A stretch of 64,000 nucleotides of DNA from Gammaproteobacteria bacterium (GTDB lineage: Bacteria; Pseudomonadota; Gammaproteobacteria; GRL18), in the NCBI GenBank assembly GCA_027012135.1, contig JALUZF010000153.1, positions 1 through 64,000 on the forward strand. Direction: 5' to 3'. The position numbers were made by a program, and so were the translations under genes. The notes below the pieces were generated by a model that was given only the letters and a program-made list of their open reading frames with translations, had not been told where the DNA came from and did not search any database. Below are positions 1-64,000 of the stretch, piece after piece. Numbering within the stretch: the first letter of the stretch is position 1; the number at the start of each line of letters is the position of its first letter.

Positions 1-379
1 TAATAAATACTAGATTAAATTGATCCTAATTATTGGATTTAAACTATAACAATTGAAGCGTTAATTTAAAATATATTGTTTTGTGTGGTTATTGTATTAA
101 TTGTCACTTTTTGCATAAGTGCTTGCATGGATGATATAAGTACATACCCTTTAACAACAAAGGGTTACAGCTTATGTAAATTATTTTATGCTGATTTTCT
201 TAATTAAAAAAATTCAATTAAGATTAGCTAATATGCTTGAATTAAGCTTTAAATTATCTTTTTTTTAAACTTTAGTTAAAAAGTATCCTCTATAGGTTGT
301 TTTGATATAATTCTTCTTATATTATGATGAGAAACCAGGTTTGAATAAAATTTAATTTAAGGTTTTTGGGAGCGGATTG
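1..379. other. Non-coding upstream region of the oxidase operon
   Basis: This AT-rich stretch has no convincing reading frame. It holds a small hairpin (CCCTTT at 147-152 pairing with AAAGGG at 159-164, with outer ATAAG/CTTAT arms at 136-140 and 171-175) that may be the end of an upstream transcript. It also holds the likely promoter of the oxidase operon near 297-325, listed separately. Confidence 0.6.
297..325 (+). promoter_or_regulatory. Predicted sigma-70 type promoter of the ba3 oxidase operon
   Basis: A TTGTTT hexamer at 297-302 is followed after exactly 17 bases by TATTAT at 320-325. This leaves about 50 bases of leader before the first start codon at 380. Spacing is ideal and the -10 is close to consensus, but the background is AT-rich, so this is a prediction only. 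Confidence 0.45.
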
Positions 380-541
380 ATGGCTAAACCAGACGAACTA
401 TCTGAAGAAGAGCAGAAAAAAATTCTTGAAAGTTCACCGAAAGGGACGTGGGCAATTATGTTTATCTATGGGGTCATATTTACGCTGGCCTTTCTCTATT
501 TCTGGTTTGAGCTTTTTGTAGCTCGTGGCCCGGTTAATTAA
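380..541 (+). CDS. ba3-type cytochrome c oxidase subunit IIa-like small membrane protein
   Basis: This 53-residue protein has an acidic, lysine-rich N-terminus followed by one strong transmembrane helix (about residues 24-47, rich in Phe, Leu, Tyr and Trp) and ends GPVN. A short single-helix protein directly before subunit II is the hallmark of the ba3 oxidases, where subunit IIa fills the place of a helix of canonical subunits. The start is supported by GGGAGCGG upstream of the ATG, and the stop lies 14 bases before the next gene. Function is inferred from size, topology and position rather than from a conserved catalytic motif. Confidence 0.75.
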   Translation: MAKPDELSEEEQKKILESSPKGTWAIMFIYGVIFTLAFLYFWFELFVARGPVN

Positions 542-555
542 AGGAGATTAACGGC

Positions 556-1086
556 ATGGCAATTCATATTGATCCCCTTGAAAGAAAGTGGATAATCATG
601 ATCGCAGCTATTGTACTCCTGACCTGGGTACTTATTATCTATTACGCTGCAGTACAAAATGTACACCCACCCAGCAATGTCGAAGTCATTGACTCGAGTC
701 GTTTGCATCTTGCTTCGGGAGTGGGCGGTGGTGAGTTTATGGAAGATAATTTAGGGGTACATCGGGATCCGGATGGTCTGCTTGTGGTAACCATGGTGGC
801 TGCCCGTTATGGTTTTTATCCACAGCATATTGAAGTACCGGTTAATACCCCCGTCAGGTTTCGAATTGCTTCATTTGATGTGTTACATGGCATAATGATT
901 CCTTTTAGCAATATGAACACAATGGTTGTTCCCGGCTATATTGCAGAGGTCAATACCAGTTTTACTAAACTCGGTGATTTTCCATTGATTTGTGATGAAT
1001 ATTGTGGCCTGGGCCATGCCTATATGTATGGCATGATTAAAATTGTGCCCAAAGATGAATTTAAATTAATCGCGGGGGTTAACTAA
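556..1086 (+). CDS. Cytochrome c oxidase subunit II, ba3 type (CuA subunit)
   Basis: It receives electrons from cytochrome c at a binuclear CuA centre on the periplasmic side and passes them to subunit I. One N-terminal membrane helix (about residues 12-33) anchors a cupredoxin domain. The CuA ligands are all visible: His111, then Cys146, Cys150, His154 and Met157 in the CDEYCGLGHAYM stretch. At 176 residues it is short, as in ba3 oxidases, rather than the two-helix form of aa3 enzymes. AAAGGAG lies just before the ATG. The stop overlaps the start of subunit I by one base (TAATG), so the two are translationally coupled. Confidence 0.92.
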   Translation: MAIHIDPLERKWIIMIAAIVLLTWVLIIYYAAVQNVHPPSNVEVIDSSRLHLASGVGGGEFMEDNLGVHRDPDGLLVVTMVAARYGFYPQHIEVPVNTPVRFRIASFDVLHGIMIPFSNMNTMVVPGYIAEVNTSFTKLGDFPLICDEYCGLGHAYMYGMIKIVPKDEFKLIAGVN

Positions 1087-2765
1087 TGGCAACATCTTCT
1101 CGGGTCATCAATAATATTGCTTTATCGACTGAAACGACTGACTCCACCAACAAGCTGGTATTCTGGAATTTCTTTGTTGCTTTTGCAGCCTTTGCCCTGG
1201 CTCTGCCAATGGGGGCTTATCAGGTACTCGAACGCAGTGGCATGTTTCCTGCTCTTGAAAACGCTCTGGTATATTACTCATCGACATCAACGCATGGTGT
1301 CCTGATGGCTTATGTTCTGAGCACCTATTTTATTATGGGCTTTGGTTATCACACGGCTGTGCACAGTCTGAAACAAAAATTATTTTCCCTTAAGTTTGCC
1401 TGGACTGGTTTCTGGATTTCAACTATTGGTGTTGTTCTGGCGGCTATTCCCCTGCTGACCGGAAACGCATCAATATTATATACTTTTTATCCGCCGGAAT
1501 TTGCACATCCTGTATTTTATATTGGTGCTGCAATGCTGATTGTAGGCTCCTGGTTCTGGTGTGTTGTTATGGTTGTTTCAACGGTGCAATGGAAAAAAGC
1601 CAATCCCGGTAAACCCGTACCATTAATTATGTATGGCACAGTATTGAATGCATTATTATGGCTGTGGACTTCCATGGGGGTTGCCTCAGAAGTTGTGTTC
1701 CAGTTAATTCCGACGTCACTGGGTCTGGCTGATACCCTGGATCCTGGATTATCAAGGGTTCTATTCTCGGAAACTTTACACGGCATTGTATATTTCTGGT
1801 TATTCCCCGCTTATCTGGTGATGTACACCATTCTACCCAAAGAAGTCGGTGGCAAATTGTTTAGTGATGAAATGGCGCGTGTTGCTTTTGTAATGCTCTT
1901 TATTTTCTCGGTTCCCATTGGTATGCACCACTTGTATATGGATCCCATGGTGGCAGCTGGATGGAAGTTATTACATATGATTGGTACCTTTATGGTGGCC
2001 GTACCCACTTTAATTACCGGTTTTACAATTATTGCAACCATGGAAATTGCCGGACGATTACGCGGTGGAAAAGGTCTTTTTGGCTGGCTTAAAACTCTGG
2101 ACTATCAAAATCCGATAGTTCTGGCATCCACGCTGTCACTGTTGATGCTGACCGTTGGTGGCTGGGGTGGTGTGATAAATGCCGCCTATTCTTTAGATGC
2201 CCTGATTCATAACACACAATGGATACCCGGACATTTCCATTTAATATACGGTGGTACAACGGTTATTATGTACTTTGCAGCCGCCTACTGGATTTGGCCC
2301 AAAATAACCGGACATCAATTATTCTCTAAAAAGCTGGCAATTTTGCAATTGTGGCTGTGGTTTATTGGAATGTGGGTGACTACTATGCCATGGCATTATC
2401 TGGGGCTTATCGGGCAACCTCGACGGGTTGATACTTTACAGGCTTACCAGCAAGCAGAAGAACTGCTCAGATCATGGGATTTCTCTATGCTTATCATGAA
2501 CTTTGGCGCACTGACCTTACTGATATCAGGGCTTCTGTTTATCTATATTCTGTTTATGACATCGCGTCAGCCTGCAGTGAATGAGGCTGAGCGTGAAGTG
2601 AGCTATGCGGTAGCCATTCATCCTCCTCTACAGGTTCCAAAGGTATTAAATAGTTTAGCTTTCTGGAATTGGGCAATGTTGATTTATTTAGCCACAAGCT
2701 ATGGCTATCCAGTCTTACAATTCTGGTTTATCGGCACACCTGAATCGGCACCGTGGGGCTATTAA
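1086..2765 (+). CDS. Cytochrome c oxidase subunit I, ba3 type
   Basis: This is the catalytic haem-copper subunit that reduces oxygen to water and pumps protons. The 559-residue, all-helical protein carries the expected histidines: the low-spin haem ligand in STHGVLMAY near residue 70, a His in ETLHGIVYFW, the adjacent pair in MHHLYMDP, and the two helix-X histidines in PGHFHLIYGG. Sequence style and partner subunits point to the B-type (ba3) family, which usually serves high-affinity respiration. It starts one base inside the stop of subunit II. The C-terminal end lies next to the dihaem cytochrome gene. Confidence 0.93.
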   Translation: MATSSRVINNIALSTETTDSTNKLVFWNFFVAFAAFALALPMGAYQVLERSGMFPALENALVYYSSTSTHGVLMAYVLSTYFIMGFGYHTAVHSLKQKLFSLKFAWTGFWISTIGVVLAAIPLLTGNASILYTFYPPEFAHPVFYIGAAMLIVGSWFWCVVMVVSTVQWKKANPGKPVPLIMYGTVLNALLWLWTSMGVASEVVFQLIPTSLGLADTLDPGLSRVLFSETLHGIVYFWLFPAYLVMYTILPKEVGGKLFSDEMARVAFVMLFIFSVPIGMHHLYMDPMVAAGWKLLHMIGTFMVAVPTLITGFTIIATMEIAGRLRGGKGLFGWLKTLDYQNPIVLASTLSLLMLTVGGWGGVINAAYSLDALIHNTQWIPGHFHLIYGGTTVIMYFAAAYWIWPKITGHQLFSKKLAILQLWLWFIGMWVTTMPWHYLGLIGQPRRVDTLQAYQQAEELLRSWDFSMLIMNFGALTLLISGLLFIYILFMTSRQPAVNEAEREVSYAVAIHPPLQVPKVLNSLAFWNWAMLIYLATSYGYPVLQFWFIGTPESAPWGY

Positions 2766-2776
2766 AGGAAGATGAA

Positions 2777-3496
2777 ATGATGAAATTATTTAACAAAATA
2801 CTGATTGGGGTGGCCGGGTTTGGAGCTTTAGCTGGAATTGCTTTAGCCGGCGATGAGCGAGTTAAGGAACACACTGGCCCATCCTCTAATATTGCATGGG
2901 ATGTGCCGCAACTGCTATTTGTACTAGGCGGTGATCCTGAACGTGGTAAAGAGCTCAATACTAAAATGATGTGTTATACCTGTCATGGTAAGGAAGGTGT
3001 CTCTGCTGCTCGTAACTGGCCGAGTATAGCCGGCCAGAAAGCGAATTACACCTATAAGATGTTAATTGACTATCGGGATGAGAAACGAGTCGATACAGAG
3101 ACGTCATCTTTAATGGTTAAACTGGCTAAAACAATGAGTGAACAGGATATGGCAGACATAGCCGCTTATTATGCCAGCTTTCCCCTACCTCCAGCTACAC
3201 GCCCTAAACTGGCCAGTAAAGAAGCCGTACAAAAAATTATACCTTTGCTGACCGATGGAGATGGTAAACGCATGTTGCCACCCTGCTTTTTGTGTCATGA
3301 ATCAGGTCGATCAGGCGATGGTCGAGACACCCCTGCCATATTAGGACAACGAGCAGAATATTTTCGTAAAACAATGCAGGAATACAAGAATGGCTCTCGC
3401 CATAATGATATTTATGCCCGTATGCGACATATTTCAGCTGCTTTAAGTAATGAAGAAATTGATGCATTGGCACAATATTTTGCACAAATGAAATAA
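2777..3496 (+). CDS. Dihaem cytochrome c (c4-like)
   Basis: It is a periplasmic electron carrier with two CxxCH haem sites, CYTCH in the first half and CFLCH in the second, each within a class-I cytochrome c fold, an arrangement like cytochrome c4. A signal peptide is clear (MMKLFNKILIG... ending in ALAG). The frame is open from 2753, inside the oxidase gene, but the start at 2777 is preferred because AAAGGAA lies 7 bases upstream and it places the signal peptide at the N-terminus. As the last gene of the oxidase operon it is the likely electron donor to the CuA subunit. Confidence 0.85.
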   Translation: MMKLFNKILIGVAGFGALAGIALAGDERVKEHTGPSSNIAWDVPQLLFVLGGDPERGKELNTKMMCYTCHGKEGVSAARNWPSIAGQKANYTYKMLIDYRDEKRVDTETSSLMVKLAKTMSEQDMADIAAYYASFPLPPATRPKLASKEAVQKIIPLLTDGDGKRMLPPCFLCHESGRSGDGRDTPAILGQRAEYFRKTMQEYKNGSRHNDIYARMRHISAALSNEEIDALAQYFAQMK

Positions 3497-3731
3497 ACAA
3501 GGTAACTGTCAAACAAACAATTGAATACTCTAATAAAGCTATACCATATCCGGAGTAATTATAAATTCGTTTGTATATCATTGTAACTATTTAATCCGTA
3601 TAAAAGGATGGCTCATCAAGTCATCCTTTTTTGTTTTATTGGTTATTTCCTGAATAAAGCACAGTTGAATCGAAAGTAACATAATAGTGTCAACTGACTT
3701 ATTCTGAATTTGTATTAAAAGAGACAAGTTT
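3497..3731. other. Intergenic region between oxidase and copper ATPase genes
   Basis: This gap contains the terminator at 3602-3634 and no credible gene. From 3708 onward the frame of the copper ATPase is already open and carries a family-typical motif, described under that gene and its extension. Confidence 0.5.
3602..3634 (+). terminator. Rho-independent terminator of the oxidase operon
   Basis: AAAGGATG at 3603-3610 pairs with CATCCTTT at 3622-3629, with an 11-base loop, and is followed by a run of T. It lies about 100 bases after the dihaem cytochrome stop. Confidence 0.75.
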
Positions 3732-3806
3732 ATTAGTGCAGTAAAAAAAGACCACTGCTTTCAATGTGGTCTTGATAATCCCAAAAAGGAACACATTAGT
3801 TATACT
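3732..3806 (+). other. Open 5' extension of the copper ATPase frame lacking ATG, GTG or TTG
   Basis: Reading back from the first GTG of the ATPase, the frame stays open to a TGA at 3705. The translated extension contains HCFQCGLDNP, the cysteine motif normally found at the N-terminus of FixI/CcoI-type copper ATPases before the FCCxGC motif. No ATG, GTG or TTG occurs in frame. An ATT at 3732, about 9 bases after AAAAGAG, is the best placed non-standard start. Either a rare ATT start is used, or a base change or sequence error destroyed the normal start. Confidence 0.55.
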
Positions 3807-6209
3807 GTGTTAGGTTTGCCAAGACAATTTTGTTGTTTGGGTTGTCAGGCAGTTGCAAAAACTATTGTTGAATCCGGAAACGAAGATTATTATCGCTATC
3901 GGGAAACTCCTGATGGTACAGCCGGACCTGCCAGTTTGCCTGACTTTCTGGATCAGTTAACTGTCTATGATAATCCTGAGGTACAAAAATCTTTTGTACG
4001 ACAGGACAATGATGGTACCAAAGAGGCTTTTTTAATTCTGGAAGACATTCGCTGTGCTGCCTGTATCTGGCTCAATGAACAGCATTTGAGATCCATTGAG
4101 GGTGTGGTCGATGTCAATATGGATTATACCAGCCATCAGGCAAGAGTGCGTTGGCAGCCACAAACAGTTCAGTTATCAGAAATTCTGCTTGCTATTGCTG
4201 CTATTGGTTATCGCGCTCATCCATTTGATCCCACCCAAAGAGAAAAACTTAACCAGGAACAAAAACATAAAAGCTTTACACGGCTGCTTTTTTCCGGCCT
4301 GCTGGGTATGGAAGTCATGGGACGGGCAATTGCCGGTTACTGGATGGGTGGTGTTGATGCTCAGGGTCATCTTGAGTTATGGGAAATTATTGGCCGCTGG
4401 ACAGATTTAATGATAGTGACCATTATGCTGGGCTATTCCGGGATCAGCTTTTATATTTCTGCCTGGCGAGATTTAAAAAACAGGCACCTGGGTATGGACC
4501 TGCCTATTGTCATAGGCCTGACAACAGCTTATATCGGTAGTTTTATTGCTACCGTACAGCAGGCCCATGAAGTTTATTATGACTCCATCGCCATGTTTAT
4601 TTTTTTGATGCTTGCCGCTCGTTATTATGAACTACAGGGACGGCTCCTGGCGGGAGCCTCACTTGATCGCCTGCTTAAAGTGATACCAAAGACCAGCCAT
4701 CGCTTTAAAGGTAATACGCTGGAAGACGTACTGGTGACAGAACTGATGATTGGTGATCAGATTCAGATTAACCCGGGTGAAACGGTTCCCGTTGATGGCC
4801 GTCTTATTAGCGGCCATAGTAGTTTTGATGAGTCATTATTAACCGGAGAGATGATGCCGGTTATGTATTCTCCGGGTGCCCGGTTAATCAGTGGCAGTTG
4901 TAATATTGATCAGTCTGTCGTTATGCAAGTTGAACGCAGTTATATGGATTCCACATTAACAGACATTTATAGTTTACTGGAAAAGGGGATAAAGTCACGA
5001 CCTCGTTGTGCATTAATAGCTGAACGAATTGCTAAATGGTTTGTCCTGGTGATTTTTGTTATAGCATCAATAACGGCCATATTCTGGTCATTGATAGATA
5101 CAGCAAAGGTCTTACCGGTCACCATTGCGGTGTTAATGGTGACCTGTCCCTGTGCACTTGCGTTGGCAACACCGGTCGCTTTGTCATTGAGTTCCGGCTT
5201 GTTTGCTAAAATGGGCGTTCTGCCGCTTAAAATGTCTGCAATTGAAGAGCTTTCTGAAAGTGATACCGTCGTTTTTGATAAAACAGGTACCCTGACTGTT
5301 GGGCAACCTGAATTAATACAGACTATTTTATCTGATAATGCCAGCCGTGATGAAACCGCTTATCGACAGATTGCGGCTTCTTTAGAATGGTTTTCTGAAC
5401 ATCCCATAGCAAAAACATTCAAATTAGAAGATGATGAGCCGACTTATACGGTTAATAAATTAACCAATTATCCTGGACAGGGAATTACAGGAGAAATCAA
5501 CGGTGAGCTATGGAAAATCGGTAAACTCTCATTTTGTACTAATAAAGTACTTTTACAACCATCACAACAAGCACAGGCCCATCAAGCTCACCTGGCGGGC
5601 CATATTGTAATAGGGCTGTCTAAAAATGAGCAGCTTGAATGTATTTTCCTGCTTCATGACCCGTTACGTGAAGGTGGTTATAAAATGATTCAGGCGTTAT
5701 TATTACAGGGTATTAAAAAAGTAGTTATTTTAAGTGGTGATCATCCTGAGACTGTGGCCCGTGTGGCACAACAATTAGGGATAAATGAGTTTTATGGTCA
5801 TATGAAACCCCAGGATAAGCTCAACTGGATACAATCTCAGCAGGCTCATAAGAAACATATAATAATGGTCGGTGATGGTATTAATGATGCCCCTACACTG
5901 GCCGCAGCCAATGTCTCAATTTCCTTTATCGGTGCAACGGATCTTGCTCAGATAAGCAGTGATTTTATTATTATGGGACAGCATATCAATGTTATTCCCA
6001 AACTGCGCCAATTGTCCCGGAAAAGCAGAACAATTATTATTCAAAATTTAAGCTGGGCGGGAGCCTATAACTTGTTGGCCGTTCCTTTTGCTGCATTTGG
6101 CTGGATTCCACCCTGGGGGGCCGCATTAGGCATGTCCCTGAGCTCCTTTATTGTTATATCAAATTCCCTGAGATTAAAAGATCGCAATAATTTAGTAAAT
6201 AAGGATTGA
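3807..6209 (+). CDS. Heavy-metal P1B-type ATPase, FixI/CcoI-like copper transporter
   Basis: It uses ATP to move copper across the inner membrane and, in this family, serves assembly of haem-copper oxidases. Visible parts in order: FCCLGC near residue 9, a heavy-metal domain with RCAAC near residue 83, membrane helices, the CPC ion-binding motif in TCPCALALATP near 446, phosphorylation motif DKTGT near 491, SEHPIAK of the nucleotide-binding domain, and GDGINDAP near 690. The annotated start is GTG, but the true protein probably begins about 25 codons earlier (see the extension entry). The stop overlaps the possible first start of the SCO gene. The neighbours are all oxidase assembly factors. 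Confidence 0.9.
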   Translation: MLGLPRQFCCLGCQAVAKTIVESGNEDYYRYRETPDGTAGPASLPDFLDQLTVYDNPEVQKSFVRQDNDGTKEAFLILEDIRCAACIWLNEQHLRSIEGVVDVNMDYTSHQARVRWQPQTVQLSEILLAIAAIGYRAHPFDPTQREKLNQEQKHKSFTRLLFSGLLGMEVMGRAIAGYWMGGVDAQGHLELWEIIGRWTDLMIVTIMLGYSGISFYISAWRDLKNRHLGMDLPIVIGLTTAYIGSFIATVQQAHEVYYDSIAMFIFLMLAARYYELQGRLLAGASLDRLLKVIPKTSHRFKGNTLEDVLVTELMIGDQIQINPGETVPVDGRLISGHSSFDESLLTGEMMPVMYSPGARLISGSCNIDQSVVMQVERSYMDSTLTDIYSLLEKGIKSRPRCALIAERIAKWFVLVIFVIASITAIFWSLIDTAKVLPVTIAVLMVTCPCALALATPVALSLSSGLFAKMGVLPLKMSAIEELSESDTVVFDKTGTLTVGQPELIQTILSDNASRDETAYRQIAASLEWFSEHPIAKTFKLEDDEPTYTVNKLTNYPGQGITGEINGELWKIGKLSFCTNKVLLQPSQQAQAHQAHLAGHIVIGLSKNEQLECIFLLHDPLREGGYKMIQALLLQGIKKVVILSGDHPETVARVAQQLGINEFYGHMKPQDKLNWIQSQQAHKKHIIMVGDGINDAPTLAAANVSISFIGATDLAQISSDFIIMGQHINVIPKLRQLSRKSRTIIIQNLSWAGAYNLLAVPFAAFGWIPPWGAALGMSLSSFIVISNSLRLKDRNNLVNKD

Positions 6210-6211
6210 TA

Positions 6212-6940
6212 TTGTTAGAAAACAAATCTGAAAAAGCCTCTGAACAAAAGAATAAGACAGCAAAAACCAGTCTGATAACTCAGCTTGTATTTGTGCTGTT
6301 ATTTGTGATTATAGTAGCTACTATAGCAAATCAGATAAAATTATCCATGGATGCAAACAAGGTCATTATTAGCCAGGCCTATATAGAGCTCCCTGACAGG
6401 AAATCCCTGCCAATTGTTAGCCTGGAACAAGCAGGAAAAGGTAAAATTTCAACAGAAATGCTAAAAGGGAAATGGCATATGCTTTTATTTGGCTATACTT
6501 TCTGCCCGGATGTCTGTCCTGTTGAGCTGACCGTATTACATCAGATGATGGCTATTTTAAGAACACAGATTTCTTCTGAGCAATTACCTCAAATAGTTTT
6601 TATTTCTATTGACCCAGAACGGGATTCCCCTGAAATAATAGCAGACTATGTTAAATATTTTGATCCGGATTTCATCGGTTTAACGGGTAACAAAAAAGAG
6701 TTACAAATTTTAACAATGCCTTTGGGGATCACCTGGATGAAACAGAAAAATGCACTGAAAAACAATAATAATATTCCTGTTAATAAAAACAAGACCAATG
6801 AAAATTATCTAATATCTCATACCACAACGATTATCCTGGTGAACCCGAAAATGAAAGTGGCCGGTTTATTTCCGGCACCTCATTCGGCTCAGGAGATGGC
6901 TAAAATCTATCGGCAGGTGATAGAGAAAGAGGCATTGTAA
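6212..6940 (+). CDS. SCO1/SenC-family copper chaperone
   Basis: SCO proteins are membrane-anchored, thioredoxin-like proteins that deliver copper to the CuA site of subunit II or reduce its cysteines. One N-terminal helix is followed by the fold with the metal motif CPDVC (CxxxC, near residues 98-102) and the distal His in ISHTTTII. A lysine and asparagine rich insertion precedes that His and is unusual. A TTG at 6206 overlaps the ATPase stop; the TTG at 6212 is preferred because AAGGA sits 6 bases before it. It lies in the oxidase assembly operon. Confidence 0.88.
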   Translation: MLENKSEKASEQKNKTAKTSLITQLVFVLLFVIIVATIANQIKLSMDANKVIISQAYIELPDRKSLPIVSLEQAGKGKISTEMLKGKWHMLLFGYTFCPDVCPVELTVLHQMMAILRTQISSEQLPQIVFISIDPERDSPEIIADYVKYFDPDFIGLTGNKKELQILTMPLGITWMKQKNALKNNNNIPVNKNKTNENYLISHTTTIILVNPKMKVAGLFPAPHSAQEMAKIYRQVIEKEAL

Positions 6941-6942
6941 GC

Positions 6943-7416
6943 ATGTTAAAATACCAGGGAATTTTAAGCTGTTCGGGCTATCAAAATATATTATTAATAT
7001 TATTGTTTTTAATCAATGTAACGGCTTTTGCAAAACAGCCTGGCAATCCGGATTTAATTGAAATTAACGCCCCCTGGATCAGGGCGCCCGCTCCATTTGC
7101 TCATGCCCTGGGTGGTTTTATGTTGTTAAAAAACCTTTCGGATATTCCTGTAACACTGGTTCAGGCCAAAGCGGAAGGTTTTGATGAGGTAATGATACAT
7201 AAAAGTATCAGTGAAAATGGTATGCACAGAATGGAATATGTGGAAAATATTGTTATTGATCCACATAAGGAACTTAGGTTCGAGCATGGCAGTTACCATA
7301 TTATGTTTATGGGACTGCACAGGAAAATCAGGCCTGGTGATAAAGTTCCCGTTACATTAATCTTTAAAAAAGGGCTGGAAAAAAGCGTATTATTTACGGT
7401 TCGCAAGCCAGATTAA
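6943..7416 (+). CDS. Periplasmic PCu(A)C-family copper chaperone
   Basis: This protein binds Cu(I) in the periplasm and hands it to the CuA site, working with SCO. The family motif H-x10-M-x21-H-x-M fits exactly at His86, Met97, His119 and Met121. A signal peptide covers about the first 30 residues (hydrophobic core, cleavage after AFA). It begins two bases after the SCO stop, so the pair is probably co-expressed. Confidence 0.9.
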   Translation: MLKYQGILSCSGYQNILLILLFLINVTAFAKQPGNPDLIEINAPWIRAPAPFAHALGGFMLLKNLSDIPVTLVQAKAEGFDEVMIHKSISENGMHRMEYVENIVIDPHKELRFEHGSYHIMFMGLHRKIRPGDKVPVTLIFKKGLEKSVLFTVRKPD

Positions 7417-7423
7417 ATAGATT

Positions 7424-8023
7424 ATGAAAGTCCTCAAAGCTAAAAACCTGATCCACAACAAACATTATTTTCTGCTTGTTTTAATGCTCTTTGGTTTTAA
7501 CTTTTTAGTTTCCTGCGGTAAACCCGAGGTCAATCCACCCACGGTAGAACCTGTGCTATCAAACTATTTTAAGATATTACAAAATGGTGATTACAAACAG
7601 GCTGAGCGGGTCTATTTTATGCCTTTGCACTGGCGTCAGAAAGAAAAAATATTCAAATATTTTAACCAGGAGCATGAACTGATAAAACAAAAAGCACTAA
7701 GCCTTAAGGTCATCTCAGTTAAACAGAAAGGGCGATGGGCTTTAGCGGTTATGGAGCGTAGCCAGTCAGGGGAAACGCTTATTAATCAACTATGGTTTTT
7801 TTATTATGATGGACGCTGGCAGGTGATTTCTCCTGTAATATTTAAAACCGGCCCAGTGCGAGCAATGATGGATCTTTATCGTGAACAAAATGTTCTCTGG
7901 CTGTGGTTTGAAAGAGAAGGGTTTGTAAGACAAGGGTTTAATAAAGAGCAATATCGACCTGTATCATCCAATGGCAATACGCTACTTAAATCTGAAATAA
8001 AGCCGGGAACTGAGCACAAATGA
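7424..8023 (+). CDS. Predicted lipoprotein of unknown function in the oxidase assembly operon
   Basis: The 199-residue product has a lipoprotein signal peptide with lipobox LVSC near residue 31, then a soluble domain rich in aromatic and basic residues (for example FFYYDGRWQVISPVIF). I do not recognise the family; the strand-rich domain is only broadly like small periplasmic domains of the NTF2-like or DUF4878 kind. It lies between the PCu(A)C gene and ctaA, with a 4-base ATGA overlap into ctaA, so a role in oxidase maturation is a context inference. Confidence 0.75.
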   Translation: MKVLKAKNLIHNKHYFLLVLMLFGFNFLVSCGKPEVNPPTVEPVLSNYFKILQNGDYKQAERVYFMPLHWRQKEKIFKYFNQEHELIKQKALSLKVISVKQKGRWALAVMERSQSGETLINQLWFFYYDGRWQVISPVIFKTGPVRAMMDLYREQNVLWLWFEREGFVRQGFNKEQYRPVSSNGNTLLKSEIKPGTEHK

Positions 8024-9084
8024 CATCAACCAAACATCCAAAAATCATTGCCTTATGGCTTTTTATTTGCTGTGCTACTATTTACTCTATGGTCGTACTG
8101 GGTGGTGCGACACGTTTAACGGGCTCGGGGCTTTCAATGGTGCAATGGGAACCCATTATGGGGTCGCTGCCCCCAATGACTGAATCTCAATGGCTCGAAA
8201 AATTTGAGCAATATAAACAATTTCCGGAATTTAAAGTTAAAAACCCTACTATGGATCTGGACGCATTTAAATCCATTTTCTGGTTTGAGTATTCTCATCG
8301 CTTACTGGGACGGTTAATTGGAATTATTTTCTTTTTTCCCATGGTTTTTTTCTTTTACAAAGGCTGGGTAAGTTCATCATTAAAACCCAGGCTTATTGCT
8401 ATGTTCATCCTGGGTGGCCTGCAGGGTTTATTAGGATGGTATATGGTAAAAAGTGGCCTGGTCAATAATCCTGATGTGAGTCAATATCGTCTCGCTGCTC
8501 ACTTGGGACTTGCGCTATTTGTTTATGCCTATATTCTATGGCTGGGCATGGATTTAGTTTTTGAACAGGATGAAGTTCATAATCAAGCCAGTACCATTAA
8601 TAATGACTTAAAAAAGAAAAGGCTTATGAATAAATTAAAGCCCTTTTCCTTATTTTTAAGTTTTTTTGTCTTTATAACCGCTATATCAGGTGGTTTTGTT
8701 GCGGGTCTTAAAGCAGGACATGCCTACAATACTTTTCCCTTAATGAATGGGCAACTAATCCCTGATGGCCTGTTTACATTAGAACCTGGCTGGATAAATT
8801 TTTTTGAAAACATCACTACAGTGCAATTTGATCATCGTTTACTGGTCAGCCTGTTATTTATCAGTCTTATTGTTTTTTATTGTATTGCTATAAGAAAAAA
8901 ACCACCCAGAAGCATAAGCGTTGGCTTGCATCTTATGTTAGTCATATTGTTTATTCAGGTTTCATTGGGAATTTCAACCCTTTTGCTTCATGTGCCAGTG
9001 CTTTTAGCGATCGGTCATCAGGCTGGTGCATTGCTGTTATTCACCATAATGTTATACCTTGGCAATCAAATCAAAAGGAGTTAA
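8020..9084 (+). CDS. ctaA: Haem A synthase (COX15/CtaA family)
   Basis: It oxidises the methyl group of haem O to make haem A, needed for the a3 site of the oxidase. The 354-residue membrane protein has about eight helices and the paired histidine motifs of the family: FEYSHRLLGR near residue 90, AAHLGLALF, then FDHRLLVS and GHQAGALL in the second half. The protein is in the size range of the proteobacterial type. It overlaps the lipoprotein stop by four bases. No haem O synthase gene (ctaB) is seen in this window, so the partner enzyme must be encoded elsewhere. Confidence 0.9.
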   Translation: MTSTKHPKIIALWLFICCATIYSMVVLGGATRLTGSGLSMVQWEPIMGSLPPMTESQWLEKFEQYKQFPEFKVKNPTMDLDAFKSIFWFEYSHRLLGRLIGIIFFFPMVFFFYKGWVSSSLKPRLIAMFILGGLQGLLGWYMVKSGLVNNPDVSQYRLAAHLGLALFVYAYILWLGMDLVFEQDEVHNQASTINNDLKKKRLMNKLKPFSLFLSFFVFITAISGGFVAGLKAGHAYNTFPLMNGQLIPDGLFTLEPGWINFFENITTVQFDHRLLVSLLFISLIVFYCIAIRKKPPRSISVGLHLMLVILFIQVSLGISTLLLHVPVLLAIGHQAGALLLFTIMLYLGNQIKRS

Positions 9085-9136
9085 CCTGTTGGATAACTTA
9101 GCGTAGGCGTTTTAATTCACGCAATTTGAGGGAAAG

Positions 9137-9841
9137 ATGCACAAGATTCAGATTAAACAGGCCTGGACAGAGGTAGAACGTTGTCAACACTGTGCCATTC
9201 GTCATTTGGTATTATTTTCAGATTTACAACGTAAAGATTTTGAGCTGATTCATAAGCCAATTGATGAGATTGAATATAAACTGGGCGATGTTATCTATAA
9301 ACAAAACGAAACCATGCAATTTGTTTATACCATTCGTTCAGGGCTGGTAAAACTGGTACAGAGTTTACCCGGAGGTCGGCCTAGAATTGTGCGTATCCTG
9401 GGGCAGGGTGACTTGCTTGGAATTGAAAGCCTAAATAATCAACAGACTAAACATATGGCTATTAGTCTTGATAAGGTCGACCTTTGCCGTATTCCTCACT
9501 CTGTCATCACCTCATTACAATATAATAGTCCCAGATTACATAAATCATTAATCGTGCGCTGGCAAAAAACGCTGGCTATGGCGGATTTTTGGATAACACA
9601 AATATCAAGCGGAAAAATAAAATGCCGGGTAGCACGTTTATTATTGTTACTGGATAAAAAGTCTGAGGGTGAAAATTTTTTAATGCCTACACGTGAAGAC
9701 ATTGGTTTAATGTTGGGCATTACCACTGAAAGTGTCAGTAAAACGACAGCAGAATTTAAGCGCCAACAATGGCTAATGATATCAAAAGACAATCGTGCGA
9801 CGCTTGATGTTAAAGCACTGGAACAATTGTGCAGTGACTGA
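9137..9841 (+). CDS. Crp/Fnr-family transcription regulator
   Basis: The product has an N-terminal cyclic-nucleotide-binding-like beta barrel and a C-terminal winged helix with recognition helix TTESVSKTTAEF. The E-x-x-S-K pattern is the FNR-type reader of TTGAT half sites. Near the N-terminus are Cys16 and Cys19, with another Cys at 117. True FNR needs a further Cys close to the N-terminal pair, and here that region has none, so a 4Fe-4S cluster with four Cys ligands is not supported. It could be redox-, haem- or sulfur-responsive instead. AGGGAAAG precedes the ATG. A perfect FNR-type box lies 0.9 kb downstream. Confidence 0.88.
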   Translation: MHKIQIKQAWTEVERCQHCAIRHLVLFSDLQRKDFELIHKPIDEIEYKLGDVIYKQNETMQFVYTIRSGLVKLVQSLPGGRPRIVRILGQGDLLGIESLNNQQTKHMAISLDKVDLCRIPHSVITSLQYNSPRLHKSLIVRWQKTLAMADFWITQISSGKIKCRVARLLLLLDKKSEGENFLMPTREDIGLMLGITTESVSKTTAEFKRQQWLMISKDNRATLDVKALEQLCSD

Positions 9842-9963
9842 CAATGGCTGACTACGAATAATCTCTATTCTTATCATGCATTATTAATTTGACAATTTAT
9901 GGCCCTTTAAGAAAGATAATTCTGCTGGGAGCACGGGCTGTTTGCCCACGTCAATCAGTACTA

Positions 9964-10656
9964 TTATGGATTAGACAGCCCACATTCCATATTTCCTGGA
10001 ACCGCTTTTTCAATCATTTTAGGTTTTGGTAAGTCCATATTTTCCATAATTTTAATATATTCTTCCCGCGTTTTATCATTACCCAGGCGGGGGTTATATT
10101 TTTTCTCTTCCCCAATAGTTGACATGGTTCGACCTTCATAATCATGTCCGGGATAAATTACTGTAGAATCAGGTAAAGTGAATAATTTTCGGGTAATGGA
10201 ATCATAGGCTTGACCGGCATTGCCCGATTGAAAGTCAGTACGGCCACTGCCGCGGATCAGTAGGGTATCACCCGTAAACACTATGCCATTAATTAAATAA
10301 CTGATATCAGTGTTGGTATGCCCCGGAGTGTAAAGAACTTTAATCTTTTCACTTCCCAACATAATAGTATCTTCATCGTCAAGGAGTTGATCAGCACACT
10401 GACTGCCACTGTTTTTATGAACCATAACCCTGGCATTAAAACGTTTTCTTAACTCACCTGCTCCGGTAATATGATCGGCATGGATATGAGTTTCCAGTAA
10501 ATAACGCAGATTAAGATTAAGTTCACGAATTATCTGGGTGTCTCTGTCAACCTGCTCTTTAACTGAATCTATTAGTGCTGCTTCGCCTGTTTTAGCATCC
10601 CATAGCAAGTAGGAATAGGTGCTGCTTTGTGGATCAAAAAACTGTCTGATTTGCAT
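9964..10656 (-). CDS. Persulfide dioxygenase-like metallo-beta-lactamase-fold protein (ETHE1 type)
   Basis: ETHE1-type enzymes oxidise glutathione persulfide to sulfite and glutathione using one non-haem iron. The 230-residue protein shows THIHADHITG (His57, His59, Asp61, His62), TPGHT with His113, TGDTLLIRGSGRTDF with Asp130, and YPGHDYEGRT. The GSGRTDFQ stretch is typical of the persulfide dioxygenase branch rather than glyoxalase II. The gene is convergent with the Fnr-family gene and divergent from zwf. The context of rhodaneses and sulfur transport elsewhere in the window supports a sulfur role. Confidence 0.88.
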   Translation of the reverse strand: MQIRQFFDPQSSTYSYLLWDAKTGEAALIDSVKEQVDRDTQIIRELNLNLRYLLETHIHADHITGAGELRKRFNARVMVHKNSGSQCADQLLDDEDTIMLGSEKIKVLYTPGHTNTDISYLINGIVFTGDTLLIRGSGRTDFQSGNAGQAYDSITRKLFTLPDSTVIYPGHDYEGRTMSTIGEEKKYNPRLGNDKTREEYIKIMENMDLPKPKMIEKAVPGNMECGLSNP

Positions 10657-10692
10657 GATGTTTCTCCCAAATATTTATTATTCATAATAATA

Positions 10693-10706
10693 TTGATATA
10701 TATCAA
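10693..10706. promoter_or_regulatory. Perfect FNR/DNR-type operator between sdo-like gene and zwf
   Basis: TTGATATATATCAA is a perfect palindrome matching the FNR consensus TTGAT-N4-ATCAA. Its centre lies about 41-43 bases before a start point predicted from a TATGAT -10 at 10731-10736, the class II activator position for rightward (zwf) transcription. On the other side it covers the expected -35 area of the persulfide dioxygenase promoter, 37 bases from that ATG. The Fnr-family protein encoded at 9137-9841 is the obvious candidate binder. Confidence 0.7.
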
Positions 10707-10811
10707 TAAATGTAATAAACATCACAAATATATGATATCCTTTTTTCCTTCGTGTTGTAAATTGGCATCAAACATGAGTAATTTTCACAAACCAAACTAC
10801 CAGGACGCTAA

Positions 10812-12335
10812 ATGAGACCTTTATCTTCATCATCTTCAATTGCATCTCCAACTGTTGTTGTTATTTTTGGGGCTGCAGGAGATCTAACCAAACGAAAGCT
10901 TATACCAGCGCTATTCAATCTTGAACTACAGAATCTACTGCCTGAGCAAATTGCCATGGTAGGTTTCGACCGAGTAGCAATGGACAGCAAGGGCTACCGA
11001 CAGTCCCTGGAAAGTGATATTTCATCGTTTGTAGGTAATGGTTTTAAACAGCAGCTATGGGACGAAAATGTTGAAAAAATTTATTATATGCCAGGGGATT
11101 TTCGTGATCCTGATAGTTACCAGCAGCTGAAAACCCTGTTGAAACAGGTTGATAATGAACAGGGCACACCGGGTAATTATCTGTTTTATCTGGCTACTCC
11201 ACCTAGTTTTTTCGGTATTATTGCAAGTGAACTGGCCAGGGCCGGACTAAACCAAGAAGCGGAAGGACAATGGCGGCGAATTATTATTGAAAAGCCCTTT
11301 GGCAATGATCTGGAATCTGCTATTGAATTAAATACCCGTTTACATAAAAGCTTTCAGGAGCATCAGATTTATCGAATTGATCATTATCTGGGTAAAGAAA
11401 CCGTTCAGAACATGATGGCCTATCGTTTTGGTAACGGAACTGTAGAGCCGATATGGAATCATCGCTATGTTGATCATGTTCAGATAACGGTAGCAGAATC
11501 TATCGGTATTGAAGACCGTGCCAGTTATTATGAAGAAGCTGGAGCATTAAGGGATATGATTGCAAATCATCTCCTTGCGGTACTGTCTATAGTGGCAATG
11601 GAGCCACCCAATTCCTTTGACGCTGACGCCATTCGGGATGAACAGACAAAAGTATTAAAAGCCATAGAACCTTTTACCCCCCAGAGAGTTTTAACTGATA
11701 CTGTTCGTGGTCAATACGGTGAAGCTGTTTCTGATAATGGTCAGCATCTACATGCTTATCGAGATGAACCGGGGGTCGCCAGTGATTCAACCACTGAAAC
11801 TTATGTTGCACTCAGATTAAAAATTAATTCCTGGCGCTGGGCGGGCGTACCCTTTTATCTGCGTACCGGTAAACGTATGCATAAACGTTATTCTGAAGTG
11901 GTTATACAGTATAAACACGCGCCTAATATGATGTTTAGAGGTGCACTTGAGCGGCATAAAAATATTGAACCCGATCGACTGGTTTTACGCATACAGCCTA
12001 ATGAAGGAATAAGTATGCAATTTAATGCCAAGGTGCCTGGTACGGAATTTAAAATGTCTCAGGTATTAATGGATTTTGATTATGATGATTATTTTGAAGA
12101 ATCCAATACTGCCAGCGGTTATGAAACACTGATTTATGATTGTCTTTGTGGTGATGCTACCTTGTTTAAACGTGCTGATAATATTGAAGTATGCTGGGAG
12201 TTTTTACAACCGATTCTGGATGTCTGGAAATCTTTACCTCCCCGTGATTTCCCAAATTATCAGGCCGGCAGCTATGGACCGGAAGAGGCTGATGAATTAT
12301 TAGCCAGAGATGGCTTTCAATGGAAAAACCAATGA
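10812..12335 (+). CDS. zwf: Glucose-6-phosphate 1-dehydrogenase
   Basis: It oxidises glucose 6-phosphate to 6-phosphogluconolactone with NADP or NAD. The dinucleotide-binding loop is FGAAGDLTKRKL near the N-terminus, the substrate motif is RIDHYLGKE near residue 192, and the 507-residue length fits the family. Other pentose phosphate or Entner-Doudoroff genes are absent nearby, so it stands alone. An FNR-type box lies upstream. A perfect 18-base palindrome starts in the stop codon and may act as a terminator. Confidence 0.95.
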   Translation: MRPLSSSSSIASPTVVVIFGAAGDLTKRKLIPALFNLELQNLLPEQIAMVGFDRVAMDSKGYRQSLESDISSFVGNGFKQQLWDENVEKIYYMPGDFRDPDSYQQLKTLLKQVDNEQGTPGNYLFYLATPPSFFGIIASELARAGLNQEAEGQWRRIIIEKPFGNDLESAIELNTRLHKSFQEHQIYRIDHYLGKETVQNMMAYRFGNGTVEPIWNHRYVDHVQITVAESIGIEDRASYYEEAGALRDMIANHLLAVLSIVAMEPPNSFDADAIRDEQTKVLKAIEPFTPQRVLTDTVRGQYGEAVSDNGQHLHAYRDEPGVASDSTTETYVALRLKINSWRWAGVPFYLRTGKRMHKRYSEVVIQYKHAPNMMFRGALERHKNIEPDRLVLRIQPNEGISMQFNAKVPGTEFKMSQVLMDFDYDDYFEESNTASGYETLIYDCLCGDATLFKRADNIEVCWEFLQPILDVWKSLPPRDFPNYQAGSYGPEEADELLARDGFQWKNQ

Positions 12336-12358
12336 CATCAAATATTTGATGTTATTTT
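12335..12358 (+). terminator. Palindrome at the zwf stop, weak terminator candidate
   Basis: ACATCAAATATTTGATGT at 12335-12352 is a perfect palindrome starting at the last base of the zwf stop and followed by TATTTT. It is AT-rich, so terminator strength is uncertain, and it could also be a protein-binding site. Confidence 0.4.
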
Positions 12359-12425
12359 AGGTCTTAAACTGGGCCGGATCATACTTTGGTTAAAATATGT
12401 TCAATTTGAAATTTATAACCTCTGA

Positions 12426-12486
12426 GTATCGATTGACCGTGCTTCTTGATAAAGTTTCGGCAGCAGGGAGTACGGTCAATAGATAC
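12426..12486. repeat. 15-bp imperfect inverted repeat with 31-base loop
   Basis: GTATCGATTGACCGT at 12426-12440 is the reverse complement, with one mismatch, of ACGGTCAATAGATAC at 12472-12486. No poly-T follows, so a simple terminator is unlikely. It could be a structured RNA, a regulator site or the end of a decayed small element. Confidence 0.55.
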
Positions 12487-12497
12487 TGTATTTGCGT

Positions 12498-12516
12498 CTA
12501 AATGAGAATCATTAAA
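12498..12516. promoter_or_regulatory. Fur-box-like site
   Basis: The core AATGAGAATCATT at 12501-12513 matches the centre of the Fur consensus (AATGATAATCATT) at 12 of 13 positions. It is about 240 bases before the RND adaptor start, so either a long leader or an unrecognised small transcript lies in between. Confidence 0.4.
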
Positions 12517-12689
12517 AGTATGCTCCCACCCTGAGGTCTTGAAGCTTTAGGTAGTAAAATATTCTCAAGACTAAAATCTAAACGTTAGTTTATCTAATTG
12601 ACCTTCTAACTCTAATCCTGATGAAAAACAGTCAATGTGATTCTAGTTACATTGATTAACAGATAATACATAAATGTTATTTTTAAACT

Positions 12690-12709
12690 ATATCTATTTA
12701 TATAGATAT
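12690..12709. promoter_or_regulatory. Dyad operator candidate upstream of the RND operon
   Basis: ATATCTAT and ATAGATAT form a perfect 8-base dyad with a 4-base spacer, 40 bases before the adaptor start codon. This is a usual place for a repressor site overlapping a promoter, but no local regulator gene can be tied to it. Confidence 0.35.
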
Positions 12710-12749
12710 GCTATCTTTTAATTAATTAACTCCATTTTTAGAGAACGGT

Positions 12750-13916
12750 ATGTCTAAATCCTATCATCGTCTGACCACCATTATTATTGTTTTGCTAATC
12801 ATTGGTCTTGCTGCCGGAGCCATTATTTTACGCAAACATCGTACCAGTCAGGTTGCCTCGCTTCCCAATATAGAGCCGGTGCCATGGGCTTTACATACCA
12901 TTACCATAAATAAGGGCCGCCTGTCTCAGGAATTTTTAGCTCTGGCTACTTTAAACGGCAGCACTGAAATTACTATCAGCAGCCAGATTTCCGGTGAAAT
13001 TTTACAAATGGGTCCCAGAGAGGGGATAAAGGTTAAAAAAGGGGACTTGCTGGCTAAAATTTCAGTGAGTGAATTAATAGAACAGCGGGCCGGTCTTGAA
13101 GCCCAGTTACAGGCGGCAGAAGCTGAATTATCACGCAGTAAAGATGAATTTAACCGTCAAAAAAGACTTATTAAAAAACACCTGACTTCCCAGGAATTAT
13201 ATGATGCGAAAAAAACAGCGGCCCTGGCCGCACAAAAGCAGGTTAATAATTTACAGCGTAAGATTGCGGCATTTAATGTTCGTATTGGCTATGGTAGCGT
13301 TTATGCGCCTGCTGATGCACTGGTCGCTGCGCGTTTGACAGAACCAGGTGATATTGCCATGCCTGGAAAGGCCTTATACAAACTCACTATTGATACCACT
13401 TCAAGGCTACAGGTTAAGTTACCACAACAGGTACTCGAACAGGTACATCCGGGTACTGATGTTATTCTTACACACGGCAGCTTACAACAGGTCGTCCATT
13501 TATCCAGAATTTTCCCGGCACTGGATGTTCATGCGTTAGGTACGGCAGAGGCCGATTTAAACAGTATGCCTTTTGGTTTACCCAGTGGTGCCAGGATCCC
13601 GGCTCATGTTATTTTAAATTCAGTTGAAAATGCTCTGATTATTCCACATCGAGCTATTGTTGAAAGTGGCGAATCATATGGAATGACCAAAAAAGGCTTT
13701 GTTTTTAAAGTTATTACTAAAAATCAGCACAAACAGCTTAAACGTGTTGTAGTTAATATTCTTTTAAATACTCATAAAGCTCTGGCAATCAGCAGCAATG
13801 AACTGCATAAAGGCGATCAGCTGGTTGCAGCCCATGAAAGTGTACTGATACAGCTTAAAAATAATGATCCCGTGGTAACTGACTCATCAATCGCTCATCC
13901 AGGAAACAGCCAATGA
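12750..13916 (+). CDS. RND efflux periplasmic adaptor (membrane fusion protein)
   Basis: The adaptor links an inner-membrane RND pump to an outer-membrane channel. An N-terminal membrane anchor (about residues 10-27) is followed by a barrel-sandwich/lipoyl domain (SSQISGEILQMGPREG near residue 78), a coiled-coil hairpin rich in Glu, Ala and Gln (about 110-170) and beta-barrel domains. The 388-residue length is usual. The stop overlaps the pump start by four bases. No outer-membrane factor follows, so a TolC-like partner must be elsewhere. Confidence 0.88.
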   Translation: MSKSYHRLTTIIIVLLIIGLAAGAIILRKHRTSQVASLPNIEPVPWALHTITINKGRLSQEFLALATLNGSTEITISSQISGEILQMGPREGIKVKKGDLLAKISVSELIEQRAGLEAQLQAAEAELSRSKDEFNRQKRLIKKHLTSQELYDAKKTAALAAQKQVNNLQRKIAAFNVRIGYGSVYAPADALVAARLTEPGDIAMPGKALYKLTIDTTSRLQVKLPQQVLEQVHPGTDVILTHGSLQQVVHLSRIFPALDVHALGTAEADLNSMPFGLPSGARIPAHVILNSVENALIIPHRAIVESGESYGMTKKGFVFKVITKNQHKQLKRVVVNILLNTHKALAISSNELHKGDQLVAAHESVLIQLKNNDPVVTDSSIAHPGNSQ

Positions 13917-16900
13917 GCTTTGCAGAACGCTTATTAAAACAACCCCATGCGATTCTTGCAGGCACTATTATCGCTTTGATTCTTGGCTGGCTGGGATTTA
14001 TTAATATACCGACCAACCTGTTTCCAAATACTAACCGACCCACTATCTCAGTGGTTGTGCAGTGGCCTGGTGCTACTACAGAAGACGTTGCCAATGAAGT
14101 GACTCACGCCCTGGAAGTGCGCTTATCTGCCATAGACGGTGTACGCAAAGTGACCTCAACTTCTCGAGATGAGGTTGCAGCCGTTCAGGTAGAATTTGAA
14201 TACGATAACGAAATAAATCTGGCCGCTAATGCAGTCAGTACCGAACTATCCCGAGTCAGGGGACTTTTGCCTGAAAGTATTCATGAACCACTGATTTTTA
14301 AAATTACGGATGCCGCACGTCCGGTCATGACTCTGGCTGTAACTGCCCGACAGGGTAGTGGCCTGGATCTGGCCCAGGTCAGGCGTATTGCAGAATATGA
14401 CCTGCGTGATACCCTGTTAAACCTGCCCGGTGTTGCCGAAGCAGAAGTGTTTGGTGGCCCGATACGTCAGGTCAGTATTGATCTGGACAGGGACAGGTTG
14501 CTGGCTCATCAGCTGGACATTGCCCAGGTGGCTGCCGCACTGGCTCGTTCTAATATCTCTCAACCTGCCGGGCTTGTCTACCGTGACGGAGAACGTTTAC
14601 GTCTCACGGCGCAAACTCTGGCTAAGGGGCCTGAAGACCTGGCTGCCATATTGATCCCTCTGGAAGGTGGGCATCATGTCAGAGTAGGGGATTTAGGGGA
14701 AGTACACTGGGGAGCATCGGATCCCTCATCTTTATATCATGGTAACGGCAGCAATGCTGTGGCCATTGCATTATTACGTTCAGAAAAAGGCTTTGCACAA
14801 CCAGTAATTGACTCTGTTAATCAACGTCTGGCAGATGTTCAGAAAAAGTTTCCTACCCTTAATATACAGGTTGCTGATACCCAGGGGCGTTTAATTGGGT
14901 TGACGGTCAGTAATATGCTCGATTCTTTACGGGATGCTATTATCATGACCGTTATTGTGATCCTGTTATTTATTGGTAATACTCGGGCTGCCTCAGTAGT
15001 TGCTCTTTCACTCCCCATTTCCTATCTGTTGACTTTTGCCATCCTGTGGTGGATGGGTTTTGAATTTGATATGGTCACTTTATCCGCCATTATTATTGCC
15101 GTAGGATTACTGGCAGATGATGTCATTGTGGTTATTGAAAATATCGAGCGTCGCATGCGCGAGCTGGGTGAAAACCGCAGACAGGCGGCTATTCGTGGTC
15201 TTGATGAAATTATCCTGGCGGATACCAGTGGTACTATCAGTACTATTGTAGTACTGTTGCCTATCATGTTTATCGGTGGCTATGTACAAACCGTTTTAAG
15301 ACCCTTAACGGTGACTCTGTCCGTTGCTCTTATGGCTTCCCTGGTGGTTTCTGTTACCTTAATTCCCTTATTTGCCCCGTTAATATTAAAACCCGGTGCA
15401 AAAGATCCTCTGGCCTGGCTGTTAAATCCATTTACCTGTTATGTTATGGAGCCATTAAAAAAATTATATCTGTTCCTGGTTTCCTGGGGGTTAAATCACA
15501 GAGCTCTGGTATTGATTCTGTTTTTCTTTTTATTTGTTGTGTCTGCCAGCCAGATGAAATTACTGGGGCGTGAGATTATGCCCCTGATGGATACCGGTAT
15601 ATCAAGAATTACTTTTGAAGCCCAGTCCGATACCGATGATCAACAAATGCAAAAAATTATTGGACAGGTTGAAAAGGTGATACGAGATCAGATCCCTGCA
15701 CAATGGCTGATTTCAGATTCTGTTATTATAGGCTCTGAACCGGGTGTTAAGTCCTTTGGTGCACAGCGCTTGTTACAACAGGGTGAAATTACTCTGAATC
15801 TAGTGGACCGATTTCATCGTGATCGCAGTATTTTTGATATTAATGAATCCTTACGCCAGAATCTAAGGAAAATTCCCGGCCTGATCACGGCTAATGTTTC
15901 TGTCTACGGAGCAACCCCTTTATCTTCCATACGCGCTAATGTCGATGTAATGATTAAAGGCCCGGATCCTATGGTACTGGATAAACTGGCCGACCAGGTT
16001 GTAACACGATTAGCCTCTATCCCTGGTTTAACCGGCGTTGAACGTAGCTGGCAGGGACATTCCACCCGCCTGGAATTAAACGTTGATCCGTCTCTGGCAC
16101 GTCTCAATGGCCTGTCTGCTTCTACTATAGCTGAACAGGTAGCACAGGCGGTAGGAGGGACTTCAGGGGGCCGTTTAAGGGTAATGGGAGAGAACCCCAT
16201 TCCTGTCTGGGTACGACTGAAAAATGGTCAAAGAAATACAGCCATCGATTTACAGGCTATTAATATTCGAACCAATGACGGCAGCTTTATTCCGCTTGCT
16301 TCTGTCGCCAGCCCACGTATTGTCGTTACCCCCACTGCTGAAACCCATCAATACCTTGAACCCACGATTGATATACTGGCCTGGCGCAGAGATATTGCTA
16401 TTACGACCTTGCATGATGGAGTCGCCAAAGCACTGACTGATTTGAATTTACCCCGTGAATATAGTATTTCCTATGAAGGTGAATACAAACAATTATCCGA
16501 AACATTTTCCCGACTGGCAAAATCCTTTTTATTGGGTCTGGTTATGCTCTACCTTATGCTTAGCGTGACCTTTCGTTCGTTTCTTGACCCGCTTGCTATT
16601 ATGGGCAGTTTACCCCTGGCCGTTATCGGTGCTGCATGGGGGTTATTATTAGGCGATAAGTTTGGTTCCATGCCATCCTTTATGGGGATGATATTATTAA
16701 TGGGTATTGTTGTTAATAATGGCATTTTATTAATAGATTTTGCAAAAGTGGCCATGAGCAAGGGCAAGAATATCAATCAGGCCTTACTGGATGCAGTAGA
16801 AAAAAGAACCCGTCCTATTCTAATGACGGCATTGTCTTCTGCCATAGGCATGATCCCCATAGCCCTGGAATGGGCAGTAGGTATAGAACGTTTATCACCA

Positions 16901-17023
16901 CTGGCATTGGTAGCCATTGGTGGATTAATGGCTGGTACATTCCTGACGTTACTGGCAGTTCCTGTCTTTTTTTCATTACTGGTTTCCTTACGCCTGAAAG
17001 TCATTAAATCTGCTGAGAGATAA
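13913..17023 (+). CDS. RND-family efflux permease (HAE1-like)
   Basis: The 1036-residue inner-membrane proton antiporter exports hydrophobic or amphiphilic compounds as a trimer. It shows the duplicated architecture: a helix, a large periplasmic loop starting at PTISVVVQWPGATTEDVANE, then a helix block, repeated. The proton-relay pair is visible in GLLADDVIVVIENI (two adjacent Asp near residue 402-403), which fits drug or hydrophobe pumps rather than heavy-metal pumps. It overlaps the adaptor gene and is followed five bases later by the HD-GYP gene. Confidence 0.92.
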   Translation: MSFAERLLKQPHAILAGTIIALILGWLGFINIPTNLFPNTNRPTISVVVQWPGATTEDVANEVTHALEVRLSAIDGVRKVTSTSRDEVAAVQVEFEYDNEINLAANAVSTELSRVRGLLPESIHEPLIFKITDAARPVMTLAVTARQGSGLDLAQVRRIAEYDLRDTLLNLPGVAEAEVFGGPIRQVSIDLDRDRLLAHQLDIAQVAAALARSNISQPAGLVYRDGERLRLTAQTLAKGPEDLAAILIPLEGGHHVRVGDLGEVHWGASDPSSLYHGNGSNAVAIALLRSEKGFAQPVIDSVNQRLADVQKKFPTLNIQVADTQGRLIGLTVSNMLDSLRDAIIMTVIVILLFIGNTRAASVVALSLPISYLLTFAILWWMGFEFDMVTLSAIIIAVGLLADDVIVVIENIERRMRELGENRRQAAIRGLDEIILADTSGTISTIVVLLPIMFIGGYVQTVLRPLTVTLSVALMASLVVSVTLIPLFAPLILKPGAKDPLAWLLNPFTCYVMEPLKKLYLFLVSWGLNHRALVLILFFFLFVVSASQMKLLGREIMPLMDTGISRITFEAQSDTDDQQMQKIIGQVEKVIRDQIPAQWLISDSVIIGSEPGVKSFGAQRLLQQGEITLNLVDRFHRDRSIFDINESLRQNLRKIPGLITANVSVYGATPLSSIRANVDVMIKGPDPMVLDKLADQVVTRLASIPGLTGVERSWQGHSTRLELNVDPSLARLNGLSASTIAEQVAQAVGGTSGGRLRVMGENPIPVWVRLKNGQRNTAIDLQAINIRTNDGSFIPLASVASPRIVVTPTAETHQYLEPTIDILAWRRDIAITTLHDGVAKALTDLNLPREYSISYEGEYKQLSETFSRLAKSFLLGLVMLYLMLSVTFRSFLDPLAIMGSLPLAVIGAAWGLLLGDKFGSMPSFMGMILLMGIVVNNGILLIDFAKVAMSKGKNINQALLDAVEKRTRPILMTALSSAIGMIPIALEWAVGIERLSPLALVAIGGLMAGTFLTLLAVPVFFSLLVSLRLKVIKSAER

Positions 17024-17028
17024 TATTT

Positions 17029-17673
17029 ATGGATCTTGAAGATAATATAAAAATCGCTCAATTGCTGGGAAATATATCAGCCTTAAGAGATCATAAAACC
17101 AATGAGCACAATATCCGTGTAGCCTATCTTTCAAGTTTACTAGGTAAGAAATTTGATCTGGATAAACAGGCCATGCAGGGTTTAATGAAAGGGGCTTTTC
17201 TACATGATATTGGAAAGATTGGTATCCCTGATAAGGTATTACTAAAAGATGACAGCCTAAACAACCAGGAATGGGCAATAATGAAACAACATCCCGTCAT
17301 GGGCGTTGAACTCATAAAGGATATTGAGTGGTTCCATGATGCTGTACCTGTTATTTTACATCATCATGAGAAGTTTGACGGTTCAGGTTATCCGGGCGGA
17401 TTAAAAAAAGATGAGATCCCATTTAATGCACGCATATTTGCCATTATTGATGTTTTTGATGCCCTTGTGGCAGAACGGCCATATAAAAAATCATTTTCCT
17501 TAAAAAAATCATTAACTATTATCGAACAAAGCATAGACAGTCATTTTGATCCTGACATTGTTAAACAGTTTATGCTCTGTGCAGACAAATTTTATAAGGT
17601 AATTTCTAATTGTTCGAAAAAAGATCTAAAAAAGAAACTCATTAAACGAAGAGGGCGTGTTTTCGGTTTGTAA
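17029..17673 (+). CDS. HD-GYP domain protein, probable cyclic-di-GMP phosphodiesterase
   Basis: HD-GYP enzymes hydrolyse cyclic di-GMP. The metal site is complete: HDIGKIGIPD (His59, Asp60), later KQHPVMG, HHH at 111-113 and the signature DGSGYPGG at 117-124. At 214 residues it is little more than the catalytic domain, with no receiver or sensor, so activity is set by expression or partner proteins. It starts five bases after the RND pump stop and is probably co-transcribed, an unusual pairing of efflux with second-messenger turnover. Confidence 0.9.
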   Translation: MDLEDNIKIAQLLGNISALRDHKTNEHNIRVAYLSSLLGKKFDLDKQAMQGLMKGAFLHDIGKIGIPDKVLLKDDSLNNQEWAIMKQHPVMGVELIKDIEWFHDAVPVILHHHEKFDGSGYPGGLKKDEIPFNARIFAIIDVFDALVAERPYKKSFSLKKSLTIIEQSIDSHFDPDIVKQFMLCADKFYKVISNCSKKDLKKKLIKRRGRVFGL

Positions 17674-17746
17674 ATATTTTTCTTTACCCAGGTCTTTTTA
17701 TTTAAGAAAAGGGGCAACCGAAATAATTGTATAAGCAAAGGTTATT

Positions 17747-18478
17747 ATGGACTTACTCATTTATTTTTTTCTGACACTTGTTTTTTCTACACTGTTCTCA
17801 ATGGGTGGTGTAGGATCGGCTATTGCACTGGTCAGTATCTTTCCCATGGCTGGTATGCCTTTAAACCTGGCAAAGACGGTCGGCTTATTTATTAACTCAG
17901 TCAGTACCATTAGCGGCAGCATTCTAAACTTTTTACGTCGCGATCTGGATTTGCGTTTTGCACTGCCTCTGGTTATTTCTATTTTAATCAGCACCCCAGT
18001 AGGCGCTTATCTTAGTCAGTTTATCGCTGAATACTGGGTAAAGTGGGTATTAATTATTTTTTTATTACTCAGTGCCAGCCTTCTGTTAATACAGAAAAAA
18101 CAGGCACAGGTTAATTATACCCGAACCTGGATTCTGTATATTATCGGGGCCAGTGTAGGGCTTGTTTCAGGTTTACTGGGAGTCGGTGGTGGCTCTCTGA
18201 TCATTCCGTTATTAATATTTCTGGGCTTTGAACCTAAAAAAGCCGCTTATACGGTAAGCTTCGTTATTCCATTTTCTTCTCTGGGTGGTTTTTTTACCTA
18301 CCTGCACTTTGTTCAAATGAACTGGCTATTATTAGCGGTAGTTACTATTGCGGCATTTCTGGGAGGAATTATTGGCAACCGAATTATGCATTATCGATTA
18401 AGCCAGCAGCAGGTTAAACAACTGCTTGCAGTCATTTTATATTTATTGGCAATAAAACTTACTATAAGTCAGTTCTAA
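17747..18478 (+). CDS. TSUP (TauE/SafE) family membrane transporter
   Basis: This family exports sulfite, sulfoacetate or related anions. The 243-residue protein has about eight helices and two internal repeats, each beginning with a glycine-rich helix (MGGVGSAIALVSIFPMAGMP; GLLGVGGGSLIIPLL). GxGGGSLIIP is the family signature. The next gene begins 11 bases later. With small rhodaneses and an OsmC protein following, sulfite or thiosulfate export is likely. Confidence 0.85.
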   Translation: MDLLIYFFLTLVFSTLFSMGGVGSAIALVSIFPMAGMPLNLAKTVGLFINSVSTISGSILNFLRRDLDLRFALPLVISILISTPVGAYLSQFIAEYWVKWVLIIFLLLSASLLLIQKKQAQVNYTRTWILYIIGASVGLVSGLLGVGGGSLIIPLLIFLGFEPKKAAYTVSFVIPFSSLGGFFTYLHFVQMNWLLLAVVTIAAFLGGIIGNRIMHYRLSQQQVKQLLAVILYLLAIKLTISQF

Positions 18479-18489
18479 GGAGGCTGATT

Positions 18490-18891
18490 ATGTTGCAATA
18501 TAATATTAAAGCAAAAAGGATGGATCAACATGGCAGTCTTGTTCAATGCAAAGAGGCTGAAATTATACTGGATACCGACTTAAATGGTCGCTCTGACGCA
18601 TTTAATCCGGCAGAATTATTACTGGCTGCACTGGCCGCCTGTATTATAAAGAATATAGAGCGAGTAATACCCATCATTAATTTTGAACTTAATAATGTCC
18701 AGGTGAGCATTACCGGTTATCGCCAGGACAAGCCCCCTAAAATGCAGCGCATTGAGTATAAACTTATAATTGACACATTAGAAAATGATAAAAAACTGGC
18801 CTTATTACATCGTAATATTAAACAATTTGGCACTGTATACAATACCCTGGCTCTAGGTTGTGAATTAACGGGAACTATAGAACGTCAATAA
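18490..18891 (+). CDS. OsmC/Ohr-family protein
   Basis: OsmC-like proteins are small thiol peroxidases or related redox proteins. The 133-residue product shows FNPAELLLAALAACIIKN with the first conserved Cys near residue 50 and the second in ALGCELTGTIE near 125, the expected two-Cys layout. AAGGAGG precedes the ATG by 9 bases. It lies between a TSUP transporter and two rhodaneses, so a link to sulfane sulfur stress is likely, but peroxide detoxification cannot be excluded. Confidence 0.85.
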   Translation: MLQYNIKAKRMDQHGSLVQCKEAEIILDTDLNGRSDAFNPAELLLAALAACIIKNIERVIPIINFELNNVQVSITGYRQDKPPKMQRIEYKLIIDTLENDKKLALLHRNIKQFGTVYNTLALGCELTGTIERQ

Positions 18892-18945
18892 CAAATACAC
18901 TTCGGTTCTTTGCAGAAAAACCACATGAAAGATTTAGGAGCGAAA

Positions 18946-19329
18946 ATGAAAACACTGGATTTTGATAATTATTTACGTAATTTTGGTTATGATGAGCGTA
19001 AAGCAATGAAAATACAATTGCCGGAATTACTCAAGCTTTATAAAGAACAAAAAGTACAGCTCATTGATATTCGTTTTAATGAAGAATATGCGGCCTGGAA
19101 AGTAGGTATCGGTGAGCATATCCCTCTAAATGAACTTCCAGACCGACTGGATGAACTGGATCCGGGGAAAACCATAGTGACTATGTGTCCGTATTATGAC
19201 CGCGCTGAAATAGCACGTTTATATTTAACCATTAAAGGTTATCATTCCCGATATTTAACGGATGGTATGTTAGGCATAGCCAGCGAATTACGCGGTGATA
19301 TTGCACGTGATTATATGAAGTCTTTGTGA
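18946..19329 (+). CDS. Small single-domain rhodanese-like protein
   Basis: The 127-residue cytosolic rhodanese domain carries sulfane sulfur on a cysteine. LIDIRFNEEYAAWKVG marks the first strand and loop, and the active loop is MCPYYDRAEIA with Cys81. The loop is CPYYDRA instead of the usual CxxGxR. The frame is open from a TTG at 18910, but the ATG at 18946 is preferred because AGGAG is 5 bases before it. It is clearly related to the next gene, so the pair looks like an old duplication. Confidence 0.85.
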   Translation: MKTLDFDNYLRNFGYDERKAMKIQLPELLKLYKEQKVQLIDIRFNEEYAAWKVGIGEHIPLNELPDRLDELDPGKTIVTMCPYYDRAEIARLYLTIKGYHSRYLTDGMLGIASELRGDIARDYMKSL

Positions 19330-19432
19330 TTTTATATCTGAGTTGTTTGCAATATTATTTAAGTACTGAATCAACTCTGATTTGAAAAAAATCTTATTTT
19401 AGAAAAGTTACTGTAGTTAGAAGGAGATAAAA

Positions 19433-19807
19433 ATGACTGGTTGTAATAATGAATTTGCACAGAGTATTGTGCCACAGGAAATGTCCAGTGCAAGAATTTC
19501 TATTAACGATTTTATTGATGCCTATAATAAAGGTGAAGCTGAACTTGTGGATATCCGAATCCCAATGGAAACAGCAGTATGGCAAGTGAATTTCGGGTTA
19601 AAAATCCCGGCAAATGAATTACCCCAACGCCTGAATGAATTACCTGAAGATAAGCTAATTGTTGTAGCCTGTCCCATGACGGATCGTTCTAATATGGCTC
19701 GAAGCTATCTTGTTTCACACGGATACAACGTCAAATATTTACAGGGCGGGTTGTTAGGTCTTATGGATCACCTGAAAGGTGGTATGGCAAAAACAATTAA
19801 TATTTAA
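19433..19807 (+). CDS. Small single-domain rhodanese-like protein, paralogue
   Basis: The 124-residue rhodanese domain resembles the preceding gene: LVDIRIPMETAVWQVN, then IPANELPQRLNEL and the active loop ACPMTDRSNMAR with Cys80. The GGLLGLMDHLKGG ending matches DGMLGIASELRGD of its neighbour. AAGGAG sits 6 bases before the ATG. A Cys is also present at residue 4. It is a probable intracellular sulfur carrier or sulfurtransferase. Confidence 0.85.
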   Translation: MTGCNNEFAQSIVPQEMSSARISINDFIDAYNKGEAELVDIRIPMETAVWQVNFGLKIPANELPQRLNELPEDKLIVVACPMTDRSNMARSYLVSHGYNVKYLQGGLLGLMDHLKGGMAKTINI

Positions 19808-19892
19808 TAATACGGGTATTAAAAAAGGGTTAGATAAAACCTATCAGGAAACTGCTTTAATATTATGAATTTATTTACTTTATTAACAGTAT

Positions 19893-20051
19893 ATGGTGGT
19901 TATCAATGTAGTAGATGCCCGTTCTGATCAATCTGTTTATCGAATTACAGCCTCAAGACATTCAGATGATCTAAATGAAAGCAAAGAACCAATAGCTTAT
20001 GAATTTATTGATTTATTACGTAGTCTGTCCGTAGGAAGTGAGCATGACTAA
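19893..20051 (+). CDS. Small open frame of unknown meaning, possible gene relic
   Basis: A 52-codon frame runs from ATG at 19893 to TAA at 20051. The start VINVVDARSDQSVYRI recalls the first strand of a rhodanese (VVDxRxxxxY), but the rest does not continue as that fold and no active cysteine is present. No good ribosome site precedes it. It may be the remains of a third rhodanese or of a fused gene. Confidence 0.25.
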   Translation: MVVINVVDARSDQSVYRITASRHSDDLNESKEPIAYEFIDLLRSLSVGSEHD

Positions 20052-20079
20052 CCCATCAGTCACTTTAATTGATGGAAAA

Positions 20080-21000
20080 TTAAAGTTCATATTCACCACT
20101 ATATGCTTTCTCACCTTCAATTACAGGCAGTGTCAGTCGATTACCCCAATGTGACCAGCCGCCGTTATAAAGACGAACATCCCTAGCTCCTAAAAATTTA
20201 AGCTGTAGATAGGCAAGGCTCATACGAAAACCATCATGACAATAGACGTATATGGTTTTATCTTTAGATATGGACTTGTATAACTCGGCCAGTTCTTTAT
20301 CTGTACGCCATCTTTGAACACTGGTACCATCCAGACTGACAACATTAACAGCTCCGGGAATATGTCCGCCTCTGATAGAGTGCTTGGTTACTTTTCCGGT
20401 ATACATATCATGTGGACGGGCATCAAGCAGGATAACATCTGGCTTACGTAAAGAAATAACATCAGTATAAACATCAGTCCACTCAACAAATAAATTATTA
20501 TTGGCTGCTTTAAGTGTTACATTGCCCATAGTTCTTGCAGGTGATGGCTCTTTGGTCATCTCCTCAAAGGCACTCCACTCAATTGTACCACTATTTAGTA
20601 TTTTAACCTGCTTCATGTTAAAACCATAAAGTTCTAATAAATAGTAGAGTCTGGAAACTAATGCAGTATTTGAGTCATCATAAAGTACTAATGTTGAATT
20701 ATTATTTACACCCCATTGACGCAGGGTATTCTGAAAAGCTTCCCTGGAAGGAAAGCGCATTAATGGATCAGCAGAATTATCCCCTAGATCTTTAAAGCGC
20801 TGAACCTGTACTGCTCCAGGAATATGTCCTACAGTAAAATAACGATGGGGATGATAGCGAACTTCCAGTACCAGAACATTATCATCTTCTATATGTTCAG
20901 AAAGCCAGTCGCTATTAACAAAATAAGCAGGTTCAGCGAGGCTTATTCCAGGCATAATGATTAATAGACACATAAACCAGTATTTAATATTAGTGTACAT
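20080..21000 (-). CDS. Exported two-domain rhodanese (thiosulfate sulfurtransferase-like)
   Basis: This sulfurtransferase acts outside the cytoplasm: a signal peptide (about residues 1-22, ending SLA) precedes two rhodanese domains. The C-terminal domain has the catalytic loop YCHDGFRMS with Cys254, while the N-terminal domain has LYDDSN in the same position and is inactive, as usual in tandem rhodaneses. The GHIPGA motif occurs in both domains. It is the last gene of the leftward rhodanese-YeeE-rhodanese operon, 64 bases after yeeE. Confidence 0.87.
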   Translation of the reverse strand: MYTNIKYWFMCLLIIMPGISLAEPAYFVNSDWLSEHIEDDNVLVLEVRYHPHRYFTVGHIPGAVQVQRFKDLGDNSADPLMRFPSREAFQNTLRQWGVNNNSTLVLYDDSNTALVSRLYYLLELYGFNMKQVKILNSGTIEWSAFEEMTKEPSPARTMGNVTLKAANNNLFVEWTDVYTDVISLRKPDVILLDARPHDMYTGKVTKHSIRGGHIPGAVNVVSLDGTSVQRWRTDKELAELYKSISKDKTIYVYCHDGFRMSLAYLQLKFLGARDVRLYNGGWSHWGNRLTLPVIEGEKAYSGEYEL

Positions 21001-21064
21001 TTTTTCTCCAGAAAAACTTTCGATTAAGATTAATATACTCTAAACGTTCATTTAATACTTAATC

Positions 21065-22420
21065 TTAATTGCTTGCATAAACCAGTTCATCGGTATTTTG
21101 AGTTAATAATACTTTCCAGTCCCGTTTAAGAAACAGGCGGGCACCAACAAAAGAAAATATAAGAATACCAATTAATAAAAATGAATACACAACCGCCCAG
21201 CCGCTTTCTGTCCAGCCGAACTTATCATTGGCCCATTCGGCAATAGTTATGTAACTGGTTAAACCTTCACCGAATATAACCTCATCAATGATTTCTTTAT
21301 TTAAGGTGTAGGGCAGATAACCAAAATAAAAACCCGGCAGGGCAGCCAGGGCGGTACAGTAGCCTAAACCCAGTCGTGCGTATGTGCGTACTTCACAGCC
21401 AATCATTAATACCGCTCCCATACCTAATAAAGGTCCGCCCAGAATATGCCCCCAGTAAAGACCTTCTTCACCTGATGCATTGGGAACGGTACCTTCACCC
21501 CATAACCAGGAGTAAAGAATAAACAGGTTAAAAACCACAATAGCAACCATAAAACCCTGTAGAGGCAACATACCACGAAACATCCGGTAAGTACTTTCAG
21601 GAATACCGCAGCGGGTATAAAACTCGCGACTGGTTATACAGGCTTCAGGCGCCATAACTGAACACTCCGTACCAAAACCGGTTTTAGCAATTCCTATGCC
21701 CAGTAATATACCTGAAGCAGCCAGCCAGCCGATTTCAGTCAAACCAATGGATTGCTGAGAGCCGGAAATATCACCGGTTAATCCATAATATAATGGCACC
21801 AGCAGGAACACTAACAGGAATCCGGTCAGAATAATATGTACGGGGTTTTTCCAGGCTGAATAGTTGCAGTCATAACCGGGGCAGGGGTTATCATGGCTGC
21901 CTGCATGTTGTTCTGCAATGGCACGGGTTTCCTGGTGACGTAAATAACCTCCCATACCCATTGAAGTTATAATCTTAAATGCCAGGAATGCGAACGGGAT
22001 GCCGGTAAATAACACTACCCAGGATGCAATACTCATGGAGGGAATACCTCCCAGAAAATGATGAGTGGTACATCCTCCCGCCAGACGGGTACCAAAGGAA
22101 AAAATAAAACCACCTGCAAAGGCCAACAGCAGCATACGGCCATCATATTTAACCCAGGCCCGGGATTCTTTTTCTCCGACTGCAACCATGCGGGCACCAA
22201 GTACAGCAAATAGAATAAACCAGTACACCCCGGGTTCATAAACACGCCCAACCCAGTCAATATTAAAAAATTCTTTTTCTATAACGGCAAACATCTGGGC
22301 AAAGCCCGTGGTCACCACAATAAACATATCATAATGATAATAAAAAACGATTTCTGCCAGGCCAACAAAAAGGCCACCTAGCCAGAAGGGCCATTGACGG
22401 GTAATAAGTGAACGAAACAT
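21065..22420 (-). CDS. YeeE/YedE-family sulfur-compound transporter
   Basis: YeeE (TsuA) family members import thiosulfate or related sulfur compounds through conserved cysteines. The 451-residue, multi-helix protein contains two family repeats: RLAGGCTTHHFLGG with a Cys near residue 117 and FGTECSVMAPEAC in the second half. The longer frame to 22456 is rejected in favour of ATG at 22420 because AGAGG lies just upstream. It is flanked by two exported rhodaneses, which suggests that sulfane sulfur is processed in the periplasm and then moved inward. A hairpin lies in the gap before it. Confidence 0.85.
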   Translation of the reverse strand: MFRSLITRQWPFWLGGLFVGLAEIVFYYHYDMFIVVTTGFAQMFAVIEKEFFNIDWVGRVYEPGVYWFILFAVLGARMVAVGEKESRAWVKYDGRMLLLAFAGGFIFSFGTRLAGGCTTHHFLGGIPSMSIASWVVLFTGIPFAFLAFKIITSMGMGGYLRHQETRAIAEQHAGSHDNPCPGYDCNYSAWKNPVHIILTGFLLVFLLVPLYYGLTGDISGSQQSIGLTEIGWLAASGILLGIGIAKTGFGTECSVMAPEACITSREFYTRCGIPESTYRMFRGMLPLQGFMVAIVVFNLFILYSWLWGEGTVPNASGEEGLYWGHILGGPLLGMGAVLMIGCEVRTYARLGLGYCTALAALPGFYFGYLPYTLNKEIIDEVIFGEGLTSYITIAEWANDKFGWTESGWAVVYSFLLIGILIFSFVGARLFLKRDWKVLLTQNTDELVYASN

Positions 22421-22440
22421 GGGATACCTCTTAAAAGAAA

Positions 22441-22466
22441 CTGGCCAGCAGTACACTACTGGCCAG
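22441..22466 (-). promoter_or_regulatory. Intercistronic hairpin, possible partial terminator or processing site
   Basis: CTGGCCAG occurs at 22441-22448 and again at 22459-22466. The octamer is itself a palindrome, so the copies pair as an 8-base GC-rich stem with a 10-base loop. On the leftward transcript TTTCTTTT follows. It sits in the 75-base gap between the first rhodanese and yeeE and could lower expression of the downstream genes or stabilise the upstream message. Confidence 0.5.
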
Positions 22467-22495
22467 ACATTATTTAATATTATTTAGCTTCAAAA

Positions 22496-23485
22496 TTAAA
22501 TGCCTTCAACTTCATTTTTGCGTTTCGTCCATTCATGCATCGATCCGTCAAATAATTTTACATTCTTATTACCCATTAATTCATGCAGAACAAACCAGTG
22601 GCCACTGCTTAAATGTCCGGAATCACAATAAGTAATCGTTGGGGAAGAGGGATCAATTCCCTTGGACTCCATCATTTTTCTTAGCTGATCCTGAGGTAAA
22701 AACTCAGCGGCCTTATCGCCTTTTACCAGAAGTGAATGTTGAAACAATTTAGCCCCAGGAATATGGCCGGCGGCATAGACATACTTTTTCTTATAGGTAC
22801 TGCCCAGGTAATAATCTTCAGCACGACCATCTACAATCTGGGTATCACTGTTTATGGCCGCTTTTACTTCATCGGCAGTTGCCCGAATATCATCTCTAGG
22901 TTCGCCAGCTACCCAGTTTCCTTCACCGGGTCTGGATTTATCACGGCTCATTGGCTTGCCGGCACTGTTCCATGCTGCGGTACCGCCATTAAGAATGGCG
23001 ACATTATCATGTCCCCAGTACTTCATTTGCCAGTAGAAACGGGTGATAAAGGTCATATCTTTGGAAGAGGTTCCTTTACTGGTGATTACAACGGCATCAC
23101 CTTTGTTAATACCCAGATTGCGCATCTGGGCTTCCATTTCAGATTTAGTTGGTACCAGTTTAATTAAATCATAACCATCCACATTACGATTGGCTCTGAC
23201 TTTTTTCCAGTCCATCAGAACAGCACCGGGAATATGGCCTGCTACTTTTATACCGGATCCTTTTTTAGCACCGCAACCCTGCATACCGGCAATTTTATTG
23301 CCTTTACCGGCTTTTTTAGTAAAACTTTTTTTGTCTTTTCGTACATCAACAATGATGACTTCATTTTTGTGCTTATCCAGCCAGTCCACATCAACCATGG
23401 GACCAGGCACCTGCAGAGCAAAACTGTTACTGCTATAGAATAACAACAATAACAGTCCGGCTTTAAGTATGGATGAATATTTCAT
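22496..23485 (-). CDS. Exported two-domain rhodanese with lysine/glycine-rich insertion
   Basis: A signal peptide (residues 1-23, ending SFA) precedes two rhodanese domains. The catalytic loop in the second domain is YCDSGHLSSGHW with Cys287; the first domain has ITSKGTSSKD in the equivalent place and lacks the cysteine. The first domain carries an unusual basic insertion (about residues 52-80, KKSFTKKAGKGNKIAG...) that includes Cys71. AAAGGAG lies 8 bases before the ATG. It is the first gene of the operon and lies 66 bases after a sigma-54 promoter motif. Confidence 0.88.
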   Translation of the reverse strand: MKYSSILKAGLLLLLFYSSNSFALQVPGPMVDVDWLDKHKNEVIIVDVRKDKKSFTKKAGKGNKIAGMQGCGAKKGSGIKVAGHIPGAVLMDWKKVRANRNVDGYDLIKLVPTKSEMEAQMRNLGINKGDAVVITSKGTSSKDMTFITRFYWQMKYWGHDNVAILNGGTAAWNSAGKPMSRDKSRPGEGNWVAGEPRDDIRATADEVKAAINSDTQIVDGRAEDYYLGSTYKKKYVYAAGHIPGAKLFQHSLLVKGDKAAEFLPQDQLRKMMESKGIDPSSPTITYCDSGHLSSGHWFVLHELMGNKNVKLFDGSMHEWTKRKNEVEGI

Positions 23486-23550
23486 TAAAAATCTCCTTTG
23501 GTGTAAAACATATATTTTATTGATCTTCTTTTTGTGTGCAGTTAAAACAG

Positions 23551-23566
23551 AGCAATAGCTATGCCA
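23551..23566 (-). promoter_or_regulatory. Sigma-54 (-24/-12) promoter of the rhodanese-YeeE operon
   Basis: On the minus strand the site reads TGGCATAGCTATTGCT. It matches TGGCA at -24 and TTGCT at -12 with exact sigma-54 spacing (GG and GC ten bases apart). The start point would be near 23540, about 55 bases before the rhodanese ATG. The gene for a sigma-54 dependent response regulator lies just upstream, which makes the match meaningful. Confidence 0.8.
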
Positions 23567-23570
23567 TTAT

Positions 23571-23588
23571 CCTGTCCATAAGGACAGG
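23571..23588. promoter_or_regulatory. Dyad next to the sigma-54 promoter, activator site candidate
   Basis: CCTGTCC and GGACAGG are 7-base perfect arms around ATAA, 5 bases upstream of the -24 element. TGTCC-N4-GGACA resembles sites read by Fis-type helices of NtrC-family activators, but it is closer to the core promoter than the usual -80 to -150 location. Confidence 0.45.
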
Positions 23589-23636
23589 CAGTTAATTGCG
23601 GTCAGTAATGCATTATTTAAAATAAAAAAGACGGGT

Positions 23637-23678
23637 AAAAAAACCTTGCAAAATGCCATGGTCTGGTATTTTGCAAGG
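23637..23678 (-). terminator. Rho-independent terminator of the two-component operon
   Basis: Arms at 23644-23658 and 23664-23678 are 15 bases long with one mismatch and a 5-base loop. Read leftward, the stem is followed at once by seven T (23637-23643). It ends the regulator gene 32 bases after its stop and isolates the downstream rhodanese operon. Confidence 0.85.
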
Positions 23679-23709
23679 GGAAATATATCGATTTATTGTT
23701 TGATAAGGC

Positions 23710-25068
23710 TTATTTTGAGGATTGCTTTAATTTACGGTGAAGGGTTGATGTATCAATACCCAGGCGTCGGGCAGCTTCTGTTTTATTACCACCGGAGCGG
23801 GTTAGTATATGCTGAATCCAGTAATCTTCAACAATCTGCAGGGGAGCATCGGGACTCCAGGGATAGTTTGAATCCTCCGGACTGATTTTTTTATTAAGCT
23901 GTTGTAATTCTATGGGTAGATGGTGTACATCTATAAGAGAGTTTTCAGTCAGTACCACCGCACGATGGATAACATTTTCGAGCTCCCGGATATTTCCCGG
24001 CCAGTGATGAGACTTTAATATCAGCAGAGCTTCATCTGAAATACCCCGTACCAGACGTCCGGTTTTACGGGTATAACAGGCAATAAACTGTTCAACCAGC
24101 ATGGGAATGTCATCAATACGTTCTCTGAGGGCGGGTAATGGAATGGGAAATACATTAAGCCGATAAAAAAGATCCTCTCTGAAACTTCCGGTTGTAACCA
24201 GTTCTTCAAGATTCTGATTGCTGGCCGCAATAAGCCGAACATTGACTTTAATGGTTTTATTACCGCCCACACGTTGTAACTGACCGTGCTGGACAAACTC
24301 CAGCAAGCGGGTCTGAACAGCCATGGATGCACTGTTTATTTCATCCAGAAACAGGGTGCCTCCTTCAGCCAGTTCCAGTAAACCCTGTTTACGCTGACTG
24401 GCACCCGTAAACGCACCTCGCTCATAACCAAACAGTTCACTTTCAGCAACACTTTCTGCAACGGCACCGCAATTTATACTTAACCAGGGTTTCTGCTCAT
24501 TACTGCTGCTGTGTATCCACTGTGCCAGCAGACTTTTACCCGTACCGGTTTCACCGGTCAATAATACCGGTGTTTCAAGATCGGAAACACGGCTGGCAAG
24601 ATTAAGTGCGTTTTTCATTGCTGAACTACGGGAAACCAGCTGAGTCGTATGTCCATCCACCATTTGAAAATGCTGAGTCAAAGCTTCTATACGACGTTGT
24701 CGGGCCAGTGTTTTACTAACTTTTGTCAGTATTCTACGGATTTCATTATTGTCAAAAGGCTTACTGATCAGATCAAGTGCACCGGCGCGGAAAGCCCGAA
24801 TAACAGTAGGCACTGTGGCATAACCGGTGATCATAACTGATGGAAGTTCCGGGAAACGGCCATTAGCATCTTCCAGAAAATCAATACCTTCACCATCCGG
24901 TAGTCGATGATCCGTAAATAAAACATCCGGGACAGATTGGGATAATAGCCGGTTTGCACTGCTGATATCTGCAGCAATAACAGGGTTAAACCCCGTTTTT
25001 TTTGCCAGGTTGGCTAACAGGGCTGCCATTGTCTGATCATCTTCGACAATTAATAATTCCCAGCTCAT
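23710..25068 (-). CDS. Sigma-54-dependent NtrC-family response regulator
   Basis: The protein has a receiver domain (acidic pocket VEDDQ, phospho-Asp in FTDHRLPDGEG, Lys in ISKPF), a central AAA+ domain (Walker A GETGTGKS, sigma-54 contact GAFTGA, Walker B TLFLDEI) and a C-terminal Fis-type helix-turn-helix (NKTEAARRLGIDTSTLHRKL). All activator motifs are intact, so it can open sigma-54 promoters. It overlaps the kinase gene by four bases. Its likely target is the adjacent rhodanese-YeeE operon with the sigma-54 motif at 23551-23566. Confidence 0.93.
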   Translation of the reverse strand: MSWELLIVEDDQTMAALLANLAKKTGFNPVIAADISSANRLLSQSVPDVLFTDHRLPDGEGIDFLEDANGRFPELPSVMITGYATVPTVIRAFRAGALDLISKPFDNNEIRRILTKVSKTLARQRRIEALTQHFQMVDGHTTQLVSRSSAMKNALNLASRVSDLETPVLLTGETGTGKSLLAQWIHSSSNEQKPWLSINCGAVAESVAESELFGYERGAFTGASQRKQGLLELAEGGTLFLDEINSASMAVQTRLLEFVQHGQLQRVGGNKTIKVNVRLIAASNQNLEELVTTGSFREDLFYRLNVFPIPLPALRERIDDIPMLVEQFIACYTRKTGRLVRGISDEALLILKSHHWPGNIRELENVIHRAVVLTENSLIDVHHLPIELQQLNKKISPEDSNYPWSPDAPLQIVEDYWIQHILTRSGGNKTEAARRLGIDTSTLHRKLKQSSK

Positions 25069-26444
25069 AAGATACTCTCCACAGTATGCTGCAAGCTTAT
25101 TTCAAAAGTAGTCCCCTCTGCACCGGTACTGAGCAGGACAATATCTCCACCCATATTTCTGGCCAGAGTCCGACATAAGTTAAGCCCAAGACCGGTTCCT
25201 TTTCCAGCCGCCTTGGTGGTATTAAAGGCCTCAAATAATTTATCGAGTACCGATTCAGGCAAACCTGGGCCGTCATCCGATACCTGTATAGTGATATTCT
25301 GGGGATTTTTTTTTATTGATACCTTAATATGTCGGGCTCCGGCCTGCGCGGCATTGCTGAATAAATTGAAAATAATCTGCTCCAGTGAAGCGGGATCAGC
25401 ATAAACTGTCGTTGTTTCAGCATGTTCAAGTTTAATTTCCTGTACACCTCTGTCCTGTAACACTGGTCTCATTAAGGAAAGCGTCTTTTCAATATGGTCA
25501 TTTAAATCAAAATTATTCAGACGAGTTTCCGGCGGCCTGACGGCTATCAACAGGTTTTTAACCACATCAGAGCAGACTGTCGCCTGTTCTTCAATAGTTG
25601 CCAGGTAAGAGTCCACCTGTTCATTTTCCAGTTCTTCCCGAGCCAATTGAGTATAACCTCGAATATTACCCAGAGGGGTATTAAGCGAGTGAGCCAGCCC
25701 TGCAGCCATCTGGCCGACAGAGGCCAGTTGCTGTTCTCTGCACAGTCTTATGGCTGCAGAGCGGGCCAGCTGTTCAGCCTTGGTACGTTCATTAATATGG
25801 GTCTGTACCTCGTCTCTTAGTTCCTGGAAGGTTAGCCCCAAACGCTGCAGTTCTTCCGGCATGTTTTTCAGATCATTGATACCTGCTGTAGAAAGGGGGC
25901 TGCTAAGGCGAGCCAGGCGTTGAACAGGGCATATTACACTGCGTTCAAGAACATTGCGCTGAAACCAGAAAGCAGCGATAACCATGAGTGTCAGCGTAAT
26001 AAAACCAATAATGCCTATACTATAAAGTTTATTTTGCGCAGGAGATATGTCATAAGCCAGTTCAACATAGCCGATAATTGAATGGCCTAACAGCATGGGT
26101 TCTCTAATTAACTTGAACTGGCTCTGCTTCGAATCAGGGCGCTGCCCCGTTTGAGCAAGTACCTCAGTATCAGTACGGTAAATATTAATAAAAACGATAT
26201 CACTGTCCTGCCCCAGTTGTTTGGTATAACGTTCCAGAGTGGCATAATCGTAAACCAGAACGGCGTCAATACTGAACGTAGCCAGCTGACGGGCCAGTGC
26301 CCTTGCCCGCTCATGCTGTGATTGATAGAGAACTTCGCTGGCTCCTCTGTACACAGCAAATCCGACCATAAATCCGAAAAGCAGTAGTCCAGCAGCTAAA
26401 GTCATACCCAGGCGGTAGGAAAGCGATAAAGGCCGGTTCACCAC
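25065..26444 (-). CDS. Membrane sensor histidine kinase
   Basis: Two membrane helices (about residues 10-30 and 140-160) enclose a periplasmic domain of about 110 residues with no recognised small-molecule fold. A linker and coiled coil lead to the dimerisation box ASVGQMAAGLAHSLNTPLGNI and a HATPase domain (N box FNLFSNAAQA, DDGPGLPE, GTGLGLNL). The residue after the phospho-His is Ser rather than the usual Glu. The start is GTG, inside the end of the PhnD-like gene. Since that gene encodes an exported binding protein, ligand sensing may come from it. Confidence 0.9.
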   Translation of the reverse strand: MVNRPLSLSYRLGMTLAAGLLLFGFMVGFAVYRGASEVLYQSQHERARALARQLATFSIDAVLVYDYATLERYTKQLGQDSDIVFINIYRTDTEVLAQTGQRPDSKQSQFKLIREPMLLGHSIIGYVELAYDISPAQNKLYSIGIIGFITLTLMVIAAFWFQRNVLERSVICPVQRLARLSSPLSTAGINDLKNMPEELQRLGLTFQELRDEVQTHINERTKAEQLARSAAIRLCREQQLASVGQMAAGLAHSLNTPLGNIRGYTQLAREELENEQVDSYLATIEEQATVCSDVVKNLLIAVRPPETRLNNFDLNDHIEKTLSLMRPVLQDRGVQEIKLEHAETTTVYADPASLEQIIFNLFSNAAQAGARHIKVSIKKNPQNITIQVSDDGPGLPESVLDKLFEAFNTTKAAGKGTGLGLNLCRTLARNMGGDIVLLSTGAEGTTFEISLQHTVESIL

Positions 26445-27379
26445 TGCTCCGGAACCTCGGTTCGGGCTTCAATGGCCTGGACAACTTTACGGGCAGACTG
26501 AAACAGGGATAAATCAGGATAAACGAAATAAATGCCCGTTCCAAGAGCGGAGCCTGCTTTGGTAAAATCGGCTGTCGGCTTTAACAGGGCTTCTTTGATC
26601 CGTTCAGCCAGCTGTTTGTCAAAACCGGGTCTGGCCACAATTAAATGCGGGGGCAAAGGAGGGGATGTTTTAATTATTTTTAGCCCGGGTTCCCGGTGAG
26701 CGTATTTTTCTGCAACACTCTGGCGCAGACCTCCAGCATCAAAATCACCGTGCAGAACAGCAAGAGCAACCCGTTCATGACTGCCCAGAAATGCATAATC
26801 AAGAAGATCCGTAAACCCCAGTCCGGCAGCAGCTAACAAGGTACGGGGGGCATAATGACTGCTGAAAGAATGGGGTGCTCCGAAAGCAACACTGTGGCCT
26901 TTTAACTGTCTCAAAAATTGAACCGGACTGCCTGAACTGACCACAATTACACTATGGTAGCCGACCTGACCGTTAATGGCTTCTGCGGCCAGTGGTATTA
27001 GTTTTTGTGTCTGTCCTTTCAGGTAATGATCCTGGGCGCGTAAAAATGGCGTAGGTCCCATATAAGCCAGATCAGCACTGCCGTTACTGATTCGACGGAT
27101 CTGATTGACATAGGAACTGGCCAGTTCCAGTTTAATAGAATGCCCTGTCTGTTTTTCAAGATAACTGCACAAGGGTTGAAAACGGGTAATAAGCTGGCTG
27201 GGAGTATCGTAGGGATGGACCAGAAAAACCAGACGGTTCTCATCGTCAGTGGCTATTTTATTAATCGCTGACTCAGGCTCCGAGTGTTGTTCACAGGCCG
27301 AATTTAATAGTATAAAGACCAGCCATAATAGTTTAAGGATTGTTTTTAACACAGGTTTGGGTAGCAGCAGGGCATTCAT
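26438..27379 (-). CDS. PhnD-like periplasmic binding lipoprotein of a sensor system
   Basis: It is a type-2 periplasmic binding fold of the PhnD/TtrS-sensor kind: VFLVHPYDTPSQLITRFQPLCSYLEKQ at the domain start (shown here only as context), then SADLAYMGPTPF and a GGLRQSVAEKY-like loop. The lipobox LNSAC near residue 27 indicates attachment to a membrane. The frame is open from 27475, but ATG at 27379 is chosen because it gives a proper lipoprotein signal; even so it overlaps the cytochrome gene by 47 bases. No phosphonate transporter genes are nearby, so a sensory role with the overlapping kinase is favoured. Confidence 0.82.
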   Translation of the reverse strand: MNALLLPKPVLKTILKLLWLVFILLNSACEQHSEPESAINKIATDDENRLVFLVHPYDTPSQLITRFQPLCSYLEKQTGHSIKLELASSYVNQIRRISNGSADLAYMGPTPFLRAQDHYLKGQTQKLIPLAAEAINGQVGYHSVIVVSSGSPVQFLRQLKGHSVAFGAPHSFSSHYAPRTLLAAAGLGFTDLLDYAFLGSHERVALAVLHGDFDAGGLRQSVAEKYAHREPGLKIIKTSPPLPPHLIVARPGFDKQLAERIKEALLKPTADFTKAGSALGTGIYFVYPDLSLFQSARKVVQAIEARTEVPEQW

Positions 27380-28475
27380 AAGAGTAGAGTACATAAATCG
27401 ATTGAGCACTGCAATCCCTGGCCAGTTTAAGTTTATTGACTGCATGGCTGTCCAGTTCTTCAGCCAGCTGGTCAATTAGAAACGGATAAACACGCTCATA
27501 ATAATCGGCATCAGGTTCTACAATAACTTCTGCCAGGGCAGAGTTTTCAGGCAACAGGGGCAGGCTTATACGGGCTGTCTGCCCCGGTAATAAGCGCGTA
27601 TCTGAGAGCTCCTGCCAGCCATCTTTTATACTCCAGTGCATGCGGCGCTGAATAATATGCTCAATCTGTTTTTTACCGTCAATGGATTGAATACGCAAGC
27701 GTATTCTGGGTGTAATATAAGTAGGTAATGCATGACCTGCACCAATATTAACAACTTCTAAATGAATTGCTTTTTTAGTCCTGGTAATAGTCACTCCAAG
27801 TCCTTTTCGGGTCATTGCCCTATCATATATCCCTTTAAAGTTATGCGTACCATGCATATGGCAGTTCTGACATTGTATGCCTTCCTGTGCATAACGGCTG
27901 GCTTCCCATTCCTGGTAGGTATTTTCAAGCAGTTTTCCATTAACCAGAATACCGTCATCACCAAACTGATGGCAGGGGGCACAAAACTCCGATTTCTGGA
28001 ACATTGCTAACTGTTTTACCTGACCATGTGGTGTTAGTTCCTGGTTTTTTGGACCATAACGTACATGCTGTCGGACATGGCAGGCCGAGCAATCAATACC
28101 ATTTACATGAGCGTTATTATTATTTTTTAATAACTGCTGCTGTTCTGTACGCGGAGCATGACAATTAAGACAATCTTTTTTTGTATCATCGTCAAAAGCA
28201 GGCAGCTGACCCAATAGTCCCGGGCCGACGGCTCTGGCATGAAGAGAGGTGTGCCATTGCTGGTAGATATGCGGATGACAGGCAGCACATTTTTCCGGCT
28301 GCCGGTCTAATGCAGGGCTATTATATGCTTCCGGTATAGCCCCCTGCAATGGTACTGGCAGTGACCAGAATGAGCTGTCAGAAAAGACAAAAGCTGGATA
28401 GCCTAATAAAAATAAGGTTATATACCCACTTAATGTATTTGCTGGGTTTATTTTTCTGAAATAAAACATTAACAA
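27333..28475 (-). CDS. Periplasmic pentahaem cytochrome c
   Basis: Five CxxCH haem sites are visible at residues 63-67, 102-106, 129-133, 165-169 and 202-206, in a cytochrome c554-like N-terminal half; the C-terminal half (from about 220) is haem-free and beta-rich. A signal peptide precedes them. Such proteins move electrons to or from small oxyanions in the periplasm; the substrate is unknown here. It is the first gene of the cytochrome, PhnD-like, kinase, regulator set, and overlaps the next gene, which suggests tight coupling of redox activity and sensing. Confidence 0.88.
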   Translation of the reverse strand: MLMFYFRKINPANTLSGYITLFLLGYPAFVFSDSSFWSLPVPLQGAIPEAYNSPALDRQPEKCAACHPHIYQQWHTSLHARAVGPGLLGQLPAFDDDTKKDCLNCHAPRTEQQQLLKNNNNAHVNGIDCSACHVRQHVRYGPKNQELTPHGQVKQLAMFQKSEFCAPCHQFGDDGILVNGKLLENTYQEWEASRYAQEGIQCQNCHMHGTHNFKGIYDRAMTRKGLGVTITRTKKAIHLEVVNIGAGHALPTYITPRIRLRIQSIDGKKQIEHIIQRRMHWSIKDGWQELSDTRLLPGQTARISLPLLPENSALAEVIVEPDADYYERVYPFLIDQLAEELDSHAVNKLKLARDCSAQSIYVLYSYECPAATQTCVKNNP

Positions 28476-28604
28476 TTTATCACATAAGTTACATTATAAT
28501 TTTAAACTGTTTGGAAATGTATGCAATTTTTTGGGCAAAACCAGTCAAATCAATACTATAATAGTCTATAATTTATACGTATTCATTAAGGAAACAGATA
28601 ACGG

Positions 28605-29756
28605 ATGCAATTAATCCGCTCCCATCCAGCACAATTAATATCACTTCCACAAAAGGATAGTGTTACACAGTTTAAGTGTTCCGGTGACTGGACAGTTGAT
28701 GCAGTTCAGAATATTGCCTCCGTTATTGAAAAACTTGTACAGAACTGTCAACAACAGACCTTTCAATGGGATGTTTCAGATGTCGGGCGTGTGGATTCAG
28801 CCGGCATTATCATTTTCTACCATTACTATAAATTACTTAAATCCAGAAACTGTTCTGTAATACTCACTGGGGTAAAGCCCGAACATAAAAAAATGTTCAA
28901 ATTATTGCGTCAGTTTATTCCCAGAAAACTGGCGCCTCAAAAAAAATCCAGTGTTAATCTTCTAAAACCATTGAATACTCTTGGTCATACCTGTGTCAGA
29001 CTGGCTGTAGATCTATTTGCATTTATCACCTTTATGGGTGAAATATTTGTCAACCTGGCAACGTCAATTCTCCATCCGGGTACGGTTCGATATGGTGCTA
29101 TAGTAAAAAATATTGAAGATGCCGGTGTCCGGGCAATGCCTATTATCGCGGTGACCAGTTTTTTAATTGGCATTGTCATCGCTTATCAGGGCGCGGTCCA
29201 GCTGCAGAAGTTCGGTGCTAATATTTTTATTGTGGATATGATAGGCATCTCAATTACCCGTGAACTTGCTCCGCTTATAACGGCCATTGTTGTTGCCGGA
29301 AGAACCGGCTCATCCTATACTGCACAATTGGGAGCCATGAAGATAACCGAAGAAATTGATGCCATGCGCACCATGGGCTTTGATCCTTATCGCTTTCTTA
29401 TCGTGCCGCGGATCCTGGCATTAATGATAGCACTGCCATTAATGGTATTTTTTGCGGATATTGTGGGTATCCTGGCCGGTATGCTTATATCTGATATTCA
29501 CCTGAATGTTTCACCTGTCGAATTCTTCCATCGCTTACAATCAGCCCTGGCAATTAAACATGTCTGGATAGGTATTTTTAAAGCTCCGTTTTTTGCCTGG
29601 TTAATTGCTTCTGTGGGCTGTTTTTATGGTTTACAGGTATCCAGTAATACTGAAAGTATTGGTCGTTATACCACCATCAGTGTTGTAAATGCAATTTTCC
29701 TGGTCATTGCCTGTGATGCACTTTTCTCAGTCTTATTTACGGAGCTGGGTATTTGA
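28605..29756 (+). CDS. STAS-MlaE fusion, phospholipid ABC transporter permease
   Basis: An N-terminal STAS domain (about residues 20-110, with DVSDVGRVDSAGIIIF) is fused to the MlaE permease domain (about 125-383, with AGRTGSSYTAQLGAMKITEEID, cited in part). In E. coli these parts are separate MlaB and MlaE proteins, so the fusion explains the lack of an mlaB gene. The complex moves lipids between the membranes. The stop overlaps a TTG start of the ATPase gene. It is divergent from the cytochrome-sensor cassette. Confidence 0.9.
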   Translation: MQLIRSHPAQLISLPQKDSVTQFKCSGDWTVDAVQNIASVIEKLVQNCQQQTFQWDVSDVGRVDSAGIIIFYHYYKLLKSRNCSVILTGVKPEHKKMFKLLRQFIPRKLAPQKKSSVNLLKPLNTLGHTCVRLAVDLFAFITFMGEIFVNLATSILHPGTVRYGAIVKNIEDAGVRAMPIIAVTSFLIGIVIAYQGAVQLQKFGANIFIVDMIGISITRELAPLITAIVVAGRTGSSYTAQLGAMKITEEIDAMRTMGFDPYRFLIVPRILALMIALPLMVFFADIVGILAGMLISDIHLNVSPVEFFHRLQSALAIKHVWIGIFKAPFFAWLIASVGCFYGLQVSSNTESIGRYTTISVVNAIFLVIACDALFSVLFTELGI

Positions 29757-30520
29757 GCCATACTATTATTAAGGTTTCTAATGTGGTTACCCGCTTTGGA
29801 GATAATATTGTCCATGACGGAGTTAATTTAAGTGTCAGGCAGGGTGAAATCTATGGTTTGCTTGGCGGCAGCGGGTCAGGAAAATCAACCTTACTCAAAG
29901 AAATGATAATGTTACTGCACCCCCAGGAGGGAGAAATCAGTATTTTTGGACAAAACCTGATGGATATCAGTCGTCATGATGCTGCGCTTTTAAGCCATCA
30001 ATGGGGCGTGCTTTTCCAGGCAGGAGCGCTTTATTCATCTTTAACTATAGAAGAAAATATCAGCATAAAACTGCGTGAATACAGTGATCTGCCAGCGGCC
30101 TTAATCAGAGAAATTGTACAGATGAAAATTGCCATGGTTGGCCTGCCTGACTATGTTGCAGAGCTGTATCCGGCAGAATTAAGCGGCGGCATGACTAAAC
30201 GCGCGGCATTAGCACGTGCCCTGGTTATGGATCCTGAACTTTTATTTCTGGATGAACCCACATCAGGTCTTGATCCAGTCGGTGCGGAAGAATTTGATCA
30301 TCTCATTCTGGACTTATGTCAAACGCTTAACCTGACAGTGGTTATGGTTACACATGATCTGGATTCAATCTGGACTATAGTTGATCGTTTTGCTGTTTTA
30401 GGTGAAAAAAAAGTGATAGCAGAAGGCACTCTTAATGAGGTTATAGAAAATCCACATCCTGTTATTAAAGAATTTTTCTGTGGCGCCCGGGGAAAAATAA
30501 GGAGCCGAAATGGAAAGTAA
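29753..30520 (+). CDS. MlaF-type ABC transporter ATP-binding protein
   Basis: The 255-residue ATPase powers the lipid transporter. Walker A is GGSGSGKST, the signature is LSGGMTKRAALARAL, Walker B is LLFLDEPTSGLDP, and the switch His is in VTHDL. The GMTKRAALARA form of the signature is typical of the Mla family. The start codon is TTG, overlapping the permease stop (TTGA), with GGAG about 8 bases upstream. Confidence 0.93.
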   Translation: MSHTIIKVSNVVTRFGDNIVHDGVNLSVRQGEIYGLLGGSGSGKSTLLKEMIMLLHPQEGEISIFGQNLMDISRHDAALLSHQWGVLFQAGALYSSLTIEENISIKLREYSDLPAALIREIVQMKIAMVGLPDYVAELYPAELSGGMTKRAALARALVMDPELLFLDEPTSGLDPVGAEEFDHLILDLCQTLNLTVVMVTHDLDSIWTIVDRFAVLGEKKVIAEGTLNEVIENPHPVIKEFFCGARGKIRSRNGK

Positions 30521-31403
30521 AATTAATTATACCCTGGTTGGCCTGTTTGTTATTATCCTATTAGCAGGTCTGGTTATATTTGTCATCTGGCTTGAAAAAC
30601 TCAATACTGAAAATGAATATGATTATTATCATGTTTATATGAATGAATCGGTTGCCGGTCTTAATCCTGATGCATCGGTTAAGTATAAGGGCGTTAATAT
30701 AGGAACCGTATCAAAAATCGGCATCAATTCAGATAACCCACAACAGGTGGAACTGCTTTTAAAAATTAAACATGGTATTAAAATCACTCAAAGTACCCGG
30801 GCTACGCTTAAATCATTTGGTATTACCGGTCTGACCTTTATAGAACTTAGCGGCAGCAGTAAAACGTCTTTACCGCTTACACAGGATGGCAATAAAATTC
30901 CAGTTATACCTTCTACACCTTCAATTTTTAGCAAGCTTGATATTGCTTTTAATTCCTTTACAGAAAAATCATATTTGGCACTGGACAAGTTTAATCGCTT
31001 ACTTAATGATGACAACCTAAAAAAAATTGCTGATATACTTGTGGAAGCCGGATTATTAATAAAGGAAACCAGAAAGGAAGTAGCAGGGTTCCATCAATTG
31101 ATTGAAAACGGTGTTGTTATGGAAAAAAACGCAGCCAACGCCTTTAAAACAATTAATACTGCATCTAAAAGCGTTCATGAACTGTCTCTCACCCTTAAAA
31201 AAAATTATGCTAATGTCGGTAATAATATGGAGCAGGATGTTCATCAAAGCCTTGAGCTTTTTAATAAGCTAATGTATGACATGGACATTCTGGTTGATGA
31301 ACTTCAAAGAACAGTTCAGTCATTCGAAAACAGTCCAAGTGACCTGTTGTTTAAAAAGAGTCAGTCAAAGCCTGGTCCGGGGGAAACTAACTATGTTGAA
31401 TAG
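30510..31403 (+). CDS. MlaD-type MCE-domain protein
   Basis: One N-terminal helix (about residues 7-27) is followed by the MCE domain (about 38-115; VAGLNPDASVKYKGVNIGTV) that forms a lipid-binding ring on the periplasmic face, then a long helical tail rich in polar residues. It starts 11 bases inside the ATPase gene. No mlaC periplasmic shuttle is present in the window; the tail and the following lipoprotein may bridge the periplasm instead. Confidence 0.9.
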   Translation: MESKINYTLVGLFVIILLAGLVIFVIWLEKLNTENEYDYYHVYMNESVAGLNPDASVKYKGVNIGTVSKIGINSDNPQQVELLLKIKHGIKITQSTRATLKSFGITGLTFIELSGSSKTSLPLTQDGNKIPVIPSTPSIFSKLDIAFNSFTEKSYLALDKFNRLLNDDNLKKIADILVEAGLLIKETRKEVAGFHQLIENGVVMEKNAANAFKTINTASKSVHELSLTLKKNYANVGNNMEQDVHQSLELFNKLMYDMDILVDELQRTVQSFENSPSDLLFKKSQSKPGPGETNYVE

Positions 31404-32007
31404 AATGTTGAATAAATTCGCCCCCTTTTTATTGATACTGCTTACAGCCTGTGTCAGCCAGACCACACCACCGGTTACAGTTTATACTATTACTCCTCAA
31501 TGGGAGGATAATACGAAATCAAACCAGGAAGCCAGTAATTATAATATGTCTGTTCTCAAAATTTTACCCATCCGTTCCATAGACGCCTTTACCAGCCGTA
31601 ATATAATTTATACTGATAAACAGTACAGTCAAAACCCCTATATTTACAGCCGCTGGAGTGATGCACCGGTTAAAATGCTGCAGACCATGTTCCAGGTTCA
31701 ACTGGAAAAAAGTGGTCAGTTTAAAGCAGTATTAGCATCGACTTCTTCTGCACGGGCCAGCCTTAACCTTGAGTGTACCCTGTATGACTTTAGTCATCAT
31801 TTAAATCCTGATAACACTTCAAACGGAGTTGTCAGAGTAGGGTGTTACCTTATTAATAATAAAAACCGATCAGTACTTGCCCATCAGGAACTACTTGCTT
31901 TCATAGCATCTCCCACAGAAAATGCACAGGGTGCGGCCATGGCATTAAATAAAGCAGTAAATGAAGTATCAGTTCAACTATTAAACTGGCTCTCCAGTAT
32001 AAATTGA
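31393..32007 (+). CDS. ABC-type transport auxiliary lipoprotein (PqiC/YmbA-like)
   Basis: The product begins with a lipoprotein signal (MLNRMLNKFAPFLLILLTAC) whose lipobox Cys is followed by a fold with TVYTITPQW, ISPRSIDAF-like and YSRWSDAPVKMLQTMF segments, typical of outer-membrane lipoproteins that partner MCE transporters. The longer frame from 31276 lies within mlaD and is rejected. The ATG at 31393 overlaps mlaD by 11 bases. A decayed copy of its middle part is present at 34698-34854. Confidence 0.82.
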   Translation: MLNRMLNKFAPFLLILLTACVSQTTPPVTVYTITPQWEDNTKSNQEASNYNMSVLKILPIRSIDAFTSRNIIYTDKQYSQNPYIYSRWSDAPVKMLQTMFQVQLEKSGQFKAVLASTSSARASLNLECTLYDFSHHLNPDNTSNGVVRVGCYLINNKNRSVLAHQELLAFIASPTENAQGAAMALNKAVNEVSVQLLNWLSSIN

Positions 32008-32019
32008 AGATAATTACCT

Positions 32020-33471
32020 ATGGATGTAATTACATACGGTGCCTTTATGGCATTGGTTCATGTACTTATTCAATTCGTATTTATTATACGAGTATTAATA
32101 AGACCGCACCGTCAACCTGCTTCACGTGTTGCCTGGGTTGTAGTTATTATTTCACTGCCTGTTTTCGGTATGCTTATCTATGTCTTTTTTGGAGAAGTTA
32201 ACATAGGTCGAAAACGCATTGCTAAACTTCGTAATATTCTTGAAAAAATGCCTGAATTTTCAAGTGTTATTCTCAGAAATAATAAATACACTAAAAATAA
32301 TATTCCTCAAAATTACAGCGATCTCTTTCGTGTAGGTCAGTCAATTAATGGCTTTGAACCCATCGGGGGTAATACCGCACAACTGATGGATGATTCCAAT
32401 TCTGCTATAAATGCCATGGTTGCAGATATTGATGCAGCAGAACATACAGTACATATTCTTTTTTATATCTGGTTACCTGATAATAATGGCTGTAAAATTG
32501 TTGAGGCTTTAAAACGGGCTGCTGGCAGGGGAGTGGTGTGCCGTGCCATAGCGGATGATTTAGGTTCACGGGTTATGATCCGCTCATTACACTGGCAGAC
32601 TATGCAGACAGCCGGTGTAAAACTGGCTGTGGCTTTGCCCATTGGAAATCCCTTACTGAAACCATTAACTGGTAGAATTGATCTTAGAAATCATCGAAAA
32701 ATCATTGTAATTGATAGTAATATTACATATTGTGGTAGTCAGAACTGTGCCGATCCTGAATTCCTGGTTAAGGCAAAATACGCACCCTGGGTAGATATTA
32801 TGGTACGTTTTACAGGACCCATTGCCACCCAGAATCAGTTTTTATTTGCCAGTGACTGGATGATGTATTCAGGAGAAAACATTGATGAACTTCTACAAAA
32901 GCCTGTTACTGCAGACCATGCAGGACTGCCTGCACAGGTAATTGGCACGGGGCCGACAGTACGTTATTCAGCCATGCCCGAAATGTTCGTATCTCTTATG
33001 TTTACCGCCAAAAATGAACTGATTATATCAACACCTTATTACGTGCCTGATGAAGCTATACAGAATGCCCTGTGTTCAGCAGCCTATCGCGGGATCAACA
33101 CAATAATTATTTTTCCTGCCAGAAATGATTCCTGGGTAGTCGGTGCCGCCAGTCGGAGTTATTATGCTGACTTACTGGAAGCCGGGGTTAAAATCTATGA
33201 ATACGAGGGCGGTTTATTGCACACAAAATCACTCTCTATGGATAAAGAGGTCACTTTAATCGGTTCAGCCAATATGGATCGCAGAAGCTTTGATTTGAAT
33301 TATGAAAACAATATTTTATTATATGATCCTGAACTGACAGAGAGTATCCGAAAAAGACAGATTGAGTATATTGAGCAATCCCGTCTGATTGAGCAACGTG
33401 AAGTGGCTAACTGGCCATTTTACAGAAAGTTAAAAAATAACAGCGTAGCCATGTTCGGGCCGATTTTTTAA
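32020..33471 (+). CDS. Cardiolipin synthase, phospholipase D family
   Basis: It condenses two phosphatidylglycerol molecules (ClsA type) into cardiolipin at the inner membrane. Two N-terminal helices (about residues 5-30 and 37-57) precede two phospholipase D domains with HKD motifs: NHRKIIVIDSNITYCGSQN near 226 and LHTKSLSMDKEVTLIGSAN near 400. In the first motif Arg occupies the position between His and Lys, as is common in Cls proteins. The 483-residue length is typical. It lies 12 bases after the auxiliary lipoprotein gene, in a lipid-homeostasis block. Confidence 0.92.
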   Translation: MDVITYGAFMALVHVLIQFVFIIRVLIRPHRQPASRVAWVVVIISLPVFGMLIYVFFGEVNIGRKRIAKLRNILEKMPEFSSVILRNNKYTKNNIPQNYSDLFRVGQSINGFEPIGGNTAQLMDDSNSAINAMVADIDAAEHTVHILFYIWLPDNNGCKIVEALKRAAGRGVVCRAIADDLGSRVMIRSLHWQTMQTAGVKLAVALPIGNPLLKPLTGRIDLRNHRKIIVIDSNITYCGSQNCADPEFLVKAKYAPWVDIMVRFTGPIATQNQFLFASDWMMYSGENIDELLQKPVTADHAGLPAQVIGTGPTVRYSAMPEMFVSLMFTAKNELIISTPYYVPDEAIQNALCSAAYRGINTIIIFPARNDSWVVGAASRSYYADLLEAGVKIYEYEGGLLHTKSLSMDKEVTLIGSANMDRRSFDLNYENNILLYDPELTESIRKRQIEYIEQSRLIEQREVANWPFYRKLKNNSVAMFGPIF

Positions 33472-33490
33472 TAACAGGGGAATATTATTT

Positions 33491-33952
33491 ATGAAACCAA
33501 ATCAGATCATAAACACTTTGTTTTTCATTGGTTTATTCCTGCTTTCTATTTTTTTACCTTCTGTAGTTTCTGCTGAAGAAAAAGTCATTAAAATTACTCC
33601 TGGTGATGAAGCGGATACTATTAATATGCGCTATGAAGTCACTTTAATGATGGAAGATTTAGGCTATAAATGGTACCCGGTTCTAAACGAATCCACTGGA
33701 GAATATTTAAAAGTCGCTGAAAGATATGGACAATACCGTATGCTGTTTGAATTAAAAACCACCCCCTCAATTCAGGTCAGGGTTCATTTCAGAGAAACTG
33801 ATAATGTTACCGGTATCCACTTTACTGAATCGGATACATCAAAACTCAGTGCTTTTGCTAAACAACAATACCAGATACTTATAACACGAATAAAACATGA
33901 ATTTGGCACAGAACATGTTACTGAAAACAGTTTTTCCCTGTTTACACCTTAA
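33491..33952 (+). CDS. Exported hypothetical protein
   Basis: The 153-residue product has a signal peptide (about residues 1-28, ending VSA) and a soluble mixed alpha/beta domain with no cysteine after cleavage and no catalytic motif I recognise. It starts 19 bases after the cardiolipin synthase stop, so it may share that transcript and act in the periplasm or outer membrane. Confidence 0.75.
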   Translation: MKPNQIINTLFFIGLFLLSIFLPSVVSAEEKVIKITPGDEADTINMRYEVTLMMEDLGYKWYPVLNESTGEYLKVAERYGQYRMLFELKTTPSIQVRVHFRETDNVTGIHFTESDTSKLSAFAKQQYQILITRIKHEFGTEHVTENSFSLFTP

Positions 33953-34059
33953 ATCATTTAAAGTAATTAAGTAAAGAAAAACTAATAATAGGACCGGCAT
34001 ATCCTGTCTAAACTAAAGTTTTGCACGTTCTGCCATTTTTGATAAAGGAGAGATTTAAA

Positions 34060-34656
34060 ATGATAAAGACCAAAACACCTCTTATAGGATGGGCGTTTAA
34101 TGATGTGCTTAATGAACTTCATCAGATTGTATTTGAAGGCGTGCCTGGTGAATCAGAGCCATTTGAATTAACAGTACTTGAGCGTGAATATATTGCCTAT
34201 GTACTTGCCTGTTATTATCAGTGCGAACGTTGCCGGGTATTTCATGAACGGGCAGTGAATGCGGCAAGAGTTAAAGAGAAATCGCCAGACTGGGACTGGA
34301 AAGATGATCTTCTCAGCGCAACATTATTTTTACATCTTGACAGCAAAAAGCTTTCTGAGATTGAATGGAAAAGATGGACAGAAACATGGACTGATTTCTC
34401 AAAACTGATTAACCTGCATCATAAAGGACTTGCCGCATATCTTGCTTATGCTGTGGGTATTGCACGCAATGATAAAAACCTGATGGATCAGGCCTTTGCT
34501 TCTATAAGTGAATCTATAGAGGATAATAATCGTCTCAAGGGTATCATTAGAGATATTGATGGAGTCGTTGTATTTATGAAAGCAGCAACATCAAAAAACA
34601 GGAGTGATCCGACTATTTTTAATAATCTACGTTCCCGTGGAATTGATGATATATAA
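34060..34656 (+). CDS. AhpD/carboxymuconolactone decarboxylase-like protein
   Basis: The fold is suggested by EYIAYVLACYYQCERCRVFH, with CERC and a His three residues on: the CxxC-x3-H redox centre of AhpD-like proteins. The remaining helices match the length (198 residues) of single or one-and-a-half domain members. The ATG at 34060 is preceded by AAGGAGAG, so the longer frame from 34021 is not used. Likely a thiol-dependent redox enzyme; the substrate is unknown. Confidence 0.75.
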   Translation: MIKTKTPLIGWAFNDVLNELHQIVFEGVPGESEPFELTVLEREYIAYVLACYYQCERCRVFHERAVNAARVKEKSPDWDWKDDLLSATLFLHLDSKKLSEIEWKRWTETWTDFSKLINLHHKGLAAYLAYAVGIARNDKNLMDQAFASISESIEDNNRLKGIIRDIDGVVVFMKAATSKNRSDPTIFNNLRSRGIDDI

Positions 34657-34697
34657 TTGCCTGGCTCCCAGACTGGATCAAATAAAAGCATTACAGA

Positions 34698-34854
34698 TGG
34701 ATTGATTCACCAGTTAAAATCATGCAGACCATGCTCCAGGTTCAACTGGAAAAAGCGGTCAGTTTAGCATCTGCATCTTCAGCCCAGGATAGCCTCAGCC
34801 TTGAGTGCAACCTGTATGACTTCAGTCATCATTTAAATCCTGATAACACTTCAA
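34698..34854 (+). pseudogene. Decayed partial duplicate of the auxiliary lipoprotein gene
   Basis: This stretch aligns over most of its length with 31654-31823 inside the lipoprotein gene. Long identical blocks include GTTCAACTGGAAAAA and TCATCATTTAAATCCTGATA, with a deletion of about 11 bases after CAGTTT and scattered changes. There is no start or continuous frame. The similarity stops abruptly at ACACTTCAA just before the LysR stop. Confidence 0.85.
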
Positions 34855-34855
34855 T

Positions 34856-35770
34856 TTACTTGAGACAGATGTCCCAATAGGGAGTATTTTCAAACCGTTT
34901 TACGAGAAAATCAACAAAAGCTCTAACACGTTGAGAAAGATGACGTGTGGGAGGGTAAATTGCGTAAGCATTAATCTGTGGAAGTTTATAATCCTGTAAT
35001 AATGGTACTAATGTACCACGTTCAATTTCTTTATAGACAACAAAGGTTGGGCTCTGGATAATACCCAGTCCTTGTACGGCAGCATCTTTAAGAAATTCTC
35101 CCGTGCTTGCTTTTAAGTATGGATATATTTTTGTTTTGATTTCCTTGCCATTAGTATCTGTAAATTTCCAGTATTCATAATCACGTAGCAGGCTATATAC
35201 GAGGCATTGATGTGCTCTTAAATCATCTGGAAATTGAGGTAAACCCTTTTGCTCAAGATAAACCGGACTGGCACATATAATTGTCTTAACTGGTGCTAAA
35301 CGGCGTGCAATCAAGCTGGAATCAGGTAAGGTTGCAATACGTACTGCCAGGTCAAAGCCTTCCTGCATTAAATCCACTTCACGATCATTAAAATCCAGAT
35401 CAAATTCAATTTTCGGGTGGACATTTAAAAATTCGTTAATGGCTGGCCCCATATGCATGACTCCAAAAGTGGATGGTAAGGCTATCTTCAAACTGCCTTT
35501 TAATGTGCCATGAGCCTGTGCTGTAGACAGTTCTGCTTCGAGAAGATCTTCCACTATTCGTACAGACTGATGGTAAAAAGCTCGTCCCGTATCAGTCAGA
35601 TTCATCCTTCGGGTCGTTCTATGAAAAAGTTCTACACCGAGATGCTCTTCAAGTTCTTTTAAACGCCTACTAACAGCGGATTTGGCAACTGATAGTCTAT
35701 CTGCTGCACCACTGATACTCCCGGCTTCAACCACCCGAATAAAGGTATTCATATTTTCAAAGCGATCCAT
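34856..35770 (-). CDS. LysR-family transcription regulator
   Basis: The 304-residue protein has an N-terminal winged helix (SGAADRLSVAKSAVSRRLKELEEHLG near residues 18-43, cited in part as SVAKSAVSRRLKELE) and a periplasmic-binding-like effector domain. It most resembles the group that represses or activates divergent genes for quinone or pirin-type proteins. The divergent neighbour is a broken pirin gene followed by cytochrome b561 and YceI, so its target may now be those genes. Confidence 0.92.
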   Translation of the reverse strand: MDRFENMNTFIRVVEAGSISGAADRLSVAKSAVSRRLKELEEHLGVELFHRTTRRMNLTDTGRAFYHQSVRIVEDLLEAELSTAQAHGTLKGSLKIALPSTFGVMHMGPAINEFLNVHPKIEFDLDFNDREVDLMQEGFDLAVRIATLPDSSLIARRLAPVKTIICASPVYLEQKGLPQFPDDLRAHQCLVYSLLRDYEYWKFTDTNGKEIKTKIYPYLKASTGEFLKDAAVQGLGIIQSPTFVVYKEIERGTLVPLLQDYKLPQINAYAIYPPTRHLSQRVRAFVDFLVKRFENTPYWDICLK

Positions 35771-35902
35771 ATCATTCCATTATTGTTGCATTTATAAGAA
35801 CAATCATTTCCTATTATTGCTGTTTATTCTTTTTTTCTCAAGAAGAATAATATCTGTAACAACAAAGTATTAAAAATTACTCTGTAATTTGAGGATATTA
35901 AG

Positions 35903-36118
35903 ATGACATAGACTAATCTAACACGAATAATACCCGCTATGGCGACTTCTAACGGTGCAGGTGTTACGATTTACCATAGTATTGGTACACCGACATTATG
36001 CAATTATGATCCTTTTCTATTTCTGGATCATATTAGCAGTGAGAATCCAGAGGAATATATCACCGGAATTCCACCTCATCCACACCAAGGTTTTAATACC
36101 TCTACCTATATTAATTGA
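35903..36118 (+). pseudogene. Truncated pirin gene with an early stop
   Basis: Reading from ATG at 35903 (after GAGG) the frame is M-T-stop, then continues LTRIIPAMATSNGAGV and DPFLFLDHISSENPEEY and ends PPHPHQGFNTSTYIN before a TGA. These are the conserved N-terminal pirin motifs, including the metal-binding HPH. An amber codon is at position 3 (35909-35911) and about three quarters of the protein, including the second metal ligands, is missing. Translation from the internal ATG at 35939 would give only 59 residues. Confidence 0.85.
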
Positions 36119-36168
36119 ATAATTTGGTTCATGTTCATGTCTGATAAAAGACGTAATAAACAGGGGTT

Positions 36169-36720
36169 ATGAAGATGCAATGGAAAAATAATAAAACGCA
36201 TTATGGTTTTATTGCTGTGGCTTTACACTGGCTGGTTGCACTGTTGGTTTTTGGACTCTTTGGACTCGGTTTATGGATGACTCAGCTTGATTATTATAAT
36301 AGCTGGTATAAACAGGGACCATGGTTGCACAAAAGTACTGGTATCCTGCTGTTCTTTGTTGTACTTGCTCGTATGTTCTGGCGATGGTTAACACCACCAC
36401 CCGAGGCATTACTCAGTCATAAAACGATGGAAATCAGATTAGCTCATTTTACCCACTCACTACTCTATTTATTGCTACTGGCTATCATGTTCAGCGGATA
36501 CCTTATTTCAACAGCAGATGGTCGTTCAATAGACGTGTTTGGCTGGTTTTCCATTCCGGCAAGTATTACTTCAATTCCTGAGCAGGAAGATCAAGCCGGC
36601 TGGATACATTTGATGCTGGCATCATTTTTAATCGGAATAGCATTGCTTCATGCAGCTGCCGCTCTTAAACATCATTTTATTGACCGTGATCGTACTTTTA
36701 AACGTATTCTCGGAAAATAA
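36169..36720 (+). CDS. Cytochrome b561-family dihaem membrane protein
   Basis: The 183-residue protein has four membrane helices and the histidines that hold two b haems: HWLVALLVF near residue 20, LHKSTGILLF near 53, and later His in LAHFTHSLLY and ALLHAAAALKHHF. It passes electrons from quinol to a soluble partner. It is followed 28 bases later by a YceI gene, a pairing seen in many proteobacteria. Confidence 0.9.
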   Translation: MKMQWKNNKTHYGFIAVALHWLVALLVFGLFGLGLWMTQLDYYNSWYKQGPWLHKSTGILLFFVVLARMFWRWLTPPPEALLSHKTMEIRLAHFTHSLLYLLLLAIMFSGYLISTADGRSIDVFGWFSIPASITSIPEQEDQAGWIHLMLASFLIGIALLHAAAALKHHFIDRDRTFKRILGK

Positions 36721-36748
36721 GTTTTTTCTAACGATTTGGAGAACATTT

Positions 36749-37330
36749 ATGAAATTACCAACATTAACTACGTCTATACTTTTTGCAGGATTGTCATTGG
36801 GCAGCTCTGCACTAATGGCCGCTGAATACATCATTGATACAAAAGGTGCACATGCGTTTATACAGTTCCGTGTACAACATCTTGGTTATAGCTGGCTGTA
36901 TGGTCGATTCAATGACTTTAGCGGCAAGTTTAATTACGATGAAGCTGCTCCGGAAAAGGCATCCATTGAGGTTACTATTAAGACTGCCAGTATTGATTCA
37001 AATCATGCTGAACGTGATAAACATCTGCGTAGTAAGGATTTTCTCGATGTTAATAAATATCCTGAAGCTAAGTTTGTTAGCACCAGCTTTAACCCTGAAA
37101 AAGGGGGTAAAGGTATGCTAAAAGGGGAGCTGACATTACATGGTATTACCAGGACAGTGGAGATTGAAGTGGAATCTATAGGAGCAGGCAAAGATCCCTG
37201 GGGAGGATACCGTCAGGGATTTGAAGGTAAAACACGATTCGCTATGACTGATTTTGGTATTACAAAAAATTTGGGACCAAAGTCTAAAGATGTAGAAATG
37301 ATATTATCGTTAGAAGGTATAAAACAATAA
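36749..37330 (+). CDS. YceI-family periplasmic isoprenoid/quinone-binding protein
   Basis: The 193-residue product has a signal peptide (ending ALMAAEY) and the YceI lipocalin-like fold: FIQFRVQHLGYSWLYGRF, HAERDKHLRSKDFLDV and LTLHGITRTVEIEVE are the family blocks. It probably carries a quinone or prenyl compound for the b561 protein upstream. The frame is open from 36650 inside b561, but ATG at 36749 with TTGGAGA before it gives a proper signal peptide. Confidence 0.9.
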   Translation: MKLPTLTTSILFAGLSLGSSALMAAEYIIDTKGAHAFIQFRVQHLGYSWLYGRFNDFSGKFNYDEAAPEKASIEVTIKTASIDSNHAERDKHLRSKDFLDVNKYPEAKFVSTSFNPEKGGKGMLKGELTLHGITRTVEIEVESIGAGKDPWGGYRQGFEGKTRFAMTDFGITKNLGPKSKDVEMILSLEGIKQ

Positions 37331-37365
37331 AGATTCAGATTCAACAATAATAAGGAGATATATTT

Positions 37366-38907
37366 ATGTCTAACCCTGTCATTGCAGATAATAAACCTGT
37401 AAAAGTGAACCTTTCAAAAGGTGATGAGTATCATTTTTGTACTTGTGGCCGTTCTAAAAGCCAGCCGTTTTGTGATGGTTCACATATTGGAACCGAATTT
37501 ACTCCGAAGGTAATTGTGGCTGATGAAGCTGGCGATGCGTATTTATGTGCGTGCAAACACAGTCTCAACCAGCCTTATTGTGACGGCACACATGAAAGAT
37601 TTTCCGCTGAGCAGGTTGGGAAGGAGGGCCCAGGTCTGGAATCGAAAGAATCTGGTGTACCTGATGCGGTGGCAACAAAGGAAGAACCTACTATTGAGTT
37701 TATTCACCAGTTAGCAAACGAAGGTCTCAGTGTTATAGGACACCATGGACGAATGACCTCAATGGGTGTGCCACGATATCAATTACCCCATTGGGATGAT
37801 TTGCAAGTTATGGTAGCACAAATGGCTACCAGGCCGTTAATGGAAGATCATCCTGTTGCAACGGAACTGGTTATAGGACCAGAATGTAAAAAACCATTAA
37901 CCTTAAAAACTCCTTTATTTATTTCTGATATGAGTTTTGGAGCGTTGTCAGAAGAAGCAAAAATTGCCCTGTCCAGAGGCGCACAGTTGGCAGGGACTGG
38001 AATTTGTTCAGGTGAAGGCGGTATGTTGCCTGAGGAGCAGGCTGAAAACTCACGTTATTTTTATGAACTTGCCAGTGCCAAATTTGGTTACAGGGAAGAT
38101 CTACTTAAAAACGTTCAGGCATTTCACTTTAAAGGAGGTCAGGGTGCTAAAACAGGTACCGGAGGACATCTTCCCGGGAATAAAAACAAAGGAAAAATAT
38201 CTCAGATACGTGGTATACCAGAAGGACAACCTGCAATTTCACCACCAACCTTTAAGGATCTCAAGACCATTGTAGACTTTCGAAAGTTTGCTGACCGGGT
38301 AAGGTATATAACTGGTGGCATACCTATTGGATTTAAATTAAGTGCTAATCATATTGAAAAAGATATACAGTTCGCTCTTGATGCCAGCGCAGATTACATC
38401 ATTTTAGATGGACGGGGAGGGGGTACCGGTGCGGCTCCAGAAATGTTCAGGGATCATATTAGTGTCCCAACAATCCCGGCATTAGCCAGAGCCCGACGTT
38501 ATCTTGACAGCCAGGGAGCCAGTGGTAGGGTAACATTAATTATCACGGGAGGACTACGGGTACCAATGGATTTTGTCAAAGCCCTGGCGCTTGGTGCAGA
38601 TGGTGTGGCGCTGTCAAATAGTGCAATGCAGGCCATCGGTTGTGTAGCTGCCAGGATATGTAATACTAATAACTGTCCAACGGGTATTGCAACTCAAAAA
38701 GCGGAATTGCGCAAACATATTAATATTGACCATTCAGCAAAAAAACTTGAAAACTTCCTTGCTGCATCGACAGATCTAATGAAAGTGATGGCTCGAGCCT
38801 GTGGTCATGATGCACTGAATAAATTCAATAAGGAAGATTTAGCAACCTGGCATCGTGAGGCAGCATATTTATCAGGTATTAGATACTCTGGTTTTGAAGT
38901 GATTTAA
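37366..38907 (+). CDS. CDGSH iron-sulfur / FMN glutamate-synthase-domain fusion protein
   Basis: Two CDGSH-type 2Fe-2S domains lie at the N-terminus: Cys25, Cys27, Cys36, His40 and Cys61, Cys63, Cys72, His76. The rest (about residues 100-513) is a glutamate synthase alpha/beta barrel that binds FMN, with GGQGAKTGTGGHLPG, DGRGGGTGAAP and the 3Fe-4S cysteines in CNTNNCPTGIATQ. There is no glutaminase domain, so ammonia or another donor would be used if it makes glutamate at all. AAGGAG precedes the ATG. It follows yceI by 35 bases. Confidence 0.88.
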   Translation: MSNPVIADNKPVKVNLSKGDEYHFCTCGRSKSQPFCDGSHIGTEFTPKVIVADEAGDAYLCACKHSLNQPYCDGTHERFSAEQVGKEGPGLESKESGVPDAVATKEEPTIEFIHQLANEGLSVIGHHGRMTSMGVPRYQLPHWDDLQVMVAQMATRPLMEDHPVATELVIGPECKKPLTLKTPLFISDMSFGALSEEAKIALSRGAQLAGTGICSGEGGMLPEEQAENSRYFYELASAKFGYREDLLKNVQAFHFKGGQGAKTGTGGHLPGNKNKGKISQIRGIPEGQPAISPPTFKDLKTIVDFRKFADRVRYITGGIPIGFKLSANHIEKDIQFALDASADYIILDGRGGGTGAAPEMFRDHISVPTIPALARARRYLDSQGASGRVTLIITGGLRVPMDFVKALALGADGVALSNSAMQAIGCVAARICNTNNCPTGIATQKAELRKHINIDHSAKKLENFLAASTDLMKVMARACGHDALNKFNKEDLATWHREAAYLSGIRYSGFEVI

Positions 38908-39097
38908 GGTTTATTTATACGATACCCAATGTAACTTTATTTCACATTGTATTATTTAAATTTGTATTCTATTATAAAAAACCATGTTATTAATTTCTAA
39001 ATACTGGGTGTGAAAGGTAAAAAATATAGTTCCAGACTGGAACAGGTAATTAGTTTGTATCACCAATTGAATCTAAAAGTTTCACAGCGAGACAAAT

Positions 39098-40020
39098 ATG
39101 AATAATAATAACCTGGAAAGTGATGTATATAAGACTTTGCTTGAATCTACCAGAGCAATTCCATGGTCTATTGACTGGGAAACCAAAAAATTTGAATATA
39201 TTGGGCCGCAGATTGAAGAACTACTTGGCTGGCCACAGGATAGTTAGGCAACTGCACAGGAGTGGATAGACAGAATACATGAGGAATACAGAGAAGAAAT
39301 TACTACTTACTGTATTACCCAGTCTGAAAGTGGTGTTGACCATGAAGCTGATTATCCTGCACGGAAAAAAGATGGAGGATACATCTGGATCCGGGATGTG
39401 GTGCACGTTGTCAGAGAAAATGGCATCACCAAAAAACTCATTGGTTTTATGTTTGATATTTCCGAGCATAAACGACTTGAAAATGAATTACTGGAAGCTA
39501 ATAAAAGACTCAAAGCTTTCTCCTACCAGGACGGCCTGACAGGACTTGCCAACCGCCGCCTGTATGATCAGACTTTAGAAACAGAATGGCCCAGGGCAAT
39601 GCGTAATAAACAGCCCATTTCAATGATCCTGATAGACATTGATTATTTCAAAGAATTCAATGATATATATGGACATCTTGAGGGTGATTCTTGCTTGCAG
39701 ACTATATCCAGAGCATTAGAAACTGTTACTACACGTTCAACCGATCTCTGTGCACGCTATGGTGGCGAAGAATTTTATTGTTACTTCCTGGTACCGATCA
39801 GGATAGTGCTATGGAAATCGCAGAAAAAACACGTCAGCTTATCAGGATTTTAAAAATTCCTCATAAAGGATCCAGCATTGATAAATTTGTCACAATTAGT
39901 GCCGGTGTCTGTACCTTGATTCCAGTAATTAATCAGTCACCATCAATACTGTTTGAAAAAGCTGATAAACAGCTTTACCTTGCCAAACACAAAAACAGAA
40001 ACTGTGTAATGTGTGATTGA
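39098..40020 (+). pseudogene. PAS-GGDEF diguanylate cyclase, broken by a stop and a frameshift
   Basis: The reading frame from ATG at 39098 encodes a PAS domain (WSIDWETKKFEYIG, then WIRDVVHVV and FMFDISEHKRLE) and a GGDEF domain (DGLTGLANRRLYD, LIDIDYFKEFND, RYGGEEF). It is interrupted by TAG at 39245-39247 in the PAS domain and loses frame at the T run 39773-39776, after which LLLPGTDQDSAMEIAEKTR continues one frame over to the stop at 40020. One missing T would explain the shift. Confidence 0.9.
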
Positions 40021-40385
40021 GATGGACGGCATCATGCCAACATAAATTTTCTTTAATATGAACAATTCTCGTAAAAAGTTCGGTACCTGAACCTTAAAAC
40101 TTATACAGAATTTACGAGAGAGCGCCTTTTTATATTCATCTTTTTTGGTTATTTAACCCTAAGCTCAGAGACTTTATTTGAACCGGGAAATCCTTTCTAT
40201 ACTTTACTTCATATAAATTACAACTTCGCATAATATATATTATGTAAAATAGCATTTATTCATATAAATGCTTACTGGCCTTATATTTATTATTCATATA
40301 TTATCAACTATCCTCTTACTATTACTTCTATTATTTCTGTCATTATATGCATGCTGTTTACACTGATTTTATATGAGAAATTGAA
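40021..40385. other. Non-coding region with a long hairpin
   Basis: No gene is seen. TCTCGTAAA at 40067-40075 pairs with TTTACGAGA at 40111-40119 around a 35-base loop, followed by CTTTTT, possibly a weak terminator for the broken cyclase gene. The rest is AT-rich and probably holds the promoter of the PhnD-like gene. Confidence 0.5.
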
Positions 40386-41279
40386 ATGTGGTTTTTAAAA
40401 ACTGAACCTCGACAAACTAAAGTTATATCTTCTTTTATCCTTGCTTTTGTTTTTATATTTGTCTTATTAAACAATTCTTATTCGTCAGAAATAAAAGAAT
40501 TAAATCTTGGTATCCTGTCGCTGACACCGCCATCTAAAATTTATAAAAACTGGAAACCATTTGCCCAGTACCTTTCCAGCAAACTGGATATGAAAGTAAT
40601 TATTATTGCTCCCCGTGGTTTTGGAAAATTAAAGAACATGGCCGAAAATAAACAGGTAGATCTGTTTTATGTGAATTCTCATATTTTTTACCGGCTGAAA
40701 AAATCCGGCAAGGCGGTTCCGATTGCACAGATGTATAATATAGCCGATAGTACTACCAGCCAGAGTAATATATTTGTTCGTAATGACTCCAATATCTCAG
40801 ATGTTTCCCAGTTAAAAGGTAAAACCTTTGCTTTTGTCAGCCCTATGGGAGCCGGTGGTTACCTGGCTCCCCGTGCATTTATGTATGAACATGGTATTAA
40901 AACTAAGCAGCAAACCAATGAAATCTTTACTAAAAATCTGACTAATTCCATATATGACGTGTTATTGGGCAAAGCTGATGCGGCTACCATGTGCGGGGTA
41001 AATTACCAGTTGTTGAGTAAAAAATTAGAGACCGGCGAACTTAAAATCATTGCTTCCAGTAGTAAGTATCCAGAAAATGTACTGGCTGCCCGTTCAGACA
41101 TTTCAACTTCCCTGCTTGATAAGATAAGAGCCATTGTTATTTCTATGCCTGATGATAGTTTTGGAAAAGAAATCCTTGCAACGCTTAATAAAATGAAAAT
41201 TAAAAAATTTATTCCATATGATCCGGAAATTGAAAAATTAACTGAGGAACTGCTACGCTCCGGGGAATTCAGTGGCTAA
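40386..41279 (+). CDS. PhnD-like periplasmic binding protein of an orphan sensor pair
   Basis: A signal peptide (about residues 15-35) precedes a PhnD-type binding domain: LNLGILSLTPPSKIYKNW, then VDLFYVNSHIFYRL, VSPMGAGGYLAPRAFM and ADAATMCGVNYQLL. The 297-residue protein has no lipobox. The next gene, a histidine kinase, starts inside its 3' end, so it is more likely a sensory subunit than part of a phosphonate transporter. The architecture matches the pair at 25065-27379. Confidence 0.82.
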   Translation: MWFLKTEPRQTKVISSFILAFVFIFVLLNNSYSSEIKELNLGILSLTPPSKIYKNWKPFAQYLSSKLDMKVIIIAPRGFGKLKNMAENKQVDLFYVNSHIFYRLKKSGKAVPIAQMYNIADSTTSQSNIFVRNDSNISDVSQLKGKTFAFVSPMGAGGYLAPRAFMYEHGIKTKQQTNEIFTKNLTNSIYDVLLGKADAATMCGVNYQLLSKKLETGELKIIASSSKYPENVLAARSDISTSLLDKIRAIVISMPDDSFGKEILATLNKMKIKKFIPYDPEIEKLTEELLRSGEFSG

Positions 41280-42846
41280 ACTACATCTTACACTTTTTGC
41301 TAAAATAGCAATCAGCTTATTTTTTCTATTTACCCTGGCCATGCTGACATCAGGCTATTTCATTGTCCTGAATCAGAATAATAATATCCTTGAAGAAAAA
41401 GAAAAACTGGCCTTTGCAAGTGCCAAAAGCCTGGCTGAAGGAAGTATTGATGCCCTGGTTTCCCGAGATTTTGAATTTCTTGAAAGCTGGCTAAAAGCGG
41501 TTGTTATTACCGATATTTATGCCTATGGTTATATTTCCGGTGTTTCCGGCCATATTCTGGTTCATACTGACGAGGATCAAATTGCAAAATACACCCAACT
41601 CCCCTCTTTTAGGCATTACACCTCTCGCAATCTTATATATCATGGCAGGCCTGTTAAGGAAATCATTTACGCTTCCAGTATTGATGACGATGTATTCGCC
41701 AATGCCCATATTGCTTATTATACTGATAACATCTTATTTACTGTGTTTAGTAATAATGATATTTATATTCTGTTTCTGGTTACGGTGACTTTTCTTAGTC
41801 TTATCTTACTGGCCACTTTATATATTATCCGCCTGCATACTTCTCCGTTAACTGAACTCAATTCATCTATTCAGAATTTTACCTTTGACAATAATAGTTC
41901 CATTGCCCCTGAAATCCTGGAAAGTCCAGATGAAATTGGAAATTTAGCCAATTCTTTTAAAGAATTAATGGCTCGATTAAATTCAGCCTATCAGGATCTA
42001 AAAAATGAAGAACATTTATTGCAGGGAAAGGTAGAACAAAGAACACTTGATTTACAAAATCAAAATGAAGTTCTTATTAAAATGCAGGATCAACTGGTTG
42101 AGTCGGAAAAAATGGCCTCTCTGGGTAACCTGGTCGCAGGCATAGCCCATGAAATTAATACTCCTATTGGTATCTGTTTAACGGCTGTCAGCCATTTAAA
42201 TGATGCCAGTCATGAACTGCAGTTAAAATATGATCAACAGAAACTATCAGAAAGTGATTTTAAAAACTTCCTCTCTTTATCCCATGACAGTTGTGAAATT
42301 GCAACCGAAAATATTAAGCGGGCTGCTCAACTAATTTCAAACTTTAAAAAAATTGCTGTAGGCCAGCATACAGATACTAAAAACTGTTTTAATTTGTACA
42401 CTGAATTACAGCGATTAGTCAAAATATTACTTCCTAAAAATAATAGTAATACCATTTCTGTCCGACTTGACGGTGATGAATCATTAGCCATTAACTCCTA
42501 TCAAAGTGCTTTTTATCAGCTATTCAGTAATTTAATCAACAATAGCCTGCTTCATGGTTTTGAAAACCAGAAAAAAGGGCTGATTAAAATTGCATTTAAA
42601 ATGGATGATGAACAGTTAAGTCTCAAGTATTCCGATAATGGTCACGGCATCCCACAGAAGATCCTGGAACATCTGTTTGAGCCATTTGTAACTACTAAAC
42701 GTGGTCAGGGCGGTTCCGGTTTAGGCACTCATATTGTTTATAACCTGGTAGTACAGAAACTGGGAGGAACAATAGCCTGTGAGAGCGAGTTAGGTCATGG
42801 CGTACACTTCACAATAACCTTCCCTGTTGAAACCTGCAGGCAATAA
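41272..42846 (+). CDS. Membrane sensor histidine kinase, orphan
   Basis: Two helices (about residues 8-30 and 160-185) flank a periplasmic domain; a HAMP-like linker (residues about 190-240), a coiled coil, the dimerisation box MASLGNLVAGIAHEINTPIG and a HATPase domain (LFSNLINNSLLHG, DNGHGIP, GSGLGTHIV) follow. All catalytic residues look intact. The start is GTG, overlapping the PhnD-like gene by eight bases. No response regulator gene is nearby; the downstream neighbour is a glycosyltransferase after a 340-base gap. Confidence 0.9.
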   Translation: MAKLHLTLFAKIAISLFFLFTLAMLTSGYFIVLNQNNNILEEKEKLAFASAKSLAEGSIDALVSRDFEFLESWLKAVVITDIYAYGYISGVSGHILVHTDEDQIAKYTQLPSFRHYTSRNLIYHGRPVKEIIYASSIDDDVFANAHIAYYTDNILFTVFSNNDIYILFLVTVTFLSLILLATLYIIRLHTSPLTELNSSIQNFTFDNNSSIAPEILESPDEIGNLANSFKELMARLNSAYQDLKNEEHLLQGKVEQRTLDLQNQNEVLIKMQDQLVESEKMASLGNLVAGIAHEINTPIGICLTAVSHLNDASHELQLKYDQQKLSESDFKNFLSLSHDSCEIATENIKRAAQLISNFKKIAVGQHTDTKNCFNLYTELQRLVKILLPKNNSNTISVRLDGDESLAINSYQSAFYQLFSNLINNSLLHGFENQKKGLIKIAFKMDDEQLSLKYSDNGHGIPQKILEHLFEPFVTTKRGQGGSGLGTHIVYNLVVQKLGGTIACESELGHGVHFTITFPVETCRQ

Positions 42847-43188
42847 TACTCAAGCAGCCCTGAACTGGGTTAAATATTTATTTCTAATTAACCCTTTAAA
42901 TTTTAAAAGTAAAATTTACTTTTTTTTTACTTTTAATTCACTATTCATTAACTGCTTTACCAGTAAAATATCTCTTGTCAAAAATAATGATAGTCAGGAC
43001 ATTAGTCAATATTTACTTTTCTATGAAAATAATCTTGTTACATAATACGCGACACTTTCTCACCAACCAGACGACTAATATTTTTTCAATACTATATTTT
43101 TTAATGTTAACCAACCCTTGACTTGCATAACACAGTAACTTCAAAACCCGTACCCTGCCATATAAACTTTATATTTCGAGAAAAAATA
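42847..43188. other. AT-rich intergenic region
   Basis: No gene is seen. AAAAGTAAA at 42905-42913 and TTTACTTTT at 42915-42923 form an AT-rich dyad followed by T residues and may be a weak terminator for the kinase gene. A TTGACT at about 43120 could be the -35 of the glycosyltransferase operon, but no good -10 matches it. Confidence 0.4.
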
Positions 43189-43908
43189 ATGGAACTCTCA
43201 GTTGTTATTCCGGTTCGCAATGAAGTGACTAATGTAGAACCATTATTTATGGAAATTTATGCAACCCTTGAAGGCATGGTGGACTATGAAGTAATCTTTG
43301 TCGATGATGGCAGTGATGATGGTACAGCTGTAACTCTGGACCAGCTGAGTGAGCAGTTTAATCGTCTACGGGTTCTTCATCATCGCCATAGTTGTGGCCA
43401 GAGTACCGCTATACTAACGGGGGTGCGTGCTGCACAGGCACCTTTAATTGCAACCCTGGATGGTGATGGCCAGAATGACCCGGCTGATATCCCAAAATTA
43501 CTCGATACCCTGCACCAACAGGGTGATAATGACCTGCAGATGGTCTGCGGACAACGACTGAAACGTCAGGACACTTTGATTAGACGGGTTTCATCCCGAA
43601 TTGCCAACAATGTTCGCAGTAAAATATTAGAGGATAAAACTCTGGATACCGGTTGTGGTCTGAAGCTGTTTCACCGAAAACTTTTCCTACGCCTGCCCTA
43701 TTTCGATCATATGCACAGGTTTCTACCAGCCCTGGCCTTACCTCAGGGTGCACAACTCAGCTGGGTGGAAGTCAATCATCGTCCTCGAACAGGAGGCCAG
43801 TCCAAGTATGGAGTGAATAACCGCCTTTGGGCAGGGATCATTGATCTCTTTGGTGTCAAGTGGCTGCAAAACCGGACCAAACGGCCCGAACTGACTGAGA
43901 AATTTTGA
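43189..43908 (+). CDS. Family 2 glycosyltransferase (dolichol-phosphate mannose synthase-like)
   Basis: It transfers a sugar from a nucleotide donor to a lipid-phosphate carrier. The GT-A fold begins SVVIPVRNEVTNVEPLF, with VDDGSDDGT and ATLDGDGQNDPADI carrying the donor and metal Asp residues. The 239-residue protein has no C-terminal helices, unlike ArnC. ATG at 43189 is chosen because the family N-terminus begins there; the frame is open from 43123. It heads a three-gene set with a LABN protein and an ArnT-like enzyme. Confidence 0.88.
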   Translation: MELSVVIPVRNEVTNVEPLFMEIYATLEGMVDYEVIFVDDGSDDGTAVTLDQLSEQFNRLRVLHHRHSCGQSTAILTGVRAAQAPLIATLDGDGQNDPADIPKLLDTLHQQGDNDLQMVCGQRLKRQDTLIRRVSSRIANNVRSKILEDKTLDTGCGLKLFHRKLFLRLPYFDHMHRFLPALALPQGAQLSWVEVNHRPRTGGQSKYGVNNRLWAGIIDLFGVKWLQNRTKRPELTEKF

Positions 43909-43911
43909 GAT

Positions 43912-44217
43912 ATGAGTAATACTGACATTTTCTGGCTGACGATCGGTTTTCTCGGTCAGGGGCTATTTTCAATGCGCTTTATTATCCAGTGGTTGCAAAG
44001 TGAGCGCGCCCGACGCAGTGTTATACCTGTTGCTTTCTGGTATTTCAGCCTTCTTGGCGGACTGACCTTACTCAGCTATGCTATCTACCGCAAGGATCCG
44101 GTATTTATTCTCGGCCAGTCCCTGGGGGTTTTTATCTATTTACGTAACCTTTATTTCATTTACCATGAACACAGTAACCCTTTGTCTGCAAAAGATACTC
44201 CACAGATAGATGAATAA
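43912..44217 (+). CDS. Small LABN-domain membrane protein (lipid-A-disaccharide synthase N-terminal-like)
   Basis: The 101-residue protein has three membrane helices and the LABN pattern FLGQGLFSMRFIIQWLQSE and VIPVAFWYFSLLGG, usually found either alone or fused to LpxB. Here it stands alone between a GT2 and a GT39-type gene, three bases after the first and overlapping the second by eight. It may help lipid-linked sugar handling in the inner membrane; its biochemical role is not established. Confidence 0.88.
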   Translation: MSNTDIFWLTIGFLGQGLFSMRFIIQWLQSERARRSVIPVAFWYFSLLGGLTLLSYAIYRKDPVFILGQSLGVFIYLRNLYFIYHEHSNPLSAKDTPQIDE

Positions 44218-45817
44218 AAACAACCTGCCATCACTATTGTCAGCGGGACTTATATGGTTGGTTCTGGTTACTGCCGCACTCCTGTCCCGTAACCTTATGC
44301 CATTGGACGAAACCCGCTATGTTTCTGTTGCATGGGAGATGTGGATACATGGAGACTGGCTGGTTCCCCATTTAAATGGTGAAACTTATAGCCACAAACC
44401 GCCGCTGTTTTTCTGGCTGATACATCTGGGCTGGGCGATATTCGGACTCAACGACTGGTGGCCACGACTGGTGCCTGCCCTGTTTCAGCTGGCCAGTATA
44501 TTCCTGGCAACACGTCTGGCTCAGCTGTTATGGCCTGAACCTAACCGGGTATATGAACTGGTTCCTCCCCTGTTGATGACAGGCCTGTTCTGGGCGGCAT
44601 TCACTGCCACCGCTATGTTCGACTTCCTGATAACGTTCTTTGTCCTGCTTGGAGTCTATGGTGTTTTTATTGCCAGCCGCTATCCCAAACACGGCTGGTT
44701 TACCGTGGGTATCGCCATCGGCCTTGGCATTCTTGCCAAGGGGCCGGTTATATTACTTCATGTCCTGCCTGTTGCACTACTGGCCCCTGTGTGGCTCAGT
44801 AAATCCTCTCAGAGCTGGTTTTACTGGTATCGAGGCATAGGTATTGCTATATTGATCGGAGCAGCCATTGCTCTGAGCTGGGCCATCCCCGCTGCAATTG
44901 TCGGTGGAACTGAGTATGGCTCTGCCATCTTCTGGGGACAGACCGCTGGACGCATAGTGAATTCCTTTCGCCACCAGCATCCATGGTGGTGGTACCTGCC
45001 CTGGTTTCCCGTTATTTTATTTCCCTGGCTGTTATGGCCCTCATTATGGCGTGGCATCACACGTCTTTTTAAGACGCAATACGATCAGGGGAGCCGGTTT
45101 TGCATAACCTGGATTGCTTCTGTTTTTATACTGATGTCTTTAGTCAGCGGTAAACAGCTCCATTATTTACTGCCTCTGTTTCCCGGTTTTGCCCTGCTGG
45201 CAAGCCGCAGTCTTGGCATGCTATCAGACTGGAAACAACCGGTTCGGCAATGGCTTAGTGCGGCAATATTAATCGGTACAGGTTCAATGCTTACCGCTCT
45301 GCCATTTTTAGCTCCCCGATTTAGTCATACTCCCTGGTTAAGCGGAATATCACCATTCTGGGGCGTACTGCTATTAGTGGCCGGGATTAGTTTATGGACA
45401 ATACATATTCAACGTCTCAAAATTGCAATCCACAGCTTAGCCTGGTCAATAGCATTCATCTGTATAGTCATTAATCTAAGCATTGTCAGCCAACTGGGGC
45501 CCACCCATGATCTTACTCGTATCAGCCGTCAGCTGGCAGACTATCAACAGGCTGATTTACCCATTGCACATATCAGCAAATACCACGGTCAATATCACTT
45601 TCTGGGACGTTTACTGAAACCGTTAGATGTCATTCGAGATTTTCAACTATCGGATTGGGTAAAGGATCATCCTGACGGTATGGTTGTAGTCTATTATAGC
45701 GATCCATCACGCCAGTTCACTATGGCCCCTGAATATTGCCAGCTCTTTCGTGGTGGATTGATGGCTATATGGCCGGGAAAATTATTAGCACAACAGCCGC
45801 AACTCCTGAACGACTAA
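44210..45817 (+). CDS. ArnT-like family 39 glycosyltransferase
   Basis: ArnT-type enzymes transfer a sugar from a polyprenyl-phosphate carrier to lipid A or another envelope acceptor on the periplasmic side. The 535-residue protein has about a dozen helices, the catalytic acidic residue in MPLDETRYVSVAWEM near residue 26, and HKPPLFFWLIHLGW near 62. The enzymes for 4-amino-arabinose synthesis are absent, so the sugar is probably another hexose made by the GT2 partner. Confidence 0.88.
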   Translation: MNKNNLPSLLSAGLIWLVLVTAALLSRNLMPLDETRYVSVAWEMWIHGDWLVPHLNGETYSHKPPLFFWLIHLGWAIFGLNDWWPRLVPALFQLASIFLATRLAQLLWPEPNRVYELVPPLLMTGLFWAAFTATAMFDFLITFFVLLGVYGVFIASRYPKHGWFTVGIAIGLGILAKGPVILLHVLPVALLAPVWLSKSSQSWFYWYRGIGIAILIGAAIALSWAIPAAIVGGTEYGSAIFWGQTAGRIVNSFRHQHPWWWYLPWFPVILFPWLLWPSLWRGITRLFKTQYDQGSRFCITWIASVFILMSLVSGKQLHYLLPLFPGFALLASRSLGMLSDWKQPVRQWLSAAILIGTGSMLTALPFLAPRFSHTPWLSGISPFWGVLLLVAGISLWTIHIQRLKIAIHSLAWSIAFICIVINLSIVSQLGPTHDLTRISRQLADYQQADLPIAHISKYHGQYHFLGRLLKPLDVIRDFQLSDWVKDHPDGMVVVYYSDPSRQFTMAPEYCQLFRGGLMAIWPGKLLAQQPQLLND

Positions 45818-45868
45818 GCCAGGCTTATGATACAAATTATTTAATAACGTAGTAAAAAGTGAAAAATT

Positions 45869-46249
45869 TTATTTGTCTTTAAACAGGGTATTATATTCAA
45901 TACCTGCTGCATCCAGATCATCCAGATTAACATCTTCCACCAGAATACTATTGCTGGTGTCCGGCTGCTTGATGTCCTTACAGTCATCAAGGGTCAGGAT
46001 AAAACAGTCTGCCAGATAATTGTAGATGTGTAAATCGGGGGAATTCATCTGAACCTGATCAAACAGATGTACCACAAACAGGGCAATCTCATCTGAATTT
46101 TTTTCCGAGGTAATGACAAAGGCTCTTTTTTCAAAGCTAAAACCATTTTGAGTCATAGTATCCATTATAATACCCCAGATATTGGAACATTCATCTGCAG
46201 GCTTATTGGCATAGTCCAGGTTAATAAACAGACCATATTTAGTGGCCAT
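45869..46249 (-). CDS. Conserved-looking hypothetical cytosolic protein
   Basis: The 126-residue acidic protein has no signal peptide or membrane helix and no motif I recognise. The first part (MATKYGLFINLDYAN) looks like a beta-strand followed by a helix, and the C-terminus is rich in Asp and Glu. It is convergent with the ArnT-like gene and monocistronic. A MITE-like element lies just upstream. Confidence 0.6.
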   Translation of the reverse strand: MATKYGLFINLDYANKPADECSNIWGIIMDTMTQNGFSFEKRAFVITSEKNSDEIALFVVHLFDQVQMNSPDLHIYNYLADCFILTLDDCKDIKQPDTSNSILVEDVNLDDLDAAGIEYNTLFKDK

Positions 46250-46628
46250 GGTATGACTCCATAATTTTTATATGTCAGTGATATAGCTTAAGTTATTGTA
46301 ACTGCTCAGTGTGTTTAGATTTTGTGCCAGTTCAAGGCACAATAGCTTCGCTACCTCAAGAGGCGCACGGAAAATGTGAGCGTATATCAATACGTGACCA
46401 TTTGAGTACGAAAATAACGCATCTCTTACCTACAAGAGTGGCGCAAAAGATGAATACGCTGAATAGTTACAAATTATTATGATTAGTACTTTTATTATGT
46501 ATATATAGATAATAGCCAATTTTGGAGTTTATTCAAAAATTAATGAATGTTTTTTTCCTGTCAGCCATTTATGTAAGACTATTCCTACGCTACTTTCATT
46601 TATCCTGTTTATAAATTGAAAAAACGTT
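46250..46628. other. Intergenic region holding a structured repeat element
   Basis: No protein gene is visible in these 379 bases. The central 177 bases (46296-46472) form an element with terminal inverted repeats and internal hairpins, described separately. The rest is AT-rich. Confidence 0.5.
46296..46472. mobile_element. MITE-like non-autonomous element or structured RNA
   Basis: TTGTAACTGCTCAG at 46296-46309 matches the reverse complement of CTGAATAGTTACAA at 46459-46472 at 12 of 14 positions. Inside are three further dyads: TTGTGCC/GGCACAA at 46322-46342, CGTAT/ATACG at 46381-46394 and CTCTT/AAGAG at 46423-46438. Base composition is richer in GC than the flanks. There is no frame for a transposase and no clear target-site duplication. 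Confidence 0.45.
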
Positions 46629-47960
46629 TCAATGTTTAAAAACAAATCGTCTCTGGCTGAAAAGTAGTTCAGCGATAATCACCGACAGATAAATGACAAC
46701 TATCCAGATTAGAGAATCTGGTTTGTGAAGCCATAAGTAAACCATCAGGGTCAGCCATGATGCCAGTGACATAAACATGCCAATTAGCGGCATATGTGAC
46801 TTTATTTTAATCGCTTTTCTTAATCGCCAGGCAGAAAGATTGATCAGTGCAAAGATAAGCAGAAAAGTGGAACTTGCAAAAGAAGAAATAATATTTAAAT
46901 TGGCCAGATTCACAAAAGCCAGGGTTACAAAACTGATAATTATCAGTGCTGCCCAGGGTATATTATTCGACTTGCGCCTGAAACCGAAGGCAGGAGGCAG
47001 TTCATTTTCCCTGGCCATAACCATGCTTAATCGTGCAGTACCGAATAAGGTAGCATTAATAGCAGAAGAAGCGGAAAACAGGGCTGCCAGGCCGATTAGC
47101 AGAAAACCGGCCTGACCCAGAAAAGGTTTGGCCGCTACCGCCAGAGCATATTCCTTATATTTAGTGATCTCATCAGGCAGTAAATTACCCACTGCAACAA
47201 TAGATACCAGAACATAGACAAAGATGGTAATGGCAATAGACCAGACAATTCCTTTAAGTAAATTATTCTGAGGATCTTCCATCTCATTGATGGTGTTAGG
47301 TATTAATTCAAAACCCTCATAGGCAACAAAGATTAATGCAGCACCCATTAAAACCCCGTTAATCCCCTGGTTGAAAACCGGCAGCAGATGGTCAGATTTT
47401 GCATAAAACAGGCCGATAATGGCAAACAGCAGGAGTATTAGAATTTTAATAGTCACAATGATCAGTTCACTGCTGCCGCTGGCCTTGACGCCATAAAGAT
47501 TTATGGCCAGAAATACCAGAATAACCAGAGACTGAAGAAAATGATGCATGGCAGGATTACTGCCTGAGTCCATGCCCAACATGGCCGAACCGTAAACACC
47601 AAAAGTAAACGCATAAAGTGACATGGTGCCGATATAACCAACCAGCAGTAACCAGCCGCCTAAACCGGCAATGTTCTGGCTTTTAAAAGCGTGTTCAAGG
47701 TAAGTGAAACTGCCACCGGCGGATTTAAAATGCAGACCCAGCCTGGCATAGGATAGGCCGGTTATCATGGCGATAACACCTCCTATAGCAAAAGCCAGCG
47801 GAGCGGCATGCCCGGCCAGTAGAATAGCCAGACCCAGCACAGAGAAAATTCCGCCCCCGACCATGCCGCCGACACCCATGGCAATGACCTCTTTGAGGCT
47901 GAGTTTTTCACTATTGTCCTTATTATTATCTTTTTTCAGGATCGGTGAAATGGATGGCAT
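46629..47960 (-). CDS. APC-superfamily amino acid permease
   Basis: The 443-residue protein has about twelve helices and the first-helix motif GVGGMVGGGIFSVLG of the APC family; AGGSFTYLEHAF in helix 3 and FVAYEGFELIPNTINEME in helix 6 are typical of cationic amino acid or amine transporters. The ATG follows directly after the cbpM-like stop (TAAATG), so it is probably part of the cbpA-cbpM transcript. Confidence 0.88.
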   Translation of the reverse strand: MPSISPILKKDNNKDNSEKLSLKEVIAMGVGGMVGGGIFSVLGLAILLAGHAAPLAFAIGGVIAMITGLSYARLGLHFKSAGGSFTYLEHAFKSQNIAGLGGWLLLVGYIGTMSLYAFTFGVYGSAMLGMDSGSNPAMHHFLQSLVILVFLAINLYGVKASGSSELIIVTIKILILLLFAIIGLFYAKSDHLLPVFNQGINGVLMGAALIFVAYEGFELIPNTINEMEDPQNNLLKGIVWSIAITIFVYVLVSIVAVGNLLPDEITKYKEYALAVAAKPFLGQAGFLLIGLAALFSASSAINATLFGTARLSMVMARENELPPAFGFRRKSNNIPWAALIIISFVTLAFVNLANLNIISSFASSTFLLIFALINLSAWRLRKAIKIKSHMPLIGMFMSLASWLTLMVYLWLHKPDSLIWIVVIYLSVIIAELLFSQRRFVFKH

Positions 47961-48266
47961 TTATCGGCAGCTCATGGCATTAAGTCTTGCCCTGAGGGTT
48001 TCAACCTCTTCCATAAGCTGCAGAGCCAGAGCAGCACCAGAAAGATTAACACCCAGGTCCTGCTGTAATCTTCTGACGATAAGCGCCCTGTGCAGGTTCT
48101 GGCCGCTGAATTGCAGTCGCGGTACTTCCGGATTTAAAGGTTCCAGTATCCCCTCTTCTACCAGTTCCAGAACCCAGTCTGCATGCATGGAACAGGCTCT
48201 GGAAAGTTCGCCCAGGGTCAGTGGATGCTCTTGATCAAGCAGTAGTCCAATCATTTCTTGGGTCAT
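47961..48266 (-). CDS. cbpM: CbpM-like chaperone modulator
   Basis: CbpM binds the J domain of CbpA and inhibits it. The 101-residue protein has a MerR-like N-terminal fold (LTLGELSRACSMHADWVLELVEEGIL) followed by a leucine-rich helix, which matches the family in size and pattern. AGGAG precedes the ATG by 7 bases, at the end of the cbpA gene. Operon order cbpA-cbpM is the usual one. Confidence 0.88.
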   Translation of the reverse strand: MTQEMIGLLLDQEHPLTLGELSRACSMHADWVLELVEEGILEPLNPEVPRLQFSGQNLHRALIVRRLQQDLGVNLSGAALALQLMEEVETLRARLNAMSCR

Positions 48267-48268
48267 TA

Positions 48269-49222
48269 TTACACTCCTAAATCAGCACGTGGATTAAATG
48301 CCAGTTCCTGTTCCATTTTGCGGTACAGTTCTTTTGCCTTATCAGTATCGGCAGGCGGCAAAGCAATATTGAGAATAATATATAAATCACCTGGTTTTTT
48401 ACCTGGGATCCCCCGGCCTTTTAAGCGCATTTTTTTACCTGATGTGGAATTGGCCGGTATTTTTAAATCCACAGCTCCGGCAGGTGTAGGCACCTTGATT
48501 TTTGCACCCAGGGCAGCCTCCCAGGGAGCAACCGGCAGATCCAGGTATATATCCTTGCCTTCTGCACGATAATACTTATGAGGACGGAATTCAATCTCAA
48601 GATAAAGATCGCCCTGCTTACCGCCGCCGATTCCCGGTGCACCCTGGCCGCTGAGACGGATCTGCTGGCCCTGATAAACGCCTTTTGGAATACGGACTTT
48701 CAGGGTTCTTTCCCTGGTCACCACATGCCCTGCTTCATCAACCTGCGGTGCATGCAGGGTAATTGAACGGGTGGCTCCGTTAAAGGCATCTTCCAGGTCA
48801 ATCAGAACCTTGGCATGGTGATCTTCACCCTGCATGGAAAAACCACGACCGCCTGAATACTGCTGGCCGCCACCTTTAAATTGCTGACCAAACAGGGTTT
48901 CAAAAAAATCACTATACGAAGAAGCATCTCCTCCGGTAAAGCCACCACCACTAAATTCAAAGCCGGCATCCCAGTCTGGAGGTGGCTGGAAGTCCTGACC
49001 GGATTTCCAGTTTGCGCCAAGTTGATCATAGGCTGCACGTTTTTCCGGATCTTTTAATACCTCGTATGCTTCACCAATTTCCTTAAAGCGTGCTTCTGCA
49101 TCCTTTTCCTTACTGACATCGGGGTGGTATTTACGGGCCAGTTTTCGGTAGGCCCGCTTAATTTCATCCTGGGTGGCATTTTTATCTACCCCCATTAGTT
49201 CATAATAGTCTTTAAACTCCAT
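48269..49222 (-). CDS. cbpA: CbpA-type DnaJ-class co-chaperone
   Basis: A J domain (residues 1-70, HPD at 33-35) stimulates DnaK; it is followed by a Gly/Phe-rich linker (about 72-130) and two DnaJ C-terminal substrate domains, without the zinc-finger cysteines of DnaJ. The 317-residue length fits CbpA. It is followed by its modulator gene cbpM two bases later. Confidence 0.93.
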   Translation of the reverse strand: MEFKDYYELMGVDKNATQDEIKRAYRKLARKYHPDVSKEKDAEARFKEIGEAYEVLKDPEKRAAYDQLGANWKSGQDFQPPPDWDAGFEFSGGGFTGGDASSYSDFFETLFGQQFKGGGQQYSGGRGFSMQGEDHHAKVLIDLEDAFNGATRSITLHAPQVDEAGHVVTRERTLKVRIPKGVYQGQQIRLSGQGAPGIGGGKQGDLYLEIEFRPHKYYRAEGKDIYLDLPVAPWEAALGAKIKVPTPAGAVDLKIPANSTSGKKMRLKGRGIPGKKPGDLYIILNIALPPADTDKAKELYRKMEQELAFNPRADLGV

Positions 49223-49389
49223 AAGTGTTTCCCTGAAAATCAGTGATAAAAACCTGGCTAAAGTGTGTTAGCCTTAGATATAAAATTAAACTCAAGTATA
49301 GAACTTGTTCGAATCATTTACATTACTAACATAAGGTTATTTTCTTAATTTACAATATCTAAGGTATATTCGTTAAAGGAGTTTTTATA

Positions 49390-49707
49390 ATGAAAGTTGG
49401 AGTAACCAGCCAGAATTTTCGAACCATTACTGGACATGCCGGTAAAACCCGGCGATTTATTATTTACGAAGCAGACAATGAGGGTATTAAGGAAGTTGAG
49501 CGTCTTGATCTGCCCAAAGAAATGGCCATGCATAATTTCCAGGGTACTGAGCATCCCATCGACAGGGTTGACTACCTGATAACTGAGAGCTGCGGCCCGG
49601 GGTTTATTAACAGAATGAAAAGCCGCGGCATAGCCGTTATTACAACAGCAGAAACCGTTCCTGAGACGGCAGTAGCGACACTAATTAAAGAACACTTACC
49701 CCAGTAA
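49390..49707 (+). CDS. NifX/NafY-like dinitrogenase iron-molybdenum cofactor-type protein
   Basis: The 105-residue protein matches the NifB/NifX-like domain: MKVGVTSQNFRTITGHAGKT at the start and LITESCGPGFINRMKSRGIAV, with one Cys. These proteins bind Fe-S or FeMo-type cofactors in nitrogen-fixing cells, but many members occur without nitrogenase. No nif genes are in the window, so the role is open. AAAGGAG precedes the ATG by 8 bases. Confidence 0.85.
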   Translation: MKVGVTSQNFRTITGHAGKTRRFIIYEADNEGIKEVERLDLPKEMAMHNFQGTEHPIDRVDYLITESCGPGFINRMKSRGIAVITTAETVPETAVATLIKEHLPQ

Positions 49708-49717
49708 AGTGAGTCGT

Positions 49718-50809
49718 TTATTTTGTTAGAAAAGGCAAAGCGGCTAATGCTGCCGCACCCAGAGAAATAAGCAGGGCTGTAACAGCAATATACAGACCAC
49801 TTTTAGGTGCAGACTTTGCTTCTTTCTCATCTTCTGCCGCTTGTTCCTGTAACTTTTGTTCTAATTTCTGCTCTATGGCTGTCAACTGCCCATTAACAGG
49901 ATCTATTGTGCTTTGTATCTGTTCATAAAGCTGAGTCTGAACAGATTCATTATTAATAACAGCCTGCGCCATTTCAGTCTGACGTTCGTTAAACAATTGA
50001 TCAAGATGTGTATTAATGGTTTCCAGGATCAACTGGTCAAAATCAATACTTTCAAACTGAGACCGAAAACCATCTAGATCCTGTCGCAGATTATCCAGCT
50101 GTGCACTAATCTCAGCGGTTTTAGAGTCTGTATATTGATGGGATTCCTTTATAGACGATTTAACTGAAAAAATAATCTTGTTCTCCAACTGCCCGGACAG
50201 CAAGGAAAAGTTTTCAGAAAGCTGGTTAAAATCTGACCTGATCGGGTTGAGCTGACTGTTCAGCATATTCTCCACAGCGCTCAGGGTCTGCTGGACAATC
50301 ATATTCTTATCAATTGCCTGTTCAGGTGTACTGGATAATAATGTTTCTTCAGTTTCAGGGCTTATACTCTCGGTTGCTGAGTCTATGTCTGTTTCAGACG
50401 TACTTTCTGCTGTCGAGGTAATTCGGCTCATCTGGGCATCAAACATATCCAGATCAGCCAGTATATCTTTCAGTGGACCAGATGAAGAGGACTTGACCAT
50501 ATAGGAAAAAGCACCTGCGTCCATTGCTTTATGCTTATCTTCATCAGTTTCTTTACCTGTACACATAATAACAGGAATAGCGGCTGTATCTGGATTAGAA
50601 CTGATTAGGCGAGTGGTTTCAAAACCATCAATTCCCGGCATCAGACAATCCATAAAGATAACATCAGGATGATGGTTTTTTAAAAATTCCAGAGATTCTT
50701 CACCATTTTTTACCATATCCACCTTAATATCCAGACTTTCCAGATGTTTTTTTAAGGTTATTCGAGCCATTTTTGAGTCATCAACAATTAAGGCTGATGT
50801 AATATTCAT
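49718..50809 (-). CDS. Receiver domain protein with coiled coil and C-terminal membrane anchor
   Basis: A CheY-like receiver (residues 1-125; Asp10, Asp11, phospho-Asp54, Lys near 106) is followed by a long Gln/Glu/Ser-rich helical region (about 145-320) and one C-terminal membrane helix (LYIAVTALLISLGAAALAAL). There is no DNA-binding or enzyme domain, so output is probably by protein contact at the membrane. ATG at 50809 is chosen because AGGGAA precedes it; the frame is open to 50881. It is the last gene of the leftward PilZ-WD40 cluster. Confidence 0.85.
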   Translation of the reverse strand: MNITSALIVDDSKMARITLKKHLESLDIKVDMVKNGEESLEFLKNHHPDVIFMDCLMPGIDGFETTRLISSNPDTAAIPVIMCTGKETDEDKHKAMDAGAFSYMVKSSSSGPLKDILADLDMFDAQMSRITSTAESTSETDIDSATESISPETEETLLSSTPEQAIDKNMIVQQTLSAVENMLNSQLNPIRSDFNQLSENFSLLSGQLENKIIFSVKSSIKESHQYTDSKTAEISAQLDNLRQDLDGFRSQFESIDFDQLILETINTHLDQLFNERQTEMAQAVINNESVQTQLYEQIQSTIDPVNGQLTAIEQKLEQKLQEQAAEDEKEAKSAPKSGLYIAVTALLISLGAAALAALPFLTK

Positions 50810-50877
50810 ATAAATTCCCTGGTTAAGTATCCAACCGGTATTCGGCTTAAAACAGCTATCCCTGAAGAAGCTGGGTA

Positions 50878-50955
50878 GCAATAATCCTAAATTAATCAGT
50901 TGAAACTACTATGGACATTCATAGTAGTTTCAACTGATTAATTTAGGATTATTGC
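50878..50955. repeat. Perfect 36-bp inverted repeat with 6-base loop
   Basis: Bases 50878-50913 are the exact reverse complement of 50920-50955, separated by GACATT. The arms begin GCAATAATCC and end AAACTACTATG. There is no poly-T after either arm and no protein frame. It lies between the small membrane protein gene and the receiver gene. Confidence 0.95.
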
Positions 50956-50961
50956 ACTATA

Positions 50962-51363
50962 TTAAAATTTGCTCAAGTACTCCAAATGGAGCTGTTGTTC
51001 TTCAGACTGGGCAGGCAGAAATGTTTCAAGAACATTAAAGCGATCATAATACAGATACACAGCATACTGATAAGAATCTGTTGGTATCTCGATATCAAAA
51101 TTGAGGTGTTTTTCCCGAACCATACGTGCAACTGGTTCTGCAGACACTGGCTGATAAACTTCAGTAGAATCAGTACCCCAGGAGTTGATATTGAAGTCTG
51201 TAAGCGATAGCAATAAATAACCTGCCAGGAGGAACAGTAAAACAGACAAAAGTATCATTAGACGGCGCTGCGAATTGATTTCAACCAGGTACAGACCATC
51301 AGCCATGGAACTAACCAGCTGATAGCGGTGATTATCAATATTTATTTGCAGCGTCTGAGCCAT
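50962..51363 (-). CDS. Small single-span membrane protein of unknown function
   Basis: The 133-residue protein has a short cytosolic N-terminal part (about 33 residues), one strong helix (LMILLSVLLFLLAGYLLLSL) and an acidic, aromatic-rich outer part with YQYAVYLYYDRFNVLE. I do not recognise a family. It is in line with the WD40 lipoprotein and receiver genes, so it may connect a periplasmic and a cytosolic component. Confidence 0.65.
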   Translation of the reverse strand: MAQTLQINIDNHRYQLVSSMADGLYLVEINSQRRLMILLSVLLFLLAGYLLLSLTDFNINSWGTDSTEVYQPVSAEPVARMVREKHLNFDIEIPTDSYQYAVYLYYDRFNVLETFLPAQSEEQQLHLEYLSKF

Positions 51364-51398
51364 TTATTTTCTGTACCTTCATACCTTAGCTTTTAACA

Positions 51399-51419
51399 TC
51401 CCCCTTTGAAAAAGGGGGA
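51399..51419. repeat. GC-rich hairpin repeat
   Basis: TCCCCCTTT and AAAGGGGGA pair perfectly around GAA. Hairpins of this CCCCCTTT...AAAGGGGG kind are frequent dispersed repeats in many bacterial genomes. It lies between the WD40 gene and the small membrane protein gene and could act as an RNA processing signal. Confidence 0.6.
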
Positions 51420-51530
51420 CTTAAGAGTAGAGCAATTTCTGGATGCACATTAGGTAGTGTAGTACATAAAACAGGGCTTCATTGTGAATTACATCAATAG
51501 AATAATGATTGGATGGTCAGAAATTGAGGT

Positions 51531-52541
51531 TTATGGGTGAATAGCCCAGAACTGCAGAATACCCCTTGAGGTTTCACTGACCAGAGTGTGCTCGTCAGCA
51601 AATGCCAGGGTGGTTACATTAGCCAGCGAGGACTGCCAGAAATAACGTCGGGCCGGTTTCCAGCTTTGCAGTTTGGCTCCGCTTTTTACATCCCATAGTA
51701 TGATTTCTTCCCGGGTATAACCGGTTGCAATACGCTGGCTGTCTGCAGAAAAAGCGGCTGAGGCGACGGTGGCTCGTATTTTGTTGAGCCGGCGCAGTTG
51801 CTTGCCTGTTCCTGTGTCCCAGATGTAAATGCCTTCTGAGGCGGCATTAGTCATGGCATAACGGCCATCGGGTGATAACTGCACTTTGGATACTTTAGAA
51901 ACATGGGGCCAGGTAAATTTCAGCTCCCCGGTTTTTAAATCCCATAACCTGGCTTTAGTGTCATCCGATCCGGATAAGGCATACCGACCGTCAGCTGACA
52001 GAGCAATCGTACTGATAATATCATCATGATAAAAACCGTATTTAATACCGCCGGTACGCAGATGAAAATAAACAATCCGGTACAGCGGATATTCGCCACT
52101 TTTATCCCGGCTGGACACCAGGGCAAACTCACCATCACTGGACAGTTTAATATCCCGGATATCATCCAGGGACCAGAAATAAAGAATTTTTCCAGCCTGA
52201 ATATCGTATAAGGCTATGGTTTTCTGTTCTGCAGTCACCACATACCGGTTATCCAGGGAAAAGTCAGCGGCTATCACCCCGGCATCCGGTGAATCATTAT
52301 GCTGCCATTGATCAATCAGCTTATTATCATCCGTGGTGCGCAGTTCAACATAACCCTGGGAATGAGCAATTAATACATATCTGGCATCATGAGACAGAGT
52401 AATACTAAGCGCATTTTCAGTATGTTCCCAGGTTTTACTGGCCTTGTCCGGCATACAGCCGCTGCTTACTATAATCACTATTAGCAGCAATAAAAGCATA
52501 GGTAAGCGGGATAAATACTGTGTGTTAATTAATATACTCAT
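51531..52541 (-). CDS. WD40-repeat lipoprotein
   Basis: A lipoprotein signal (helix MLLLLLIVIIVSSGC with lipobox SSGC near residue 29) is followed by about seven WD40-type repeats, for example LSADGRYALSGSDDTKARLWD and LSPDGRYAMTNAASEGIYIWD (segments only). The blades should form a propeller outside the cytoplasm used for protein binding. ATG at 52541 is chosen because it gives a good signal peptide; the frame is open to 52637, inside the TPR gene. Bacterial WD40 lipoproteins beside PilZ proteins are unusual. Confidence 0.85.
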   Translation of the reverse strand: MSILINTQYLSRLPMLLLLLIVIIVSSGCMPDKASKTWEHTENALSITLSHDARYVLIAHSQGYVELRTTDDNKLIDQWQHNDSPDAGVIAADFSLDNRYVVTAEQKTIALYDIQAGKILYFWSLDDIRDIKLSSDGEFALVSSRDKSGEYPLYRIVYFHLRTGGIKYGFYHDDIISTIALSADGRYALSGSDDTKARLWDLKTGELKFTWPHVSKVSKVQLSPDGRYAMTNAASEGIYIWDTGTGKQLRRLNKIRATVASAAFSADSQRIATGYTREEIILWDVKSGAKLQSWKPARRYFWQSSLANVTTLAFADEHTLVSETSRGILQFWAIHP

Positions 52542-52566
52542 AAGTTCTGTCCAGCAATTTCCATAA

Positions 52567-52989
52567 TCAGGATTGGGAAGCCAGCAGGAAGTCACGGTAT
52601 TTTTCATCACCATCCTGAAACAATTCATCCCCTTCAATTTCCCAGGCCTGTTTTAACTCATCTATTGCCGCAGCCTTATCCCCAGTTTCGAAATAACAGA
52701 TACCAAGATACAGGTGCACCAGGGGATTATTGACAGCGCCGGCACAAAGGATAGCCTCAAGCAGTTTCTCTTTAGCCTGCTCATATTCGCCCAGGGCAAG
52801 CAGACATTCAGCCTGCCCCATTTTAATCCATAAACCTGCATCCCAGAGCTGTCTGGGTTCGGGCAGAGTATTCCAGGCTTTCTGATATTCCTTAACAGCC
52901 TGGGTATAGTTCCCGGAATCAATCAGCTTATCAGCCGCCTGGTTAAAGGCTGTTATTTTAGTAAAGAATTTTTGTTCAAGCACAGGCAT
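52567..52989 (-). CDS. Tetratricopeptide-repeat protein
   Basis: The 140-residue protein is made of helix pairs of TPR type (YTQAVKEYQKAWNTLPEP, ALGEYEQAKEKLLEAIL, VHLYLGICYFETGDKAAAID) and has no signal peptide or membrane helix, so it is a small cytosolic protein-binding scaffold. Its ATG overlaps the stop of the PilZ gene by one base (TGATG), so the two products are made together and probably interact. Confidence 0.85.
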   Translation of the reverse strand: MPVLEQKFFTKITAFNQAADKLIDSGNYTQAVKEYQKAWNTLPEPRQLWDAGLWIKMGQAECLLALGEYEQAKEKLLEAILCAGAVNNPLVHLYLGICYFETGDKAAAIDELKQAWEIEGDELFQDGDEKYRDFLLASQS

Positions 52990-55145
52990 CAGCGGTTTTC
53001 CAGAGAAAGATCATATTGTTTACGATAAACATCGGTGAGATCCAGCATTTCTGCAAAACCAATTATTTCTTTATATTCCTGGGTTAAAATATGAGCCGAG
53101 GCCTTATTCAGAGACTCCACTTTATCTATCGTCATATTCTGGTACAGTTTGTCAATTAACAGGTTATTAATAAACTGAACTCTGACACAGGCTCCCCTGT
53201 TCTGCAAGACTAATTTAACCACAGTTTCGAGCTGCTCATCCCGGATCAGTTCAAAATCTGTAATGGAAAAAATACTTTCTGTACCGTTTTCATTAATACC
53301 CTTAAAGAAATACAGCATAAAACTCTGGTTGTTTTTAGCAGAAGCCCGTATAGCCCGTTCATGCAGCTGGTTTAACCGCAGGGGCGTCGTTAGAAAACGA
53401 AAATCATAGCCATGACCTTTGATATACAGTTTTTCCGCCAGCGGGCATGGGGGTTCATTCAGGCCGATGTCCCGTATGTAATGATGGTTGTTTCGATCCC
53501 GGGTTATAACTATGGGGATGGTCTGAATATTTTCATTAACAAAGGCTTCATAAAGAATAGTACTGACATAATCAATTTTGTCTTTAATACACAGCTCAAG
53601 TTTCTGTTTGTTACGATTAACCAGTCGGGTAAAAAACCGGTTAATTTCAGGGTGACAGGCACCGTTATTGCGAATAACGCCCAGAAACAGTCCGTCCTCG
53701 GTACGCCGGGCAATCATGACTTTATGGGGAATATCTTTTAATTGGGTTGAAATGCCTTTTGTCATCAGACTGGAAAAGGTAATTTCCAGTTCACTGCCTT
53801 TCTCTATATCAACCACCTGTTTAATAAGCAGTCCCAGGCCGGAACGGGAAAAATCCACCGTTTTTGCCGACCAGGTCTGATTATTATAGCGGACAGAAAC
53901 ATTCATCTCATATTGATAACGAGGATCATAGCGATTATGTCCTACGCCAAAGTGAATAATTTCCGGTGTATGCAGACTGGCATCGTCAATATTTTCAATT
54001 AACAGGCCATCGGCCATGCGCACCCACTGATTGCCTCTGAATACCGGGATATCCACAGGCTGACCGCTGTCAAAATTGAGCGGCAGAGAGAAAAATGCCT
54101 GTCTGGAATAAACCTGGGTGATATCAGAAAAAATAACCTGAGCAATAGATTCCTGTGCCCGCTGATCAATATTTCTGGAGGCAGTACTGTCAATTTTATG
54201 AATTTTGCTCAGCATAGAGCTGATTTTTTCAGCAGCCGGTTTTTTATTTAAATTGGTCGATGCTTTATAAATACGGCCTTTATGGTTAAGCACCCTGGCC
54301 AGCACATGGGCCATATCGTGACAATTTTTAATTTCAAAATCAAAAATTGAATTTAAGGTGTTATTTTCATAATAACTGAATAAAATAGCTGACTGACCGG
54401 TTCTAGCCAGTTCCGCAAATTTTTCTATACGACGGGTCAGGCAGAAAAACCTGAAATCCGGATATCCCCTGCCTTTACTGAGATAGTCAAAAAAGGTGCT
54501 GTTACGTTCAGTTTTAACCACCGTATCAATATGAAAACCATTACGTTTATTCCAGCGAATAAAGATCGGGACATGCTGCATATTAATGGTATAAAGATTT
54601 TCATAATACTGTGCCTTGGAGGCATAGATGCGGTCGGTAGCATCAATTTTATAACGCAGACGATTACCGGCAATAAAACGCTGAAAAAAAGAGCGGGTGG
54701 ACTCGGGCAGGTTTTTCTGAACCAGACTGACATAGGTTTTTTCAGAGGTATGCTGAACATCCCGGATCAGATATTCTATATTTTCAAAACGGGTAAACTC
54801 ATCTTCCCCGCCCAGCAAGCTATTATACCTGTCTCTGAACTTGTCAAAGCTTAATAACACCGTTTTTCCCGGCATAATAAATGTTCGGGGCATATAAATC
54901 TGCAGACCGCTGGCTGAAAGGTTCCTGCTTTTAACGGCAAAACTTTTACCCTCATAAACCATGGTGATCTGCGTTACATAAAGTAGTCGAGGCTCGTGAC
55001 GGCGAACAAAATAACCCAGGGGGAAAATAGACGGGAGATAAGTGCCTGATGTATCAGGAAAATATTTTCGTATCTGTTTATGGTCAGTTTCTGTACTATT
55101 AGCCAAAATTTTTATAATGTCGGGTAAACCGGCACCTCGTATCAT
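52989..55145 (-). CDS. Large protein with two PilZ-like domains
   Basis: The 718-residue protein carries two PilZ-type domains: one near residues 45-110 (RRHEPR, then NLSASGLQIYM) and a second near 405-480 (NRYDPRYQYE, then DFSRSGLGLL). The RxxxR and DxSxxG pattern that binds cyclic di-GMP is complete in the second and modified (N for D) in the first. Each is followed by an alpha/beta domain of about 200 residues with similar motifs (RDRNNHHYIRDIG and GYDFRFLTTPLRLNQLHERA against RGYPDFRFFCLTRRIEKFAELA, cited in part), suggesting an internal duplication. No membrane helix is seen. Confidence 0.82.
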   Translation of the reverse strand: MIRGAGLPDIIKILANSTETDHKQIRKYFPDTSGTYLPSIFPLGYFVRRHEPRLLYVTQITMVYEGKSFAVKSRNLSASGLQIYMPRTFIMPGKTVLLSFDKFRDRYNSLLGGEDEFTRFENIEYLIRDVQHTSEKTYVSLVQKNLPESTRSFFQRFIAGNRLRYKIDATDRIYASKAQYYENLYTINMQHVPIFIRWNKRNGFHIDTVVKTERNSTFFDYLSKGRGYPDFRFFCLTRRIEKFAELARTGQSAILFSYYENNTLNSIFDFEIKNCHDMAHVLARVLNHKGRIYKASTNLNKKPAAEKISSMLSKIHKIDSTASRNIDQRAQESIAQVIFSDITQVYSRQAFFSLPLNFDSGQPVDIPVFRGNQWVRMADGLLIENIDDASLHTPEIIHFGVGHNRYDPRYQYEMNVSVRYNNQTWSAKTVDFSRSGLGLLIKQVVDIEKGSELEITFSSLMTKGISTQLKDIPHKVMIARRTEDGLFLGVIRNNGACHPEINRFFTRLVNRNKQKLELCIKDKIDYVSTILYEAFVNENIQTIPIVITRDRNNHHYIRDIGLNEPPCPLAEKLYIKGHGYDFRFLTTPLRLNQLHERAIRASAKNNQSFMLYFFKGINENGTESIFSITDFELIRDEQLETVVKLVLQNRGACVRVQFINNLLIDKLYQNMTIDKVESLNKASAHILTQEYKEIIGFAEMLDLTDVYRKQYDLSLENR

Positions 55146-55238
55146 GTGAAGAGGTGCTGAGAAAATTCAATACCTTACAGTATGTTACTGTATTATTAAT
55201 TATAGTCAAAATATAGCTTAAATGGCTTAATTGTCCAG

Positions 55239-55958
55239 CTAATCATCGGTGGAATTCTTATCCTGGCTGTTTTTAAGTTCATGACTGTTTTCAAGTTCAC
55301 GGGGTTCTTTGACCAGTATTTCATAATGCCGATAGTAAAGTACATTAGCCATGCTCTGAAACAGCAAAATTAACAGTAATAATACCAGCGGGTGCAGCAG
55401 CTGTATGGAACCTAAAAGCAATATTGAAAGGATAAAAATAATCACCAGGATCAAAATATCATTAAACAGGGTCAGGGCATAGCCTTTAGTATATTCATAA
55501 CTGTTAATAATCGCATTAAGCGGCGTCTGTCGGTCAATCATCACCAGATAAGGCACCAGGAACAGGCGGGTAAACAACCAGATACCAGGTAATACAAACA
55601 GCATTAAGCCGGCAAAAATCAATAGCGAAGTCATAACATTAGCCATAAACATATAAGGCCAGCGCAATACGCCCTGCCACAGGCTGTTATAAATACCCGC
55701 ACCCTGTCCGGTAGCCAGACTGTAAATAAGCGCAATCAGCCCCCCGGTATAAATGGGCTTGATAATCAGGTTCAGAAACTGAGCAAAGGGGCGTACAGTT
55801 TCAGGATTAATATGCTCGGCATCCAGAGCACCGATAAACAACGGTGCTAAAAGCTGAGCAAGCAATATCACCAGAATGGCAATAACCAGAGCAAAGCTCA
55901 GCAGGCGCAGTATATTACGCCGGAAAAAATAAAATGCCTGTTTTAATGTGACCGTCAT
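55239..55958 (-). CDS. YciC-like (UPF0259) integral membrane protein
   Basis: The 239-residue protein has about six helices. The N-terminal FFRRNILRLLSFALVIAIL and the central VLPGIWLFTRLFLVPYLVMID match the shape of YciC-type proteins, where a Pro-Gly turn links two helices. The C-terminus is a hydrophilic tail rich in Asn, Ser and Asp. It starts three bases after the end of the preP-like gene and is probably co-transcribed with it. Function is unknown. Confidence 0.75.
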   Translation of the reverse strand: MTVTLKQAFYFFRRNILRLLSFALVIAILVILLAQLLAPLFIGALDAEHINPETVRPFAQFLNLIIKPIYTGGLIALIYSLATGQGAGIYNSLWQGVLRWPYMFMANVMTSLLIFAGLMLFVLPGIWLFTRLFLVPYLVMIDRQTPLNAIINSYEYTKGYALTLFNDILILVIIFILSILLLGSIQLLHPLVLLLLILLFQSMANVLYYRHYEILVKEPRELENSHELKNSQDKNSTDD

Positions 55959-55961
55959 GGC

Positions 55962-58949
55962 TTATCCAAGGTTATAAATATTAAGTCCGAGATCGGCACA
56001 TTGCTGTTCATGCTCATGATTAGAGATAACCGCAATACTGGCTTCCCTGTTATGCAGGTATTCTCGAGCTACCCGGGTCAGATCATCCAGGCTGACGGCT
56101 AATACCTGCTGGCGGAAAGCCTGCCGCTGTTCTGCGGTACGGCCAAACAGGTCATTATGAAAAGCCTGACTGGCATCCCCGGCAGGAGAAGCGGGTTTAT
56201 CAATACTGCCGATAACCCCAAGTATGGCTTCTTCCAGTTCCTGCCTGTCATGCTCTGTTTCCAGCAGCCAGTCAATAGAACGGTTAAAATCATCAAGGGT
56301 ATCGCTTAAACGCGGATCACGATAGGAGAAAAATTTAAAACAGGCATTGGCTGAATCCTGGTTAGCCCCGCCTCCGTAGGCACCGCCCTGTTCACGGATA
56401 ACCCGGTGCAGGAAACCATTACGTAAAAAACCGCCCAGTACCGTTAAAGGCGCTGCATCAGGATGGCCTACAGGTACGGTTTTATAGGCCCTGGCACAGA
56501 AATTAACCTGGGTGCTGGTTAACCAGGCCTGCTTAACATTTTCTTCAACTTTCGGCATATCCAGCAAATGCAGACTGTCAGAAGCCTGGATGATATTATC
56601 CTGCCAGAGTTTAATGAGATCCTGTTGGCAATGAGGGTATTCATGCTCTTCACAGATCAACAGAAACTGTGCCGGTGCCTGCTTTAGCTTTGTGTGAATG
56701 GCAGAAAGTTTATTCATCAGTTCGGTAATTCTGGCATCTCCATCATCTTCCTGAAGCGCATTATCAAGCTGCTTGATGAATTCAATACTAGCCAGCCCCT
56801 TATTATTATGAGTCAGTCGTGCAGAAGGACTCATACCGCTGCTGGCGGCCTGCATGGCCAGTGAATGTCCACTACCGGTAACACTGTGTTCCTTGCGCAT
56901 ACGCAGCTGGGAAATCAGTTCTTTAATACGTGCCGGATCATCAAATCGAATGTCCTCAAAAGTCAGTTTTAACAGTTCAGACATTTCCGCATGGTTTCTA
57001 ATCAGTGCTTTACCGGAAACAATATAAAAGCCTTTCACCTGCTGAGCATCTTCAACCATACCCCGAACCCGGTGATAAGCCTGAATACCGCCGGACACCT
57101 GAGACTGCCAGACCTGCATCTGCAGGTAATCTTTATCTCCGCAGCCCAGTTCACCAAAACAGAAATTAAAAATGGGCAGATACTGATGCTCTTCCGTAGT
57201 AAAGTCCGGCAGATCCACAATTAACTGCTGATAAACCAGTCCATTGGTACCCTGGTTATAATGTGAGACTTTAAGGGTTTCAGTCCGGGCATCCAGACAT
57301 TCCGGCACTTTGATTTTTTCAGGGACATCACTAACAGTAACTTTCGGTAAAACTTCTTCAATATTGTCTTCCTGCTGATTCTGCCTTTGGGCCAGTTTAT
57401 CCGCCAGTTCAATAAGCTGTTGTTTTTCCTGTTCGTTCAGCTGGCTCTTAATAGCCTCCAGACGGGCTTTTTCAGCATCATTTCGACGCTGTTCCATTTG
57501 CGGATCAGGTTTAAAAGTTACTCTTACCCGGTGCGGATTATCCAGCAGCTGCTTTTTAACCAGCTGCTTAATATAATCGGGATCCTGAGCTTTGGTTCTG
57601 AGTTTCTGCAGGGCTTTATCCAGGTTCATGTGTTCAATCACATCACCGCGGTGAATAGCCGTAGAAAGGCCGGATAAAATTAACTGCAGGCCAAAGGGAT
57701 AATGATCCCCGCCGATTTCACGCTGGTTAAGTTCCAGCTGGTGCAGTACGGCTTCAACCTGATCCGGATCTATGCCCTCCTGTGCAACTTTTTCAAGCAC
57801 ATCAAGAACCAGTTTTTCAAACGCCTGGGCATGTTCAGGAGAGGAACCTTCAAGACCGCATAAAAAGCTCATTTCCCGGTTGGTATCTTCCAGACCGCAT
57901 AGCGGTGACGGAGACTGCCCCAGCTCAGTCGTTTCCAGAGCCTGGGTCAGAGGGGATGCAGAATTGTCCAGTAACAGGCTGGATAAAAACTGAGCTTCCA
58001 GCTGTTCTTCCAGGTTAATACTGCGTCCCAGCAGCCAGGACAGAATAAGATGGGTTTTATTGGCAGTATCTTCTTCCGGATCCAGCGGATAACTTTCTTC
58101 AATATTAAGCGGAGAAAAATAACGTTTTTCATCATTTACCGTGATAATTCTGTCCAGTTTTTCAAAACGGGAAAGTACGTTATGTTCAAATTTTTCCTGA
58201 TGAGTACTGGCAGGAATATCGCCAAAGGTCATAAAAATGGCATTACCGGGATGGTAATGAATACCATAGAATTCTTTTAATTCTTCATAAGAAAGATCTG
58301 GAATATCAGTAGGTTCCCCACCACTGTTAAAGTGATAGGTTGTGGTGGGAAAAAGGTATTTACTGACGGTCTGCCATAGTGCGCTGACGATGGAGGACAT
58401 GGCCCCTTTCATTTCATTGTAAACCACGCCTTTAAACTGCAGTTCGGTACTGGCATCATCACGCTGTTCAAATTCCAGACGGTGACCCTCCTGCCTGAAG
58501 TCCAGTTCATCAAGACGGGAAAAGAACACCGCATCAAGATAGACATCCATCAGATTATTAAAATCTTTAGTGTTCTGGCTGGCAAAAGGATAGGCTGTCC
58601 AGTCGCTGCTGGTAAAGGCATTCATAAACGTATTCAGTGAACGCCGAATCATCATAAAAAACGGATCTCGAACCGGGTACTTTTCACTGCCGCATAAAGC
58701 AGTATGTTCCAGAATATGCGCAACACCTGTAGAATCGGTGGGTATGGTTCTCAGGGCTACCAGAAAAACATTTTCATTATTGTCGGCGGCAATATGATAG
58801 TGTAAAGCACCGGTAGCAGGATGTTCATACTGTTCAATAACTATATCCAGTGACTCAATCCGTTCACTGCGCAGCCATTTAAAGGTTTTATAAGATTGGG
58901 GGGATTCACTGGAATGGGAAGATTCCTGAGTTTGTGCGACAGCAGACAT
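55962..58949 (-). CDS. Insulinase-family metalloprotease, PreP-like
   Basis: This M16C-type zinc protease of 995 residues degrades short unfolded peptides inside a closed chamber. The inverted zinc motif is HILEH (His78, Glu81, His82) followed by GSEKYPVRDPFFMM. The downstream glutamate lies in FNNLMDVYLDAVFF-like sequence. The long helical hinge (about 480-540) and second half (starting near 545) are present, so it is full length. No signal peptide is seen, so it is likely cytosolic. AAGGAG precedes the ATG by about 12 bases. Confidence 0.93.
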   Translation of the reverse strand: MSAVAQTQESSHSSESPQSYKTFKWLRSERIESLDIVIEQYEHPATGALHYHIAADNNENVFLVALRTIPTDSTGVAHILEHTALCGSEKYPVRDPFFMMIRRSLNTFMNAFTSSDWTAYPFASQNTKDFNNLMDVYLDAVFFSRLDELDFRQEGHRLEFEQRDDASTELQFKGVVYNEMKGAMSSIVSALWQTVSKYLFPTTTYHFNSGGEPTDIPDLSYEELKEFYGIHYHPGNAIFMTFGDIPASTHQEKFEHNVLSRFEKLDRIITVNDEKRYFSPLNIEESYPLDPEEDTANKTHLILSWLLGRSINLEEQLEAQFLSSLLLDNSASPLTQALETTELGQSPSPLCGLEDTNREMSFLCGLEGSSPEHAQAFEKLVLDVLEKVAQEGIDPDQVEAVLHQLELNQREIGGDHYPFGLQLILSGLSTAIHRGDVIEHMNLDKALQKLRTKAQDPDYIKQLVKKQLLDNPHRVRVTFKPDPQMEQRRNDAEKARLEAIKSQLNEQEKQQLIELADKLAQRQNQQEDNIEEVLPKVTVSDVPEKIKVPECLDARTETLKVSHYNQGTNGLVYQQLIVDLPDFTTEEHQYLPIFNFCFGELGCGDKDYLQMQVWQSQVSGGIQAYHRVRGMVEDAQQVKGFYIVSGKALIRNHAEMSELLKLTFEDIRFDDPARIKELISQLRMRKEHSVTGSGHSLAMQAASSGMSPSARLTHNNKGLASIEFIKQLDNALQEDDGDARITELMNKLSAIHTKLKQAPAQFLLICEEHEYPHCQQDLIKLWQDNIIQASDSLHLLDMPKVEENVKQAWLTSTQVNFCARAYKTVPVGHPDAAPLTVLGGFLRNGFLHRVIREQGGAYGGGANQDSANACFKFFSYRDPRLSDTLDDFNRSIDWLLETEHDRQELEEAILGVIGSIDKPASPAGDASQAFHNDLFGRTAEQRQAFRQQVLAVSLDDLTRVAREYLHNREASIAVISNHEHEQQCADLGLNIYNLG

Positions 58950-59186
58950 CCAGACTGGGCTCCTTGAGATTTATTATTAAATTAAGTTTTAATAGTTAAG
59001 TATATAAAATACATTTGAATTAAGCTGTATATTGTAACATTATCCAGCTATTACAAGATAATTTCCAAATTAAGGCAGTTTTTTTCAATATTACTTACCG
59101 AAACGAGAAAAACTAACTACAATTAAATAACATACTTCAACACATTTATTTTGGTTTAAGGAATAATAAGGAAAAAGACGGATCTC

Positions 59187-62084
59187 ATGTCTGACGATTT
59201 TAATTCCAAACAGAAAAATGCCTGGCTGGACGGTGCCAATGCCGCCTGGCTGGAGGCAATGTATGAAACCTGGCTGGAACATCCCGACTCAATTGAGCCA
59301 CAGTGGCAGCAGCAGTTTGAACAATTATACCAGTCACGGGCAGAACAGCCGTCTACCGGCGGAGCTCATCCGGATATTATTCATTCCCGCATAAGAGATT
59401 ATTTTCGTTACCACGCCCTGCACCCCGATACTGTTTCTACACCCTGTCATGAGCCTGAAATTGATCATGAGCGTAAGCAGGTCAAGGTACTGCAGTTAAT
59501 TAATGCCTATCGTATTCTCGGTCATATCAGGGCCAATTTAAATCCGCTGTTTCCGGAAAATACTAGCGAGGTTCCGGAACTGACACTGGAATACCACCAA
59601 CTGACTGAGGCGGATTTAAACACCGAATTTCAAACCGGATCACTGCATACCACTGAAAAAGCCAGCCTGAAAAAAATACTCACCATTTTACAGCAAAGCT
59701 ATTGCAATACCATTGGCAGTGAGTATATGCATATCAGTGAAACCACTGAAAAACGCTGGCTGCAGCAGCAGATTGAAAGCATTACCAGTCTGCCTCCCCT
59801 GCACTACAGGGCCCGCCAGAGAATTTTACGACGCCTGACCGCTGCCGAAGGCCTTGAACGTTATCTGCATAGCCGCTATGTCGGCCAGAAACGATTCTCT
59901 CTTGAAGGCGCAGAATCTCTTATCCCCCTACTGGATGAACTGGTTCAGACCGCAACCCGTTATGGTGTCAAGGAAACTCTCATAGGCATGGCCCATCGCG
60001 GGCGGCTCAATGTGCTGGTGAATATACTGGGTAAAACCCCTGCCGAACTGTTTGATGAGTTTGAAGGCAAAAAAGATACCGGTGATTATGCCGGTGATGT
60101 TAAATATCATATGGGGTTTTCATCGGATATTAAAACACCTAATGCCACCATGCACCTGGCCCTGGCCTTTAATCCGTCCCACCTGGAAATAGTCTCTCCG
60201 GTTGTAGAGGGTTCAGTACGAGCCAGGCAGCAGCGTTATGGAGACAATGCCGGTGAGCAGATCATCCCCATACAGATCCACGGCGATGCCGCATTTTCCG
60301 GTCAGGGTGTGGTTATGGAAACCTTTCAGATGTCCCAGTCCAGGGGCTATTCCACCAAAGGAACTATTCATATCGTAGTCAACAACCAGATTGGCTTTAC
60401 TACCAGTAATGTACATGATGCCCGCTCCACCTTTTACTGTACCGAAGTATCCAAAATGGTCAGTGCCCCAATTTTTCATGTCAATGGTGATGATCCTGAA
60501 GCAGTGGTTTTTGTTGCTCAGCTGGCTCTGGATTACCGCATGAAATTTAATAAGGACGTGGTCATAGACATGATCTGTTACCGCAGACACGGTCATAATG
60601 AAGCCGATGAACCTTCTGCTACTCAGCCGGTTATGTATAAAAGGATCAAGGAGTTACCTACAACTCGTCAAATCTACATTAATAAGATGCTGGAAGCACA
60701 GATCTTTACACCGGATGAGACTGATGAGCTGTTGAATGAGTACCGGGCCAAACTTGAAGCCGGTGAATCGGTAGCGCCCAATACCACCCACAACACTGAA
60801 CACAGGGCTTTCTTATGGTATAAATACCGCTCAGGCAATCTTGACCAGAAGGTTGAAACCCGTATCAGTCCGGACACTATAAAAAACCTGATGAGCCAGC
60901 TGGAAATTATCCCGGATAACTTTGAACTGCATCCAAGGGTAGCCAAAATCATGTCTGACCGGCATAAAATGACCGCCGGAGCCCTGCCCATTGACTGGGG
61001 TTATGGTGAAACCCTGGCTTATGCCAGCCTGGTTAATAACGGCTTTAATGTCCGCCTGTCAGGTCAGGACAGCGGCCGTGGTACGTTTTTCCATCGCCAT
61101 GCGGTATGGCATAACCAGCTTAAAAATGAGGCTTATGTTCCCCTGAGAAATCTGCAGCCTTACACAGATCCCATTGCAGATAATAAAACTATCAATACAG
61201 AATCTGAGATCGGTGAGTTTCTGGTTATTGATTCTCTGTTGTCTGAAGAAGCAGTGCTGGCATTTGAATACGGCTATGCCACCAGTGATCCGGAAACCCT
61301 GGTGATCTGGGAAGCACAGTTTGGGGACTTTGCTAATAATGCCCAGGTGGTCATAGACCAGTTTATTTCTGCCGGTGAACAGAAATGGCAGCGTCTGTCC
61401 GGCCTGGTGCTGTTTCTGCCGCACGGTTTTGAAGGCCAGGGTGCTGAACATTCCTCAGCCAGGCTGGAACGGTTTTTACAACTATGCGCCCAGAATAATA
61501 TGCAGGTCTGTATTCCCACAACCCCGGCACAGATTTTTCATCTGCTGCGTAGACAGATGCTGCGCAATATCCGTAAGCCGCTTATCTGCCTGACCCCTAA
61601 AAGCCTGCTGCGCCATAAACTGGCAGTCAATACTCTGGAAGATTTTTCAGAGGGCCGCTTTTGTAATGTTATTGATGATCAGACTATTAAAGATAAGGAA
61701 CAGATACAGCGTATTGTTTTATGCAGCGGTAAAGTTTTTTATGATCTCCTGCAGCAGAAACTGCAGCATGAAATTACAGATATTGCTCTGATCCGTATTG
61801 AACAGCTTTATCCATTCCCGGAACGGGAGCTTAAGGATGTTCTATCCCGGTACCCTGATACCCGAGATCTTATCTGGTGCCAGGAAGAACCGCGCAACCA
61901 GGGCGCCTGGTACACTATACGCCATTACCTGGAAGCGCTGCAGACAGAGCAGCAGAGTCTGGCCTATGTTGGTCGTGATGCTTCGGCTGCCCCGGCTGTC
62001 GGTGTCGCCCGTATCCATCTGGCTCAGCAGAAAGCACTGGTTAATAAAGCACTTAAGATTGAATTAATATCTGATGATAACTAA
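59187..62084 (+). CDS. sucA: 2-oxoglutarate dehydrogenase E1 component
   Basis: It decarboxylates 2-oxoglutarate with thiamine diphosphate in the citric acid cycle. The N-terminal helix that binds E2 (AWLEAMYETWLEHPDS), IGMAHRGRLNVLVN, GDAAFSGQGVVMET and GQDSGRGTFFHRH are family landmarks, and the 965-residue length is typical of gammaproteobacterial E1. AAGGAAAAAG lies upstream of the ATG. sucB follows after 33 bases and lpd after that, so all three subunits are made from one transcript. Confidence 0.97.
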   Translation: MSDDFNSKQKNAWLDGANAAWLEAMYETWLEHPDSIEPQWQQQFEQLYQSRAEQPSTGGAHPDIIHSRIRDYFRYHALHPDTVSTPCHEPEIDHERKQVKVLQLINAYRILGHIRANLNPLFPENTSEVPELTLEYHQLTEADLNTEFQTGSLHTTEKASLKKILTILQQSYCNTIGSEYMHISETTEKRWLQQQIESITSLPPLHYRARQRILRRLTAAEGLERYLHSRYVGQKRFSLEGAESLIPLLDELVQTATRYGVKETLIGMAHRGRLNVLVNILGKTPAELFDEFEGKKDTGDYAGDVKYHMGFSSDIKTPNATMHLALAFNPSHLEIVSPVVEGSVRARQQRYGDNAGEQIIPIQIHGDAAFSGQGVVMETFQMSQSRGYSTKGTIHIVVNNQIGFTTSNVHDARSTFYCTEVSKMVSAPIFHVNGDDPEAVVFVAQLALDYRMKFNKDVVIDMICYRRHGHNEADEPSATQPVMYKRIKELPTTRQIYINKMLEAQIFTPDETDELLNEYRAKLEAGESVAPNTTHNTEHRAFLWYKYRSGNLDQKVETRISPDTIKNLMSQLEIIPDNFELHPRVAKIMSDRHKMTAGALPIDWGYGETLAYASLVNNGFNVRLSGQDSGRGTFFHRHAVWHNQLKNEAYVPLRNLQPYTDPIADNKTINTESEIGEFLVIDSLLSEEAVLAFEYGYATSDPETLVIWEAQFGDFANNAQVVIDQFISAGEQKWQRLSGLVLFLPHGFEGQGAEHSSARLERFLQLCAQNNMQVCIPTTPAQIFHLLRRQMLRNIRKPLICLTPKSLLRHKLAVNTLEDFSEGRFCNVIDDQTIKDKEQIQRIVLCSGKVFYDLLQQKLQHEITDIALIRIEQLYPFPERELKDVLSRYPDTRDLIWCQEEPRNQGAWYTIRHYLEALQTEQQSLAYVGRDASAAPAVGVARIHLAQQKALVNKALKIELISDDN

Positions 62085-62117
62085 ACCGTTTTAACCGTAA
62101 CAGTACAGGTATCTTAA

Positions 62118-63437
62118 ATGAGTAATGATAACGCCCCGATAGAAATCAAAGTTCCTGTTTTACCGGAATCCGTTGCTGATGCCGTGGTTATAAGCTGGTA
62201 CAAACATCCCGGTGAAACGGTAAAAAGAGACGAGCCGCTGGTTGATATTGAAACCGACAAAGTAGTACTTGAGGTACCCTCCCCCGTTGAAGGCGTACTG
62301 GAAACTATAGTAGAAGATGATGGTGCTACGGTTACAGGACAACAGATCCTGGGTACCATAAAAGCGCAGGATGTCAGTAATGCTGAAATACCGAAAAAAC
62401 CACAGGACAAAGCAGAACAATCATCTGGCACAGAGAAACCTGTGACAGACAAACAGATGTCAGAAGCAGAATCTGAAGAAACCCTGTTAACCCCATCTGC
62501 GAGAAAACTAATTATTGAGCACAAACTGGATCAGAACCAGATTAAGGCCAGCGGTAAAGACGGGCGCATCCTCAAAGAAGATGTTTTAAATGTTATTAAT
62601 CAGAAACAGACCACGGCGGGTGAACAAGCAGCAGCTCAGAAAAAAGTGAAGTCAGCAAAATCCTCCGGGCAAAGTACATCTGACAATCAGACCGAAGTAA
62701 CAAAAACCGATACTCAGCCCGATATGGATTTATCCGCCCGTGAAGAACAACGGGTTCCTATGACCCGTCTCAGAGCCAGGATTGCTCAACGCCTGCTGGA
62801 AGCACAGCACAATGCCGCTATATTGACCACTTTTAATGAAGTCAATATGAAACCGGTTATGGATTTACGCAAGCAATACAAAGAACTGTTTGAAAAAACA
62901 CATAACATCAAACTCGGTTTTATGTCCTTCTTTGTTAAGGCCTCAGTTGAGGCATTAAAACAGTTTCCGGCGGTGAATGCCTCCATAGACGACAATGATA
63001 TTATTTATCATAATTATTTTGATATAGGTATTGCGGTATCCTCTCCCCGGGGACTGGTCGTACCGGTATTAAGAAATGCTCAGAATATGTCCATGGCCGG
63101 TATTGAATCCACCATTAAGGAACTGGCCATAAAAGCCAGGGACAACAAACTGGCTATTGATGATTTAACCGGCGGTACTTTCTCCATTACCAATGGCGGA
63201 ATTTTTGGCTCCCTGTTATCTACCCCTATTTTAAACCCGCCTCAGAGTGCCATCCTTGGCATGCATAAAATTGAAGACCGGCCAGTGGTTGTTAATGGTG
63301 AAATAGTTATTCGCCCGGTTATGTATCTTGCCCTGTCCTACGACCACCGGATCATTGACGGACGGGAAGCCGTGCAGTTTCTGGTGGCTATAAAAAATTA
63401 TCTGGAAGATCCAGCCCGGTTGTTACTGGAGGTTTAA
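62118..63437 (+). CDS. sucB: 2-oxoglutarate dehydrogenase E2 component (dihydrolipoamide succinyltransferase)
   Basis: The 439-residue protein has one lipoyl domain (lipoyl-Lys in ETDKVVLEV near residue 44), a Glu/Ala/Gln-rich linker, a peripheral E1/E3-binding domain ([14 protein letters not shown] near 124), a second linker and the catalytic domain with [11 protein letters not shown] near 410. It transfers the succinyl group to CoA. The order and spacing to sucA and lpd show an operon. Confidence 0.97.
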
Positions 63438-63441
63438 GCCC

Positions 63442-64000
63442 ATGAGTACTGAATTTGAACAATTTGATGTTGTTATTATCGGTGCCGGCCCGGCTGGTTA
63501 TGTGGCTGCCATACGCTGCGCTCAACTGGGTCTGAATACCGCCTGTATTGATAAATGGCTGGATGAGGAACAGCAGCCCCGCCTGGGCGGAACTTGCCTT
63601 AATGTCGGTTGTATACCCTCCAAAGCTCTACTGGAATCATCCCATGTCTATGCCCAGAGCAGTCAGCATCTTGCCATGCATGGTATTGAGGCCAGCGGCC
63701 TGTCATTAAACCTGCAGCAGATGATGGAGCGTAAAAACAAGGTGGTCAAAACCCTAACCTCCGGAATTGAAGCCCTGTTTAAAAGCAATAAAATCACCTG
63801 GATCCAGGGCGCAGCCCGTATTAAAAACAATCAGGATCTATTAAACAAACAGGTAATTGTTCATCAGCATAATAAGCAGAGCGTTAAACTCAAAGCCTCC
63901 AGCATTATTATTGCTACCGGTTCTTCTCCGGTCAATATTCCTGTTGCCCCTGTTGATAATGACTCTATTGTAGATTCCACGGGCGCCCTGTCTTTTAGTC
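63442..64000 (+). CDS. lpd: Dihydrolipoamide dehydrogenase (E3), 3' end outside the window
   Basis: The first 186 codons are present. They show the FAD-binding GAGPAGYVAAIRCAQLG and the redox-active disulfide GGTCLNVGCIPSKAL (CxxxxC), which regenerate lipoamide and pass electrons to NAD. The second Gly-rich segment ATGSSP near the window end is also normal. It begins four bases after the sucB stop. Confidence 0.95.
   Translation, partial: MSTEFEQFDVVIIGAGPAGYVAAIRCAQLGLNTACIDKWLDEEQQPRLGGTCLNVGCIPSKALLESSHVYAQSSQHLAMHGIEASGLSLNLQQMMERKNKVVKTLTSGIEALFKSNKITWIQGAARIKNNQDLLNKQVIVHQHNKQSVKLKASSIIIATGSSPVNIPVAPVDNDSIVDSTGALSFS

Follow-up and report, generated by a model that had tools for sequence, protein, structure and literature searches.

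Gene organization of the locus

The window, namely the whole stretch of 64,000 nt that we analysed, harbors seven genes, all on the minus strand, which were found again where the preliminary description had placed them (Table 1). Four of them overlap leftward, by 46 (cytochrome/PhnD), 7 (PhnD/kinase) and 4 bases (kinase/regulator) from the cytochrome downward, and the coordinates, overlaps and Pfam domains agree with the earlier assignment of this cassette to a cytochrome, a PhnD-like lipoprotein, a kinase and a sigma-54 activator. The claimed adjacent operon of two exported rhodaneses and a YeeE transporter, headed by a sigma-54 promoter, is likewise borne out by its Pfam domains and a perfect -24/-12 site.

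Table 1. Genes and regulatory elements of the locus, with positions in the window
Feature	Position	Strand	Domains, motifs and scores
Exported pentahaem c-type cytochrome	27333..28469	-	C554-like haem domain and C-terminal beta-rich domain; Pfam Cytochrome_C554, 35.8 bits
PhnD/PtxB-fold lipoprotein (sensor X protein)	26438..27379	-	Pfam Phosphonate-bd, 195 bits; lipobox
Membrane histidine kinase	25065..26444	-	Pfam HisKA and HATPase_c; short periplasmic domain between two TM segments, the latter read directly from the sequence
Sigma-54 response regulator (receiver, AAA+, Fis-type HTH)	23710..25068	-	Response_reg, Sigma54_activat (214 bits) and HTH_8; NtrC/AtoC-type
31-bp dyad; the regulator's probable upstream activating site	23646..23676	-	TTGCAAAATACCAGACCATGGCATTTTGCAA
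Sigma-54 -24/-12 promoter of rhd1-yeeE-rhd2	23551..23566	-	TGGCATAGCTATTGCT; perfect consensus match
Rhd1, exported two-domain rhodanese	22496..23485	-	Pfam Rhodanese; loop CDSGHL
YeeE/YedE-family transporter	21065..22420	-	PF04143; two Sulf_transp stretches
Rhd2, exported rhodanese	20080..21000	-	PF00581, 116 bits; loop CHDGFR

The cytochrome bears five CXXCH motifs, all kept in distant orthologues, and its nearest solved chain is cytochrome c552 (5ze8, E 9e-19); the predicted structure, with a pLDDT of 52, is too poor for use. Since the cytochrome is missing from distant relatives and reduced to a 26-residue remnant in genome G010, we regard it as an accessory part. The lipoprotein has the lipobox LNSAC, the Cys of which is invariant among orthologues. 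Moreover, Rhd1 has one invariant Cys (10 homologues), YeeE has three (Cys117, Cys253 and Cys342; 8 homologues), and the loop of Rhd2 is invariant among 10 homologues.

Convergent with rhd2 are genes for a TauE-like permease, OsmC and two small rhodaneses (17747-19807, plus strand), an arrangement conserved in G004; relatives of the OsmC and small rhodanese genes are also found in arsenic islands of G147, G105 and G268. Elsewhere in the window, a gene at 9964-10656 (minus strand) encodes an MBL-fold protein resembling a persulfide dioxygenase, and a second, unrelated PhnD-like protein, with a kinase directly after it, is encoded at 40386-42846 (plus strand). Such a split between PhnD-like protein and sensor is seen repeatedly in the family, including with partners reading as GGDEF. 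Contig C69 of the same genome carries another YeeE-family gene, which shows no relation to this system.

Conservation of the gene order

A scan of named genomes from 84,980 species, using a seven-sequence PhnD alignment as the query, returned nine loci, and the system is therefore rare. Among 369 genomes of the class, PhnD matches of at least 480 bits occur in four (the window's own genome, G268, G321 and G147), all of which carry rhd1, followed by a score of 318 bits and the remainder at 219 bits or less; a wider phylum sample contributed only remote PhnD proteins. YeeE at 95% identity or more is restricted to G000, G001 and G004 among 57 relatives. Rhd1-type rhodaneses are present in 41 of the 369 genomes, mostly without the cassette. 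At the cassette-free loci L070 and L074, and also at L069 and L079, the Rhd1-type gene is preceded by two genes, one of the YeeE type and one that is conserved and ~200 residues long, a pattern that is clear in L070 and L074.

The orthologue set comprises 12 genomes: that of the window, G001, G004, G010, G321, G268, G147 and those behind loci L092 (Candidatus Thiodiazotropha endoloripes), L094 (SI039), L095, L097 and L098. Cassettes do not as a rule stand without the rhodanese-YeeE operon with which the preliminary description had grouped them, as rhd1 is linked to the cassette in 9 of the 12 genomes, which belong to several families. It directly follows the regulator gene in 8 of the 12, counting G268, where one small rhodanese gene intervenes, and is displaced by ~5 kb in G147. 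Most genomes compared are fragmented metagenome assemblies, that of the window having 4.6% contamination, and yeeE comes after rhd1 wherever the contig extends. The exceptions to linkage are G010, where rhd1 is gone and yeeE is a 54-residue remnant, L097, where the cytochrome and kinase are present only as fragments, and L098. The search for this order in other genomes recovered it unchanged at 38-76% identity in other families; by this comparison, its conservation is far beyond chance.

A sigma-54 promoter and a 31-bp dyad upstream of rhd1

The -24/-12 element TGGCATAGCTATTGCT is the sole perfect match in the 64 kb. Defined as GG-N10-GC with at most two mismatches, the element is kept in the orthologous gaps of nine rhd1 loci, the chance of finding it in a shuffled 150-bp stretch being 0.004. 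Alignment of the gaps upstream of rhd1 further revealed a 31-bp dyad, TTGCAnAnTnCCA-N5-TGGnAnTnTGCAA. Each of the nine rhd1 loci has this dyad, 43-103 bp ahead of the -24/-12 element. A genome-wide search of the 12 cassette genomes found the dyad pattern in exactly one place in seven of them, always upstream of rhd1, and the reversed pattern, used as a control, gave zero matches; in the window's genome, the site listed in Table 1 is the only one. Since the dyad of G147 precedes the displaced rhd1, away from the regulator gene, it is tied to rhd1 and not merely to regulator proximity.

Weaker but clear dyad matches were found in G010, L092, L096 and L098, and two relatives beyond the nine rhd1 loci have both dyad and -24/-12 element. 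Despite having lost rhd1 and most of yeeE, G010 retains the dyad and a promoter identical to that of the window, which now precede a porin and a small rhodanese gene. In the distant relative G112, a weaker dyad and a -24/-12 site stand ahead of porin-rhd2. The dyad is thus a probable activator site of the sigma-54 regulator, and the alignments support that one regulatory system controls the adjacent rhodanese-YeeE operon via sigma-54. Judged from these footprints, the system is real, conserved and regulated as a unit.

In the window, a T run comes after the dyad, which could double as a terminator there; a role as a mere terminator was rejected, as the T run is present only in the window and G004. 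A palindrome just upstream of the promoter, CCTGTCC-N4-GGACAGG (23571-23588), was likewise discarded as a regulator site, because it is found only in these two.

The ligand pocket of the PhnD-fold lipoprotein

In sequence as well as in fold, the lipoprotein is nearest to the phosphite-binding PtxB, followed by the arsenate-binding ArrX, PhnD and AioX. Transfer of the published pocket contacts (PMC5700983, PMC5908839) by alignment showed conservation of the oxygen/anion-binding residues Tyr, Tyr, Ser, Ser and His, which correspond to Y90, Y141, S171, S173 and H201 of the window protein. The arsenite-binding Cys106 of AioX is replaced by Gly in every cassette PhnD protein, and the same Cys is present in ArrX and in the Aio/Arx-type X proteins of G391, G268 and G010. 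On these residues, the ligand is likely an XO3 oxyanion, and arsenite binding of the AioX type is unlikely. The phosphite pocket of PtxB also includes Thr131 and the capping Tyr208 (PMC5700983); the former position is Phe/Tyr in the cassette proteins, and the latter is His in all close orthologues except that of L098. A further cluster of G010 (L039, 9811-17595) encodes a PhsA/ArrA-like molybdenum oxidoreductase and its own PhnD-kinase pair with the Aio-type Cys.

Linkage to arsenic genes

In 11 of 22 genomes, the system or Rhd2 has arsenic markers (ACR3, ArsP-type permease or AioA) in its vicinity, compared to 0 of 40 control regions; the Fisher P value of 1.4e-6 is only indicative, because some marker queries were taken from test-set loci (G010, G321 and G001) and the control regions came from other fetched loci, not from a random genome sample. 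ACR3 scores above the curated cut-off in six of the linked loci besides G010. As ACR3 also occurs elsewhere in the genomes of near relatives, whether or not they have the cassette, its presence per se was rejected as evidence and only close linkage was counted.

The run in G268 reads cytochrome-PhnD-HK-RR-rhd3-rhd1-yeeE-porin-rhd2-arsR-arsC-ACR3-MBL-ArsP-type permease. In G001, aioB and aioA follow yeeE on the same strand, with respective scores of 194 and 1242 bits from the models for arsenite oxidase; the joined operon is a putative one, as this contig is separate from the rhd1-end contig. In addition, rhd2 adjoins ACR3 in G147, ACR3 adjoins the loci of G076 and G010, and a related XSR set lies amid ArsC, ACR3 and permease genes in G112. 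Rhd2 homologues without a cassette also stand beside ars genes in G057, G105, G261 and G145, the neighbors in G145 being permease and thioredoxin genes only. Rhd1-type rhodaneses are found inside the aio operons of G005 and G009. These aioB-aioA clusters (L167, 153-8806, and L086, respectively) each include the rhodanese, and that of G005 contains genes for a porin-like protein, a small rhodanese and a Na/Pi cotransporter as well. In the window, G004, Ca. Thiodiazotropha endoloripes and SI039, no ars gene was found close to the cassette, and ACR3 was not detected in G390 and G391; the window's own genome has aioBA, on a different contig. Arsenite at 5 mM strongly induces a rhodanese operon located beside arx/ars in Thioalkalivibrio jannaschii, and thioarsenate oxidation via an as yet unknown pathway has been postulated (PMC6620896).

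Proposed mechanism and alternative explanations

Upon the gene order, regulatory sites, pocket residues and arsenic linkage in relatives, all read from sequence, we place a candidate scheme of ligand, signal flow and enzymatic role. The PhnD-fold lipoprotein would bind a small periplasmic oxyanion and present it to the kinase, which would phosphorylate the sigma-54 activator; the latter would bind the dyad and turn on the -24/-12 promoter, driving the two exported rhodaneses and the YeeE importer, to which relatives add a porin and a third rhodanese. The regulon may handle cell-surface sulfane sulfur in an arsenic context, with the rhodaneses transferring or removing sulfane sulfur linked to arsenic or thiosulfate, YeeE importing sulfur, and the cytochrome serving as an accessory redox part. 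The lead candidates for the ligand, which might be an oxyanion of the XO3 type at the arsenic-sulfur interface, are monothioarsenate and thiosulfate. Altogether, we assign a probability of about 0.5 to a three-component (X-S-R) system that senses such an oxyanion and induces periplasmic sulfur transfer and uptake.

The preliminary description had suggested a ligand such as thiosulfate or tetrathionate. A pure reduced-sulfur sensor is possible but somewhat unlikely. In that case, binding of thiosulfate, tetrathionate or sulfite to the X protein would switch on the handling and uptake of sulfane sulfur, and the arsenic genes would be bystanders that share sulfidic habitats with it. Such a sensor would fit the rhodanese and YeeE targets, the adjoining TauE, OsmC and small rhodanese genes, the sulfur-oxidizing symbiont Ca. 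Thiodiazotropha as one host, the use of PhnD-like domains by ThsS and TtrS (PMC5408782), and a different PhnD-HK-sigma54 set in G049 (L143, 11389-17725) just upstream of genes reading as soxXYZA. However, the repeated arsenic-gene linkage, absent from the control regions, and the position of Rhd2 beside ars genes even without the cassette argue against it. Because relatives sit in arsenic islands and the nearest solved X proteins, PtxB and ArrX, bind phosphite and arsenate, a sulfur-only ligand is not the best reading and an arsenic-sulfur role is more likely, although thiosulfate itself is still a candidate. The G049 set, preceding soxX-, soxY-, soxZ- and soxA-like genes, is a candidate thiosulfate-sensing XSR in its own right.

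The arsenic-sulfur reading also has a dedicated form, in which the lipoprotein would recognize AsO3S (monothioarsenate or another thioarsenate) as a thiosulfate-like anion, the rhodaneses would strip its sulfane sulfur for import by YeeE, and the released arsenic would be exported by ACR3 or oxidized by AioBA; we consider this form unlikely. It is quite improbable that the system is a divergent AioXSR/ArxXSR for arsenite itself, recruited to the rhodanese operon. The X-S-R architecture and sigma-54 logic are shared (PMC5908839), and such an origin would account for aioBA after yeeE in G001 and the adjacent ACR3 in G010 and G076, but all orthologues have Gly in place of the arsenite-binding Cys, which the Aio/Arx-type X proteins of G268, G391 and G010 keep, and a separate Aio-type XSR beside aioBA coexists with the cassette system in G268 and G391; membership in AioXSR was rejected on the missing Cys. 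A selenite/tellurite system related to the Geobacter ext cluster, suggested by matches of the cytochrome and rhodaneses to the ExtKL and ExtH models and by the similar gene content (PMC5877670), is very improbable, as the scores are far under the curated cut-offs (51.9 of 250 bits for ExtKL, 99.5 of 200 bits for ExtH), the ext gene order is missing, and the neighbors are ars rather than selenium genes.

The sensor looks less like a simple thiosulfate sensor than like one that operates where the arsenic and sulfur metabolism of bacteria meet. It bears on how sulfur-oxidizing bacteria recognize and transform thioarsenates, for which it supplies named genes, a defined candidate binding site and a testable regulon; moreover, it would take the XSR family outside the realm of molybdenum arsenic enzymes and connect arsenic-resistance islands with a conserved family of exported rhodaneses.

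Comparison with known systems

TtrS and ThsS, the sensors of tetrathionate and thiosulfate, carry a fused PhnD-like domain (PMC5408782). They share with the present system a PhnD-fold sensing part that works with a histidine kinase and a sulfur-oxyanion theme, but here a lipoprotein encoded by its own gene provides the PhnD part, and the regulator belongs to the sigma-54 activators. The separate genes, together with a score of 131 bits against the TtrS model (cut-off 750), uphold the earlier claim of a PhnD-like part detached from the kinase. The transport binding proteins PtxB and PhnD have the same anion site, whereas the Phe/Tyr and His substitutions set the cassette protein apart from PtxB; the cassette has no neighboring ABC permease or ATPase gene of the phnC/phnE type, and the closest ABC genes, from 28605 on, read as MlaE/MlaF-type. 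YeeE shares PF04143 and the three invariant Cys with the YeeE/TsuA thiosulfate importers and SoxT, but its 37 of 400 bits lies far under the TsuA cut-off, and it is coupled to exported rhodaneses instead of YeeD/TusA. The Geobacter ext cluster is similar in its pentahaem cytochrome, rhodanese and porin content (PMC5877670), but shares no gene order and lacks an XSR.

The closest likeness is to AioX, ArxX and ArrX, signaling X proteins with S and R partners (PMC5908839). AioXSR and ArxXSR (arsenite) and ArrXSR (arsenate) also encode together a separate exported PhnD-fold X protein, a membrane kinase and a regulator, which in AioXSR and ArxXSR is a sigma-54 activator as here; their X proteins have the core Tyr, Tyr, Ser, Ser and His in common with the cassette protein. 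A near-identical -24/-12 element, tggcaaggctattgct, lies upstream of arsenite oxidase genes (PMC5908839). By contrast, the cassette X protein is a lipoprotein without an equivalent of AioX Cys106, a pentahaem cytochrome is added, and the target is a rhodanese-YeeE operon instead of a molybdenum oxidase; no molybdenum arsenic oxidoreductase gene adjoins the cassette in the window, and aioBA follows yeeE only in G001. The novelty first supposed for the layout thus falls for the part made of separate PhnD, kinase and sigma-54 activator, which is known from AioXSR and ArxXSR (PMC5908839), and holds for the full cytochrome-PhnD-HK-RR-rhodanese-YeeE set, of which we found no description in the literature searched, mostly non-subscription papers. 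With the separate-PhnD layout of the XSR type already known, the rhodanese-YeeE system is best read as a new XSR-type variant.
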